A stretch of 48,710 nucleotides of DNA from Streptomyces spiramenti (GTDB lineage Bacteria > Actinomycetota > Actinomycetes > Streptomycetales > Streptomycetaceae). A program made the position numbers and the translations under genes. The stretch covers positions 1 to 48,710 of the forward strand of contig NZ_JAAVJB010000014.1 of assembly GCF_012034385.1 (NCBI RefSeq). The letters run 5' to 3'. Positions within the stretch are counted from its first letter, which is position 1; every line of letters starts with the position of its first letter. Below, one piece after another: positions 1 to 48,710 of this stretch. A model generated the notes under the pieces. The model saw only the letters and a program-made list of their open reading frames with translations. It had not been told where the DNA came from and made no database searches.

Positions 1-251
1 CGCCGCGGGCTCGTGCCGCCGCTGCCGCCGGAGCCGCCGGCTACGCGGGCTGGTGTCTCCGCGCGCAGCTCCGAGCACGCCGGGACCCCCGTCCGGAACG
101 GGTGCAGGCCGCCGTGGGAGCCGGCATCCACGGCCTGCTGCCGCTCCAGGCCGCACTCGCCGCCCGTGCGGGCGCCGTGCGCGCAGCGCTGCCGCTCGCG
201 GCGGCGCTGCCACTCGCACGGCGTCTCTCGCGCAGGGTCTCCCCGACATGA
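1..251 (+). CDS. eboC: UbiA-family prenyltransferase (EboC-like), 3' end only
   Basis: Only the last 82 codons are in the window (frame beginning at base 3, TGA at 249-251). The readable C-terminus contains VGAGIHGLLPLQAA followed by an Ala/Leu-rich segment and ends RRLSRRVSPT, a tail I recognise from actinobacterial UbiA-like proteins of the Ebo cluster. UbiA enzymes are polytopic membrane prenyltransferases that attach an isoprenoid to an aromatic or polar acceptor; the acceptor here is unknown. The next same-strand gene is 182 bases downstream and the remaining Ebo genes follow, which supports the call. The catalytic DxxD motifs lie upstream of the window, so activity cannot be judged. Confidence 0.7.
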   Translation, partial: PRARAAAAAGAAGYAGWCLRAQLRARRDPRPERVQAAVGAGIHGLLPLQAALAARAGAVRAALPLAAALPLARRLSRRVSPT

Positions 252-433
252 CCGTGCCCGCGTGCCGGGGCCGCGGACGGCGTCGGCACCCGCACCGTCC
301 GGGGCCGGGCGGCGACTCCGCAGCCTTATGAGCACCGGGCCCGCCCGGCACCGACGCCGGCGCGCCAGCGGGCGACCTCTCCGGGTGGTCCCGCACATGA
401 GCAGCACCCCGCCCCCCACCGGGAAGGTTCCTC

Positions 434-1315
434 ATGCCGCTCCGTCTCGCCTACTCCACCAACGGATTCGCGGACCACCGCCTCACCGACGCGCTGCGGG
501 TCATCTCCGGCCTCGGCTACGACGGGGTCGCGCTGACCCTCGACCACCAGCACCTCGACCCGTTCGCCCCCGGCCTGGCGCGGCGCGTGGCCGAAGTTCG
601 GCAGGCGCTGGACCGCAACGGCCTCGACGTCGCGGTGGAGACCGGCGCCCGCTACCTGCTGGACCCCTGGCACAAGCACCGACCGACGCTGCTCTCCTCC
701 GAGGGCCGGGAGCTCCGGCTGGACCTGATGCGCCGGGCCGTCGACGTCACCCGCGACCTCGGCGCGACCGTCACGCACCTGTGGAGCGGCACCCCGCCGC
801 CGGAGGTCTCCCACGAGCTGGCCTGGGAGCGGCTGGTCTCCGGCGTCGCCGAACTGCTCCCGCGCGCCGAGGCGGCGGGGGTGACCCTGGCCTTCGAGCC
901 GGAACCGGGCATGCTGGTCGCCTCACTGGCCGACTGGGCCCGGCTGCGCGACGCGCTGGGGTCCCCGGCAGCGCTGCGGCTGACGCTGGACGTGGGTCAC
1001 TGCCACTGCCTGGAGGACCGCGCCCCGGAGCAGTGCGTCGCCGACGTGGTGTCGGAACTGGCCCACGTGCAGATCGAGGACATGCGGCGTGGCGTCCACG
1101 AGCACCTGCCCTTCGGCGAAGGGGAGATGGACTTCCCGCCACTGCTGGCGGCGCTCTCCGACGCACGCTACGGCGGCCTCGTCACCGTGGAGCTCCCCCG
1201 CCACAGCCACGCCGCCACGGCCACCGCACGACACTCCATCGGCTTCCTCCGCGCGGCGGAGGCCGCGGCACGCGCGGCGGGCCCCGGTCCGGGAACGGAG
1301 GCGTCCCGCCCATGA
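434..1315 (+). CDS. Sugar phosphate isomerase/epimerase (AP endonuclease 2-like TIM barrel)
   Basis: 293 aa, ATG with GGGAAGG at 421-427 as ribosome binding site. The fold is the xylose-isomerase-like TIM barrel. Visible ligand motifs are FEPEPGM (residues 154-160), TLDVGHCHC (184-192, Asp and His), HVQIED (211-216), HEHLPFGEGEMDF (222-234) and a late Glu in VTVELPRHSH (about 250-259). These Glu, Asp and His residues are those that bind a divalent metal in the family. The gene overlaps eboA by the four bases ATGA, so the two are translationally coupled. Its Ebo-operon position suggests it works on the cluster's unknown, probably polyol or sugar-phosphate-like, metabolite. The precise substrate cannot be read from sequence. 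Confidence 0.88.
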   Translation: MPLRLAYSTNGFADHRLTDALRVISGLGYDGVALTLDHQHLDPFAPGLARRVAEVRQALDRNGLDVAVETGARYLLDPWHKHRPTLLSSEGRELRLDLMRRAVDVTRDLGATVTHLWSGTPPPEVSHELAWERLVSGVAELLPRAEAAGVTLAFEPEPGMLVASLADWARLRDALGSPAALRLTLDVGHCHCLEDRAPEQCVADVVSELAHVQIEDMRRGVHEHLPFGEGEMDFPPLLAALSDARYGGLVTVELPRHSHAATATARHSIGFLRAAEAAARAAGPGPGTEASRP

Positions 1316-1995
1316 CGACGACACCAGATCCGCAGAGTCACGACCCCGCCGACAGCGGACCGCCCTCGACCCCGACCGGTGACGCCGTGGCAGCGCCCGG
1401 GGAGACGACCGCACTGCGCGAGGCGCTGGACGGCGCACTCGACGCCCCCCTGGCCGAGCGGCTGTCCGTCGAACTCCGCGAGGCCGCGGACCCGTCGGCG
1501 CTGGGGCGTCGGTTCCCGGCGGCGGGACGCCGGTACGGGCGGGGGCCGCTGCCCGGCGGGCCCGCCGGCTGGCGGGTGGAGGACGCGGTCCGGACCCTGC
1601 TGCTGCTCCAGGCACCACCGGGTGAGGTCACCGCGCTGGCCGGTCTGCTCTACCGCCAGGGGGACGCGGCCGAGCGACGCGGGGTGCTCCGGGCACTGCC
1701 CCATCTACCGGTCGGCGACGGCGCGCTGGAGCTGGTGCGCGACGCCCTCCGTGCCAACGACCCGAGGCTCGTCGAGGCGGCGGTCGGTCCCTACGCCGCA
1801 CGTCACCTGGACCAGCCCGCGTGGCGGCAGGCCGTCCTGAAGTGCCTCTTCGTCGAGGTGCCGCTGCGCGCGGTGGCCGGTCTCGCGGAGCGGCGGGACG
1901 CGGAGCTGGTCTCGCTCGCCGAGGGGTTGGCCGCCGAACGACTCGCCGCGGGACGCGCCGTCCCCGCGGACCTGGCCCTGATCGCCCCGGGCTGA
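1312..1995 (+). CDS. eboA: EboA domain-containing protein
   Basis: 227 aa. The ATG at 1312 lies inside the ATGA overlap with the preceding isomerase gene. The reading frame is open much further upstream, but that part is out-of-frame shadow of the isomerase. The protein is a soluble, Leu/Ala-rich, probably all-helical protein with repeat-like helices (LLLLQAPPGEVTALAG, VLRALPHLPVGDGALELV) and a conserved-looking segment WRQAVLKCLFVEVPL near residues 170-185. It has no signal peptide, membrane segment or recognisable catalytic motif. EboA is the founding unknown of the ebo cluster (found in cyanobacteria, eustigmatophyte plastids and actinobacteria) and its biochemical role is not established. 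The assignment rests on the resemblance and on five neighbouring Ebo-type genes. Confidence 0.8.
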   Translation: MTTTPDPQSHDPADSGPPSTPTGDAVAAPGETTALREALDGALDAPLAERLSVELREAADPSALGRRFPAAGRRYGRGPLPGGPAGWRVEDAVRTLLLLQAPPGEVTALAGLLYRQGDAAERRGVLRALPHLPVGDGALELVRDALRANDPRLVEAAVGPYAARHLDQPAWRQAVLKCLFVEVPLRAVAGLAERRDAELVSLAEGLAAERLAAGRAVPADLALIAPG

Positions 1996-2179
1996 CGGAC
2001 CCACCCGAGCCGCTCCTCCCTCCCCTGCCCCGTCGACCCGCTTCCCCTCGACCGGTGCCCGCGGGCGCCCGTCGCGTCACCGCGCCCGCGCCCTGCCACC
2101 GCCGTGGCACGGTGCCGGCGCCCGCGGTCGGTCCGACGCGGGCCCCACCGCAGCAGAGCAGCAGAAAGGCCAGCCTCCG

Positions 2180-3058
2180 ATGCGTATCTTCGACCCGCAC
2201 ATCCACATGACCTCCCGCACCACTGCCGACTACCGCGCGATGCGCGCGGCGGGCGTGACCGCCGTCGTGGAACCCGCGTTCTGGCTCGGCCAGCCGCGCA
2301 CCTCGCCGGAGAGCTTCGCCGACTACTTCGACGGCCTGCTCGGCTGGGAACCGTTCCGCGCCTCGCAGTACGGCATCAGCCACCACTGCACGATCGCCCT
2401 CAACCCGAAGGAGGCGAACGACCCGCGGTGCGTCCCGGTGCTGGAGCTGCTGCCCCGCTACCTGGTCAAGGACCGCGTGGTCGCCGTCGGGGAGATCGGC
2501 TTCGACTCGGCCACCCCCGAGGAGGAGCACGCCTTCGCGGTGCAGCTCCAGCTCGCCGTGGAGCACGAGCTGCCGGCCATGGTGCACACCCCGCACCGCG
2601 ACAAGGCCGGCGGCACCGCACGGTCGATCGCGGTGATCGAGGAGTCCGGGATCGACCCGGGCATGGTGGTGCTGGACCACCTGAACGAGGTCACGGTGCG
2701 CCGTGCGGCGGACGCCGGCTGCTGGATGGGCTTCTCCATCTACCCGGACACCAAGATGGACCCCGACCGCATGGTGCGCATCCTCCGCGAGTACGGGACC
2801 GAGCGGATGCTGGTCAACTCCGCGGCCGACTGGGGCCACAGCGACCCACTGCTGACCCGCGCCACGGGCGAGGCGATGCTGGCGGCAGGGTTCGACGCGG
2901 ACGACGTGGACCGGGTGCTGTGGCGCAACCCGGTGGAGTTCTACGGTCAGAGCGGCCGGTTGGAACTGGACGACGCGGCGACAGCGGAGACGACGGCCGA
3001 GCCCGGCCCCCCGCCGGGCAGCTACGCAGGCAACTCCCTGCTGCGCGGGGGCGGGTGA
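2180..3058 (+). CDS. eboB: TatD-family metal-dependent hydrolase (EboB)
   Basis: 292 aa, ATG preceded by GAAAGG about 12 bases upstream. It belongs to the amidohydrolase-like TatD family: HxH metal motif at H7/H9 (FDPHIH), a family Glu at E105 (VGEIGFD), H136 (MVHTPHR), H167 (LDHLNE) and D217 (NSAADWGH), all the expected metal ligands. The last 35 residues are a Gly/Pro/Ala-rich tail outside the fold. TatD proteins can be nucleases or general hydrolases; in the Ebo setting the substrate is unknown. The TGA is embedded in the GTGA that starts eboE, so coupling is tight. A 184-base gap separates it from eboA and holds only a short hairpin at 2094-2109. Confidence 0.87.
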   Translation: MRIFDPHIHMTSRTTADYRAMRAAGVTAVVEPAFWLGQPRTSPESFADYFDGLLGWEPFRASQYGISHHCTIALNPKEANDPRCVPVLELLPRYLVKDRVVAVGEIGFDSATPEEEHAFAVQLQLAVEHELPAMVHTPHRDKAGGTARSIAVIEESGIDPGMVVLDHLNEVTVRRAADAGCWMGFSIYPDTKMDPDRMVRILREYGTERMLVNSAADWGHSDPLLTRATGEAMLAAGFDADDVDRVLWRNPVEFYGQSGRLELDDAATAETTAEPGPPPGSYAGNSLLRGGG

Positions 3059-4233
3059 ACGGTGTGCGCCTGACCCACCCCGACGGGTCCCCCGTCCACC
3101 TCGCCTACTGCACCAACGTCCACCCGGCGGAGACTCCCGCCGGCATCCTGGAGCAGCTCGACCGCTACGCCGGGCCCGTCCGCGACCGACTCGGCTCGGG
3201 TCCGGTCGGGCTGGGGCTGTGGCTGCCGGCGGCCACGGCCGAACTGCTCGCCGACTCCCCCGCCGATCTCGCCGAACTGCGGCAGCGGCTGGCCGACCAC
3301 GGGCTGGAGACCGTCACCCTCAACGGCTTCCCCTATCGCGGATTCCACGACCCGGTCGTCAAGCAGGCCGTCTACCACCCGGACTGGACCGGCCCGCAAC
3401 GTCCGGCGTACACGCTGCGGTTGGCGAGGGTGCTGGCGCATCTGCTGCCCGAGGACGTCACCCGGGGCAGCGTCTCCACGCTGCCGCTGGCGTGGCGCGA
3501 GCCGTGGGACACCGCGTCCCGCGACGCCGCGCGGCGACGGCTGGACGAGCTGGCCCAGGGGCTCGACGCCCTGGCGCGGGAGACCGGCCGGGTCATCCGC
3601 GTCGGTCTGGAGCCGGAGCCGGGCTGCGTCGCGGAGACCGTGCCGCAGGCGGTCGCGGCGCTCGCCGGCACCGACCCCCGGTACCTCGGCATCTGCCTGG
3701 ACGCGTGCCATCTCGCCGTCGCCCACGAGGAACCCGAGGCGGCCGTGGCGACCGCGGTAGCGGCCGGGGTGCCGATCGTGAAGACGCAGGCGTCGGCCGC
3801 GCTGATCGCGGACGACCCGCGCGGCGCGGCGGGCCGGGCCGCCCTCGAACCGTTCGACGAGCCGCGCTTCCTCCACCAGGTCCGGGAGGCGGTGTCGGGA
3901 GAGGTGCACGGCCGGGACGATCTGGGCCCGGCGTTCGCCGACCGGGACGGCCTGCCGGGCGACTCCGCCTGGCGGGTGCACTTCCACGTACCACTGCACC
4001 GGGAGCCCGACCCGCCGCTGCGCAGCAGCCGCCCGCTGCTCTCCCGCACGCTGGGGGCGCTGTTCGGCGGTCCGCACCCGGTCACCGACCACGTCGAGGT
4101 CGAGACGTACACCTGGAGCGTGCTGCCGGAGAAGCACCGTCCCGAAGGCCCGGAGGGGCTGGTCGACGGCATCGCCGCGGAGCTCGCGTGGTGCCGGGAC
4201 GAGCTCGTCTCGCTCGGCCTGCGACCGGGCTGA
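3055..4233 (+). CDS. eboE: Metabolite traffic protein EboE (TIM-barrel family)
   Basis: 392 aa from the GTG at 3055, which overlaps the eboB stop as GTGA; the frame is open further upstream but only as shadow of eboB. The N-terminus LAYCTNVHPAET is the typical EboE opening. Other landmarks are TLNGFPYRGFHDPVVKQAVY (about 91-110), LEPEPGCVAETV (metal-site Glu, about 184-195), CLDACHLAVAHE (Asp and His) and VHFHVPLHR near residue 310. It is a second xylose-isomerase-like barrel in the cluster, longer than the 293-aa one and carrying a His-rich C-terminal module ending in DHVEVETYTWSVLP. Work on cyanobacterial scytonemin linked ebo genes to moving a precursor to the periplasm; a similar export-related role is inferred here. 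Confidence 0.88.
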   Translation: MNGVRLTHPDGSPVHLAYCTNVHPAETPAGILEQLDRYAGPVRDRLGSGPVGLGLWLPAATAELLADSPADLAELRQRLADHGLETVTLNGFPYRGFHDPVVKQAVYHPDWTGPQRPAYTLRLARVLAHLLPEDVTRGSVSTLPLAWREPWDTASRDAARRRLDELAQGLDALARETGRVIRVGLEPEPGCVAETVPQAVAALAGTDPRYLGICLDACHLAVAHEEPEAAVATAVAAGVPIVKTQASAALIADDPRGAAGRAALEPFDEPRFLHQVREAVSGEVHGRDDLGPAFADRDGLPGDSAWRVHFHVPLHREPDPPLRSSRPLLSRTLGALFGGPHPVTDHVEVETYTWSVLPEKHRPEGPEGLVDGIAAELAWCRDELVSLGLRPG

Positions 4234-4342
4234 CCCCGCGCGACGCCCCGACGGCCCGTGCGGTCCCGCACACGGCCTCACCGGCCCCCGCCCCGCGGCG
4301 GGCCCCGACAACCCGCACCGACCAGGAAGCAGGAAGGGCCCC

Positions 4343-5737
4343 ATGTCATCGACCGCGCCGAGAGGCCGCCGCAAGCTCGCGGTGCTGTGCACCGTCGGAC
4401 TGACCCCCGCTCTGCTGGAGCACATGCCCCGCCTGCGCGCCATCGGGGAGGAGGGTTTCACCGCGCCCCTCGACACCGTCTTCCCCGCCGTCACCAGCAC
4501 GGTCCAGGCGACGTTCACCACCGGGCTGACCCCGGCGGGGCACGGCGCCGTGGCCAACGGCTGGTACTGGCGCGACCACGGCGAGATCCACTTCTGGCGG
4601 CAGCACAACAAGCTGGTGCACGGCGAGAAGGTGTGGCACGCCGCGCGCGAGCGTTCCCCCGGGCTGACCTCGGCGTACCTGTGCTGGTGGTGGGCGATGG
4701 GGGCGGAGGTCGACACCGTTCTCACCCCGCGGCCGGTCTACCGCTACGACGGCCGCAAACAGCCCGACTGCTACACCGCCCCGGCCGAGCTGCGGCACAC
4801 CCTCACCGAACGGCTGGGCGAGTTCCCGCTGTTCCACTACTGGGGGCCCACCGCATCGATCCGCTCGACGCGCTGGGTCGCGGACGCCACACGCGTGGTG
4901 GTGGAGGAGCGCGACCCCGACCTCACGCTGGTCTACGTCCCCCATCTCGACTACGACCTCCAGCGGTTCGGGCCCGACGGCCCCGAGGCGGTACGGGCCG
5001 CCCGTGAGACGGACGCCGCGTTGGGCCCGCTGTTGGAGGAGCTGCGTTCGCGCGGCCACACGGTGCTCGCGCTGAGCGAGTACGGGATCACCTCCGTCCG
5101 GCGGCCGGTGGACCTCAACCGCGCGCTGCGGCGCGAGAAGCTGCTGAACGTGTACAACCAGCGGGGCATGGAGTACCTGGACCCCTACACCTCCCGCGCG
5201 TTCGCGGTGGCGGACCACCAGGTGGCCCACGTCTACGTCGCCGACCCCTCGGACATGGAGCGGGTGCGGTCGGTCCTCGCGGCGCTGCCCGGCGTGGACG
5301 AGGTGTGGGACCGGGAGCAGCAGCAGGCGGTGGGCGTGGCCCACGAGCGGTCGGGCGAGCTGGTGGTGGTCGCCGAGCCGGACGCGTGGTTCACCTACTA
5401 CTACTGGCTGGACGACGACCGGGCGCCGGACTTCGCGCGCGGGGTGGAGATCCACCGCAAACCGGGCTACGACCCGGCGGAGCTCTTCTTCGACCCCGCC
5501 ATCAGCGCCGTCAAGGCGCGGGCGGCGCTGACCGTGGCACGGAAGAAGATCGGGATGCGGGCACCGCTGACGGTGATCCCGCTGGACCCCTCGGGAGTGC
5601 GCGGCAGCCACGGGCGGCTTCCGGACTCGGACGCCGAGGGACCGATGCTGCTCTGCTCCGACCCCTCGCAGACCCGCGACCGGTACGCGGCGACCGAGGT
5701 CAAGGAGCTGATGCTGCGGCTGCTCGGCCTGGGCTGA
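4343..5737 (+). CDS. eboF: Alkaline phosphatase/nucleotide pyrophosphatase-fold protein (EboF-like)
   Basis: 464 aa, ATG with AGGAAGGG just upstream. The nucleophile region FPAVTSTVQATFTTG followed by PAGHG (residues 47-68, Thr51 in the nucleophile position) is that of the nucleotide pyrophosphatase/phosphodiesterase branch of the alkaline phosphatase superfamily. Several metal-ligand positions appear substituted: Val18 where the family has Asp of DGL, Gln207 where His is expected after Asp203, and SEYGI (245-249) in place of SDHGM. A later His in HQVAHVYV is kept. No signal peptide is visible. It is the last gene of the Ebo operon and is followed by a strong hairpin. It may be an altered-metal enzyme or a non-catalytic binding protein. 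Confidence 0.85.
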   Translation: MSSTAPRGRRKLAVLCTVGLTPALLEHMPRLRAIGEEGFTAPLDTVFPAVTSTVQATFTTGLTPAGHGAVANGWYWRDHGEIHFWRQHNKLVHGEKVWHAARERSPGLTSAYLCWWWAMGAEVDTVLTPRPVYRYDGRKQPDCYTAPAELRHTLTERLGEFPLFHYWGPTASIRSTRWVADATRVVVEERDPDLTLVYVPHLDYDLQRFGPDGPEAVRAARETDAALGPLLEELRSRGHTVLALSEYGITSVRRPVDLNRALRREKLLNVYNQRGMEYLDPYTSRAFAVADHQVAHVYVADPSDMERVRSVLAALPGVDEVWDREQQQAVGVAHERSGELVVVAEPDAWFTYYYWLDDDRAPDFARGVEIHRKPGYDPAELFFDPAISAVKARAALTVARKKIGMRAPLTVIPLDPSGVRGSHGRLPDSDAEGPMLLCSDPSQTRDRYAATEVKELMLRLLGLG

Positions 5738-5748
5738 GCGGCACCGGC

Positions 5749-5784
5749 CGACCGGACCGACCGGGCGGTCGGTCGGTCCGGTCG
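5749..5784 (+). terminator. Terminator hairpin after the Ebo operon
   Basis: A 14-bp perfect stem (core arms ACCGGACCGACC and GGTCGGTCCGGT) with an 8-base loop lies 12 bases after the eboF stop. There is no U-tract, as is usual for GC-rich actinobacterial terminators. Confidence 0.6.
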
Positions 5785-5969
5785 CCCGGTCGGGTCACAA
5801 CTGGACTGCCCAGAGCGGATGTTGCGAGCGAGAAGCGATGTATATCCCGGATCGTGCCGCCCCGCGGGGTCGGCTAGCATGGGCGCGATCCCCCGGTTTC
5901 CGCACCTGCCCACCGGCCACGTGGGACGATGCGGGCGCGAGGTGGACGTCTGGACGGAGGACGGGCGGA

Positions 5970-6407
5970 ATGCAGTCGGAGAAGCGCACCGCACCATCGA
6001 CACTGGCGGAGAAGATCGACGCCCTCTTCCGGGTGGTCTGCCGGCCGAACCGCGAGCAGTTCAGCCACGAGGAGGTCGCACGCTCCTGCCGCGAGGCCAC
6101 GGGCGAAAGTTTCTCCGCCACCTACCTCTGGCAGCTGCGGACCGGCCGCCGCAACAACCCGACCAAACGCCACCTGGAGGCGCTCGCCGGGTTCTTCCAG
6201 GTGCCCGTCGCCTACTTCTTCGACGACGAGGAGGGCCGCGAGATCGCGCAGGAGCTCGAACTCCTCGGCGCGCTGCGCGAGGCGGGGGTGCGCAGTGTCG
6301 CCCTGCGGGCGGTGAACCTCTCCCCGGAGGGCGTCGGCACCATCAGCGACATGATCGACGTCATCGCCCGCCGTGAGGCGGCCCAGAGCGGGCCGGACCC
6401 GCACTGA
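5970..6407 (+). CDS. Xre-family helix-turn-helix regulator
   Basis: 145 aa. The ATG at 5970 has GGAGG at 5956-5960; upstream in-frame codons exist but lack a ribosome binding site and have no family resemblance. The helix-turn-helix covers about residues 28-85, including the segments FSHEEVARSCRE, ATYLWQLRTGRRNN and FQVPVAYFFDD. The C-terminal half is helical and may mediate dimerisation or contact a partner. It is the first gene of a three-gene operon with an ImmA/IrrE metalloprotease and a DUF6545 membrane protein. Xre plus ImmA/IrrE pairs commonly work as repressor and repressor-cleaving protease, so the protein is a plausible protease target. The regulated genes are not identifiable. Confidence 0.88.
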   Translation: MQSEKRTAPSTLAEKIDALFRVVCRPNREQFSHEEVARSCREATGESFSATYLWQLRTGRRNNPTKRHLEALAGFFQVPVAYFFDDEEGREIAQELELLGALREAGVRSVALRAVNLSPEGVGTISDMIDVIARREAAQSGPDPH

Positions 6408-6494
6408 GCGGAGGCCGGGGGCGGCCCCGGCCCCCGGGCACAGGTGCGGGGACGGGCGGTCCGGCAGGGCCCGACACGCGAAGGAGGGGAGTCG

Positions 6495-7022
6495 GTGGCT
6501 GACCGCTCCGCACGGCGACTGTGGCAGCACTGCCGGCGTGTCGCCGCGGCGGTGGAGCTCCCGGACCCGTTCGACGCGGCCGTGTTCGTGACGGGCCTGG
6601 GCGCCGCGCGCGGCCGGGCGGTGGAACTCCTCCCGCTCCGCGGTCGCCACGACCTCCCCTGCGGGCTCCTCGTGACCACCGAACGCGCCGACTACATCGC
6701 CTACTCGGCGGACACCGCCCCGCTGCACCGTCAGCACATCCTGCTGCACGAGGCCGCCCACCTGCTCTGCGGGCACCGCGCCACGGGCGGGGCGGACCTG
6801 GCTGCGGCGAGTACGCTGCTGCCGCATCTGGACGGCACGCTGGTGCGGCGCGTTCTGGGGCGCACCGTGTACACCGACCCGCAGGAGCGGGAGGCCGAGC
6901 TGGTGGCCTCCCTGATCCTCACCCGCGTCACCCGGAGAAAGCGGGGCCAGACGCCCACCGGGGAGCTCCGCTCGATCTTCGAGCCCGGCTCCCCCCAGGC
7001 GCGCCCCGGGGAACAGCGGTGA
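6495..7022 (+). CDS. ImmA/IrrE-family metallo-endopeptidase
   Basis: 175 aa from a GTG start with GGAGGGG at 6483-6489. The zinc-protease motif is clear: HILLHEAAHLLCGH gives HExxH at residues 85-89, followed by a Glu-rich helix (YTDPQEREAELVASLI) that supplies the third ligand in this family. ImmA and IrrE/PprI proteins cleave Xre-type repressors in response to DNA damage or other signals. Here the candidate substrate is encoded immediately upstream. The 3' end overlaps the next gene by GTGA. The first 40 residues, including PDPFDAAVFV, match the N-terminal helical region usual in streptomycete members. The inducing signal is unknown. Confidence 0.9.
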   Translation: MADRSARRLWQHCRRVAAAVELPDPFDAAVFVTGLGAARGRAVELLPLRGRHDLPCGLLVTTERADYIAYSADTAPLHRQHILLHEAAHLLCGHRATGGADLAAASTLLPHLDGTLVRRVLGRTVYTDPQEREAELVASLILTRVTRRKRGQTPTGELRSIFEPGSPQARPGEQR

Positions 7023-8194
7023 GCGCCGCGGTCGCCTATCTGGCGCCCATGATCTTCCTCGGCTTCGCGGGATTCCGCCTCGCGCTGTCCAGCGGGGCAC
7101 GTACCGACCCGGTGCAGCGCGCCATCTGCGGCTTCGCCGCGTGCAGCGGGCTGGCGCTGCTGGTCAACGCCCCTCCCACCCTCCGGGTACTCGAACCGGT
7201 GGTCGCCACCGAACCCGTCATCTGGGCCACCCGGGCGCTCAAGGCATACGCCCTCACGTTCCTCGCCCTGCTCGCCGTCTCGCTCGGCAGCGACGACCGG
7301 CGGGAGTCGGGCCGGCGGGCCCGCCGGCACCACGTCGGCGCGCTGCTCTTCCAGCTGGTCGCGGCGGCCCTGTTCGCCGCGTCCGGGGTCCGGGTGGTGC
7401 CCGGGGCCGTCGTCGTGGAGGGCAGCGTCGCGCTGTTCCTGGTGTACACCGCGTTGTTCGTGCTCTACGGCGTCGGCTGCCTGGCGCTGCTCTGCGTCGC
7501 GCTGCTCCGCCGTGCGGCGGCGGTCGGCCCCGGGCGGCTGCGTGCGGGGCTGCGCATCCTCACCCTCGCCGGCGCGGTCGGCGCGGTCTGGACCGGCTGG
7601 GGGCTGTCGGACATCGTCTCGACCGCAGGCACCGGCCGCCAACCGCTGGGGGAGCACCCGGTCGCGACGCTGCTGAGCGCGGTGACGGCGCTGCTGGTGC
7701 TGGCGGGCACGACCGTCACCCTGTGGGGCGGTCCGCTGGCGGCGCCCGGACGACGGCTGCGGGCGCGGCGGCGCCACCGCGCGCTGGGGCCGCTGTGGCG
7801 AGCCCTCCACGAAGCGACGCCGGAGATCGCCCTCGCCCCGGCCTCCGACCGGCTCCGCCCCGGTTGGCGCACGGCGGAGTTCGCGCTGTACCGGCGGGTC
7901 ATCGAGATCCACGACGGCCTGCTCCTCCTGCGGCCCCACTTCCCGACGGACGCCGCGTATCCGCCCGAGGGCCCGACCGTGGCACCGGGCGCCGCGGCGG
8001 CCGACGCGGCGCGCATCTCACGGGCGTTGGAGAACCGCAGGCGGGGCGTCGCACCCGGCGGAGCGGCCGGGCCACCCACTCCCCCGCCGGGCGGCGACAC
8101 CCTGGAGGACGAGGTGGCCCATCTGCTGCGCGTCACCCAGGAGTTCACACGGGCACGGAACACTCCCGGCCCCCGGGCCCGGGCCGGCGGATGA
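7019..8194 (+). CDS. DUF6545 (MAB_1171c-type) multi-pass membrane protein
   Basis: 391 aa, GTG start overlapping the ImmA/IrrE stop as GTGA. About seven hydrophobic segments fill residues 1-240 (for example YLAPMIFLGFAGF, LVYTALFVLYGVGCLALLCV and LLSAVTALLVLAGTTVTLWG). A cytoplasmic C-terminal domain follows with the DUF6545-like signature WRALHEATPEIAL and RRVIEIHDGLLLLRP. The tail is Pro/Gly-rich and low in complexity. Proteins of this type have been called putative transporters, but no transport motif is visible. The fixed partnership with an Xre regulator and an ImmA/IrrE protease suggests instead a membrane sensor or signal-transmitting component. Its function is not known. Confidence 0.85.
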   Translation: MSAAVAYLAPMIFLGFAGFRLALSSGARTDPVQRAICGFAACSGLALLVNAPPTLRVLEPVVATEPVIWATRALKAYALTFLALLAVSLGSDDRRESGRRARRHHVGALLFQLVAAALFAASGVRVVPGAVVVEGSVALFLVYTALFVLYGVGCLALLCVALLRRAAAVGPGRLRAGLRILTLAGAVGAVWTGWGLSDIVSTAGTGRQPLGEHPVATLLSAVTALLVLAGTTVTLWGGPLAAPGRRLRARRRHRALGPLWRALHEATPEIALAPASDRLRPGWRTAEFALYRRVIEIHDGLLLLRPHFPTDAAYPPEGPTVAPGAAAADAARISRALENRRRGVAPGGAAGPPTPPPGGDTLEDEVAHLLRVTQEFTRARNTPGPRARAGG

Positions 8195-8372
8195 GAGGCG
8201 GCGGGCTCGTCGAAGCGCCGCTCGGAGAAGGCGAGAAGGGGAGACGGGGAAGCCGGGAGACGCGCGGTTCGCTCCGGGTGGTCCTGTCGTTTGACCTCAA
8301 CCGCGGCTGAGGCTGCAGGATTGGCAACCCCGCTGCCGTGACCGGCAGCACCTGCGAGAGAGGTCGCCTTCC

Positions 8373-9291
8373 GTGCGAGCAGTTGCGTTCTCCTCCTTCG
8401 GCGGCCCCGAGGTCCTCAGAGCGGTCTCCGTCCCGGCGCCCGAGGCGGGGCCGGGGGAGGTGCGGGTCAGGGTGCGGGCCTCCGGGGTCCAGCCGATCGA
8501 CTGCGCGGTCCGTTCCGGCCGCCGAGCGCCCGGCTTCGCGATCGAGATGCCGCACATCACCGGAGGTGAGTTCGCGGGGGTGGTCGACCAGGTCGGTGGC
8601 GGGGCCGAGGGCGTCGAGGTCGGCGCCGAGGTGCTGGGCTTCCGCACGCAGCACTGCTACGCGGAGCACGTCGTGGCCCCCGCCGACCAGGTGGTCTGCA
8701 AGCCGGCCTCCATGCCGTGGGAGGTCGCGGCAGGTTCTCCCCGGGGCGGGGCAGGCGGCGCACACCGCGGTGGAGGCCCTGCGGGTCGGGTACGGCGACA
8801 CCTTCCTGGTGAACGGCGCCGCCGGCGGGGTGGGAACGATCGCGGTCCAGCTCGCCCGAGCGGTGGGGGCGACGGTGGTCGGCACCGCGAGCGAGGCGAA
8901 CCACGCCTATCTGCGTCAGCTCGGCGCGATCCCCGTCGTGGACGGGGACGGCCTCGTCGAGCGGGTGCGGCGGCTGGCGCCGCAGGGGGTGGACGCGGCG
9001 CTCGACGCGGCGAGCGCCGACGGCCTCGGGCCGCGGGCCGCGGTCGAAGTGGTACGGGACAAGGACAGGGTGGGTACCCTCGCCGCCGTCGAGGCGTACG
9101 AACGACTCGGTGCCCGCTGGATCGCCTCCCGGCGCTCCGCGGAGCGGCTGGAGGCGCTCGTCGCCCTGTGGTCGCGGGGAGCCCTGCGCGTCCACGTGCG
9201 GGCCACCTGGTCGCTGGAGGACGCGGCAGCGGCGCATCGGGACGTCGAGTCGGGCCACGGCTGTGGCAAGGTCGTGCTGCTGGTCGACTGA
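8373..9291 (+). pseudogene. Zinc-type alcohol dehydrogenase/quinone oxidoreductase, single-base frameshift
   Basis: GTG start with GAGAGAGG 9 bases upstream. Residues 1-121 (MRAVAFSSFGGPEV through PASMPWEVAAG) are the GroES-like N-terminal domain of the NADPH:quinone reductase family. The Rossmann half (HTAVEALRVGYGDTFLVNGA, then GGVGTIAVQLARAVG, through KVVLLVD) continues in the next frame. The switch falls at 8733-8738, where the run reads GGTTCT; removing one T joins AAG to LPGAGQAAHT in a normal-length protein of about 305 aa. Total length is 3n+1, as one extra base predicts. Both halves keep strong coding character, so this is either a recent inactivating mutation or a sequencing error. 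Confidence 0.82.
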
Positions 9292-9458
9292 GCCGACCCG
9301 GACCCCGCCGGAGGCAGCCCGCTTCGGCAGCGCGGCGGGCACGTCGCGGTGGAGTTCCGCCGCCCGCAGCGCGGTGACCGCGTCCGTGCACCCGCCGTGG
9401 CACGATGTCCCGGCGCCGGTACCGAGGTCCCGCCCGGTGACCGGCGCGGAGCGCGAAG

Positions 9459-9493
9459 CGGTCGGCGGTCGGCGGTCGGCGGTCGGCGGTCGG
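9459..9493 (+). repeat. Five tandem copies of CGGTCGG
   Basis: Five perfect, contiguous 7-base units occupy 35 bases, ending 20 bases before the fdhD start codon. They would lie in the 5' leader or promoter of fdhD. Slippage variation between strains is expected for such a repeat; no protein-binding role can be assigned. Confidence 0.85.
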
Positions 9494-9513
9494 CACGGAC
9501 GGGAGCGGAGAGC

Positions 9514-10359
9514 ATGGGACGGGTCACCGAACGGCGCCGCGTGGTGCGCATCCGCGGCGGACGGGCCACGGAGCGGTCCGACACCCTGGCAGGCGAGGAA
9601 CCGATGGAGATCCGCGTCGGCGGTGCCCCCTTGGCGATCACGATGCGCACCCCCGGCGACGACTTCGCACTCGCCGCCGGGTTCCTGGTCAGCGAGGGTG
9701 TGGTGCACTCCGGCGACCAGGTGGCGCGGGTGGTCTACTGCGCGGGCGCCGAGGACGGCACGGGCGGGCGCGGCGCCAACTCCTACAACGTGGTGGACGT
9801 GGTCCTGGCGGACGGAGTACCGCCTCCCGCCCCGTCTGTGGCACGCAACGTCTACGTCTCCTCGTCCTGCGGCATGTGCGGCCGGACCAGCATCGACGCC
9901 GTGCGCACCACGGTTCGCCGCCCGCTCTCGGCCGGCCCGGAGCTCACGCCGACGTTGCTCTCGGAGCTCCCGGAACGGCTGCGTGCCGGGCAGAAGGTCT
10001 TCGACCGGACCGGTGGGCTGCACGCCGCCGCGCTGTTCGCGGCGGACGGCACCCTGCTCGACCTGCGGGAGGACGTCGGGCGGCACAACGCGGTGGACAA
10101 GGTGGTGGGCCGGGCGCTGCTCGACGGGGCGCTGCCGCTGGACGGAACCGTGCTGATGGTGTCGGGCCGGGCCTCGTTCGAACTGGTCCAGAAGGCGGTG
10201 ATGGCCGGTGTCCCGGTGCTCGCCGCAGTCTCGGCCCCGTCGTCGCTGGCGGTCGACCTGGCCGAGGAGGCGGGCGTGACCCTGGTCGGCTTCCTGCGCG
10301 GCGACTCGATGAACGTGTACGCCGGTGCTCAGCGGGTGGTGCTGCCGGAGGACTCCTGA
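9514..10359 (+). CDS. fdhD: Formate dehydrogenase accessory sulfurtransferase FdhD
   Basis: 281 aa from ATG 9514 with a GAGCGGAG-type ribosome binding site; the frame is open further upstream but without family similarity. FdhD transfers sulfur from a cysteine desulfurase to the Mo-bis-MGD cofactor of formate dehydrogenase. The catalytic pair is C119/C122 in SSSCGMCG. Other landmarks are RTPGDDFALAAGFLVSEG (46-63), DVGRHNAVDKVVG and VSGRASFELVQKA. No formate dehydrogenase gene is in the window, so the client enzyme is elsewhere. A sulfite-oxidase-fold molybdoenzyme lies 10 kb away, but that family uses a different cofactor form. The 3' end overlaps the convergent symporter gene by 31 bases. 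Confidence 0.95.
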   Translation: MGRVTERRRVVRIRGGRATERSDTLAGEEPMEIRVGGAPLAITMRTPGDDFALAAGFLVSEGVVHSGDQVARVVYCAGAEDGTGGRGANSYNVVDVVLADGVPPPAPSVARNVYVSSSCGMCGRTSIDAVRTTVRRPLSAGPELTPTLLSELPERLRAGQKVFDRTGGLHAAALFAADGTLLDLREDVGRHNAVDKVVGRALLDGALPLDGTVLMVSGRASFELVQKAVMAGVPVLAAVSAPSSLAVDLAEEAGVTLVGFLRGDSMNVYAGAQRVVLPEDS

Positions 10360-11321
10360 TCCTCCGGTGGCGCCTGCGCGGCCCAGCGCCGTGCGAGTAC
10401 CGCGCACACGATGAGCTGCACCTGGTGGAAGAGCATCAGCGGCAGCACCGTGACCGCCGCGTCGGCGCCGAACAGGACGCTGGACATCGGCAACCCGACC
10501 GCCAGCGACTTCTTGGAGCCGGCGAACACCACCGCGATGCGATCCTCGCGCCCGAACCCCAGGCGCCGCGCCCCCTGCCCGGTGATCAGCAGCATCAACG
10601 CCAGCAGCACCACGACGACCCCGAGCAGCGCCAGCAGCCGCTGCCAGCTGACCTGTCCGAAGACCCCCTCCCGCACGCCCTCGCTGAAGGCGGCGTAGAC
10701 GACGATCAGCACCGACCCCCGCTCGAAGTACGACAGCGCGGTCCGGTGGCGGACCACGACCGCGCCGAGCCAGCGGTGCAGCAGCTGGCCGACCACGAAC
10801 GGCAGCAGGAGTTGCAGCGCGATCCTCAGCAGGGAGTCCACCGAGATCCCCGCGCCGCCCCCGATGAGGAGCCCGGCGAGCAGCGGGGTGAGCACCACGC
10901 CGATGAGGCTGGAGAACGAGCCCGCCGCGATGGCTCCCGCGACGTTGCCGCGCGCGATCGAGGTGAAGGCGATCGAGGACTGCACGGTGGACGGGACGAG
11001 GCAGAGGAAGAGCACCCCGAGCGCCAGCTGGTCGGTGAGCAGCCACGGCGCCAGTGCGCCCGCCGCGATCCCGAGCAGCGGGAACACCACGAAGGTGCAG
11101 GCCAGGATCGTCAGGTGCAGTCGCCAGTGGCGGACGCCGTCGCCGACCTCGCGGGTGGAGAGCCGCGCGCCGTAGAGGAAGAACAGCAGGCCGATCGCCA
11201 CGACGGAGACGGTGTCCACGACGTCGGCAGCCGCGCCGCCCGCGGGCAGCAGCGCGGCGAGACCCATGGTCGCGACCAGCAGCAGCAGGTACGGATCGAG
11301 GAATCGGAGGGCTCGTGACAC
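10329..11321 (-). CDS. Bile acid:sodium symporter (SBF-like) family transporter
   Basis: 330 aa from a GTG at 11321, preceded by GGGGGAGA about 9 bases upstream; the frame runs on but only into low-complexity sequence. About nine to ten hydrophobic segments are seen, starting LDPYLLLLVATMGLAALLP. SBF-like motifs include LCLVPSTVQSSIAFTSIARG (crossover-helix region), FVVGQLLHRWLG, FAGSKKSLAVGLPMSSVLFG and PLMLFHQVQLIVCAVLARRW. The family exports or imports organic anions by sodium coupling; the substrate here cannot be read. It is convergent with and overlaps fdhD, and divergent from the aldo/keto reductase across a 392-base gap. Confidence 0.9.
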   Translation of the reverse strand: MSRALRFLDPYLLLLVATMGLAALLPAGGAAADVVDTVSVVAIGLLFFLYGARLSTREVGDGVRHWRLHLTILACTFVVFPLLGIAAGALAPWLLTDQLALGVLFLCLVPSTVQSSIAFTSIARGNVAGAIAAGSFSSLIGVVLTPLLAGLLIGGGAGISVDSLLRIALQLLLPFVVGQLLHRWLGAVVVRHRTALSYFERGSVLIVVYAAFSEGVREGVFGQVSWQRLLALLGVVVVLLALMLLITGQGARRLGFGREDRIAVVFAGSKKSLAVGLPMSSVLFGADAAVTVLPLMLFHQVQLIVCAVLARRWAAQAPPEDQESSGSTTR

Positions 11322-11713
11322 GTCCGCCAGTCTCCCCCGCCCCGCCCGCAGGCCGGTGGGCGGGGTGGTGGCGGGTACCGGGAGGTGTCCGCCCGGTCCG
11401 GGCGTGCTGCCACCGCCTGGCTGACGCCGAGGCGTCGGCGCACCGGATGGCGCCGGGGCGGGCGATGGCTGTCGTGACCTGCCCGTCGCGCGCGGACGCG
11501 GGCAGGCATCCGGTCGGCGCACCGGTGGTGGTCGGGGGCGGTGGAGCAGGCATCCGGCCCGGGTACACGCTCTGGGCGTGCCGCGAGCACCTGGAGCGGT
11601 ACCGCGCCGAACGGCACCCCACCGCCGGCGGCTGGCGGGTACCGGGAATGGGCGGCCGGAAACCATCGTTGATGATGGGATACCCGTCCACCGAAAGTAA
11701 GGACCGCTTCCTC
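11322..11713. other. 392-base divergent intergenic region with coding-like stretch
   Basis: This region separates the divergently read symporter and aldo/keto reductase genes. From about 11464 onward the frame of the reductase stays open with GC-rich third positions. It reads like part of a small protein (PVVVGGGGAGIRPGYTLWAC, then REHLERYRAERHP), but has no stop before the reductase and no convincing ribosome binding site. No clear promoter hexamers were identified. Confidence 0.4.
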
Positions 11714-12544
11714 GTGAGCACAGTTCCCTTCGTGACGCTCAACAACGGCCTCCGGATGCCCCAGCTGGGCTTCGGCGTGTGGCAGGTCCCGGACGACCAG
11801 GCGACGGAGGCCGTCGGCCACGCCCTCGACGCCGGGTACCGCAGCATCGACACCGCGGCCGTGTACGGCAACGAGGAGGGCACCGGCCGTGCGCTGGCCG
11901 CGTCCGGCCTGCCGCGGGAGGAGCTGTTCGTCACCACCAAGCTGTGGAACGGCGACCAGGGTCACGACGCGACCCTCCGGGCCTTCGACGTGTCGTTGGA
12001 GAAGCTGGGTCTCGACTACGTCGACCTGTACCTCATCCACTGGCCGGTGCCCTCCAAGGACCTGTACATCGAGTCGTACAAGGCACTGGAGAAGATCCAC
12101 GCCGACGGTCGCGCGAAGGCCATCGGCGTCTCCAACTTCACCACCGCGCACCTGCGCCGGCTGCTGGAGGAGACGGACGTCGTCCCCGTCCTCAACCAGA
12201 TCGAGCTGCACCCCAACTTCCCCCAGGCCGAGCAGCGTGCGTTCCACTCCTCGCACGACATCCACACCGAGGCGTGGTCGCCGCTGGGCCAGGGCAAGGG
12301 GCTGCTGGACGACGAGGAGCTCGCGCGGATCGCCGCCAAGCACGGGGCGACGGCGGCGCAGGTGGTACTGCGCTGGCACCTCCAGCTCGGCAACATCGTG
12401 ATCCCGAAGTCGGTGACTCCGAGCCGGATCAAGGAGAACATCGACGTCTTCGGCTTCGAGCTGGACGACGCCGATCTCGAAGCCCTGGCGGAGCTGGACA
12501 CCGACACCCGGCTGGGCAGCCACCCGGACCACGTCGGCGCCTGA
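11714..12544 (+). CDS. Aldo/keto reductase (AKR5-like)
   Basis: 276 aa. The GTG at 11714 has AAGGA at 11699-11703 and gives the usual family N-terminus (VPFVTLNNGLRMPQLGFG). The AKR catalytic tetrad is intact: D46 and Y51 in IDTAAVYGNEEG, K76 in VTTKLWN and H109 in LIHWPVP. The NADPH-binding C-terminal segment IPKSVTPSRIKENIDVF is also present. The enzyme should reduce aldehydes or ketones with NADPH in the cytoplasm; its closest-looking relatives are 2,5-diketo-gluconate-reductase-type AKRs. It stands alone and is closed by a hairpin at 12559-12599. Confidence 0.93.
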   Translation: MSTVPFVTLNNGLRMPQLGFGVWQVPDDQATEAVGHALDAGYRSIDTAAVYGNEEGTGRALAASGLPREELFVTTKLWNGDQGHDATLRAFDVSLEKLGLDYVDLYLIHWPVPSKDLYIESYKALEKIHADGRAKAIGVSNFTTAHLRRLLEETDVVPVLNQIELHPNFPQAEQRAFHSSHDIHTEAWSPLGQGKGLLDDEELARIAAKHGATAAQVVLRWHLQLGNIVIPKSVTPSRIKENIDVFGFELDDADLEALAELDTDTRLGSHPDHVGA

Positions 12545-12558
12545 CCTTCCCGGCACCC

Positions 12559-12599
12559 GCGCCCGCACCATTCGCCCCGGCGGCGAGCGGTGCGGGCGC
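12559..12599 (+). terminator. Terminator hairpin after aldo/keto reductase
   Basis: Perfect 11-bp arms GCGCCCGCACC and GGTGCGGGCGC flank a 19-base loop that itself folds (TCGCC/GGCGA). It starts 15 bases after the reductase stop. Confidence 0.6.
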
Positions 12600-12857
12600 C
12601 GCCGTGTGAGAGCGGCCCGCACCGCCCCACCCCGCCCGAGCAGCGCCGGGCCGCCGGGCCGCCGCGAACGGGTGAATGAAACGCCCGCCACGGGGCAGGG
12701 GCGGAGCGCGCCTTGGATTTCCCGCCACGGCTCGGCGCACCCATCCGCTGCGTCGCCGGCTACGAATAGTCGGCGAGCCCGCAGTTCGAGGGCGCGCCCC
12801 CTCGACGCGGCCGGCCACCCGCCGCCTGCCGCTGTTCCAAGTTCCGGAGGATGATCC
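12600..12857 (+). other. Intergenic region upstream of sigK
   Basis: Between the reductase terminator and the sigK leader there is no supportable gene. The only clear element is the ECF-type promoter at 12741-12767. Confidence 0.5.
12741..12767 (+). promoter_or_regulatory. Predicted SigK-dependent promoter of sigK (autoregulation)
   Basis: The -35 CCATCC (12741-12746, preceded by AC) and -10 ACGAAT (12762-12767, followed by A) are separated by 15 bases. The same ACCCATCC-N15-CGAATA arrangement precedes both divergent operons at 19969-20058. It resembles the mycobacterial SigK motif as I remember it (CCATCC, CCGAAT). The leader ORF and sigK start about 90 and 160 bases downstream. Confidence 0.75.
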
Positions 12858-12929
12858 ATGCCGCTGCCACCGTCCGGCTTCCGACGCCGGCCCCGCCGTG
12901 CCCACCCGACGGGGGGTGCCCGGGCATGA
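12858..12929 (+). CDS. Possible 23-residue leader peptide coupled to sigK
   Basis: ATG 12858 follows a consensus GGAGG (12846-12850) at 7 bases. The 23-codon frame, rich in Pro and Arg, ends in TGA at 12927-12929. That stop overlaps the sigK ATG (12926) as ATGA, so ribosomes finishing the leader could restart on sigK, whose own ribosome binding site is a less orthodox GGGGGG. No homologue is recognised. The alternative is that the strong ribosome binding site reflects a different, longer sigK start at 12851, but that ATG directly abuts the GGAGG with no spacing. Confidence 0.35.
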   Translation: MPLPPSGFRRRPRRAHPTGGARA

Positions 12930-13510
12930 AGGAGCCGGTGTACATCGGGGAGAACCCCTCGACCGCGCCCGACCTCTCGGAGTTGCTGGTGCGGGTCGCC
13001 CAGGGCGACCACGAGGCATTCGGCAGCGTCTACGACGCCATGTCCGGCCCGGTGTTCGGACTGGTGCGCAGCATCCTCCGCGACCCGGCGCAGTCCGAGG
13101 AGGTGGCGCAGGAGGTCATGGTCGAGGTCTGGCGGAACGCCGCGCGCTACCGCCCGGAGAAGGGCAGCGCCATGGCGTGGACGATGACGTTGGCGCACCG
13201 ACGGGCGGTGGACCGGGTCCGGTCCGCGCAGGCGTCCAGCGACCGGGAGCAGCGGGCCGCGCTCCTGGAGCACACCCCCGCGTTCGACGAGGTGACCGAA
13301 CAGGTCGAGACCAGGCTGGAACGCGAGCAGGTGCGGCGGTGCCTGCGCACCCTGACCGAGCTCCAGCGCCAGTCCGTGACGCTGGCCTACTACCGGGGGC
13401 TGACCTACCGCGAGGTGGCCGAGCTGCTGGCGCTGCCGCTCGGCACCGTGAAGACCCGTATGCGCGACGGTCTGATCCGGCTGCGCGACTGCCTGGGGGT
13501 GACCGCATGA
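12926..13510 (+). CDS. sigK: ECF sigma factor SigK
   Basis: 194 aa. Region 2 spans about residues 31-101 (FGSVYDAMSGPVFGLVRSIL, DPAQSEEVAQEVMVEVWRNA, WTMTLAHRRAVDRVRS) and region 4 about 133-190 (LTELQRQSVTLAYYRGLTYR, LPLGTVKTRMRDGLIRLRD). The paired anti-sigma gene starts in an ATGA overlap, as in mycobacterial sigK-rskA. Cys139 and Cys189, 50 residues apart, occupy the places I recall for the redox disulfide in domain 4 of M. tuberculosis SigK (Cys133/Cys183). An ECF promoter upstream matches those of the neighbouring operons, so positive autoregulation is likely. The name SigK rests on the RskA partner, gene context and the shared promoter motif. Confidence 0.88.
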   Translation: MKEPVYIGENPSTAPDLSELLVRVAQGDHEAFGSVYDAMSGPVFGLVRSILRDPAQSEEVAQEVMVEVWRNAARYRPEKGSAMAWTMTLAHRRAVDRVRSAQASSDREQRAALLEHTPAFDEVTEQVETRLEREQVRRCLRTLTELQRQSVTLAYYRGLTYREVAELLALPLGTVKTRMRDGLIRLRDCLGVTA

Positions 13511-14271
13511 CCGCCGACCTGCACACGCTCGCCGGGGCCTACGTCCTGCACGCGCTGTCGCCGGAGGAGCTGGCCGAGTTCGAACGCCATCTCTCCGACT
13601 GCGACTCCTGCGCGCTGGAGGTCCGCGAGCTGGCCGCAACAACGCAGCGGCTGGGTGCCGCGGTCGCCACCGCCCCACCGCCGGAGATGCGGGTCCGGGT
13701 GCTGCGGCAGATCGCCACCGTGCGGCAGGAGCCCCCGGAGGTGCCGCCGGAGCGCGCCGGGCGGGTCCGTACCCGCCGGATCGGCGGGGTGATCCCCCGG
13801 CTGGTGCTGGCAGCGTGCGTCGCCGGGGCGCTCCTCGGGGGCGGCGTGGCGGCTTGGCAGTACCAGGAGGCGCGGGACGCCCGTGACCAGGCGCAGCTCG
13901 CGGAGCGCTCCAACGACGAGCTCATGGGCGTGCTGACCTCGCCGGACGTCGTGGTGGAGAGCACCGGCCTCGACGACGGCGCCACCGGCACGGTGCTGGT
14001 CTCCGCCGAGCGGGACCGCGCGGTGTTCGTGGCCTCAGGGATGGCGGAACCGCCCGCGGGCATGGTCTACCAGCTCTGGTTCGACGACGACGGCACGATG
14101 CGACCCGGCGGTCTGATGGACCCCGCGGACGGTCCGACCGGCAGCGCGGTGCTGATGGACGGCCCGGTCAACGGCGCGGGCGGCATGGGCATCACCCTGG
14201 AGCCGGCGGGGGGCTCGCCGCAGCCCACCTCCGACCCGCTGCTGGTGATGGCGTTCCCCGAAGCCGGCTGA
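13507..14271 (+). CDS. rskA: Anti-sigma factor RskA
   Basis: 254 aa, ATG in an ATGA overlap with sigK. The N-terminal anti-sigma domain has H28, C32 and C35 in ERHLSDCDSC, a zinc-anti-sigma-like HxxxCxxC. One membrane span lies near residues 97-115 (LVLAACVAGALLGGGVAAW). The extracytoplasmic C-terminal RskA domain contains GMVYQLWFDDDG and MDPADGPTGSAV. The topology fits a membrane anchor that holds SigK until cut by regulated proteolysis, as in the mycobacterial homologue. The gene ends 33 bases from the convergent DUF1295 gene, with no obvious hairpin between. Confidence 0.92.
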   Translation: MTADLHTLAGAYVLHALSPEELAEFERHLSDCDSCALEVRELAATTQRLGAAVATAPPPEMRVRVLRQIATVRQEPPEVPPERAGRVRTRRIGGVIPRLVLAACVAGALLGGGVAAWQYQEARDARDQAQLAERSNDELMGVLTSPDVVVESTGLDDGATGTVLVSAERDRAVFVASGMAEPPAGMVYQLWFDDDGTMRPGGLMDPADGPTGSAVLMDGPVNGAGGMGITLEPAGGSPQPTSDPLLVMAFPEAG

Positions 14272-14304
14272 CCGAGAGGCGCACATGAGCGGGCGCGTAC
14301 GTCG

Positions 14305-15138
14305 TCAGGGCCGGGGGCCGTCCTCGGGACCGGCGTTGCGACGGGGTGGCAGCGGGAAGAAGCCGCTGGTCCGGGCGGCGTACCGATCGAACCCGTCGCG
14401 CTGCGCCATGGTCTTCTCGGTGAGCCGCTTACCGCTCCCGAAGATCAGAAGGAAGCTCATCACCAGCGGTGAGACGACGGTCATGGCGGCGACCTGCCAA
14501 CTGCCGGCCGCCACGAGGAACAGTCCCCACCACACCATGAAGTCCCCGAAGTAGTTCGGGTGGCGTGTCAGCGACCACAGACCGCGATCCATGATCTTCC
14601 CCCGGTTGGCGGGGTCGGACTTGAAGCGGTGCATCTGCCAGTCGCCGACGGCCTCGAAGAAGAGCCCGACCGCCCAGCAGGCGATGCCCACCACCACGAC
14701 CCACCCGAGCGGGCCCGGCAGGTAGGCACCGAACTGGAGCGGCAGCGAGATCAGCCAGACCAGAGCCGCCTGGAGCAGGTAGACCATGCGCAGGGCGTAC
14801 AGCTGCGGATGGCCCGGAGCCTTGGCGAGCATCCGCTCGTAGCGCGGGTCCTCGCCCTTGCCCCAGCTGCGCCACGTCACGTGGCCTGCCAGCCGCACGC
14901 CCCACACCGCGGTGAGGATCGCGATGAGCGTGCGGCGCGCGGTGTCGCCCTCCCCCGCCGAGGCGGCGAAGGTGGTGAGGGCGACCGCGGCGAAGCCCAG
15001 CCCCCACGCGATGTCCACCGTGCGGTGGCGTCCGCCCCGTACGACGGCGACCGCGAAGGTCACCAGCAGCACGAGCAGCGCCGCGCCGGCGCTCAGCGCG
15101 AGGTTGAGCCCGAGGGATCCCCAGGGGTAGTCGGTCAC
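14305..15138 (-). CDS. DUF1295 (steroid 5-alpha-reductase-like) membrane protein
   Basis: 277 aa from the GTG at 15138, which overlaps the upstream methyltransferase stop as GTGA. Seven or so hydrophobic segments are seen. The C-terminal signature RHPNYFGDFMVWWG followed by LLIFGSGKRLTEKTM is that of DUF1295 and isoprenylcysteine methyltransferase/steroid-reductase-like proteins, which bind NADPH or S-adenosylmethionine at this region. It is the last gene of the five-gene operon. Its M. tuberculosis counterpart by order would be Rv0446c beside sigK. It probably reduces or modifies a lipid made by the two methyltransferases upstream, but the reaction is not known. Confidence 0.88.
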   Translation of the reverse strand: MTDYPWGSLGLNLALSAGAALLVLLVTFAVAVVRGGRHRTVDIAWGLGFAAVALTTFAASAGEGDTARRTLIAILTAVWGVRLAGHVTWRSWGKGEDPRYERMLAKAPGHPQLYALRMVYLLQAALVWLISLPLQFGAYLPGPLGWVVVVGIACWAVGLFFEAVGDWQMHRFKSDPANRGKIMDRGLWSLTRHPNYFGDFMVWWGLFLVAAGSWQVAAMTVVSPLVMSFLLIFGSGKRLTEKTMAQRDGFDRYAARTSGFFPLPPRRNAGPEDGPRP

Positions 15139-16454
15139 GAGGCAGCACACTCCGGGTACCAGTCGCGCAGCGTCCCGGTCAGGCCGCTGCCTCCGTCACC
15201 GTCGGGGCGGACCGCGAGGATCTGGTCCACGCCCATGCGGCGTTCCTGGAAGGCGAGACCGGACCCCGCGAGGTAGAGGCGCCAGACGCGCGCGGTCTCC
15301 GTCCCGGTGAGCGAGACGATCTCGTCCCAGTTGGCCTCCAGCGCCTCCGCCCACGCCGCGATGGTGTGGACGTAGTGCTCGCGCATGGAGTCCACCGAGC
15401 GGACCTCCAGTCCGGCGCCCTCCAGGAGTCCGACGGTCTCACCGACGGGCCGCATGTGCATGTCGGCGGCGATGTACGCCTCGATGAACGCGCCGCCGCC
15501 GGGGGCGATGGCCCCGCGGGACATCTGCTGGATCAGCAGCCGGCCGCGGGGGCGGAGCATGCGGTGCATCATGGCGGCGAAGCCCGGGTACTCGGCGTCC
15601 CCGACGTGCTCGCCCATCTCCAAGGAGACGGCGGCCTCGTACCAGCCGCCGGGGATGTCGCGGTAGTCGCAGAGCTGGACCTCGACGAGGTCCTCCAGCT
15701 TCCGCTCGCGGACCTGTTCGCGCACGTACTCGGCCTGTTCACGGGCGAGGGTCACCGAGGTGACCTTGGCGCCGTGCCGCTCGGCGGCGTACAGCGAGAG
15801 CGAGCCCCAGCCGCAGCCCACGTCCAGCAGCCGGGTGCCCGGCCGCAGGCCGAGCTTGCGGCAGACCAGCTCCAGCTTGTCGCGCTGGGCCTCCGGCAGC
15901 CCGTAGCCGCGCTCGCCCGGCGGGCGGGTCCAGTAACCGCAGGAGTACGCCATCGCGGGATCGAGCAGCAGCGCGTAGAACTCCGGGGGGAGGTCGTAGT
16001 GGTGGCTGATCGCCTTGCGGTCCCGGCCGCGGCTGTGCAGGGCGCCGTTGAGGCGGACCTCGCCGGCGGGCGCCTGCGGTTTGGGGCCGACCGCCCCGAG
16101 CCGGGCGAGGACACGGAGTGCCGCCGCCTTGTCGGCGAGGGTGGGCGCGGGGGCGGAGCCGGACTCGCGGACGGTGCGCAGCGCCGCGGAGAGCCCCTCG
16201 CGCAGGTCGCCGTGGACGTCGAGCTCCCCGGTGACGTAGGCGCGGGCCAGGCCGAGCTCACCCGGCTGCCACAGCAGATGGCGCAGCGCCCGGCGGGAAC
16301 GCAGGACCACCAGCGGTGCGTCCGCGGGTCCGGCCTCGCTGCCGTCCCAGGTCCGTACCCGGACCGGCGACGGCCCCTGCAGGTACTGCTGGAGGAGCTG
16401 GATCAGCTGGGAGGCCGCACCTCGTGCGGTTGTCGTCGGCAGGGCTGGTGTCAC
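15135..16454 (-). CDS. Cyclopropane-fatty-acyl-phospholipid synthase-family methyltransferase (with conserved Cys)
   Basis: 439 aa, GTG start in a GTGA overlap with the gene before it. The enzyme family adds a methyl or methylene from S-adenosylmethionine to the double bond of a membrane phospholipid acyl chain. Visible motifs are HHYDLPPEFYALLLDP (151-166), YSCGYW (170-175, with Cys172 at the family's active-site position), the SAM motif LLDVGCGWGSLS (209-220) and SLEMGEHVG (Glu and His of the bicarbonate site). The C-terminal region YVHTIAAWAEALEANWDEI is typical. It is one of two adjacent family members and the one that looks like a full cyclopropane or methyl-branching synthase. Confidence 0.92.
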   Translation of the reverse strand: MTPALPTTTARGAASQLIQLLQQYLQGPSPVRVRTWDGSEAGPADAPLVVLRSRRALRHLLWQPGELGLARAYVTGELDVHGDLREGLSAALRTVRESGSAPAPTLADKAAALRVLARLGAVGPKPQAPAGEVRLNGALHSRGRDRKAISHHYDLPPEFYALLLDPAMAYSCGYWTRPPGERGYGLPEAQRDKLELVCRKLGLRPGTRLLDVGCGWGSLSLYAAERHGAKVTSVTLAREQAEYVREQVRERKLEDLVEVQLCDYRDIPGGWYEAAVSLEMGEHVGDAEYPGFAAMMHRMLRPRGRLLIQQMSRGAIAPGGGAFIEAYIAADMHMRPVGETVGLLEGAGLEVRSVDSMREHYVHTIAAWAEALEANWDEIVSLTGTETARVWRLYLAGSGLAFQERRMGVDQILAVRPDGDGGSGLTGTLRDWYPECAAS

Positions 16455-17839
16455 TGGGGAACGTCCTTCGGGCGGGTGTCGGCCGGGGTGGCGGTGTCGG
16501 GGCGGGGAGCGAGCAGGAACTGCTGGACGTCGAGGTAGCCGGAGCGGAACCCGGCCTCGGAGTAGGCGAGGTAGAGGACCCACATGCGGCGGAAGGTCTC
16601 GTCGAAGCCGAGGGCGTCGACGTCCGCGGCGCGCTCGGTGAAGCGCTCCCGCCACAGGCGGAGTGTCTCGGCGTAGTGCGGCCCGTAGCGGTCGGCGCGG
16701 GCGACGTCGAGCCGGGTGTTCTCGGCGGTGAGGCGGCGCACCACCTCGGTGGAGGGCAGCAGGCCGCCGGGGAAGATGTACTTCTGGATCCAGGTGTAGG
16801 TGCGGCGGCTGGCGACGAGCCGGTCGTGCGGCATGGTGATGGCCTGGAGCGCGACCCGCCCGCCGGGGGCGGTGAGCCGGTCGAGGGTCGCGAAGTAGGT
16901 TCCCCAGAACTCGGCGCCGACCGCCTCGATCATCTCGACGCTCACGACGGCGTCGTAGGTTCCCTCGACGGAGCGGTAGTCCTCGACACGGATCTCGACG
17001 CGGTCCGACAGGTCGGCCTCACGCACGCGCTCGCGCGCCAGTTGCGCCTGCTCGACGGAGAGCGTGACGCTGACGACCTCCGCCCCGCGTCGCGCCGCGC
17101 GCAGCGACAGCTCGCCCCAGCCGGTGCCGATCTCCAGCACCCGGGTGCCCTCGGTGACGCCCGCCAGGTCCAGTACGCGGTCGATCTTGCGGTGCTGGGC
17201 GGCGGTCAGCAGCGACCACTCGGCGGGGAAGCCGCGGAAGACGGCGGACGAGTAGCTGAGGGTCTCGTCGAGGAAGAGGCCGAACAGGTCGTTGGAGAGG
17301 TCGTAGTGGCGGCCGATGTTCTCGCGGGAGGCGGCGGGGGTGTTCCGGCCGGCGGCCGGCTGGCCGGGCGCCCAGAGTCGGCGCAGTCGCTGGAGCGGCC
17401 CCGGCACCAGGGTGGCCGCGTGGTCGGCGATGACGGTGAGCACGCCGACGAGGTCGGGGGCGTCCCACTCACCTGCCATGTAGGACTCGCCGAAGCCGAT
17501 CGTGCCGGAGGTGCCGACCCGGCGGAGGAAGGCGTCGGGGTCGCGGATCTCCAGCACCGGCCCGCCCGTTCCCAGTCTTCGACCGTCGGGGAAGCGGGTG
17601 TGCAGCGGCAGGCGTCGCAGCGCCGCCTCCAGGATCCGCCGGGCGACGGCGCGGTGGGCGCGCGAGCAGGTGGGCACGTGGGCCACGCCGGGCCACCGGC
17701 CGGGGTCGACAGCCGCCCGGATCTGAGCAGGCGTGCGGGAGTCGCCCGCCGCGGCGGCCGACCGGGCGGGGTGCGGCTGGGCGGCGAGGGGCGTCCGCTC
17801 GGGCTGCGCGGGCGCTGCGGGGGTTCGGGGCGTGGTCAC
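16451..17839 (-). CDS. Cyclopropane synthase-like methyltransferase (UfaA1-like, active-site Cys replaced)
   Basis: 462 aa, GTG 17839 in a GTGA overlap with the DUF1365 stop, with GGAAGG about 9 bases upstream. Residues 1-50 are low-complexity Pro/Ala. The SAM-binding motif is VLEIGTGWGELS (234-245), and NIGRHYDLSNDLFGLFLD (174-191) is the family lead-in. The usual SCGYW segment is replaced by SYSSAVF (195-201), so the conserved Cys is Ser. The Glu of VSVEMIEAVG is kept, but the following His is Ala. In gene order it matches ufaA1 (Rv0447c) of the M. tuberculosis sigK locus. It may catalyse a different methylation from its neighbour or form a heteromer with it. Confidence 0.9.
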   Translation of the reverse strand: MTTPRTPAAPAQPERTPLAAQPHPARSAAAAGDSRTPAQIRAAVDPGRWPGVAHVPTCSRAHRAVARRILEAALRRLPLHTRFPDGRRLGTGGPVLEIRDPDAFLRRVGTSGTIGFGESYMAGEWDAPDLVGVLTVIADHAATLVPGPLQRLRRLWAPGQPAAGRNTPAASRENIGRHYDLSNDLFGLFLDETLSYSSAVFRGFPAEWSLLTAAQHRKIDRVLDLAGVTEGTRVLEIGTGWGELSLRAARRGAEVVSVTLSVEQAQLARERVREADLSDRVEIRVEDYRSVEGTYDAVVSVEMIEAVGAEFWGTYFATLDRLTAPGGRVALQAITMPHDRLVASRRTYTWIQKYIFPGGLLPSTEVVRRLTAENTRLDVARADRYGPHYAETLRLWRERFTERAADVDALGFDETFRRMWVLYLAYSEAGFRSGYLDVQQFLLAPRPDTATPADTRPKDVPQ

Positions 17840-18630
17840 TGCATACCTTCCTGCTGGTGGTTCCGGGGCCGGCGCTGTACCGGCAGGCCCTTGAGATAGA
17901 GGCGGATGCCGTGGAGACGGATGGCGGCCGACGCGGCCAGCGGGGCCCACGGGTGCCGCGCCGCTGCGCGCAGCAGGCCGACGGGGCCGCCGGGTCCGGG
18001 GCTGCCGCGCAGGGTGGCGACGAACGGCTTGCCGTCGGGCCGGTCCAACCGGACGGTGACGTCGAGTCGTTCCCCCGGTTCGGGGAGTCTCATCCGGTAG
18101 TCGCCGTCCACGGGGTTGAAGGGGGAGACGTAGAACTTCTTGGGGGTGGTGGCGCGGTGGTGTGCGTCGGGGTGCAGCAGGTAGGCGTGGCGCTCGCCGT
18201 AGGTGTTGTGCACCTCGGCCACGACGCAGGCGGTCGTGCCGTCCGCCCGGTGGCACCAGTAGAGGGTCAACGGGTTGAAGACATGGCCGAGGACGCGGGC
18301 GTGGGTGAGCATCAGCACCGGGCCGCCGGGGGCATCCTCGCCGTGGGCGACGAGGAACCGCTCCAGCCCCGCGCGGAGAGTGGGGGCGGTGCCGCCGAAG
18401 TGGTCACGGGGGTCGAAGCGGGCGAGGGGCCGCAGGGCGAGCGGCAGCCGCGGCAGGTGGTCGAGGTCGACGAGCCACATGTAGGTGCGGTGCCGAAGCC
18501 GGTACCGGACGGGGCCGGTGCGGGCGTGGCGGACCTCGCAGCGGTAGAGCCGGGGGATGGTGCCGGCGTCCGCTGACCGTGCGGCGGCGTCGGGCGCGGG
18601 TCCGGGGGCGGGCCCGGGCACGGGGTTCAC
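17836..18630 (-). CDS. DUF1365 domain-containing protein
   Basis: 264 aa from the GTG at 18630 (GTGA overlap with the FAD oxidoreductase stop). Family landmarks are YRCEVRHARTGPVRYRLRHR, the LVDLDHLPRLP segment, RFDPRDHFGG, HARVLGHVFNPLTLYWCH, VAEVHNTYGERHAYLL and KKFYVSPFNPVDGDYRM. DUF1365 proteins nearly always sit between an FAD-dependent oxidoreductase and a cyclopropane-synthase-like methyltransferase, as here, in the mycobacterial sigK locus and in the Rhodobacter RpoE-ChrR regulon. They are presumed to act on fatty acyl chains, but no reaction is proven to my knowledge. No signal peptide or membrane span stands out. Confidence 0.92.
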   Translation of the reverse strand: MNPVPGPAPGPAPDAAARSADAGTIPRLYRCEVRHARTGPVRYRLRHRTYMWLVDLDHLPRLPLALRPLARFDPRDHFGGTAPTLRAGLERFLVAHGEDAPGGPVLMLTHARVLGHVFNPLTLYWCHRADGTTACVVAEVHNTYGERHAYLLHPDAHHRATTPKKFYVSPFNPVDGDYRMRLPEPGERLDVTVRLDRPDGKPFVATLRGSPGPGGPVGLLRAAARHPWAPLAASAAIRLHGIRLYLKGLPVQRRPRNHQQEGMQ

Positions 18631-19904
18631 CAGGTCACCCCCAGGGCCTCTGCCGCCGCGACGCCGGAGGCGCAGCCGTCCTCGTGGAACCCCCAACCGT
18701 GGTGCGCACCGGCGAAGGAGGTGACCCGGCCGCTCAGCGAGGGCAGCTCGCGCTGGGCCGCCACGGACTCGGGCGTGTAGACGGGGTGGTGGTAGACCAT
18801 GCGGGCCAGCACACGGTCGGAGTCGACCCGCTCCTCGCCGTTGAGGGTGACCACATGGGTGCCGGGCCCGGGGAGCCGCTGCAGCCGCGTCATGTCGTAG
18901 CTGATGCGGACCTCGCCGGCGGGGCTGTCGCAGGAGGGCAGTTGGTAGTTCCAGGAAGCCCGGGCACCGCTGTGGCGGGGCAGCAGCGAGGTGTCGGTGT
19001 GCAGCAGGGTGGGGTTGCGGGAGTAGCGGAAGGCTCCGAGGACGCGGCGTTCGTCGTCGGTCGGGTCGCTGAGCAGCTCCAGTGCCTGGTCCGCGTGGCA
19101 GGCGACGACGACGGAGTCGTAGTGCTCGGTCACCCCTGCCGCGTCGGTGATCTCGACGCCGGCGCCACCGCCGAGCCGGCGGATGCCGCGCACCGGTGTC
19201 CCGGTGCGGATCTCCGGGATGTACTTCGCGACGCGCTCCACGTAGGAGCGGGAGCCGCCGGTGACGGTGCGCCAGGTCGGCGAACCCGACACGGCGAGCA
19301 TCCCGTGGTGGTCGAGGAAGCGGAACAGGTAGCGGGCGGGGTAGCGCAGCGCGGTGACGGGGTCGCACGACCAGACCGCGGAGACGACGGGCGCCATGAA
19401 GTGGCTGGTGAAGTACGACGAGTACCGGCCGGCGGCCAGGAACTCGCCGAGCGTGGTGTCCTGGGACCGGGAGTCGTCGGCGGCGAGCAGCCGGCGGGCC
19501 TGGCGGTGGAAGCGCGGCACCTGCGCCAGCATCCGCAGGTAGCGGGGGTCGGCGACGGAGGCGGGGCGGGCGAGGAGCCCGCGCGCGCCGCGGGCCCCCG
19601 CGTACTCCAGGCCGCACCCCTCGCACCGGACGGACATGCTCATCTCGGACTCCTGCGTCTCGACGCCGAGTTCGTCGAAGAGCCGCAGCAGCCGCGGATA
19701 GGTGCGCTCGTTGTGGACGATGAACCCGGAGTCGATCCGCTCGAACCCCGCGCCGGTGTCGACGTCGTGGGTGTGGGCGTGGCCGCCGAGCCTGTCGTCG
19801 GCCTCGTACAGGGTCACCCGATGGTCCTGGCGCAGCACGTAGGCGGCGGTCAACCCCGACACACCACTGCCCACCACTGCTGACCTGGGCTTTTCCCGTG
19901 TCAT
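18627..19904 (-). CDS. FAD-dependent amine oxidase-like oxidoreductase
   Basis: 425 aa, ATG 19904 with GGAGG about 8 bases upstream. The N-terminal dinucleotide-binding motif VVGSGVSGLTAAYVL (10-24) is followed by the ribose-binding Glu in YEADDRLGGHAHT (33-45), as in flavin-containing amine oxidases and phytoene-desaturase-like enzymes. The C-terminal FAD segment SLSGRVTSFAGAHHGWGFHE is intact. It is first in the five-gene operon and carries the operon's ECF-type promoter about 65 bases upstream. It probably oxidises or desaturates an acyl lipid ahead of methyl transfer. By order it corresponds to Rv0449c of the M. tuberculosis sigK region. Confidence 0.92.
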   Translation of the reverse strand: MTREKPRSAVVGSGVSGLTAAYVLRQDHRVTLYEADDRLGGHAHTHDVDTGAGFERIDSGFIVHNERTYPRLLRLFDELGVETQESEMSMSVRCEGCGLEYAGARGARGLLARPASVADPRYLRMLAQVPRFHRQARRLLAADDSRSQDTTLGEFLAAGRYSSYFTSHFMAPVVSAVWSCDPVTALRYPARYLFRFLDHHGMLAVSGSPTWRTVTGGSRSYVERVAKYIPEIRTGTPVRGIRRLGGGAGVEITDAAGVTEHYDSVVVACHADQALELLSDPTDDERRVLGAFRYSRNPTLLHTDTSLLPRHSGARASWNYQLPSCDSPAGEVRISYDMTRLQRLPGPGTHVVTLNGEERVDSDRVLARMVYHHPVYTPESVAAQRELPSLSGRVTSFAGAHHGWGFHEDGCASGVAAAEALGVTW

Positions 19905-19968
19905 TCGACTGCCTCCGACGCTCGCCGTCAGCCCCCGCGGGGGCCTGGTGTCACCACTGTCGAGAGGT

Positions 19969-19995
19969 ATTCGGTGCTGTGGGCCGAATGGATGG
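19969..19995 (-). promoter_or_regulatory. Predicted SigK promoter of the FAD oxidoreductase-to-DUF1295 operon
   Basis: Read on the minus strand: -35 CCATCC (19995-19990, preceded by AC), a 15-base spacer, and -10 CCGAAT (19974-19969) followed by ACC. It is identical in hexamers and spacing to the plus-strand promoter at 20032-20058, giving two back-to-back matched promoters. Confidence 0.8.
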
Positions 19996-20031
19996 GTCGT
20001 GGCGCCAAGATAATTCGATCGAGTGATGGAC

Positions 20032-20058
20032 CCATCCGGAGCAGCCACCTCACCGAAT
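20032..20058 (+). promoter_or_regulatory. Predicted SigK promoter of the molybdoenzyme-fasciclin operon
   Basis: -35 CCATCC (20032-20037, preceded by AC), a 15-base spacer, and -10 CCGAAT (20053-20058) followed by ACC. Transcription should start near 20065, about 25 bases before the preferred GTG at 20090. Confidence 0.8.
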
Positions 20059-20089
20059 ACCGGTCGTGAGTGAGACCGAGGAGACAGAC

Positions 20090-21724
20090 GTGGCGCCCGC
20101 CGCCGGCCGTGGCGCCGGGCGGTGGGAGCGACGCCTGTTCGCAGCGGGCAGCGGCGTCCTCGCCGCCGTGGCGGCGCTCGCCGTGGCGGAGTTGTGCGCC
20201 GCGCTCGTGCGACCGGAGGCGCGACCGGTCACCGCGGTCGGCGGGGCGATCATCGACCGCACGCCGATCGCCGTCAAGGACTGGGCGATCCGCACCTTCG
20301 GCACCGCGGACAAACTGGTGCTGCAGATCGGCATCCTGACGCTGCTCACCCTCTTCGCCGTGGCCGTCGGCCTGATCGCGCTGCGCAGCCTGCGGGCCGG
20401 CGCCGTGGGGGCCGCTCTCTTCGGAGTGTTCGGCGCGGTCACCGCCGCCGGACGTCCGGGAGGCAGCGCGCCCGACGCGGTGCCCTCGCTGGTCGGGGGT
20501 GTCGCCGCGGTGGCGGTGGTCGTGCTGCTCGTCCGGACGCTGCGGCCGGGACGCCGCTCCGCGACGGACGCGGCAGAGCCGACGGACACCGCCGAGGCGA
20601 CGGAGGCCCCGGCCGCCGCCGGGGTGCTCTCCTCGCTGGACCGCCGTCGCTTCCTACGCGCGGCCTCGGTGGCGGCGGCAGCGTCCGCCGGCTCCGGGTT
20701 GCTGGGCAACCGGCTGCTGAGCAGCGGGGACGCGGAGGCGGAGGCGGCGCGTGACTCCCTGACGATTCCCCGGCCGGGCGATCCGGCACCGCCACTGCCG
20801 CCCGGCGCCGATCTGGAGATCGACGGCCTTGCGCCGTTCACCACCCCGAACAAGGACTTCTACCGGGTCGACACCGCACTGCGGGTGCCGCGCCTGGACG
20901 CCGCCGAGTGGCGCATGAGGATCTTCGGCCGGGGCGTGGACCGCGAACTGGAGCTGACCTACCGGGATCTGCTGGATCGTGAGCTGGTCGAGCGGGACAT
21001 CACCCTGACCTGCGTCTCCAACCAGGTCGGTGGCCCCTACGTGGGCAACGCCCGCTGGATCGGTGTGCCGTTGGCGCCGCTGCTCCGCGAAGCGGGGGTA
21101 CGCCCGCCCTCGGAGGGCGGTCCGGCGGACCAGTTGGTCGCCCGATCCGTCGAGGGGATGACCCTGGGCAGCCCGGTCGACACCGTCATGGACGGCCGGG
21201 ACGCCATGCTCGCGGTCGGCATGAACGGGGAGCCGCTGCCTTTCCGCAACGGTTTTCCGGTCCGGATGGTTGTACCTGGTTTGTACGGGTATGTGTCGGC
21301 TTGCAAGTGGCTGTCCGAGATCGAGCTCACCACCTTCGACGACTTCGACGTCTACTGGGTGGAGCGTGACTGGGCGGCCCGCGGCCCCATCAAGACCATG
21401 TCGCGGATCGACACCCCCCGCGGGTTCGCGACGATCCCCGCCGGCACCGTTCCGGTCGCCGGGGTGGCGTGGGCGCAGCACACAGGCATCGACGGTGTCG
21501 AGGTCCGGGTGGACGGCGGCGAGTGGCGCGAGGCGCGTCTCGCCCCGGCGCCCAGTGAGGACACCTGGCGCCAGTGGGTCTGGGACTGGGAGGCCGAGCC
21601 CGGCTCCCACCGGCTGGAGGTCCGCGCCACGGACAGCTCCGGCGAGACCCAGACCGAGGAACGTGTCGGCACGGTGCCCGACGGCGCCACCGGCTGGCAC
21701 TCGGTGGTGGTCACCGTGGACTGA
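20090..21724 (+). CDS. Membrane-anchored sulfite oxidase-fold molybdopterin oxidoreductase
   Basis: 544 aa from GTG 20090, chosen because GAGGAG (20078-20083) lies 6 bases upstream. A GTG at 20066 in the same frame would be nearly leaderless from the predicted promoter. Four hydrophobic spans (about 14-40, 77-98, 102-122, 132-150) are followed by a linker with a twin-arginine-like DRRRFLRAASVAAAA (184-198). Then comes the sulfite oxidase Mo domain: PFTTPNKDFYRVDTALRVP (249-267), LTCVSNQVGG with the Mo-ligand Cys308, and LYGYVSACKWL. A C-terminal dimerisation domain closes the protein. The catalytic part should face outside the membrane. Rv0218-type mycobacterial proteins share this layout. 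Substrate unknown; sulfite or oxidised protein sulfur are possibilities. Confidence 0.9.
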   Translation: MAPAAGRGAGRWERRLFAAGSGVLAAVAALAVAELCAALVRPEARPVTAVGGAIIDRTPIAVKDWAIRTFGTADKLVLQIGILTLLTLFAVAVGLIALRSLRAGAVGAALFGVFGAVTAAGRPGGSAPDAVPSLVGGVAAVAVVVLLVRTLRPGRRSATDAAEPTDTAEATEAPAAAGVLSSLDRRRFLRAASVAAAASAGSGLLGNRLLSSGDAEAEAARDSLTIPRPGDPAPPLPPGADLEIDGLAPFTTPNKDFYRVDTALRVPRLDAAEWRMRIFGRGVDRELELTYRDLLDRELVERDITLTCVSNQVGGPYVGNARWIGVPLAPLLREAGVRPPSEGGPADQLVARSVEGMTLGSPVDTVMDGRDAMLAVGMNGEPLPFRNGFPVRMVVPGLYGYVSACKWLSEIELTTFDDFDVYWVERDWAARGPIKTMSRIDTPRGFATIPAGTVPVAGVAWAQHTGIDGVEVRVDGGEWREARLAPAPSEDTWRQWVWDWEAEPGSHRLEVRATDSSGETQTEERVGTVPDGATGWHSVVVTVD

Positions 21725-21812
21725 CCGCCCACCACCACCGCCGTCACAACAGACCTGAACACCTTCCCCGCAGGGCCCACGACCGTGTGCCCGACCTTCA
21801 AGGAGAGATCAC

Positions 21813-22499
21813 ATGAACACCCGTATCCGCCGCACCGCCGTCGCCGTCGCCACCGCCGCCATCCTGCCGTTCTCGCTGGCCGCCTGCTCCTCCGACAGCG
21901 ACGACGACAACGGTTCGGACGCCGCGGAGACCGGCCAGGACAACGGTGGCGGCACCGACCAGGACGACACCGACGGCATGGACGACATGGACGACATGGA
22001 CGGTGACGACGCGGGCGAGACCGACGCCGTCGCCGCGCCGTTCGGCCCTGCCTGTTCCGGCGTGCCGACCGACGGCCCGGGCAGCTTCGAGGGCATGGCC
22101 CAGGACCCGGTCGCCACCGCCGCGTCCAACAACCCGGACCTCTCCACCCTGGTCGCCGCCGTGACCGCAGCCGGCCTGGTCGACACCCTGAACGACGCCC
22201 CCGAGCTGACCGTCTTCGCCCCGGCCGACGCCGCGTTCGCCGAGATCCCGGAGGAGGACCTCAACGGGCTGCTGGAGGACCAGGACGCCCTCACCGACGT
22301 CCTGACCTACCACGTCGTGGGCGAGCGCCTGGCGCCGGAGGACCTGGATGGCGAGCACACCACCCTCCAGGGCGACACCGTCACCGTCGCGGGCTCGGAC
22401 GAGGACTTCACGGTCAACGACGACGCGACCGTCGTCTGCGGCAACGTCCAGACCGCCAACGCCACCGTCTACATCATCGACGGCGTGCTGATGCCCTGA
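21813..22499 (+). CDS. Fasciclin-domain lipoprotein (MPT83/MPT70-like)
   Basis: 228 aa, ATG with AAGGAGAG at 21800-21807. A lipobox (SLAAC, Cys25) ends the signal peptide, so the protein is a lipid-anchored surface protein. A Ser/Asp/Gly-rich acidic linker with DDMDDMDGDD follows to about residue 75. The single fasciclin domain has GMAQDPVATAASNNPDLSTL, LTVFAPADAAF, DVLTYHVVGE and the ending NATVYIIDGVLMP, very close to the mycobacterial antigens MPT70 and MPT83. Those two are SigK-controlled in M. tuberculosis. It follows the molybdoenzyme after 88 bases without its own SigK motif, so co-transcription is likely. A hairpin closes the unit. Confidence 0.93.
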   Translation: MNTRIRRTAVAVATAAILPFSLAACSSDSDDDNGSDAAETGQDNGGGTDQDDTDGMDDMDDMDGDDAGETDAVAAPFGPACSGVPTDGPGSFEGMAQDPVATAASNNPDLSTLVAAVTAAGLVDTLNDAPELTVFAPADAAFAEIPEEDLNGLLEDQDALTDVLTYHVVGERLAPEDLDGEHTTLQGDTVTVAGSDEDFTVNDDATVVCGNVQTANATVYIIDGVLMP

Positions 22500-22511
22500 A
22501 CCACCCCCGGA

Positions 22512-22547
22512 CGGGGGCTCACGGCGTCCTGACGCACCGAGCCCCCG
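22512..22547 (+). terminator. Terminator hairpin after the fasciclin gene
   Basis: The 9-bp stem CGGGGGCTC/GAGCCCCCG has an 18-base loop containing a second stem (GCGTC/GACGC). It begins 12 bases after the stop. Confidence 0.6.
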
Positions 22548-22766
22548 GGTGACCGGGCCCGCCCTCGTGCGGGTTCCGGAAGCCACCACGGACACGGACC
22601 GGTTCCCGCTCACCAACCTCCGGGCGGGAGCCGGTCCGGCCGTGTGTCGCGCGAACCCGCACCCTTCCGTGCCCGTCGGGAACGGGCACGGAAGGCGGGG
22701 CGCGCTCGGTCGCACCGCGCGCCCGAGCGGCCACAACCCCCCAGTGAACTGCACTTTCACCACACA

Positions 22767-22782
22767 TGGCGTGCACACGCCA
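22767..22782. promoter_or_regulatory. Perfect inverted repeat, candidate operator
   Basis: TGGCGTG, two bases, CACGCCA: perfect 7-base arms about 110 bases before the LysR start. It is a candidate binding site for the LysR protein or another dimeric regulator, judged by symmetry only. Confidence 0.35.
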
Positions 22783-22855
22783 CGAACAGTGGTGACACCG
22801 GCCGGACTTGGCACCCCCTCGGTGATCCACCGCGCCAGCACGCACCGGTCGACGC

Positions 22856-22884
22856 TTGTCACTCGCGATACTGGGCCGTAGCTT
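22856..22884 (+). promoter_or_regulatory. Sigma70-like promoter giving a probable leaderless LysR transcript
   Basis: TTGTCA (22856-22861), 17-base spacer, TAGCTT (22879-22884). The expected start falls on or within a base or two of the ATG at 22891, which has no Shine-Dalgarno sequence, so the mRNA is probably leaderless. Confidence 0.5.
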
Positions 22885-22890
22885 CCGGTT

Positions 22891-23865
22891 ATGGACCTGG
22901 AGCTACGCCACCTCAAGATCATCCGCGCGATAGACGAGGCCGGCAGCCTCACCCGGGCGGCCACTTCTCTCGGGTTGGCGCAGTCGGCACTCAGTGCCCA
23001 ACTCAAACGCATCGAACGGGCGCTCGGCGGTGCCCTCTTCGAGCGGGGCAGGCACGGGGCGCAACCGACCCCCCTCGGCGAGCTGGTCCTAGACCGGGCC
23101 CGGGTCCTGCTCCCGGCGATGCGGGAGCTCCAGGAGGAGGCCGTACGGTTCGCCAACACCCTGGAGGACCTGCCGCGGTTCCGACTCGCCGGGACCCCGG
23201 GGCCGATGCTCGGCGGACTGGTGGACCAACTCTCCCTGCTCCACCCGCAGGCGGCGATATCCACCCTGACCAGCTGGTCCATCGAGGAGTTGAGCGAACT
23301 GGTCGTCTCCGGGCGGCTGGACTTCGCACTCGCCGGGGCCTGCGGCGAGGCGACTCCCCCGGCGCCGGACCAGCTGACGTGGCACACGGTGGGCCGGGAC
23401 CCGATCTTCGTGATGCTCTCCGAGCAGCACCCGCTCGCCGACCGGCACGAGTTGGACCTCGCCGACCTGTCGGGCGAACAGTGGGTGGACGCCCCCGGCG
23501 ACGGCTGCTTCGGGGACTGCTTCTCCACCGCCTGCGCACGCGCGGGCTTCACACCGACCTCGGTGTACGAGCTGGACACCACGGCCTGTGTCCATCTGGT
23601 GCAGGCGGGGCGGGCGGTGGCGCCGTGCAAGGCGACCTTCCCGCCCACCCCCGGGGTCGTGACCCTCCCCCTGATCGGCAACCCGCTCTCCTGGCACCAT
23701 CTGCTCGCCTGGCACCCCGCCTCCGCCGCGGCCGGCGCCGCGCCCGCGGTCCTCATCCGCGCACGTCAGGCCCACCGGGAAGCCGCGCGTCGCAACCCGC
23801 GGTACACGCAGTGGCTGGCAGCGAACGCGCACTTCGGCACGACCCCGGACCACCCCAACCCGTAA
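22891..23865 (+). CDS. LysR-family transcriptional regulator
   Basis: 324 aa. The winged helix-turn-helix is at residues 1-60 (LELRHLKIIRAIDEAGSLTR, then AATSLGLAQSALSAQLKRIE). The substrate-binding domain begins near residue 95 (RFRLAGTPGPMLGGLV) and includes FVMLSEQHPLADR. Members bind a small co-inducer and regulate nearby or divergent genes. No Shine-Dalgarno sequence precedes the ATG and a promoter sits where a leaderless start would need it. The gene ends 116 bases before the first of two secreted protease genes read the same way, so it is a candidate regulator of these. Their duplicated upstream block could hold its operator, which is inference. Confidence 0.92.
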   Translation: MDLELRHLKIIRAIDEAGSLTRAATSLGLAQSALSAQLKRIERALGGALFERGRHGAQPTPLGELVLDRARVLLPAMRELQEEAVRFANTLEDLPRFRLAGTPGPMLGGLVDQLSLLHPQAAISTLTSWSIEELSELVVSGRLDFALAGACGEATPPAPDQLTWHTVGRDPIFVMLSEQHPLADRHELDLADLSGEQWVDAPGDGCFGDCFSTACARAGFTPTSVYELDTTACVHLVQAGRAVAPCKATFPPTPGVVTLPLIGNPLSWHHLLAWHPASAAAGAAPAVLIRARQAHREAARRNPRYTQWLAANAHFGTTPDHPNP

Positions 23866-23873
23866 ACGGGCGT

Positions 23874-23953
23874 GGCGCGTTCGCGCAATCCATCGCATGG
23901 CAAGAGGTATCGGTTGACAGGTACACACCCGATCACGCGCCGTCTACATTCTG
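23874..23953 (+). promoter_or_regulatory. Duplicated upstream regulatory block, copy 1
   Basis: 80 bases that align without gaps to 25537-25616 with 67 identities by my count. Shared cores are GCAATCCATCGCAT, CAAGAGGTAT and CAGGTACACACC. A TTGACA at 23914 and TACATT at 23945 lie 25 bases apart, too far for a standard sigma70 promoter, so exact hexamers are left open. Confidence 0.65.
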
Positions 23954-23981
23954 GTCACCCTCACAACACAAGGAGAACAGA

Positions 23982-25148
23982 ATGCGCCTCAAGGGACGTA
24001 CTGTTGCCATCGGTTCAGCGCTGGCGGCCTCCGCCCTCGCACTGAGCCTGGTGCCGGCCAACGCCTCCTCGGAGCTTCCCTCCGCCGAGACCGCCAAGGC
24101 GGACGCCCTCGTCGAGCAGCTGCCGGCCGGCATGGTCGACGCCATGGAGCGCGACCTGGGCGTACCCGCCGCCGAGGTCGGCACCCAGCTGATAGCCGAG
24201 CACGAGGCCGCCGTCCTGGAGGAGTCCCTCAGCGAGGAACTCTCCGGCTACGCGGGCTCCTGGCTCGTGGAAGGCACCACCGAGCACGTGGTCGCCACGA
24301 CCGACCGGGCCGAGGCCGCCGAGATCACCGCGGCGGGCGCCACCGCCACGGTGGTCGAGCACAGCCTCGCCGACCTCGAGGCCGTCAAGGACATCCTCGA
24401 CGAGGCCGCCACCACCAACCCGGACTCCGCCGCCCCGGTCTGGTACGTGGACGTCACCACCAACGAGGTCGTGGTCCTCGCCTCCGACGTTCCCGCCGCC
24501 GAGGCGTTCGTCGAGGCCAGCGGCGCCGACGCCTCCACCGTGCGCGTCGAGCGCTCCGACGAGTCCCCCCAGCCCTTCTACGACCTGGTCGGCGGCGACG
24601 CCTACTACATCGGCGGCGGACGCTGCTCGATCGGCTTCTCGGTCCGCCAGGGCTCCACCCCCGGCTTCGTCACCGCCGGCCACTGCGGCAGCGTGGGCAA
24701 CGCCACCACCGGCTTCAACCGCGTCAGCCAGGGCACCTTCCGCGGCTCCTGGTTCCCCGGCCGCGACATGGCCTGGGTCGCGGTGAACAGCAACTGGACG
24801 CCCACCTCCCTCGTCCGCAACTCCGGCTCGGGCGTGCGCGTCACCGGCTCGACCCAGGCGACCGTCGGCTCCTCCATCTGCCGCTCCGGCTCCACCACCG
24901 GCTGGCGCTGCGGCACCATCCAGCAGCACAACACCTCCGTCACCTACCCCCAGGGCACCATCACCGGCGTGACCCGCACCTCCGCGTGCGCCCAGCCCGG
25001 TGACTCCGGCGGCTCCTTCATCTCCGGCACCCAGGCCCAGGGCGTGACCTCCGGCGGCTCGGGCAACTGCTCGATCGGCGGCACCACCTTCCACCAGCCG
25101 GTCAACCCGATCCTGTCCCAGTACGGCCTCACCCTCGTCCGAAGCTGA
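23982..25148 (+). CDS. Secreted S1-family serine protease (alpha-lytic/streptogrisin type), basic paralogue
   Basis: 388 aa, ATG with AAGGAG at 23970-23975. A signal peptide covers about residues 1-28 (SALALSLVPANA) and a prodomain about 29-201, whose role in this family is folding assistance and inhibition. The mature chymotrypsin-fold protease starts near DLVGGDAYYIGGGRCSIGF. The triad is H234 (TAGHCG), D262 (GRDMAW) and S342 (GDSGGS), and six Cys fit the three family disulfides. The mature region is rich in Arg and poor in acidic residues. It is 51 bases longer in coding length than, minus the stop, and closely similar to, the next gene up to 25148, but close relatives differ mainly in charge. 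A hairpin ends the transcript. Confidence 0.95.
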   Translation: MRLKGRTVAIGSALAASALALSLVPANASSELPSAETAKADALVEQLPAGMVDAMERDLGVPAAEVGTQLIAEHEAAVLEESLSEELSGYAGSWLVEGTTEHVVATTDRAEAAEITAAGATATVVEHSLADLEAVKDILDEAATTNPDSAAPVWYVDVTTNEVVVLASDVPAAEAFVEASGADASTVRVERSDESPQPFYDLVGGDAYYIGGGRCSIGFSVRQGSTPGFVTAGHCGSVGNATTGFNRVSQGTFRGSWFPGRDMAWVAVNSNWTPTSLVRNSGSGVRVTGSTQATVGSSICRSGSTTGWRCGTIQQHNTSVTYPQGTITGVTRTSACAQPGDSGGSFISGTQAQGVTSGGSGNCSIGGTTFHQPVNPILSQYGLTLVRS

Positions 25149-25184
25149 TCCGAGGGCGGCACCCCGCCCACCACGCCCCCTCAC

Positions 25185-25221
25185 AGACGGCCCGTCCCGC
25201 GCATCGCGCGGGGCGGGCCGT
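25185..25221 (+). terminator. Terminator hairpin after protease 1
   Basis: A 17-bp stem with one G-T wobble and the loop ATC starts 37 bases after the protease stop. Confidence 0.7.
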
Positions 25222-25536
25222 CCGCGTTCGACCGGCGCCTCGACCACGCTCGCCACGGATCCGGCCACCGGGGAGCGCGAACCAGCTCCGCGCGCGAGGG
25301 ATGAGCGACCAGAGCACGAAGGGGCGCATCGAGCGGATGTGTGCGCCACGCCACATCCGCGCACCGCCCCGACCACCGAGAACAGGTAACAGAACGACAA
25401 CGGCGGCGCAGCGCAGTCACGTTGTGCATGCAACGTGCAACTCGTGAAACTACCCTCACAACCGCGCAAGGACCCTGCGGCCACCGTTGATGCAGTGTCA
25501 ACACACCGCGCTGACCTGCTGCTTCACGGGTCGCCT
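25222..25536. other. Intergenic region between the two protease genes
   Basis: No gene is supported. It contains the inverted repeat at 25419-25436 and leads into the duplicated regulatory block at 25537. Confidence 0.5.
25419..25436. promoter_or_regulatory. Inverted repeat with TGCAAC direct repeats, candidate operator
   Basis: ACGTTG, six bases, CAACGT, overlapping two tandem TGCAAC heptamer units at 25429 and 25436. It lies about 120 bases before the duplicated block of protease 2 and has no counterpart before protease 1, so it may add separate control. Confidence 0.35.
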
Positions 25537-25616
25537 GGCACGTTCGGGCAATCCATCGCATCACAAGAGGTATTCCTTGGCAGGTACACACCCCATCACC
25601 CGGCGGCTACGTTCTG
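25537..25616 (+). promoter_or_regulatory. Duplicated upstream regulatory block, copy 2
   Basis: Gapless partner of 23874-23953. The cores GCAATCCATCGCAT, CAAGAGGTAT and CAGGTACACACC are retained, while TTGACA has become TTGGCA and TACATT has become TACGTT. It ends 33 bases before the start of protease 2. Confidence 0.65.
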
Positions 25617-25649
25617 CTTACCCCCACAAGCAAGTGCAAGGAGAACTGC

Positions 25650-26798
25650 ATGCGTCACACAGGCCGTAACGCCATCGGCGCCGCGATAGCCGCCTCCGCG
25701 CTCGCATTCGCGCTGGTCCCCAGCCAGGCCTCCGCGAACGACACCCTGTCCGAGCGGGCCGAGGCAGCAGTCGCCGACCTTCCCGCCGGTGTGCTTGACG
25801 CCATGGAGCGTGACCTGGGTCTGAGTGAGCAGGAGGCGGGCCTCCAGCTGGTGGCGGAGCATGACGCCTCGCTGCTCACCGAATCCCTCTCCGCCGACCT
25901 CGACGCCTTCGCCGGTTCCTGGCTCGCGGAGGGAACGGAGCTGGTGGTCGCCACCACCAGCACGACCGAGGCCGCCGAGATCACCGAGGCCGGCGCCACG
26001 GCCGAGGTCGTCGACCACACGCTGGCCGAGCTAGACAGCGTCAAGGACGCACTCGACAAGGCCGCCGAGTCCCACGACACCACCGACGCGCCGGTCTGGT
26101 ACGTCGACGTCACGACCAACGGCGTCGTCCTCCTGACCTCCGACGTCGCCGAGGCCGAGAGCTTCGTCGAGGCAGCCGGGGTGAACTCCGCCGCGGTCGA
26201 CATCCAGACCTCCGACGAGCAGCCCCAGGCGTTCTACGACCTGGTCGGCGGCGACGCCTACTACATGGGCGGCGGACGCTGCTCGGTCGGCTTCTCCGTG
26301 ACCCAGGGCTCGACCCCGGGCTTCGCGACGGCCGGCCACTGCGGCACCGTCGGCACCAGCACCACGGGCTACAACCAGGCGGCGCAGGGCACCTTCGAGG
26401 AGTCCTCGTTCCCCGGTGACGACATGGCCTGGGTGTCGGTCAACAGCGACTGGAACACCACCCCGACCGTGAACGAAGGCGAGGTGACGGTCTCCGGCTC
26501 CACCGAGGGTGCCGTCGGCGCCTCCATCTGCCGCTCCGGTTCCACGACCGGCTGGCACTGCGGCACGATCCAGCAGCACAACACCTCGGTGACCTACCCG
26601 GAGGGCACCATCACCGGTGTCACCCGTACCTCGGTCTGCGCCGAGCCCGGTGACTCCGGCGGCTCCTACATCTCGGGCAGCCAGGCCCAGGGTGTGACCT
26701 CCGGTGGCTCCGGCAACTGCACCTCCGGCGGCACCACCTACCACCAGCCCATCAACCCGCTGCTCTCGGCCTACGGCCTTGACCTGGTGACCGGCTGA
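25650..26798 (+). CDS. Secreted S1-family serine protease, acidic paralogue
   Basis: 382 aa, ATG with AAGGAG at 25638-25643. The domain plan equals that of the upstream paralogue: signal peptide about 1-29 (LAFALVPSQASA), prodomain to about 197, and mature protease from DLVGGDAYYMGGGRCSVGF. The triad is H230 (TAGHCG), D258 (GDDMAW) and S336 (GDSGGS). The surface differs: where copy 1 has FRGSWFPGRD and SGSGVRV, this one has FEESSFPGDD and NEGEVTV, making it acidic. The gene and its promoter block clearly arose by tandem duplication. The extracellular role is presumably protein degradation for nutrients. Confidence 0.95.
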   Translation: MRHTGRNAIGAAIAASALAFALVPSQASANDTLSERAEAAVADLPAGVLDAMERDLGLSEQEAGLQLVAEHDASLLTESLSADLDAFAGSWLAEGTELVVATTSTTEAAEITEAGATAEVVDHTLAELDSVKDALDKAAESHDTTDAPVWYVDVTTNGVVLLTSDVAEAESFVEAAGVNSAAVDIQTSDEQPQAFYDLVGGDAYYMGGGRCSVGFSVTQGSTPGFATAGHCGTVGTSTTGYNQAAQGTFEESSFPGDDMAWVSVNSDWNTTPTVNEGEVTVSGSTEGAVGASICRSGSTTGWHCGTIQQHNTSVTYPEGTITGVTRTSVCAEPGDSGGSYISGSQAQGVTSGGSGNCTSGGTTYHQPINPLLSAYGLDLVTG

Positions 26799-26860
26799 CG
26801 GTGAGAACCACCCCCGCGTGACGCGCACCCCCACTCCCCCACACCGCGCGTGACGCCCCC

Positions 26861-26898
26861 GGAGGGCCCGCACGATCCCCGGATCGTGCGGGCCCTCC
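26861..26898 (+). terminator. Terminator hairpin after protease 2
   Basis: A perfect 18-base inverted repeat with only two bases between the arms (26861-26878 and 26881-26898). It is one of the strongest hairpins in the window. Confidence 0.75.
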
Positions 26899-27019
26899 CG
26901 CATGCCCGGCCGCCCGCCCTACGGCACGGGGCGGGCGCGGGCAGCTCTCGGATGGCGGACCCCCGTTGCCCCGCGGGCGGCGACCGGCGCACGCTTGGCG
27001 CACGCCGAGAGGAGACCCC

Positions 27020-27835
27020 ATGTCCGACACCGTCTACACCCACGGCCACCAGGAGCCGGTACTCCGCTCGCACCGGCGCCGCACGGCGGAGGACTCCGCG
27101 GGCTACCTGCTGCCGCGGCTGCGCCCCGGACTCTCGCTGCTCGACGTGGGGTGCGGGCCCGGCACCATCACCGCCGGGCTGGCCCGCGCGGTCGCTCCCG
27201 GCCCGGTCACCGCCCTGGACAGCGCCCCCGGTGTCCTGGACGACGCACGCGCGGCCTGTGCGGCGGCCGGCGCGAACTCGGTCGACTTCACCGTCGGCGA
27301 CGTGACCTCCCTCGACCTTCCGGACGGCGGTGACGACGACGGCTTCGACGTGGTCCACGCCCACCAGGTGCTCCAGCACCTCGGCGACCCGGTGGCGGCG
27401 CTCCGCGAGATGCGCCGGGTCTGCCGCCCCGGCGGGACGGTCGCGGCACGCGACGCCGACTACTCAGCGATGACGTGGTGGCCGCGCCCGCCGGGACTGG
27501 ACACGTGGCTCCGTGTCTACCGCAACGTGGCGCGCGGCAACGGCGCCGAGCCGGACGCCGGGCGCAGGGTGCTCTCCTGGGCCCGGGCCGCGGGGTTCTG
27601 CGATGTCGTCCCCTCCGCCTCCACCTGGTGCTTCGCCACCCCGCCGGAGCGGGAGTGGTGGGGCGGGCTCTGGGCGGAGCGGGCCCTCTCCCCCGACTAC
27701 GCCCGGATGGCGGTCGAGGGCGGCCACGCCGAGGCCGCCGAACTCAACGAGGCGGCGGAGGGCTGGCGCACGTTGGCCCGCGCCGAGGACGGGTGGTTCG
27801 CGGTGCTGCACGGCGAGGTGCTCTGCCGCCGCTGA
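27020..27835 (+). CDS. Class I SAM-dependent methyltransferase
   Basis: 271 aa, ATG with AGAGGAG at 27008-27014. It carries the Rossmann-type SAM-binding motifs: LLDVGCGPGTITAGLA (40-55), VTALDSAPGVLDDAR (67-81), FTVGDVTSLDLP and VVHAHQVLQHLGDPVAALRE, then MRRVCRPGGTVAARDADY. The C-terminal third (WARAAGFCDVVPSASTWCF) resembles ubiquinone/menaquinone-methyltransferase-like small-molecule enzymes. It stands alone between a terminator and a convergent gene, so the context gives no clue to the substrate. Confidence 0.9.
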   Translation: MSDTVYTHGHQEPVLRSHRRRTAEDSAGYLLPRLRPGLSLLDVGCGPGTITAGLARAVAPGPVTALDSAPGVLDDARAACAAAGANSVDFTVGDVTSLDLPDGGDDDGFDVVHAHQVLQHLGDPVAALREMRRVCRPGGTVAARDADYSAMTWWPRPPGLDTWLRVYRNVARGNGAEPDAGRRVLSWARAAGFCDVVPSASTWCFATPPEREWWGGLWAERALSPDYARMAVEGGHAEAAELNEAAEGWRTLARAEDGWFAVLHGEVLCRR

Positions 27836-27862
27836 GAACAGCCGGGCGACCCGCCGCCGCGG

Positions 27863-28117
27863 TCACCGTGCCCGGCGTCCGCGGTGCGGGCGGCGGCGCC
27901 CGAGGTAGAAGCCGCCGGCGACCCCCAGCACGAGGGCGGCGAGGAGCGCGGCCCACAACGGCATGGTCACTTCCGGAACCAGCACCCGGATACGGGTCTG
28001 CCGGGTGTTCTCGAAGACGAAGACGAGGGTCAGAACGGCTGCGATCGCGAAGACGACACGGCCGGGGGTGAGGAACTCCCGCAGCCGCCCGCCGCGTCCA
28101 CCGGGCTCGGCATCCAT
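27863..28117 (-). CDS. LapA-family (DUF1049) small membrane protein
   Basis: 84 aa. The ATG at 28117 gives a compact protein with two membrane spans, about residues 19-36 (RVVFAIAAVLTLVFVFEN) and 53-75 (PLWAALLAALVLGVAGGFYL). A short hydrophilic loop with TRIRVLVPEV lies between them, and a basic tail RRRPHRGRRAR follows. This two-helix plan with an FxxEN motif after the first helix is typical of LapA/DUF1049 proteins, which are small inner-membrane proteins of poorly defined function. The frame is open upstream but only through low-complexity Arg/Ala sequence. The ribosome binding site is weak. Confidence 0.75.
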   Translation of the reverse strand: MDAEPGGRGGRLREFLTPGRVVFAIAAVLTLVFVFENTRQTRIRVLVPEVTMPLWAALLAALVLGVAGGFYLGRRRPHRGRRAR

Positions 28118-28448
28118 GGATCCAGCATGGCCCCGCCGCCCGGCGGGCGCACGCGCAGCCGTGAGGCGGCACGGTACCGGGAGACCCGCGGCGACGGGCA
28201 CGGGCCGGAACGCGCACGGCGGTGGGGGCGATTTCTCGCCCCCACCGCCGTGCGCCGGTCGCTGCCCGACGCTGCGTCCGGGCGTTGCCGGACCGCTGCC
28301 GGGCCGAGCCCGTCACGGCATCTCACCGCGTCGAACATCGGGCGGGTACGACGAGTAAGAACTGCGATGCTCCGCCGTGCGAGCGATCCACCGCACTCGG
28401 CGGCCACCCACCGATCAGCCGCGTCAACAACGCTCCAGGTCAATACAG
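28118..28448. other. Intergenic region between LapA-like and CBS genes
   Basis: 331 bases with no supportable gene. The only clear structure is the long perfect hairpin at 28212-28255; the rest holds no recognisable element. Confidence 0.5.
28212..28255 (-). terminator. 20-bp perfect stem-loop, terminator of the CBS gene
   Basis: Perfect 20-base arms (28212-28231 and 28236-28255) enclose the loop TTTC. It lies 194 bases past the CBS-gene stop on the minus strand, before the LapA-like gene. The structure is symmetric and could stop transcription in either direction. Confidence 0.6.
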
Positions 28449-28877
28449 CTAGCGGGTGACGCCCGCGTAGACGCGCTCGACGAACCCGGCGATCTGCTCC
28501 TCGCTGAGGTGGCGGGCGAGGTCGGCCTCGCTGATCATCCCGACCAGCCGCTTGTCGCCGTCCACCACCGGCAGCCGCCGGATGCGATGCCCCTCCATCT
28601 CCTCCAGGACGTCGGAGACGTCGGCGTCGGTGGGTATCCAGCGAGGTGTGCCCTCGCACAGCTCGCCGGCGGTGACCCGTGCCGGGTCGTGCCCGGCCGC
28701 GACGCACTTCAGCACGATGTCGCGGTCGGTGAGGATGCCGCACATCCTGTCGTCGGTGTCGCTGACCGGGAGCGCCCCGACGTCCATCTCACGCATCAGC
28801 TGCGCCGCGCGGTCCAAGGTCTCGGTGGCGGGCAGCCACTGGGCGCCCGGGTGCATGATGTCGGCGGCGGTGGTCAT
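28449..28877 (-). CDS. CBS-domain protein
   Basis: 142 aa from ATG 28877 with AGGAGG 6 bases upstream; a GTG one codon earlier is too close to the ribosome binding site. Two CBS domains make up the whole protein, about residues 8-64 (MHPGAQWLPATETLDRAAQL and GILTDRDIVLKCVA) and 76-132 (WIPTDADVSDVLEEM and LVGMISEADLARHL). Such paired domains bind adenine nucleotides and sense energy charge. Stand-alone versions in streptomycetes are common and usually annotated as stress or regulatory proteins. No effector domain is fused and the neighbours give no partner. Confidence 0.93.
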   Translation of the reverse strand: MTTAADIMHPGAQWLPATETLDRAAQLMREMDVGALPVSDTDDRMCGILTDRDIVLKCVAAGHDPARVTAGELCEGTPRWIPTDADVSDVLEEMEGHRIRRLPVVDGDKRLVGMISEADLARHLSEEQIAGFVERVYAGVTR

Positions 28878-29038
28878 CACTGGCCTCCTACGAGGGTCTT
28901 CCTGGCCGGGGACGGGCGAGCGGGTGCGGGCGCGTCCACACGGAGCACGCGTCGGTGCGTACTCCTTCCAGGGGAACGCGCCCCGCCCTTCCCCGCCACC
29001 GCACGCGGCGGGAGGCAGGGAGGCAGGCGGCGGCCCCG

Positions 29039-30028
29039 CTATTCGAGCACCGGAGAGGTGTACCGGAGCGTCGCGGCGTCCGCGTCGAGCACGGCGGAAC
29101 GGCCGAGGCCCAGGGTCAGCGGGTCGGGGCAGTGGCCGAACCCCATCTCCTCCACCATCGGCACGCCGAGGGGGCCGAGGCGGTCCAGCAGCACCGTGCG
29201 GATCCGCTCGTACGGCTCACTGTCCTGCCACGAACCCAGGACGATCCCGGCGACGCCGTCCAGCCACCCGGCGTTGAGCAGCTGGCTCAGGCACCGGTCG
29301 AGCCGGTACGCGCGCTCACCGACGTCCTCCAGCAGCAGAATGCCCCCGGCCGCCGAGTGCCGGGAGGTCGGGCTGCCGAGGTTGTCGGCGAGGAGGCTCG
29401 CGCAGCCGCCGAGGGTGACGCCCTGCGCGCGGCCCGGCACCAGCGTCGCCGCACCGGGGCCGCTCACCGTGGTCACGGACTCGGGCTCGAAGAGGGTCCG
29501 CCGCAGGTGCTCCTGGGCTGCCCGGTCACGCGCGAACCCCTCGGTGGCGGGCATGGGCCCGTGGAGCGTCGACAGGTGCAGTCGGGAGGCGAACGCCTCG
29601 TGGAGCACGGTGATATCGCTGTACCCCAGCAGGATCTTCGGTCCGGCGGCCCGCATCGCGGACCAGTCGAGGAGGCCGGTGACCCGGTGCGCGCCGTACC
29701 CGCCGCGCGCGCAGACGACCGCGGCGACGTCCGGGTCGCACCAGGCCGCCTGCAGATCGCCCGCACGGTCCTCGTCCCGCCCGGCGAGGTAGTCGAGTTC
29801 GGGGTGGACGTCGAGGACGTGGTCGCCCACCACGACCTCCAGTCCCCAGTCGCGCAGCACCGCGAGGCCCGCTTCGAGCATCTCCCGCTCCACGGGCGAA
29901 CTGGTCGCCACGACCGCGACCTTGTCGCCCGGTCGCAGCCGGGAGGGGCGGGTGAGGGTCGGTACGGGCGCGACCGAGGCGTGCGAGGTCCCGTGGGCCG
30001 CGCCGGGGGTGGGGAAGTGGCGGTTCAT
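29039..30028 (-). CDS. S66-family peptidase (LD-carboxypeptidase/MccF-like)
   Basis: 329 aa, ATG 30028 in an ATGA overlap with the S9 peptidase stop. S66 enzymes are serine carboxypeptidases that act on L,D-bonds of muropeptides or, in the MccF branch, on peptidyl-nucleotide and other amide substrates. The nucleophile is S137 in LLGYSDIT, with ARGGYGAHR (107-115) just before it, the Glu in LLLEDVGERAYRLDR, and the His in EEMGFGHCPDP completing the triad. It has no signal peptide, so it is cytoplasmic, consistent with murein-peptide recycling. It is the last gene of a peptidase run. Confidence 0.92.
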   Translation of the reverse strand: MNRHFPTPGAAHGTSHASVAPVPTLTRPSRLRPGDKVAVVATSSPVEREMLEAGLAVLRDWGLEVVVGDHVLDVHPELDYLAGRDEDRAGDLQAAWCDPDVAAVVCARGGYGAHRVTGLLDWSAMRAAGPKILLGYSDITVLHEAFASRLHLSTLHGPMPATEGFARDRAAQEHLRRTLFEPESVTTVSGPGAATLVPGRAQGVTLGGCASLLADNLGSPTSRHSAAGGILLLEDVGERAYRLDRCLSQLLNAGWLDGVAGIVLGSWQDSEPYERIRTVLLDRLGPLGVPMVEEMGFGHCPDPLTLGLGRSAVLDADAATLRYTSPVLE

Positions 30029-32061
30029 CGCGTCTCCGTCTCCAGTGTCTCGCTCCGGTCGGCCTCGATGCCGAAGGTCTCCCGGTAGAGCGCCAGTTCC
30101 GCCTCCACGGCCCGGGCAATGGTCGCGGCACGGCGGAAGCCGTGCCCTTCTCCGGGGAAGGGCAGGTAGCGGTGCGGCACCGTGCTCCCGGCGAGCGCGG
30201 CAAGCAGCCGCTCGCTCTGGGCCGGCGGGCAGATCGGATCGTCCAACCCCTGGAGCAGCAGGAAGGGCGCGGTGATCCGCCCGGCGTGGTGCAGCGGCGA
30301 GCGCTCGCGGTACAGCTCCTCGTCGAACGGCCCGATCAGCGAGTCGAGGTACCGGGACTCGAAGTCGTGGGTGCCGCTCGCCGCCCAGCCGACCGGGTCG
30401 AGGACGGGGTAGCTGATCGCGCCGCAGGCGTACACGCCTCCCGTCCGTTCGGGGTCGGCCAAGGATGCCGCCGCGGTCCAGCCGCCCGCGCTGCCGCCGC
30501 GCACCGCCAGGCGGTCCGGGTCGGCCGTCCCCTCGGCTGCGAGCGCGGCGGCGACGGCGGCGCAGTCCTCGACGTCGACCTGGCCCCAGCGTCCCCGCAG
30601 CCGGTTCCGGTAGGCGCGACCGTAGCCGGTGGAGCCGCCGTAGTCGACGTCGGCGACGCCGATGCCGCGGGAGGTGAAGTAGGCGATCTCCAGGTCGAGG
30701 ACCATCGGCGCCCGGCCGGTGGGGCCGCCATGGGCGCGGATCACGTACGGGGGGAGCTCGCCGGGCTCGGGCCGGTGGTCCGGCGAGGTGGGCGGGTACA
30801 CGTGCGCGTGGACCTCGCGGCCGTCCGGGCCGGTGAACGTCCGGGACTCGGGGACCGGCAGGTGGTCGGCGGGAACGGCGTCGCGGTGGTGGGCGGCGAC
30901 GACCCGGCTGTATCCGGTCGCGGTGTCGAGTTCCACCAGTTCGTACCCGCGCAGCGGCGAGGCGGCGATCCCGGTGACCCGGGTCCCCCGCACGGCCAGT
31001 GCGGGCGCCCATTCCGTCCTCGGGCCCGGAGCGTCGGTCAGGACGCCCCGGTCCGGGTCGAGCAGTCCCAACCGCTTGCCGCCGCGGCCGTGCACCACGG
31101 CCACCAGGCCGTCCGCCAGCGGCGCGAACCAGCGCATGCCGATCTTCCACAGCGCGTCGGCGAACTCCTCCTCGGCTGTGTGGAGCGCCTCTGCCGGGCC
31201 GACCGCCGGCGGCCCCGCGTCCCGGGAGTCGGTGAGGGCGGTCCGGTACAGGTTCCACCAGCCCGTGCGGTCCGAGGAGTACAGCACCTCGCCCCTGGCG
31301 CCCCACTCGACCTGGGCGATGGACTCCGTCGGCCCGCCGGCGATCACCACCGGGGGCCCGACCTCCCCGTTCCCGGCGAGCCCGGCGAGCCGCAGCTCCG
31401 TGCCGTCCCAGGGCATCCGGGGGTGGTCCCAGGTGATCCACGCCAGATGGCGACCGTCCGGGGACGGCCTCGGCCCGGTGAGGAACCGGTGCGTGTCGTC
31501 GGTGAGTTCCCGCAGGACGGCACGGTCCTCGGCCGCCGCGCCGGAGAGCGGCACGGCGACCAGCAACCGGCGGAGGTCGGTGGGGCCCTCGCCGGTGAAC
31601 TCCTCCATGACGCACCAGACCTCGCCGTGCTCCGGCATCAGCACGGCGTCGGCGAACCGCAGCCCGCCCCCGACCGCGGAGACCGGGGTCAACGGCCGCG
31701 GCACGGCGCCCTCGGGCGCGTCGGGCTCCAGCGAGTAGAGCCGCTGGTCGACGCAGTGGGTGAAGACGATCAGCGGCCCGCCCGTGGGGCGCGGGGTGCC
31801 GGCCCAGGGCAGCCCCCCGTACTCCATCACCCGGTTCCTGGCGTCCCACGGCGGCGGCAGGGCCACCTCCGGCGGGCCGCCGTCGCCGCGGAGTCGCATC
31901 AGCGCGCGGCGCCCGCCCTCACTCGGCCGTGCGCTGGTCCACCACAACTCCTCGCCCACGGCGCCGACATGGTCGGCGCGGCCGTCGTGGGCGGCCACCG
32001 TTCCGGCGTCGATGGGTGAGGACCATGTCCCGCAGGGGGCGGGGCGGGGCTCGTGCGTCAT
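30025..32061 (-). CDS. S9-family prolyl oligopeptidase-like serine peptidase
   Basis: 678 aa, ATG 32061 with AAGGAG about 10 bases upstream. The N-terminal two thirds is a beta-propeller (repeats such as GRHLAWITWDHPRMPWDGTE and EVLYSSDRTGWWNLYR). The C-terminal alpha/beta-hydrolase domain has the triad S524 (RGGSAGGW), D608 (QGLDDPICP) and H640 (GEGHGF), with the oxyanion segment RAHGGPTG. There is no export signal. These enzymes cut short peptides after Pro or, in acylaminoacyl-peptidase relatives, release blocked N-termini. It overlaps the S66 gene by ATGA and follows the M20 gene by 74 bases, so the three probably form one operon for peptide breakdown. Confidence 0.94.
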   Translation of the reverse strand: MTHEPRPAPCGTWSSPIDAGTVAAHDGRADHVGAVGEELWWTSARPSEGGRRALMRLRGDGGPPEVALPPPWDARNRVMEYGGLPWAGTPRPTGGPLIVFTHCVDQRLYSLEPDAPEGAVPRPLTPVSAVGGGLRFADAVLMPEHGEVWCVMEEFTGEGPTDLRRLLVAVPLSGAAAEDRAVLRELTDDTHRFLTGPRPSPDGRHLAWITWDHPRMPWDGTELRLAGLAGNGEVGPPVVIAGGPTESIAQVEWGARGEVLYSSDRTGWWNLYRTALTDSRDAGPPAVGPAEALHTAEEEFADALWKIGMRWFAPLADGLVAVVHGRGGKRLGLLDPDRGVLTDAPGPRTEWAPALAVRGTRVTGIAASPLRGYELVELDTATGYSRVVAAHHRDAVPADHLPVPESRTFTGPDGREVHAHVYPPTSPDHRPEPGELPPYVIRAHGGPTGRAPMVLDLEIAYFTSRGIGVADVDYGGSTGYGRAYRNRLRGRWGQVDVEDCAAVAAALAAEGTADPDRLAVRGGSAGGWTAAASLADPERTGGVYACGAISYPVLDPVGWAASGTHDFESRYLDSLIGPFDEELYRERSPLHHAGRITAPFLLLQGLDDPICPPAQSERLLAALAGSTVPHRYLPFPGEGHGFRRAATIARAVEAELALYRETFGIEADRSETLETETR

Positions 32062-32135
32062 CTGGGAGTGTCTCCTTCTTCCGCGTCCGCCGCCGCGGCC
32101 GGATGGGCGGGTCCGACCGCGGACCCGCCCACCGG

Positions 32136-33515
32136 TCACAGGGCGCGCAACGCCCGGTCCAGTACCCGGGTACCGAAGTGCAGCGCCTCCACCGGTACCC
32201 GCTCGTCGACTCCGTGGAACATGGCGTTGTAGTCGAATCCCTCCGGGAGCTTCAACGGGGTGAAGCCGTACCCCGTGATGCCCAGGCGCGAGAACTGCTT
32301 GGCGTCCGTCCCGCCGGACATGCAGTAGGGCACCACGTGGGCGTCCGGGTCGAAGTGTTCGAGGGCGGAGCGCAGCACGCCGTAGGTGCGCGAGTCGACC
32401 GGCGCCTGAAGCGGGATCTCCCGGTGCTGGAACTCCCAGGCGACGTCCGGGCCGGTCAACCGGTCCATCTCGCGGGAGAACTCCTCCTCCGCGCCGGGGA
32501 CCATGCGGCCGTCGATGTGGCCGGTCGCGCTGCCGGGAATGACGTTCACCTTGTACCCGGCGTCCAGCATGGTGGGGTTGGAGCTGTTCCGCACCACCGG
32601 TCGCACGAGGGTGGCCGCCCGGCCGAACGCGGTCAGCAGCTGCTCCACCTCCGCGGCGAGCGCCTCGGGGTCGGAGTCGTCGAGCACCGGTCGGTCGAGC
32701 CCGTACAGCGCCGCCATCTCGGTGAGCGCGGCGCGGACGGTGGGCGCCAGCCGGATCGGCCACCGGTGGTCGCCGATGCGGGTCACGGCGGCGGCGAGCC
32801 GGCTGACCGCGTTCTCCTCGTTGACCTTGGAGCCGTGGCCCGCCCGCCCGCCGGCGGTCAGCCGGAGCCAGGCGGTACCGCGCTCGCCGGCTGCCAGCGG
32901 ATAGATCCGCCGACCGCCCCCCGCGTGGAAGGTATAGGCGCCCGACTCGCTGATGCCCTCGGTACAGCCCTCGAACAGCTCGGGGTGCTGGTCGGCGAGG
33001 AACCCGGAGCCGTACTGGGCGCTGTCCTCCTCGTCGGCGGTGAAGGCGAGGACGATGTCCCGGCGGGGGCGCACCCCGTGCCGTGCCCATGCCCGCACCA
33101 CGGCGAGCACCATCGCGTCGGCGTTCTTCATGTCCACCGCGCCCCGGCCCCACACCACGCCGTCCCGGACCTCGCCGGAGAACGGGTGGACGCTCCACTC
33201 CTCGGCGTGCGCCGGGACCACGTCGAGGTGGCCGTGGACGAGCAGCGCGCCCGCGGAGGGGTCGGTGCCGGGCACCCGTGCCACCACGTTGGTGCGGTCG
33301 GGTGCCTTCTCCAGCAGGAGCGGCTCGATGCCCACCTCGGCGAGGCGTTCCGCCACGTACTCGGCCGCGGCGCGCTCCACGCCGTCGCCCTGCCCGTGGT
33401 TGGTGGTGTCGATGCGGATCAGTTCGGAGGTGAAGGCGACCGACTCGTCCAGGGCCTGCGCGTCGATGGCCGGTGAGCCGGGCGCGGCGTCGGTCGCGGT
33501 CGTGCCCTCGGTCAT
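32136..33515 (-). CDS. M20-family metallopeptidase/deacylase
   Basis: 459 aa, ATG 33515. The two-zinc site is visible: H96 and D98 (VHGHLDVVP), D128 (GRGAVDMKN), E162/E163 (TADEED), a Glu in SESGAY and the late His in AMFHGVDE. A dimerisation lid domain lies in the middle third (WLRLTAGGRAGHGSKVNEEN). The enzyme is of the ArgE/DapE/carboxypeptidase G2 type and cleaves acyl-amino acids or dipeptides in the cytoplasm. It is the first gene of the M20-S9-S66 run. The upstream region up to the hairpin at 33701 should hold the promoter. Confidence 0.93.
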   Translation of the reverse strand: MTEGTTATDAAPGSPAIDAQALDESVAFTSELIRIDTTNHGQGDGVERAAAEYVAERLAEVGIEPLLLEKAPDRTNVVARVPGTDPSAGALLVHGHLDVVPAHAEEWSVHPFSGEVRDGVVWGRGAVDMKNADAMVLAVVRAWARHGVRPRRDIVLAFTADEEDSAQYGSGFLADQHPELFEGCTEGISESGAYTFHAGGGRRIYPLAAGERGTAWLRLTAGGRAGHGSKVNEENAVSRLAAAVTRIGDHRWPIRLAPTVRAALTEMAALYGLDRPVLDDSDPEALAAEVEQLLTAFGRAATLVRPVVRNSSNPTMLDAGYKVNVIPGSATGHIDGRMVPGAEEEFSREMDRLTGPDVAWEFQHREIPLQAPVDSRTYGVLRSALEHFDPDAHVVPYCMSGGTDAKQFSRLGITGYGFTPLKLPEGFDYNAMFHGVDERVPVEALHFGTRVLDRALRAL

Positions 33516-33700
33516 ACCGGCCCCGGAACCGGCGTGCTACGGAAGATCTTCATGCCGGGCCACGTTACGCGGCGTGCGCCCCGTCGGGAAGCGTTGCGGC
33601 CGTCGGCACCGGTCGGACCAGTGACGACGCCCCGGCGTGGATGTCCGCTACGCCGCATCGGTGACATCGCGTCACCATTGGGCGGCTCCTCACGGCCGGC

Positions 33701-33746
33701 GCCGACCACCCGTGCGCCGGCCGGCACGAGCCCCGCGGTGGTCGGC
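33701..33746 (-). terminator. Hairpin downstream of the M55 gene
   Basis: The arms GCCGACCACC and GGTGGTCGGC pair perfectly and an inner CGTGC/GCACG stem extends the structure. It begins 33 bases past the M55 stop on the minus strand. Confidence 0.5.
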
Positions 33747-33778
33747 GGACGGTCGCGCCGGGGCGCCGGGGCGCCTCC

Positions 33779-34612
33779 TCAGCCGTACCACTCCTCCACT
33801 GCCGCCGAGACCAGGGTCGTGACGGCCTTGAAGCAGCGGATGCCCTCGTACATGTCGGGAGCGGTGTAGGCGACGCGGCGCTCGCCGACCTGCTCCACGC
33901 CGGGGACGACGGCCGCCGCGCCGGCGAGGTGCTCGGCGTCGAACTCGACCTCGATTCGGCGCTCCCGCGGCCCGGCCGGGGCGTGGCGGACGGCGAGCGA
34001 GACGGACTCCGCGGCGGCGGCGCGGATGGCAGCGGCGGTTCGCGCCGGCGGTCGGCAGACGGCGGCGTAGCGGGAGACGTAGTCCTTCACCGCGACGGTC
34101 CGCGCCCGGGGCGCGTACCCCTGGGCGTCCTCGCAGGCGCGGTCGTCTCCGGTGACCAGGACGACGGGGGTGCCGTACTCCGCCACCACCAGCGAGTTCA
34201 GCAGGCCCTCGCTGGCGCGCACGCCGTCCACGAAGACCCCGGTGACGGAGTTGCCCAGGTAGGTGTGGGCGAGCACTCCTTCATCGCCGGCTCCGGTGTG
34301 GTAGCCGACGAACGCGATGCCGTCCGCGTCGCCGTGCTGGACGCCCTCGACCATGGAGAGGGCCTTGTGCCGCCCGGTCAGCATCTGCACCCGGTCGTCC
34401 ATCTCCTCCAACAGGAGGTTGCGCATCGTCATGTGCGCCTCGTTGACCAGCACTTCGTCGGCACCGCCGTCGAAGAAACCGACGACGGCCGCGTTGACGT
34501 CGGAGGTGAAGAGCCGTCGGCAGCGCTCCCACTGCGGTGTGCCGGGGAGGCAGTCCGCGGGCCAGGTGACGCCGGTGGCCCCCTCCATGTCCGCGCTGAT
34601 CAGGATCTTCAT
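33779..34612 (-). CDS. M55-family D-aminopeptidase (DppA-like)
   Basis: 277 aa from ATG 34612, giving the standard N-terminus MKILISADMEGATG. Metal ligands match DppA: D8, E10, H60 (NEAHMTMRN) and H105 (VGYHTGAG), with a later Glu in ASEGLLNS. DppA of Bacillus is a zinc D-aminopeptidase of decameric ring shape, thought to recycle D-amino-acid peptides from cell wall. Here it sits beside M20, S9 and S66 peptidases, the last also tied to wall-peptide turnover. It starts 10 bases after the stop of the PAS-like gene with no clear ribosome binding site, so it is probably read from that gene's transcript. Confidence 0.93.
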   Translation of the reverse strand: MKILISADMEGATGVTWPADCLPGTPQWERCRRLFTSDVNAAVVGFFDGGADEVLVNEAHMTMRNLLLEEMDDRVQMLTGRHKALSMVEGVQHGDADGIAFVGYHTGAGDEGVLAHTYLGNSVTGVFVDGVRASEGLLNSLVVAEYGTPVVLVTGDDRACEDAQGYAPRARTVAVKDYVSRYAAVCRPPARTAAAIRAAAAESVSLAVRHAPAGPRERRIEVEFDAEHLAGAAAVVPGVEQVGERRVAYTAPDMYEGIRCFKAVTTLVSAAVEEWYG

Positions 34613-34622
34613 GGCGCGCAGG

Positions 34623-35264
34623 CTACGCCCTGGCCCCCGCCTGCGGGAAGGCGACACCGGGGGTGCGCGGCAGGACCGGCACCCGTTCGCCGGTGGCCGA
34701 CTCCAGCATGGGGTGGCCGCCGCGCAGCAGCTGCGCGGTGATGTCGGCGGCCTCGACGCCGTCGAGGCCCCCGAGAGCGGCGGCGAGGGCGTCGGCACGC
34801 CCGGCCGGGTCCGGCAGTGCGGAGTGGGGCGCGAACCCGGCGGAGATCTGGACGCCGCCGGAGGCTTGGTGGAGCCGGGCGCCGTCGGTGGCCAGGACGA
34901 GAAGTCGCAGCAGGCCGGGGCCGGTGAGCGGCCAGGCCCACCAGAGGACGTCCTCGCTGCCGCGGCCGTCGCAGCCGCCCCAGAACCTGCCGGAGGTGGG
35001 GAGCTCCTCGCCGGGCGACACGGGCACGTCCGCGTAGGCCGAGCCGAGGGAGTCGCCGTCGCCGACCACGTCGATCACACCGGACACCGGGAGCAGGGCC
35101 GCCGCGGGTCGCCCGAGAGCCTCCTCGCGCCGCAGCCCGAAGAGCCGGTGCGCGCCGCCGGCCCAGGAGGTCACCGCGCCGAGCCCGTCGACCGTCACGA
35201 CGGCGAGCGGAATGCGCCCGGGTTCGGCGGGGCCACGCTGGGGGATCAGGGGCTGGGGAACCAC
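34623..35264 (-). CDS. PAS-like protein, probably the N-terminal part of a SpoIIE/PP2C-type regulator
   Basis: 213 aa from GTG 35264 with AAGGAG 5-6 bases upstream. Residues of about 20-60 form a PAS-like segment (LAVVTVDGLGAVTSWAGGAH, RLFGLRREEALGRPAAALLP). The core EDVLWWAWPLTGPGLLRLLV and the end DITAQLLRGGHPMLESATGE are of the kind seen at the N-terminus of streptomycete PAS-GAF-SpoIIE phosphatases. No GAF or phosphatase domain follows; the frame stops with TAG and the M55 gene begins 10 bases later. It is either a genuine stand-alone sensory fragment or a truncated remnant. A large hairpin lies just before its ribosome binding site. Confidence 0.65.
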   Translation of the reverse strand: MVPQPLIPQRGPAEPGRIPLAVVTVDGLGAVTSWAGGAHRLFGLRREEALGRPAAALLPVSGVIDVVGDGDSLGSAYADVPVSPGEELPTSGRFWGGCDGRGSEDVLWWAWPLTGPGLLRLLVLATDGARLHQASGGVQISAGFAPHSALPDPAGRADALAAALGGLDGVEAADITAQLLRGGHPMLESATGERVPVLPRTPGVAFPQAGARA

Positions 35265-35283
35265 GGTTGCTCCTTCTCCTGCC

Positions 35284-35324
35284 GGTTCGCTCCACCGTAC
35301 GCCTTCGGGTACCGGTGGCGAACC
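35284..35324 (-). promoter_or_regulatory. Near-perfect 16-bp stem-loop in the leader of the PAS-like gene
   Basis: The arms at 35284-35300 and 35309-35324 pair with a one-base bulge on each side; the loop is GCCTTCGG (plus strand). On the minus strand it lies about 20 bases before the GTG start and next to the ribosome binding site. It could therefore act as a DNA operator, an attenuator or an RNA structure hiding the start. Confidence 0.5.
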
Positions 35325-35661
35325 GGTACGAGAAGAACCGCGCCCGGCGCATTCGTGCGCCCCTGTCCGACACTTGGGCACGAACCGGTCACCCCTGGGG
35401 TGTTTCCGGGGCTTCGACGCGACCGGAGCGGGCCGGGCGACTCCGTCCGCGCTGATCGGAGCCATGTCGCACCGTAAGGAAGCGGGCGGGGACGGAAAAC
35501 GGAACACCCGGCGCGGTCGGGAGCTTCCCTCCGTTCGGGGCAGCACAGCTGCCGCCCGGCACGGGCGCGGGGGCGCGCCGGGGACAACGGGCGCTGCGGA
35601 CGCGCTGCCGTGCGCCGGTGGGCGGCCCGCACGGGCGCGTCGCCTGGGCGCCGGCGGCGGG
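35325..35661. other. Intergenic region between PAS-like and carboxypeptidase-repeat genes
   Basis: 337 bases beyond the hairpin, with no supportable gene. A short CACCCC/GGGGTG palindrome occurs near 35390; no promoter hexamers were firmly identified. Confidence 0.45.
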
Positions 35662-37005
35662 TCACCCGGAGCCGGTGTCGTGACTCAGCCGCAGATCGCG
35701 CTCGCCCTGCTCGCCTCCGGCGAGCCGCAGGGCGGTGGCGGCGGGCGGGTAGCCGGCAGCCACCACGGTGTACTCCCCCGGCGCCAGGTCGGCGAAGACG
35801 AACCGGCCGTCGGTGCCGGTGAGCGTCGTGCCGGCGACCTCGCCGAGAGAGTCGGTGAGGGTGACACGCGCGTCGGGAACCGGCCTGCCGGCGTCGTTGT
35901 TGACCGCGCCGCGCAGCACCGCGCCGCCGGTGAGCTCGATGTCGTGGTCCGCCTGCTCGCCGCCCGCGACGGTGACGGGGACGGCTCCGGGCCGCCGGCC
36001 GGGAGCGCTCGCCGCGAGCGTGTGCTCGCCGGTGACGAGGCCGTCGAGCCGGTAGCCGCCGTGCGCGGCGGTCCTGGTGGTGGCGACGACGTCGCCACGT
36101 GCGTCGGTGAGGGTGACGACGGCGTCCGCGACGGCGTCGCCGTCCGGGGTGCGGACCCTGCCGCCGAGCCGTCCGGTCCCTCCCAGCAGCAGGTCGAGTT
36201 CGGGGGTGCGCTCGGCGAGGGTGAGGCCGACAGCACGGGGCTGGTGACCGGTGGCTGCGGCGATGAGCATGTACCCGCCGGGGCCGGGCCCGGTCAGGGT
36301 GAAGCGGCCGTCCTCACCCGAGTCCGCACGGCCGCACTGACGCCCGGCGGAGTCGACGAGTGTGAGCACGGCGTGGGGTACGGCGGCGCCACCGGCCGAG
36401 CGCACCGATCCCAGCAGCGCGACGCCGGTGGTGTAGGTGGCCTCGCCGTTGCGGGCCGGGGGCACGGGGGTCAGGTCGGACACCGGGGACTCCTTGAACA
36501 GGGCGGCGATGAGCAGTCCGAGCAGCGCGACGACCGCCGGCGGCAGGAGCGCCGGGAAGAGGGCGGCCGAGGCGTCGTGCCAGGTGGAGAGGGGTACCGG
36601 AACCAGTGGGGAGGGGGTCGGCGCGTCGGCGGTGAGAGCGAGGGAGGCCGCCGGCACCAGCGCGGCGAGGCGGGCGCACCGGCGCCGTGTCGGAGCGGAG
36701 CGGAGCGGGCGTTCCGGACGACGGCGGGGCGGGACGCGACCGTGGGTGCCGGGTCGGCCGGCTCCGTCGTGCGGGCGGTGCGCCGGTCGGACCCCGGACC
36801 GGGCGACGCCCCGCACCGGCACCGCCGCTGCGACCCGGCGGGCGGGCACCGGTCGCGCCGAGCCGTCGGCCCCGCCCCGCGGGGCGGGGACCAGCGGAGG
36901 CGCCACCACCAGCACGACGCGCGCACCATCCGCCACGGCAGGCGGATCCGCCGGATCCCCGGCGGATCGCGGCCCCGAGCCGGGCCGGCCGGTGTCGACG
37001 CTCAT
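35662..37005 (-). CDS. Membrane protein with three carboxypeptidase-regulatory-like repeats
   Basis: 447 aa from ATG 37005 (AGAGGG 8 bases upstream); the start is uncertain because the first 110 residues are Arg/Pro-rich with weaker codon bias. A hydrophobic stretch lies near 111-126 and a clear membrane span near 148-170 (LLPPAVVALLGLLIAALF). Three beta-sandwich repeats of the CarboxypepD_reg type follow (about 195-275, 277-355, 357-440), each with a core like GRFTLTGPGPGGYMLIAAAT, YRLDGLVTGEHTLAASAPG or GRFVFADLAPGEYTVVAAGY. The repeats resemble those at the C-terminus of some streptomycete MFS exporters, but only one span remains here. An outward-facing adhesive or binding role is possible. 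Confidence 0.7.
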   Translation of the reverse strand: MSVDTGRPGSGPRSAGDPADPPAVADGARVVLVVAPPLVPAPRGGADGSARPVPARRVAAAVPVRGVARSGVRPAHRPHDGAGRPGTHGRVPPRRRPERPLRSAPTRRRCARLAALVPAASLALTADAPTPSPLVPVPLSTWHDASAALFPALLPPAVVALLGLLIAALFKESPVSDLTPVPPARNGEATYTTGVALLGSVRSAGGAAVPHAVLTLVDSAGRQCGRADSGEDGRFTLTGPGPGGYMLIAAATGHQPRAVGLTLAERTPELDLLLGGTGRLGGRVRTPDGDAVADAVVTLTDARGDVVATTRTAAHGGYRLDGLVTGEHTLAASAPGRRPGAVPVTVAGGEQADHDIELTGGAVLRGAVNNDAGRPVPDARVTLTDSLGEVAGTTLTGTDGRFVFADLAPGEYTVVAAGYPPAATALRLAGGEQGERDLRLSHDTGSG

Positions 37006-37370
37006 CTCCGCCGCCCTCTCGCCCTCGCGCCCCACCTGCGGGCGCCGATCCTCGTCGGCGCCTATTACTGGCAGCCGCGTCGGAGCGGGGCAAGCCACGC
37101 GACGCCCGCGTCGCGGCGCCCGGAACCGGCGGCGGTCGTGACCGCGCGCCCTCGGCGCTTGCCCCGCAACGGTTCCCGCTCCGACCGGGTCGGGGGCGCG
37201 GCCGGCGGACGGTGGGTGGAATCCACTCGAACGGCCGCCCACCCCGTTGCGCCGGTCGGATGAACAGGGCACCCCACCGGGCCCGTTGACCCACGGCGAC
37301 GCACACCCGACCCGCCACCCTCGACGCAAACGAACACGTGTTCTATTCTCGTCGGGACGGAGGAGGACAT
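37006..37370. other. Divergent intergenic region with SOS box
   Basis: 365 bases between the divergently read repeat-protein and radical SAM genes. It holds the LexA-type box and promoter at 37321-37349; nothing else was recognised. Confidence 0.5.
37321..37349 (+). promoter_or_regulatory. Promoter with embedded LexA (SOS) box for the radical SAM gene
   Basis: The palindrome CGAACACGTGTTCT (37331-37344) fits the actinobacterial LexA consensus CGAAC-N4-GTTC with a perfect 12-base GAACACGTGTTC core. It fills the 17-base spacer between TCGACG (37321-37326) and TATTCT (37344-37349), so bound LexA would block the promoter. Confidence 0.7.
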
Positions 37371-38435
37371 ATGCGCTGGAACAACCTGAGCGACGACGAC
37401 CGGAACGCGGCCCCCGGCCTGTTCGGGACGGATGTGGTCACCCGCACCGTGGACACCCCGGAGTTCCGCGGCATCACGTTCCACGAGGTCCGGGCGCGCT
37501 CACTCGTCAACCGGGTCCCCGGAGCGTCGCGCATGCCGTTCGAGTGGACCGTCAACCCCTACCGCGGCTGCTCGCACGCCTGTGTCTACTGCTTCGCACG
37601 CCGCACGCACGCCTACCTCGACCTCGACACCGGTACCGGATTCGACAGCCAGATCGTCGTGAAGGTGAACGCCCCCGAGCTGCTGCGCAAGGAGCTCGCC
37701 ACCGGCCGGTGGCACGGACAGCACATCGCGATGGGCACCAACGTCGACTGCTACCAGCGCGCGGAGGGCCGGTACCGCCTGATGCCGGGGATCATCGACG
37801 CCCTGACCGAGCACGGCAACCCGTTCTCGATTCTCACCAAGGGCACGCTGGTGCTCCGCGACGCCGAGGCCATCGCCCGGGCGGCGCACGCCGGGGACGT
37901 GGGGGTGTCGGTGTCGCTGGGATTCGTCGACGAGCGCCTCTGGCGCACCGTCGAGCCGGGTACCCCCTCGCCGATGCGGCGACTCGACGTCGTGCGGACG
38001 CTCACGGGCATGGGCGTGCCGGTCGGGGTGCTGATGGCACCGGTCGTCCCGTTCCTGGGGGACGCGCCGGACCAGCTGCGGGAGACCGTCAGGGCGATCG
38101 CCGCCGCGGGCGCCGTCTCCGTCACCCCCCTGGCGCTGCACCTGCGTCCCGGGGCCCGGGAGTGGTTCCTGCAATGGCTCGACGACCACCACCCCGAGCT
38201 GCTGCCCTCCTACCACGGGCTCTACGGCGACGGCGCCTACGCGCCGCGCTGGTACCAGCGACGCGTCACCGGACAGGTCCACGAGCTCGCGGCCGAGTAC
38301 GGCATCGGCCCGCTTCCGCGTCCCGGCGCCCACCGGTCCCGGCGGTTCCGCGGCTCCCGGGAGACGCCGGACCGGAGCGCGGGCCAGGCCGCGGGGCAGA
38401 ACGGACCGACCGCCATCCAGCTGACCCTGCTCTGA
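37371..38435 (+). CDS. Rv2578c-family radical SAM protein
   Basis: 354 aa, ATG with AGGAGG 4 bases upstream. The radical SAM cluster motif is C67-x3-C71-x2-C74 (RGCSHACVYCFAR), binding a [4Fe-4S] cluster that cleaves S-adenosylmethionine. Further signatures are NPYRGC, TKGTLVLRD, VSVSLGFVDERLWR and LAPVVPFLGD-like MAPVVPFLGD. The family resembles SplB-type spore-photoproduct-lyase relatives in layout. The last 40 residues are a basic, disordered-looking tail. A LexA box in the promoter implies induction by DNA damage; I recall Rv2578c itself as a damage-inducible M. tuberculosis gene. A role in DNA repair is therefore plausible but unproven. Confidence 0.9.
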   Translation: MRWNNLSDDDRNAAPGLFGTDVVTRTVDTPEFRGITFHEVRARSLVNRVPGASRMPFEWTVNPYRGCSHACVYCFARRTHAYLDLDTGTGFDSQIVVKVNAPELLRKELATGRWHGQHIAMGTNVDCYQRAEGRYRLMPGIIDALTEHGNPFSILTKGTLVLRDAEAIARAAHAGDVGVSVSLGFVDERLWRTVEPGTPSPMRRLDVVRTLTGMGVPVGVLMAPVVPFLGDAPDQLRETVRAIAAAGAVSVTPLALHLRPGAREWFLQWLDDHHPELLPSYHGLYGDGAYAPRWYQRRVTGQVHELAAEYGIGPLPRPGAHRSRRFRGSRETPDRSAGQAAGQNGPTAIQLTLL

Positions 38436-38513
38436 CCTCCGTCGCACAGGTCGGGCGCGCCGTGCGCCGGACACCGACGGGTTCACGCCCGAGGCCGCGG
38501 CGAACGTACCATC

Positions 38514-39350
38514 GTGGCCGTGCGCATAGTGACGTGGAATCTGTGGTGGCGGTTCGGACCGTGGAAGGAGCGGCAGCAGGCGATCATCGCCACGCTGCGG
38601 GAACTGGACCCCGATGTCGTCGCCCTGCAGGAGGTCTGGTCGGCCGGCTCCGAGAACCTGGCCGCGGTGATCGCGGACCAGTTGGGCATGGAGTGCGTCT
38701 TCGGCCCCGCCGGGGTTCCGCCGTACTGGCAGGGGCACACCGATCCCTCCGTCGGGGTCGGCAACGCGATCCTCAGCCGCTGGCCCCTGACCCACTCCGG
38801 CGTCCGGGCGCTGCCGCACGGTGACGGCCTTCCGGAGGGCCGGGTCGCGGTCCACGCGCTCGTCGACGCCGGTACGGCCCGGTTCCCCGTGATCACCACC
38901 CACCTGCACGCGGCCCCCGCGGGCTCCGCGGTGCGCATGGCGCAGGTGGGCGAACTGGCCCGCCTGGTGGCGGAGATCAGGCCCGCCGGGGACTTCCCGA
39001 CGGTGGTGACGGGTGACTTCAACTCCGAGTCGGACTCCGACGAGATGCGGCTGTTCGCCGGGGTCCGCACTGCCCCCGTCATCCCGGGTCAGGCGATGAT
39101 CGACGTGTGGCGGCACGCCGCGGCGGACGCGCCGTCGGCCACCTGGAGCGGCGCCAATCCCTACGTCCGTCATCCGATGGATGTGGACGCCCGCATCGAC
39201 TACATCCACCTCTCGATGCCGCCGCTGGGCACGCCCGGCCCCTTCGGAGTACGGGATGTCCGGGTCGCCGGTGACCGCCCGGTGGACGGGGTCTGGCCCT
39301 CGGACCACTTCGCGGTGGTCGCCGACCTCATCTCGCCGCTGGCCCCCTGA
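38514..39350 (+). CDS. Endonuclease/exonuclease/phosphatase-family protein
   Basis: 278 aa. The EEP fold is shown by RIVTWNLWWRFG (Asn of the metal site), DVVALQEVW (catalytic Glu), TTHLHAAPAGSAVRMAQ (His), VVTGDFNSESDSDE (Asp/Asn pair), RIDYIHLS and WPSDHFAVVAD (terminal Asp-His). Such proteins cleave DNA, phospholipids or inositol phosphates, and the substrate is not evident. No export signal is present. The start is GTG 38514 or GTG 38520. Neither has a Shine-Dalgarno sequence, and a TACCAT at 38507-38512 would give a leaderless start at 38520. It follows the SOS-linked radical SAM gene by 78 bases, so a shared damage role is possible. Confidence 0.9.
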   Translation: MAVRIVTWNLWWRFGPWKERQQAIIATLRELDPDVVALQEVWSAGSENLAAVIADQLGMECVFGPAGVPPYWQGHTDPSVGVGNAILSRWPLTHSGVRALPHGDGLPEGRVAVHALVDAGTARFPVITTHLHAAPAGSAVRMAQVGELARLVAEIRPAGDFPTVVTGDFNSESDSDEMRLFAGVRTAPVIPGQAMIDVWRHAAADAPSATWSGANPYVRHPMDVDARIDYIHLSMPPLGTPGPFGVRDVRVAGDRPVDGVWPSDHFAVVADLISPLAP

Positions 39351-39441
39351 CCCCGCGCCGACGAGGGGCCGGACCGCGGGCGTTCGGCACGCACTCCCGG
39401 GTGCCGGAGCGTGCCGTCCGCCGGCTGCCATGATGAGCGCC

Positions 39442-39981
39442 ATGAGCTCACCAGCCCTGCGCACGGTGGCCACCGCGGAGCTGACTCCCGCCGACCTGGC
39501 GGCGGCCCACGCCCTGTTCGCATCGGCCTTCGGCCCCGACGCGGACGCCACCGACTGGGACCACTGCCTGGGCGGCGTCCACGTGATGCTCCACGACGCC
39601 GACGAGCTGATCGGGCACGCGGCCGTCGTGCCCCGCCGCTTGTTCCACCGGGGCCGGACGCTGCGCACCGGGTACCTGGAGGGCGTCGCGGTGGCGGCCC
39701 GCCACCGCGGCCGGGGCCACGGCGGGGAGCTGGTCGCGGAGGCCGAACGGCTGATCCGTGACGGGTACGAGCTCGGTGCGCTTTCCTCGACCACCGCGGC
39801 GCTGCCGTTCTACGCGAAGCGGGGGTGGCTGCGCTGGGAGGGGACCACTGCCGTCCTCACGCCGCACGGCGCGGAACGGACCCCGGACGACGACGACGGG
39901 GTGTTCGTCCTCCCGGTCGGCGTACGGCTGGAACCGCAGGGCCGACTCGTCTGCGACGCGCGGGCGGGCGACCCCTGGTGA
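39442..39981 (+). CDS. aac(2')-I: Aminoglycoside 2'-N-acetyltransferase-like GNAT protein
   Basis: 179 aa from ATG 39442; in-frame ATGs at 39430 and 39433 are alternatives and none has a good ribosome binding site. The sequence follows the mycobacterial AAC(2')-I family almost throughout: ATDWDHCLGGVHVMLHD, GHAAVVPRRLFHRGRTLRTG, YLEGVAVAARHRGRGHGGEL (acetyl-CoA loop RxxGxG), YELGALSSTTAALPFYAKRG and the ending DDDDGVFVLPVG with DARAGDPW. The known members, about 181 aa, acetylate the 2'-amino group of gentamicin- and tobramycin-type drugs. It probably gives low-level intrinsic resistance or has a housekeeping acetylation role. The match is by memory of the family. Confidence 0.85.
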   Translation: MSSPALRTVATAELTPADLAAAHALFASAFGPDADATDWDHCLGGVHVMLHDADELIGHAAVVPRRLFHRGRTLRTGYLEGVAVAARHRGRGHGGELVAEAERLIRDGYELGALSSTTAALPFYAKRGWLRWEGTTAVLTPHGAERTPDDDDGVFVLPVGVRLEPQGRLVCDARAGDPW

Positions 39982-40023
39982 GTCCGCGCCCGGCAGGCCG
40001 GGCGCGGACCCCGCCGGGACGCG

Positions 40024-41628
40024 TCAGTCCTGCTCGTGCGCGGCGATCAGCGGCTCCAGCGGCGAGTCGGGGAACTCCCGCTCGAAGGAGCCGACGTGCC
40101 AGCGGCTGGGGAACAGCGCCAGCGTCACCTTGTCCTTGACGCGCAGCATCGCCTCGCCGTGCACCAACCGGGACCGGTTGAGCGCCTCGCCGCCGGCGGG
40201 GTCGGTGGCGCGGGCGAGGTGGTAGGGCAGCGTCTCCAACCGCACGGGGGAGGAGAACTCGTGCTCCATCCGGTGGCGCACCACGTCGAACTGCATCGGA
40301 CCGACGGCCGCCAGCACCGGCGCCTGCTCGCCCCGGATGTCGGAGACGAGCACCTGCACCACGCCCTCCTCGTCGAGCTGGGCGATGCCGCGGCGGAACT
40401 GCTTGGACTTCGCGATGTCGGTGGGCCGGACGATGGCGAAGTGCTCGGGTGCGAACGTCGGCATCGGCGGGAACTCCACCCGCTTCCCGGTGTGGAGGGT
40501 GTCCCCCACCCGGAGCTGTGCCGCGTTGACCAGCCCCACCACGTCGCCCGGGTACGCCAGCTCCACCGATGTCCGGTCCTGACCGAAGACGCTGTGCGCG
40601 TACTTGGTGGCGAACGGGCGCCCCGAGGCCGCGCGGGTGACCGTCATGCCCCGCTCGAAGACGCCGGAGCAGACCCGCAGGAAGGCGATGCGGTCGCGGT
40701 GGGAGGGGTCCATGTTGGCCTGCATCTTGAAAACCAGCCCGGAGAACTCCGCGTCCACCGGCCGCTCGCCGCCGTCCGCCAGCCGTCGGGAGGCCGGCGG
40801 GGGCGCCAGGTCCACCACGGCGTCCAGCAGCACCCGCACCCCGATGTTGGAGAGCGCCGCGCCGAAGAAGACGGGGGTGGAGCGCCCCGCGAGGAAGTCC
40901 TCGGGGTCGTGGCCGCCGCCGGTCTCGGTCAGCAGTTCCAGCTCTTCCACGGCCCGGTCGTAGTCGTCGCCGAAGACCTCGCGGGCGGCCCCGACGTCCA
41001 ACCGCTCCTCCGCGGCGGCCTTCTCCCCGCCCGGCGCGCGGGTGTAGCGCAACGCGGCGTCCGGCTCCCGGGCGTCCAACGTGCCGCGCATCTCACCGGC
41101 GATGCCGATCGGCCAGGTCACCGGGGTCGGCCGCAACCGGAACTCGCGCTCGATCTCGTCCATCAGCTCCAGCGCCTCGCGCCCGGGCCGGTCCCACTTG
41201 TTGACGAAGGTGATGACCGGGACGCCCCGGTGGCGGCAGACGTCGAACAGCTTGCGGGTCTGCTCCTCCAGGCCCTTCGCCGCGTCGATCAGCATGACCG
41301 CGCAGTCGACCGCCGCCAGCACGCGGTAGGTGTCCTCGGAGAAGTCGGCGTGCCCGGGGGTGTCCAGCAGGTTGAGGACGTTCTCCCGGTAGTCGAACTG
41401 GAGGACCGCGGAGGTCACCGAGATGCCCCGGGCCTGCTCCATCGCCATCCAGTCGGAGGTCACGCCCCGCCGATCGCCCTTGCCGTGGACCGCTCCCGCC
41501 GAGGTGATCGCCCGCGCGTGGAGCGCCAGCGCCTCCGTCAGCGTCGACTTGCCCGCGTCCGGGTGCGAGATCACCGCGAACGTCCGCCGCCTCGCGGCCT
41601 CCTGTGCCGCAGTTGTCCGAGAACTCAC
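40024..41628 (-). CDS. prfC: Peptide chain release factor 3
   Basis: 534 aa from GTG 41628; another GTG one codon earlier is possible, and a GGCGGA stands just upstream. RF3 is the translational GTPase that removes RF1/RF2 from the ribosome after termination. G motifs are SHPDAGKST (G1, 21-29), RGISVTSAVLQFDY (G2), LLDTPGHADFSEDTYR (G3) and FVNKWDR (G4). The RF3-specific C-terminal domains include PTDIAKSKQFRRGIAQLDEE and VGPMQFDVVRHRMEHEF. Length is close to the 529 aa of E. coli RF3. It stands alone between the acetyltransferase (convergent) and a divergent TetR gene. Confidence 0.96.
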   Translation of the reverse strand: MSSRTTAAQEAARRRTFAVISHPDAGKSTLTEALALHARAITSAGAVHGKGDRRGVTSDWMAMEQARGISVTSAVLQFDYRENVLNLLDTPGHADFSEDTYRVLAAVDCAVMLIDAAKGLEEQTRKLFDVCRHRGVPVITFVNKWDRPGREALELMDEIEREFRLRPTPVTWPIGIAGEMRGTLDAREPDAALRYTRAPGGEKAAAEERLDVGAAREVFGDDYDRAVEELELLTETGGGHDPEDFLAGRSTPVFFGAALSNIGVRVLLDAVVDLAPPPASRRLADGGERPVDAEFSGLVFKMQANMDPSHRDRIAFLRVCSGVFERGMTVTRAASGRPFATKYAHSVFGQDRTSVELAYPGDVVGLVNAAQLRVGDTLHTGKRVEFPPMPTFAPEHFAIVRPTDIAKSKQFRRGIAQLDEEGVVQVLVSDIRGEQAPVLAAVGPMQFDVVRHRMEHEFSSPVRLETLPYHLARATDPAGGEALNRSRLVHGEAMLRVKDKVTLALFPSRWHVGSFEREFPDSPLEPLIAAHEQD

Positions 41629-41858
41629 CACTCCGCCGTATCCGCCCCGCGCAGGGCATCGGGCCACGCGACCGGCCCGTCCGGACCGGCGGCAAATCTA
41701 CCGGGCGCCCCGCCCCGGCGGAAAACCGCGGGCGGCTCCCGCGGGCAGGGGAGGACCGGACGGCGCCCCGCACGCCCGACCGGGCGTCCGTCGCCCCGGC
41801 TCGGCGGACCGGACGGACACCACCACGGGCGGCGACGCCGATACAGTACGTTCGCTCC

Positions 41859-42623
41859 ATGGCCCATCCGGTGAAGTCCCCGCGCCCGCAGCCCGCCGCT
41901 CAGCGCCTCAAGGTGCGCCGACAGCTCGCGGCCGCCGCCATGGAGCTGTTCACCACCAGAGGCTACGAGGCCACCACGGTCGACGAGATCGCCGCTGCCG
42001 CCGGCGTCGCCCGGCGGACCTTCTTCCGGCACTTCCGGTCCAAGGAGGAGGCGATCTTCCCGGACCACGACGACACCCTGGAGCGCGCCCGCGCCGTCCT
42101 GGAGGCCGCGACCCCCGGCGAGAACCCGGTGGACACCATCTGCCGCGGCATCAAGGAGGTCATGCGGATGTACACCGCCTCCCCCTCGGTGTCCGTCGAG
42201 CGCTACCGGCTGACCCGCGAGGTGCCGGCACTCCGGGAGCGGGAGATCGCCTCGGTCGCCCGCTACGAGCGGCTGTTCACCCGCTACCTCCTCAGCCGGT
42301 TCGACGAGGACTCCCCCAACGGCGACGAGCCGCTGCTCGCCGAGGTCGCGGCCTCCTCCGTGGTGACCGCGCACAACCACGTACTGCGGCGGTGGCTCCG
42401 CGGCGGCGGCGAGGGGGACGTCGCCGCCGAACTCGACCACGCCTTCGCGATCGTGCGGCGCACCTTCGGCACACTGCCCGCCTTCACCGGACGCGCCCCC
42501 GGCGCGGCGCCGGAACGGGCCCCGGCGGGCGCCGGCCAGGTCCTCGTCACGGTCGCCACCACCGACGCGCCACTCCCGGAGCTGATGCGGACCATCGAAC
42601 GCGCGCTCCAGCAGCACGGCTGA
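41859..42623 (+). CDS. TetR-family transcriptional regulator
   Basis: 254 aa. ATG 41859 has no Shine-Dalgarno sequence; a TACAGT at 41842-41847 suggests a very short leader. The helix-turn-helix is at about residues 20-68 (RRQLAAAAMELFTTRGYEAT, then TVDEIAAAAGVARRTFFRHF). The C-terminal ligand domain (ERYRLTREVPALREREIASV) and the tail are as in the regulator that I recall next to crotonyl-CoA reductase (ccr) genes in streptomycetes. Here a CoA-ester lyase follows after 107 bases instead, so it probably controls that gene. Ligand unknown. Confidence 0.88.
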   Translation: MAHPVKSPRPQPAAQRLKVRRQLAAAAMELFTTRGYEATTVDEIAAAAGVARRTFFRHFRSKEEAIFPDHDDTLERARAVLEAATPGENPVDTICRGIKEVMRMYTASPSVSVERYRLTREVPALREREIASVARYERLFTRYLLSRFDEDSPNGDEPLLAEVAASSVVTAHNHVLRRWLRGGGEGDVAAELDHAFAIVRRTFGTLPAFTGRAPGAAPERAPAGAGQVLVTVATTDAPLPELMRTIERALQQHG

Positions 42624-42730
42624 CCACGCCCCGCTCCCGCGGCGTCCCGCCCGCCCTGCGACCCTGTGACCCACCCGCCGTCCACCGACCGTGACGGCGG
42701 GGCACCGCACCACCACGACGGAGGAACCCC

Positions 42731-43723
42731 GTGCCAGTCGTCCCCGAGGAAACCCCGCCCGCCGCGGCCTCGCCCCGCCGCGCGCGCCGTTCCTGTCTGG
42801 CCGTCCCGGCGTCCAACCCGCGGTTCGTGGAGAAGGCGCAGACACTCCCCTCCGACCACTTCTTCCTCGACCTGGAGGACGCCTGCGCCCCCCCGGTCAA
42901 GGAGGACGCCCGCCTCGCGGCGGTGACCGCCCTCAACGAGGGAGACTGGGCGGACCGTACCCGCACCGTGCGGATCAACGACTGGACCACCCACTGGGCG
43001 TACCGCGACGTCATCACCGTGGTGGAGGGCGCGGGTGAGCACCTGGACTGCCTGATCCTGCCGAAAGTGAGCGACCCCCGGCAGGTCTCAGCCCTGGACA
43101 TGCTGCTGACGCAGATCGAGAAGGGACTCGGTCTGCGGGTCGGCGGCATCGGGATCGAGGCGCAGATCGAGGACGCCCGGGGCCTGGTGGCGGTGGACGC
43201 GATCGCGGCGTCCTCCCCTCGGCTGGAGACGCTGGTCTACGGGCCGGCGGACCTGATGGCCTCGGTGAACATGAAGTCGCTGGTGGTGGGCGAGCAGCCC
43301 CCCGGCTACCCGGCCGACGCCTACCACTACATCCTGATGCGCATCCTGATGGCCGCGCGGGCCAACGACCTCCAGCCGATCGACGGCCCCTACCTCGCGG
43401 TGCGCGACACCGAACGGTTCCGCCTGGCGGCCGGCCGCACCGCGGCGCTCGGCTTCGACGGCAAGTGGGTGCTGCACCCCGCGCAGATCGACGCGGCCAA
43501 CGAGATCTACTCCCCGACGCAGGAGGACTTCGACCACGCGGAGCTGATCCTGGACGCCTACGCGCACCACACCTCGGTCGCGGGCGGCGCCAAGGGCTCG
43601 GTGATGCTGGGTGACGAGATGATCGACGAGGCGAGCCGCAAGATGGCGCTGGTGGTCTCCGGCAAGGGGCGCGCCGCCGGGCTGCGCCGCACGTCCCGGT
43701 TCGAGCCGCCCGCGTCGCGCTGA
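42731..43723 (+). CDS. HpcH/HpaI-family CoA-ester lyase (malyl-/methylmalyl-CoA lyase-like)
   Basis: 330 aa, GTG with GGAGGAA about 6 bases upstream. The CitE/malyl-CoA lyase barrel is recognised from RRSCLAVPASNPRFVEKA, FFLDLEDAC (Asp47, Glu49, Asp50), the Arg in RTVRINDW, LDCLILPKVSDP, GIGIEAQIEDARG (metal-site Glu) and LVYGPADLMASVNM. The enzyme should cleave or condense a malyl-type CoA thioester with magnesium. In Streptomyces coelicolor the related gene (SCO6471 from memory) is part of the ethylmalonyl-CoA locus with ccr and meaA, which are absent here. A hairpin at 43770 follows. Confidence 0.92.
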   Translation: MPVVPEETPPAAASPRRARRSCLAVPASNPRFVEKAQTLPSDHFFLDLEDACAPPVKEDARLAAVTALNEGDWADRTRTVRINDWTTHWAYRDVITVVEGAGEHLDCLILPKVSDPRQVSALDMLLTQIEKGLGLRVGGIGIEAQIEDARGLVAVDAIAASSPRLETLVYGPADLMASVNMKSLVVGEQPPGYPADAYHYILMRILMAARANDLQPIDGPYLAVRDTERFRLAAGRTAALGFDGKWVLHPAQIDAANEIYSPTQEDFDHAELILDAYAHHTSVAGGAKGSVMLGDEMIDEASRKMALVVSGKGRAAGLRRTSRFEPPASR

Positions 43724-44060
43724 GGACGGCTGGGCGAAGGCCGAGGACGGCGGGTGACACGGCCCGGGTACGGGGCCGACTGGCCGGCACCCGGCCCCGT
43801 CACCGGGCGGTAACCACCCGCGACTGTCCGAGAGTCGACGATTGGATGTGATCATGGCCGGGTACGGAGCACAGGAGAGCCGCGAACCGGGCCGAAGGGC
43901 CCCATCCGAACGTCCCGAGTGGCGAAAAGTGCACAGCCAGGCCTGCGATGACGGCGCCATGCCCCGCGGCGGCTTGCTCCGTTACCCCTGACAGCCGATA
44001 GCATTCCTGGTAATCGCCCGTTCTCTCGGCGCGATCTCCTCCCGCTACGAATGGTCTCCC
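43724..44060. other. Intergenic region between CoA lyase and psd
   Basis: 337 bases with the hairpin at 43770-43800. A 45-codon frame from ATG 43854 lacks a ribosome binding site and is not called. TACGAA at 44046-44051, nine bases before the psd ATG, could be a -10 box for a leaderless psd transcript; no matching -35 was found. Confidence 0.4.
43770..43800 (+). terminator. Hairpin after the CoA lyase gene
   Basis: Perfect 9-bp arms ACGGGGCCG/CGGCCCCGT with a 13-base loop, flanked by a GGTGAC/GTCACC pair. It starts 46 bases after the stop. Confidence 0.5.
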
Positions 44061-44708
44061 ATGCCCCACCGCTCTCTCTCCGAAGAACCCGGCCGAGTGC
44101 GTTTCGCGCGCGGTGCCTCCCCGTGGGTGGTGCCGACCGTCGCCACCGCCGCGCTGAGCCTCGCGAAGGCCCGTCACTCCGGCCGCTGGGCCGCCGTGGC
44201 CGTGCCGACGACGGTGCTCGCGGCCGGCATGCTGTGGTTCTTCCGCGACCCCGACCGGGAGATCGCGACCGGCCGGGTGATCTCCCCGGCCGACGGAGTG
44301 GTGCAGTCGATCATGCCGTGGGCGGACGGGCGGACCCGGGTCGCGATCTTCATGAGCCCGCTGAACGTGCACGTCAACCGTGCCCCGGTGGCGGGCACCG
44401 TCCGTTCGCTGGAGCACGTTCCGGGCGGTTACGTTCCCGCGTTCAACAAGGAGAGCGAGAACAACGAGCGGGTGGTCTGGCACTTCGACAGTGAGCTGGG
44501 CGACATCGAGATGGTGCAGATCGCGGGTACGGTGGCACGCCGGATCGTTCCGTACGTGCCGCAGGGGTGCAAGGTCGAGCAGGGTGAGCGCATCGGCCTG
44601 ATCCGCTTCGGTTCACGTGTGGACGTCTACCTGCCCGAGGGCATCGACCCGGCCGTCGAGGTCGGTCAGCCCACCACCGCGGGGGTGACTCGCCTTGACC
44701 GTGATTGA
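44061..44708 (+). CDS. psd: Phosphatidylserine decarboxylase proenzyme
   Basis: 215 aa, a short PSD-A type. The enzyme converts phosphatidylserine to phosphatidylethanolamine at the membrane and matures by self-cleavage. The cleavage pair is G184-S185 in RFGSRVDVYLP, which leaves a pyruvoyl group on the new small subunit. Other landmarks are VLAAGMLWFFRDPDRE, VISPADGVVQSI, IFMSPLNVHVNRAPVAG and FNKESENNERVVWH. The ATG has no Shine-Dalgarno sequence. The 3' end overlaps the TTG start of the phosphatidylserine synthase gene by 14 bases. Together the two genes give the full route from CDP-diacylglycerol and serine to phosphatidylethanolamine. Confidence 0.95.
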   Translation: MPHRSLSEEPGRVRFARGASPWVVPTVATAALSLAKARHSGRWAAVAVPTTVLAAGMLWFFRDPDREIATGRVISPADGVVQSIMPWADGRTRVAIFMSPLNVHVNRAPVAGTVRSLEHVPGGYVPAFNKESENNERVVWHFDSELGDIEMVQIAGTVARRIVPYVPQGCKVEQGERIGLIRFGSRVDVYLPEGIDPAVEVGQPTTAGVTRLDRD

Positions 44709-45543
44709 CCGCAAGTCCCAGGGCACCTGGGTTCCCGAGGACGACACGGACGATGACGACGACATGCCGCTGTCGCTGCGGCTGTCGATCGCCGACGCAC
44801 TGACGCTGGCCAACGCGACCTGTGGCTTCCTGGCCGTCTACTTCACCACCTCCGGGGTGCTGATCCCGCACCTGACGGGCACCGGTGACGTGGGCGTCGT
44901 GCGCAACAACGCCGCGACCGCCGTACTGCTGATGCTGCTCGCGTCGATCTTCGACCTCTTCGACGGCCTGGTGGCGCGCAAGCTGCGCAGCTCCCCCATG
45001 GGCGCGGAGCTCGACAACCTCTCGGACCTGATCAGCTTCGGCCTGGCGCCCGCCTACTTCGTGCTGGTGTGGGGCATGGTCGTCGGTGACATCCACGAGC
45101 CGCTGTCGGCGCTGGCCGCGATCGTGGTGCTGCTGGCGGTGATCCTGCGGCTCGCCCGCTTCTCGTGCGTGTCGATGCCCGACGGCGTCTTCCAGGGCAT
45201 GCCGTGCCCGTTCGGCGCGCTGACCGTGGTCTCGATCGTCCTGCTGGAGCTGCCGTTCGTGCCGACGCTGCTGGCGATCGTCGGCGTGGCGTGGCTGATG
45301 GTGAGCCGTGTCGAGTACCCCAAGCCGCGCGGCCCGCTGGCCGGCGCGATGCTCGCGTGGATCACCCTGTGCATGGGCATGCTGACCGCCTGGGCCTTCG
45401 ACGCCCCCGGCGGCGAGCTGATGCTCCAGACCGCCTGCTCGATGCAGGTGGTGCTCGCGGCGGTCATCCCGCTGTTCGCGACCGCGCGCCGCGTGTACGC
45501 CTTCCGTGAGGACCGCCGGGAGGCGCGCGCCGCAGCCCAGTGA
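44695..45543 (+). CDS. pssA: CDP-diacylglycerol-serine O-phosphatidyltransferase
   Basis: 282 aa. TTG 44695 is preferred because GGGGGTGA lies about 7 bases upstream and the encoded opening TVIDRK matches the family; GTG 44701 is the alternative. The CDP-alcohol phosphotransferase motif is complete: D-x2-DG-x2-AR-x8-G-x3-D-x3-D, read as DLFDGLVARK, then LRSSPMGAELDNLSDL. Six to eight membrane spans follow. An acidic stretch DDTDDDDD precedes the first span. It makes phosphatidylserine for the Psd enzyme encoded just upstream. A strong hairpin ends the operon. Confidence 0.95.
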   Translation: MTVIDRKSQGTWVPEDDTDDDDDMPLSLRLSIADALTLANATCGFLAVYFTTSGVLIPHLTGTGDVGVVRNNAATAVLLMLLASIFDLFDGLVARKLRSSPMGAELDNLSDLISFGLAPAYFVLVWGMVVGDIHEPLSALAAIVVLLAVILRLARFSCVSMPDGVFQGMPCPFGALTVVSIVLLELPFVPTLLAIVGVAWLMVSRVEYPKPRGPLAGAMLAWITLCMGMLTAWAFDAPGGELMLQTACSMQVVLAAVIPLFATARRVYAFREDRREARAAAQ

Positions 45544-45577
45544 CACCGCAGCCCGGTGACACCGCGGGCCGCGCCGA

Positions 45578-45613
45578 CGAGGGGCGGTGGGAGGAGACTC
45601 CCACCGCCCCTCG
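45578..45613 (+). terminator. Terminator hairpin after psd-pssA
   Basis: A perfect 16-bp stem with the four-base loop GAGA lies 34 bases after the pssA stop. Confidence 0.7.
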
Positions 45614-45712
45614 CGCGTGCGGCGACCGTCCCGGGGCGACGGGCCCGGGACGCGCGGCCCGAGCTGCTCCGGCGTCCCCCGGCCGGGGGCGGCGCGGGGC
45701 ACAATGGCCCGC

Positions 45713-46357
45713 ATGGAGTTCACCAAGCAGGGGCACTCGTCCGTACGGCTGAGCCGGGCCGGTCGCAGCCTGGTCGTCGATCCGGGGGCCTTCAGCGAGC
45801 CCGACGCGGCGCTGGGGGCGGAGGCGGTGCTCGTCACGCACGAGCACCCGGACCACTTCGACGAGGGCAGGCTGCGCGCGGCGCTGGACGCCGATCCGGC
45901 GGTCACCGTCTGGACGCTGCGCAGCGTCGCCGAGCAGCTCGCCGCCGCGTACCCGGGGCGGATCCGTACCGTGGGCAACGGCGACACCTTCGAGGCCGCC
46001 GGCTTCTCGGTCGAGGTGCACGGCGAGCTGCACGCGGTGATCCACCCCGACATCCCCCGCGTCACCAACATCGGGTTCCTGGTGGACGGTTCGCTCTTCC
46101 ACCCGGGTGACGCCCTCACCGTCCCGGGCCGCCCCGTCGAGAACCTGCTGCTTCCCGTCCACGCGCCGTGGAACAAGTTCTCCGAGGTCGTCGACTACGT
46201 TCGGGAGGTCTCCCCCACCCGGGCCCTCGCGGTACACGACGGGCTGCTGGCGGAACCGGGGCACGCGGTCTACGGCCGCCAGCTCGGTCCTGCGGGGCCG
46301 GGGCTGGGCGGCGCGGAGTACACGCGCCTCATCCCGGGCGGCACGCTCACTCTCTGA
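45713..46357 (+). CDS. Metallo-beta-lactamase-fold metal-dependent hydrolase (UPF0173-like)
   Basis: 214 aa from ATG 45713. CACAAT at 45700-45705 would act as a -10 box for a leaderless start there, while ATG 45704 (GGGG 4 bases upstream) is the alternative. The zinc motif is H43-x-H45-x-D47-H48 (THEHPDHFDEG), with a further His in HGELHAVIHPD and the Asp in LFHPGDALTV. The late His is in LAVHDGLL. The family hydrolyses varied esters and phosphodiesters; UPF0173-type members are cytoplasmic and of unassigned substrate. It precedes exonuclease III by 73 bases and may be read with it. Confidence 0.9.
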   Translation: MEFTKQGHSSVRLSRAGRSLVVDPGAFSEPDAALGAEAVLVTHEHPDHFDEGRLRAALDADPAVTVWTLRSVAEQLAAAYPGRIRTVGNGDTFEAAGFSVEVHGELHAVIHPDIPRVTNIGFLVDGSLFHPGDALTVPGRPVENLLLPVHAPWNKFSEVVDYVREVSPTRALAVHDGLLAEPGHAVYGRQLGPAGPGLGGAEYTRLIPGGTLTL

Positions 46358-46430
46358 CCCCGGCCCCGGCCCCGGCCCCGCCGCCCGCACACCGCACGTC
46401 CGCTCCCCGCACGTCCGAGGAAGAGAAGCC

Positions 46431-47222
46431 ATGCGTATCGCCACCTGGAACGTCAACTCCATCACCTCCCGTCTGCCGCGGCTGTTGGCCTGGTTGGAGT
46501 CCTCGGGTACCGACGTGCTGTGCGTCCAGGAGCTGAAGTGCGGGGACGAGGCGTTCCCGAGCGGCCCGCTGCGCGACCTCGGCTACGAGGCGGCGTCCCA
46601 CGGCACGGGCCGCTGGAACGGGGTGGCGGTCATCTCCCGCGTCGGGCTGAGCGAGGTCCGCACGGGGCTCCCCGGCGGGCCCGAGTACGACGGCGCGGTC
46701 GAGCCGCGTGCCGTCAGCGCGGTCTGCGGGGGCGTGCGGGTCTGGTCGGTGTACGTCCCCAACGGCCGCGAGGTCGACCACCCCCACTACACCTACAAGC
46801 TGGAGTGGCTGGCCGCACTGCGCACGGCGGTCGCCGCCGACGCGGCAGGCGGGCGGCCGTTCGCCGTGCTCGGGGACTTCAACATCGCCCCCGCCGACGA
46901 GGACGTGTGGGACATCGCGCAGTTCACGGACGCCACGCATGTCACGGAGGCCGAGCGCGCCGCGTTGGCGGCGCTGCGGGAGACCGGACTGCGGGACGTC
47001 GTGCCCCGGCCGCTCAAGTACGACCACCCCTTCACCTACTGGGACTACCGCATGCTGGGCTTCCCGAAGAACAAGGGCATGCGGATCGACCTCGTGTACG
47101 GCAACGCGCCCTTCGCGGGGGCCGTGTCGGACGCCTACGTGGACCGCGAGGAGCGGAAGGGCAAGGGCGCCTCGGACCACGCCCCCGTCGTGGTGGATCT
47201 CGACGTCGAGACCGCCGGCTGA
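46431..47222 (+). CDS. xthA: Exodeoxyribonuclease III
   Basis: 263 aa, ATG with GAGGAAG about 10 bases upstream. It is the AP endonuclease/3'-5' exonuclease of base-excision repair. Motifs are MRIATWNVNSI (Asn7), LCVQELKC (Glu34), VYVPNGREV (Tyr), LGDFNIAPADEDVWD (Asp/Asn), the WDYRMLGFPKNKGMRIDLVY segment and SDHAPVVVDL (terminal Asp-His). Length is that of the ExoIII family (about 268 aa in E. coli). The 73-base gap upstream is GC-rich and repeats CCCCGG and GCACGTCCG units. Confidence 0.94.
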   Translation: MRIATWNVNSITSRLPRLLAWLESSGTDVLCVQELKCGDEAFPSGPLRDLGYEAASHGTGRWNGVAVISRVGLSEVRTGLPGGPEYDGAVEPRAVSAVCGGVRVWSVYVPNGREVDHPHYTYKLEWLAALRTAVAADAAGGRPFAVLGDFNIAPADEDVWDIAQFTDATHVTEAERAALAALRETGLRDVVPRPLKYDHPFTYWDYRMLGFPKNKGMRIDLVYGNAPFAGAVSDAYVDREERKGKGASDHAPVVVDLDVETAG

Positions 47223-47285
47223 TCGACGGAGCCGCGCGCGGCCTCCCGGTGAGCGCCGGGGGGCGGCCGGTGCCACGCTGGGCCG

Positions 47286-47720
47286 ATGAGGTTGTCACGA
47301 CACCGCCGGCCGGGCCCCGACCGGGCGCACGGTCGCCGGTGGCCGGACGAGAGCGGCGTCACGGAGCTGCTCGCCGAGTGCGAGCTGCTGCGCGAGTACG
47401 CGGCTGCGGCCGGGGTCGTCATGGACGACGGCCCCGGGTCCCTGGGCGCGCTCGACCAGCTGCCGCCGCGCTGGCGCGAGGATCCCGCGGAGCGCGAGGA
47501 GCTCGGCACGGACGCCGGGCTCTGCCTGGGCACGGTGGTGGTGCGCAGCGTCGCGGGCGCCCGCTGGGGGCGCGACGACGCCGGGCTGCCGGTGGTGGTC
47601 CTCGCCACCGGCCGGGAGGTGGACGTGGTCGGCTGCGGGCGGCTCTGGGCGGAGCACGGCAGCCCGGGGCTGGCGCAGGTCCACGCGGAGGCCGCGGAAC
47701 ACCGTGGCAGGGACGGCTGA
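47286..47720 (+). CDS. DUF6278-like protein of unknown function
   Basis: 144 aa, ATG 47286 without an evident ribosome binding site. The first 22 residues are basic and disordered-looking. The folded part runs from VTELLAECELLREYAAAAGV through GALDQLPPRWREDP and LGTDAGLCLGTVVVRSVAGA to VVVLATGREVDVVGCGRLW. This pattern matches a streptomycete family I know as DUF6278, related in outline to immunity-like small proteins. No catalytic motif, signal or membrane span is seen. It lies between xthA (same strand) and a convergent GntR gene. Confidence 0.8.
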   Translation: MRLSRHRRPGPDRAHGRRWPDESGVTELLAECELLREYAAAAGVVMDDGPGSLGALDQLPPRWREDPAEREELGTDAGLCLGTVVVRSVAGARWGRDDAGLPVVVLATGREVDVVGCGRLWAEHGSPGLAQVHAEAAEHRGRDG

Positions 47721-47764
47721 CGCAGCCGGCATCGGACCGGGCGGGCGGGGGCAGCAAGCGGGGG

Positions 47765-48604
47765 TCAGCGGGCGACGGCGGGGTGGGGCGCCGCGAGGTC
47801 GATCGGGTACTCCAGCCGCCAGCGGTCGCCCCGGACCACGGTGTCAGAGGTCTCCACGGGGCGCCGGTGGTCGTCGTAGTGGGTTCGTTCCACGACGGTC
47901 AGGGACTGGCCGGGGGAGCAGCCGAGCGCCTCCGCCTCGGTGGGCGACGCGGGGCGGGAGCCCACCGCCTCCCTGGCCCGCACCACCCGGATCCCGATGG
48001 CGGCGAAGCGCCCCGGGACCCCGCAGCGGGCATAGGGGCCACGATCGGGCAGTTCCACCTCGGTGCCGCCGGTCAGGGCGAGGGGCTCCCAGCTGACGGA
48101 GAGCTGGAGCGGGCGCCGGTCGGCGAGGAACTCGTACGCGGTGCGGACGACGGGCGCCCCGGCCCCGAGTGCGAGGCGCTCGGCGACGAGCGGTGGGGCG
48201 TTACCGGTGGTCGAGGTGGCCTCCCACGCCAGATGCGGGGTGGCCTCCGGCGGCCCGGACGGGCCGCCGGTCGGCGGCTGCAGGGCGTCGTCCCCGGTGT
48301 CGCTCACCCCGCAGGCCAGCACCAGGCGGGCGGCGAGCGGGGTGTCCACGGAGTGCGGCGCCCTCACCAGCGCGCCGATGGGCACGCGGTCGCTGACGAA
48401 GACGCCCCGACCGAACTGGCCGTGGGCGTAGCCGGCCGCCTTCAGGACGCGGACCGCGCGGTCGACCGTCTGGTCACTGGCGTCGTAGGCGCGCCGGAGC
48501 TCGGAGCGCGAGGGGATGCGCGACCCGACGGGGAGAGTGCCGTCGTCGATCCTGCGGCGCAGGTCGTCTGCGATCCGTTGGTAGACGGGGCGGGCGTCCG
48601 TCAT
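47765..48604 (-). CDS. GntR-family regulator with UTRA effector domain
   Basis: 279 aa, ATG 48604 with GAGGAG upstream. The winged helix-turn-helix is at residues 7-70 (PVYQRIADDLRRRIDDGTLP and SELRRAYDASDQTVDRAVRV). The effector domain in the C-terminal half has the HutC-type UTRA pattern: VRTAYEFLADRRPLQLSVSW, LGCSPGQSLTVVERTHYDD and ETSDTVVRGDRWRLEYPI. UTRA domains bind sugars, amino acids or related acids. The gene is convergent with the DUF6278 gene. Its own upstream region (48605-48710) contains CGTA-N3-TACG at 48661-48671, a possible self-operator. Target genes are not in the window. Confidence 0.93.
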   Translation of the reverse strand: MTDARPVYQRIADDLRRRIDDGTLPVGSRIPSRSELRRAYDASDQTVDRAVRVLKAAGYAHGQFGRGVFVSDRVPIGALVRAPHSVDTPLAARLVLACGVSDTGDDALQPPTGGPSGPPEATPHLAWEATSTTGNAPPLVAERLALGAGAPVVRTAYEFLADRRPLQLSVSWEPLALTGGTEVELPDRGPYARCGVPGRFAAIGIRVVRAREAVGSRPASPTEAEALGCSPGQSLTVVERTHYDDHRRPVETSDTVVRGDRWRLEYPIDLAAPHPAVAR

Positions 48605-48660
48605 GCTGCTCCTCGCACACTCTCGGCGACGCGCCGGCCGCGGGCCGACCGAGGAGTCAG

Positions 48661-48671
48661 CGTACGTTACG
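48661..48671. promoter_or_regulatory. Short inverted repeat upstream of the GntR gene
   Basis: CGTA, three bases, TACG, 57 bases before the GntR start. GntR-family operators often have GT-N-AC-rich half-sites, but this is a short match. Confidence 0.2.
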
Positions 48672-48710
48672 GGCCGTCAGGCCCCCTTACTCGTCGTGAG
48701 CCCGCCGCGC

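What the first reader, a model, noticed from the sequence alone, without database searches (positions are those of the whole stretch)
12741..20058. Three matched ECF promoters define a SigK regulon inside the window
ACCCATCC-N15-(C/A)CGAATA occurs upstream of sigK (12741-12767) and, back to back, before the FAD-oxidoreductase operon (19995-19969, minus) and the molybdoenzyme-fasciclin operon (20032-20058). Spacing is exactly 15 in all three and both divergent copies extend to CCGAATACC. I looked for the pair elsewhere in the window and found none. The hexamers agree with the mycobacterial SigK motif as I remember it. One sigma factor therefore probably drives its own gene plus seven effector genes.
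Basis: partly seen in the sequence, partly recalled or inferred. Interest (0 to 1): 0.85.

Follow-up and report, generated by a model that had tools for sequence, protein, structure and literature searches.

The report
SigK-controlled membrane-lipid and envelope regulon
Three matching switches probably let one stress-response protein turn on itself, a membrane-lipid pathway and a pair of envelope proteins in a Streptomyces-type bacterium, and the gene set resembles the light-damage response of purple bacteria, which suggests what the signal might be.

Summary
CCATCC-N16-CGAATA occurs three times in the window (0.02 expected) and nowhere else in the 5.7 Mb assembly. The ECF factor passes the NCBIfam SigK model and is 51% identical to M. 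tuberculosis SigK; its neighbour is an RskA. The wider consensus is CCMATCC-N16-CGAAY. In 40 sigK loci of the same order a box (>=11/12) precedes sigK in 35/40, the FAD-oxidoreductase operon in 12/13 and the molybdoenzyme gene in 18/18; outside the order it directly precedes sigK in 15/40. In those 80 loci exact boxes number 85 at N16, 7 at N17, at most 5 at any other spacing tested. The molybdoenzyme start codon lies 7 nt after the box in 27 of 28 boxed genes, so that mRNA is probably leaderless. New here is the content: UfaD and UfaO homologues of furan-fatty-acid synthesis, an acyl methylase and a fasciclin, and in some relatives a DNA photolyase and a dehydrogenase, the gene kinds of the Rhodobacter singlet-oxygen regulon. 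That makes SigK's unknown signal directly testable. No expression data exist for this organism.

The parts
12739..12768 (+). SigK-type box before sigK: ACCCATCC-N15-ACGAATA
12858..12929 (+). short leader ORF (23 codons) whose TGA overlaps the sigK ATG
   Evidence: such an ORF in 14 of 53 boxed sigK genes, this one included; function unknown
12926..13510 (+). sigK, ECF sigma factor
   Evidence: NF007228 SigK 298.9 bits, cut-off 226; 4nqw E 4.7e-50
13507..14271 (+). rskA, membrane anti-sigma factor with HX3CX2C motif
   Evidence: RskA_C 103.4 bits, RskA_N 28.9 (cut-off 27); motif
14305..15150 (-). DUF1295 membrane protein, last gene of lipid operon
15135..16454 (-). CMAS-type acyl methyltransferase
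16451..17839 (-). CMAS-type acyl methyltransferase
17836..18630 (-). DUF1365, UfaO homologue
   Evidence: PF07103 235 bits; relatives in 75 of 80 rpoE loci
18627..19904 (-). FAD oxidoreductase, UfaD homologue, first gene of lipid operon
   Evidence: relatives in 70 of 80 rpoE loci
19968..19997 (-). SigK-type box before the lipid operon
20030..20059 (+). SigK-type box before the molybdoenzyme gene
20066..21724 (+). molybdoenzyme of the sulfite-oxidase family; GTG start 7 nt after CGAAT, predicted leaderless
   Evidence: PF00174
21813..22499 (+). fasciclin protein, MPT70-like, with a lipobox-like LAAC by eye
   Evidence: PF02469; 1nyo E 8.8e-37

Best explanation
The window holds a compact SigK-RskA regulon. 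Shown by sequence: a SigK-family ECF factor, its RskA anti-sigma factor, and three copies of one bipartite box at fixed spacing before sigK-rskA, before ufaD-ufaO-CMAS-CMAS-DUF1295, and before the molybdoenzyme-fasciclin pair. Inferred: RskA in the membrane holds SigK in the resting cell; an envelope signal relieves this (RskA may also help to activate, as reported for mycobacteria), and SigK then transcribes its own operon, the lipid operon and the envelope redox/fasciclin pair. The molybdoenzyme mRNA would begin at its GTG start codon. The lipid enzymes would methylate, desaturate and oxygenate phospholipid acyl chains, probably towards furan fatty acids. The likeliest signal class is photo-oxidative or lipid-peroxide stress; this last step is the least certain.
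For: SigK and RskA identity; three exact boxes, none elsewhere in the genome. In 40 loci of the order: sigK 35/40, FAD oxidoreductase 12/13, molybdoenzyme 18/18 with a box, shuffles 0.45%, 1.0%, 0.5%. Leaving out four loci (L104, L105, L112, L114) whose box I had already seen: 31/36, 11/12, 17/17. In 40 loci of other families, from which the consensus was not drawn: box directly before sigK 15/40 and before the molybdoenzyme gene 8/12. Spacing peak at 16: 85 against at most 7. Start codon 7 nt behind the box in 27 of 28. UfaD and UfaO homologues; MPT70-like fasciclin.
Against: No transcription data. 5 of 40 sigK loci of the order and 25 of 40 outside it have no strong box directly before sigK, though in some of these sigK follows boxed molybdoenzyme-fasciclin genes. 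In 4 of 32 molybdoenzyme genes no box was in reach; for one, L180, the stretch was cut and one search shows a box there. The consensus was drawn from the same 40 loci on which the order counts were made. UfaM identity of the CMAS genes and the product were not tested.
Confidence: 0.88

Rival explanations
1. The boxes are real promoters but are read here mainly by another ECF factor, with the adjacent SigK as one of several factors that share the motif.
For: Relatives carry SigK paralogues with boxes of their own (L104-L106, L112), and G012 has 8 SigK-like matches. The window's genome has two further, weaker SigK-like matches.
Against: The box stands before sigK itself and tracks sigK-rskA across families. 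This genome has boxes only at this locus.
Confidence: 0.08
2. The lipid operon makes 10-methyl or cyclopropane fatty acids, not furan fatty acids.
For: CMAS enzymes do both kinds of chemistry (general knowledge); M. tuberculosis UfaA1 (Rv0447c) was reported to make 10-methylstearic acid in vitro (PMC5660069, passages). DUF1295 has reductase-like hits.
Against: UfaD- and UfaO-type genes stand together and first in the operon; in R. palustris ufaD, ufaO and ufaM are RPA2571-2569 (PMC7380195, section 8). PMC5660069 notes that UfaA1 has no redox domain.
Confidence: 0.3
3. The CCCATCC variant in this genome marks a changed SigK promoter specificity.
For: All three sites are CCC here and in L114, whereas most relatives with 2-3 scored sites are all CCA.
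Against: The printed region-4 segment is the same as in CCA genomes save for common substitutions (L087 differs by one M/L), and several genomes mix C and A. Drift or shared ancestry suffices.
Confidence: 0.05
4. The boxes are chance matches.
For: Degenerate versions are common in this GC-rich genome.
Against: 0.02 expected and 3 found; orthologous positions and fixed start-codon distance.
Confidence: 0.01

Closest known systems
Mycobacterial SigK-RskA regulon (MPT70, MPT83)
   Same: SigK and RskA families; MPT70-like fasciclin; in the mycobacteria-like locus L205 the lipid genes FAD oxidoreductase, DUF1365, CMAS and DUF1295 lead into sigK-rskA behind an ACCCATCC-N16-CGAAT box.
   Different: Here sigK-rskA and the lipid genes are separate units, there are two CMAS genes, the fasciclin is paired with a molybdoenzyme, and RskA keeps HX3CX2C, which was not seen in L205, L208 or L210.
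Rhodobacter sphaeroides sigmaE-ChrR singlet-oxygen regulon
   Same: Target kinds: ufaD, ufaO, CMAS-type methylase, fasciclin, and in some relatives of the window photolyase and a dehydrogenase.
   Different: The sigma factor is a different group, the anti-sigma C-terminal part is RskA_C and not a cupin; other sigmaE targets (rpoHII, folE2, cycA and more) were not matched.
Class II LitR light-induced cluster of Pseudomonas
   Same: Light-induced phrB and ufaM beside a short-chain dehydrogenase and an FAD oxidoreductase (PMC9758184, passages).
   Different: Controlled by a MerR-type repressor and a LOV photoreceptor, not by an ECF factor.

Membership tests
SigK-RskA system | ECF factor of the SigK family | tested here: met
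   NF007228 298.9 bits over 226; 51% identity to 4nqw over 182 residues
SigK-RskA system | two SigK cysteines (133 and 183 in M. tuberculosis, PMC7509140) | tested here: met
   C139 and C189 aligned; each kept in 75 of 84 proteins
SigK-RskA system | adjacent RskA anti-sigma factor | tested here: met
   PF10099 and PF22618
SigK-RskA system | SigK-bound promoter upstream of sigK and a fasciclin unit | tested here: inconclusive
   boxes present and conserved; binding not testable here
SigK-RskA system | RskA inhibits SigK | not testable with these tools
   needs experiment
Furan-fatty-acid pathway (UfaM, UfaD, UfaO) | UfaD and UfaO homologues together | tested here: met
Furan-fatty-acid pathway (UfaM, UfaD, UfaO) | UfaM orthologue | tested here: inconclusive
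   CMAS family only; no UfaM sequence was compared
Furan-fatty-acid pathway (UfaM, UfaD, UfaO) | furan fatty acid in the lipids | not testable with these tools
   needs GC-MS
sigmaE-ChrR (ECF11) | sigmaE-type factor with cupin ChrR | tested here: not met
   SigK model and RskA_C found; sigmaE only the second PDB hit, E 5.7e-19 against 4.7e-50

The most novel reading that the evidence does not exclude
SigK-RskA is the actinobacterial counterpart of the Rhodobacter singlet-oxygen system: a different ECF pair controls the same kinds of effectors (UfaD, UfaO, acyl methylase, fasciclin and, in some relatives, DNA photolyase and a dehydrogenase), so SigK's long-unknown signal is light-driven singlet oxygen or the lipid peroxides it makes. 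The mycobacterial SigK regulon with its MPT70/MPT83 antigens would be a remnant of a photo-oxidative membrane response, and mycobacterial RskA a derived form without the HX3CX2C motif.
Probability: 0.42. Interest if true: 0.82.

Novelty: new member of a known kind. Interest (0 to 1): 0.6.

Why it matters
PMC7509140 says that the signal which starts the SigK cascade is unknown (passages), although its targets include well-known tuberculosis antigens. A sharply defined regulon whose contents match a known singlet-oxygen response names a signal that can be tested in harmless soil bacteria. The 7-nt rule also gives an exact, checkable transcription start.

Tried and rejected
Degenerate genome-wide sites: two mismatches give 145 hits against 74 control hits. 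The two extra CCATCC-N14-18-CGAAT sites lie, by eye, in an open frame and an IS gene. Changed SigK specificity as the cause of the CCC variant: region 4 is nearly unchanged. The first molybdoenzyme count was 7 of 20 because the stretch ended at an extrapolated start; read up to the first aligned residue it was 20 of 20, window and L131 included. L123, L124 and L131 were picked by motif; the headline counts leave them and the window out (with them 38/44, 14/15, 20/20). Exact boxes that look coding: L125 and L129 lie in long frames of the opposite strand; a recurrent CCATCCACCG...AGCGAATA sequence looked helicase-coding by eye only. The S. coelicolor 'SigK' of PMC9205884 is of the SigB type (passages). 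RskA and DUF1365 have no PDB relative at E 0.001. PMC8914203 (passages) gave no start-site data on this locus. Veyrier 2008 (PMC2258859), the paper likeliest to hold prior description, is not held, so earlier description of Streptomyces boxes cannot be excluded. In the open library the listings showed no paper that makes furan-fatty-acid genes SigK targets; PMC7074977 holds both terms but, in the passages seen, does not say so.
Full report
What is in the window. Three copies of CCATCC-N16-CGAATA lie at 12741 (+), 19995 (-) and 20032 (+); 0.02 are expected by shuffling. The assembly (5.7 Mb, 474 contigs) has no fourth exact copy. The first lies before an ECF factor (12926-13510) and an anti-sigma factor (13507-14271). 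The other two are back to back, 36 bases apart at their -35 boxes, and face five overlapping genes (FAD oxidoreductase, DUF1365, two CMAS methyltransferases, DUF1295) and a molybdoenzyme-fasciclin pair.

Identity of the regulator. The sigma factor passes the NCBIfam SigK model (298.9 bits, cut-off 226). Its best solved relative is M. tuberculosis SigK (4nqw, E 4.7e-50; 51% identity over 182 residues). The two cysteines that affect the SigK-RskA contact (PMC7509140, passages) are present; each is kept in 75 of 84 SigK proteins collected. The anti-sigma factor matches RskA_C and, narrowly, RskA_N. It has an HX3CX2C motif, found behind sigK in 76 of 84 loci; among the eight without it are L205, L208 and L210, which I call mycobacteria-like from recalled gene order (the script read a fixed stretch in all frames, so some misses may be out of reach). 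PMC7406223 (passages) says that M. tuberculosis RskA does not rely on a zinc motif, so the mycobacterial form looks derived (inference).

Is the box the SigK promoter? I took 40 sigK loci of the same order from the SigK hits. A box scoring at least 11 of 12 precedes sigK in 35 of 40, the FAD-oxidoreductase gene in 12 of 13 and the molybdoenzyme gene in 18 of 18 that could be read. I had seen before choosing; without the four loci whose box it had listed the counts are 31/36, 11/12 and 17/17. The consensus CCMATCC-N16-CGAAY was drawn from these loci, so 40 loci of other families are the fairer test: a box directly before sigK in 15 of 40 and before the molybdoenzyme gene in 8 of 12. Several others have molybdoenzyme-fasciclin-sigK-rskA in line behind one box. 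Over the 80 loci (1.5 Mb) exact boxes number 85 at spacing 16, 7 at 17 and at most 5 at any other spacing from 8 to 25, and 0 for the reversed pattern: before sigK 31, molybdoenzyme 16, FAD oxidoreductase 8, fasciclin 5, DUF1365 2, other 23. In a genus sample 80 of 121 genomes hold CCAATCC-N16-CGAAT, 171 sites by my addition of the table against 3 control sites.

A precise start. Of 32 molybdoenzyme genes examined, 28 had a box in reach; the first in-frame start codon lies exactly 7 nt behind CGAAN in 27 and 6 nt in one. In the window this is the GTG at 20066. In 14 of 53 boxed sigK genes, the window's among them, a short leader ORF ends on the sigK start codon; its role is unknown.

What the regulon does. 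Among the 80 best loci by sigmaE similarity (mostly Rhodobacteraceae by title), relatives of the window's FAD oxidoreductase occur in 70 and of its DUF1365 in 75; nine loci were printed, with 34-40% identity over nearly all of the FAD oxidoreductase and a partial match of DUF1365. That is where ufaD (RSP1091) and ufaO (RSP1090) lie in R. sphaeroides (PMC7380195 and PMC7074977, passages), and UfaO is a DUF1365 protein. With a CMAS methylase next in line this is the gene set for furan fatty acids (inference; UfaM identity not tested). The molybdoenzyme is of the sulfite-oxidase family, below the cut-offs of named enzymes; the fasciclin's best solved relative is MPT70.

A likeness that was not in the finding. 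The sigmaE regulon table of PMC7074977 lists, besides rpoE-chrR, a photolyase, cfaS, RSP_1091, RSP_1090, a short-chain dehydrogenase and a fasciclin, next to members not matched here (rpoHII, folE2, cycA and others). In SigK loci a photolyase relative stands directly behind rskA on the same strand in 9 of 40 loci of the order. In another family of the class a photolyase and an NmrA-type dehydrogenase are divergent with two boxes (L343, L344) or one box (L180, L346) between them, near sigK and, in L343, L344 and L346, the lipid operon; L343-L346 were picked for clustered boxes and three of the four show this. The L180 copy is a photolyase by Pfam; the others rest on tblastn. Homology of the dehydrogenases and fasciclins to the Rhodobacter ones was not tested. 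Furan-fatty-acid genes are needed for full sigmaE activation by singlet oxygen (PMC6852236, passages). Published leads fit: light raised the fasciclins mpk83 and mpk70 six- and threefold in M. kansasii (PMC9861118, passages), UV lowered RskA in a soil actinobacterium (PMC8965627, passages), and the SigK-like RpoE of R. capsulatus is induced by singlet oxygen (PMC7074977, passages). Against: in the window's genome the photolyase lies elsewhere, beside the dehydrogenase, with no strong box; 31 of 40 loci lack a photolyase behind rskA; dipZ in M. kansasii did not respond to light; R. capsulatus has no homologues of RSP_1087-1091; PMC7509140 reports contact with macrophages as the only activating condition found.

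Known or new. [quoted passage not shown] the 2008 source could not be read. The link of SigK to furan-fatty-acid genes and photolyase, as a counterpart of the singlet-oxygen regulon, was not seen in the listings. On recheck the odds of the novel reading were lowered from 0.45 to 0.42 and of the main one from 0.9 to 0.88, because outside the order only 15 of 40 sigK genes have the box directly before them.

Noticed in passing
L104, L105, L106, L108, L110, L112, L292, L295, L296, L298, L301, L306: SigK paralogues stand divergent to a DUF4331 gene, with boxes in the shared intergenic stretch in most of them (Pfam tested for L106 only).
   Followed up: partly
L116-L119, L111; own genome C433 (L312): An alpha/beta hydrolase gene has a box in several Streptomyces; its relative in the window's genome has a weak, correctly spaced ACCCGTCC-N16-CGAAC upstream, seen by eye.
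   Followed up: partly
L188 at 10928 and about 12685; L308: CHRD-type secreted proteins behind boxes (Pfam for the first; the others by eye).
   Followed up: partly
L206 at 7664: A DipZ-like membrane redox protein (DsbD_TM, Thioredoxin_10) behind a box; dipZ is a SigK target in mycobacteria.
   Followed up: partly
L293, L294, L297, L299, L300, L302, L307: A box about 106-114 nt before a conserved anti-sigma-like gene beginning MRSLERHRDV, mostly near a distant SigK-like gene: possible link to a second ECF pathway.
   Followed up: no
window 12858-12929: Leader ORF overlapping the sigK start; similar ones in 13 of 52 other boxed sigK genes.
   Followed up: partly
window 23880-24010 and 25540-25660: Two serine-protease-like genes with near-identical upstream DNA, seen by eye: probable tandem duplicates.
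   Followed up: no
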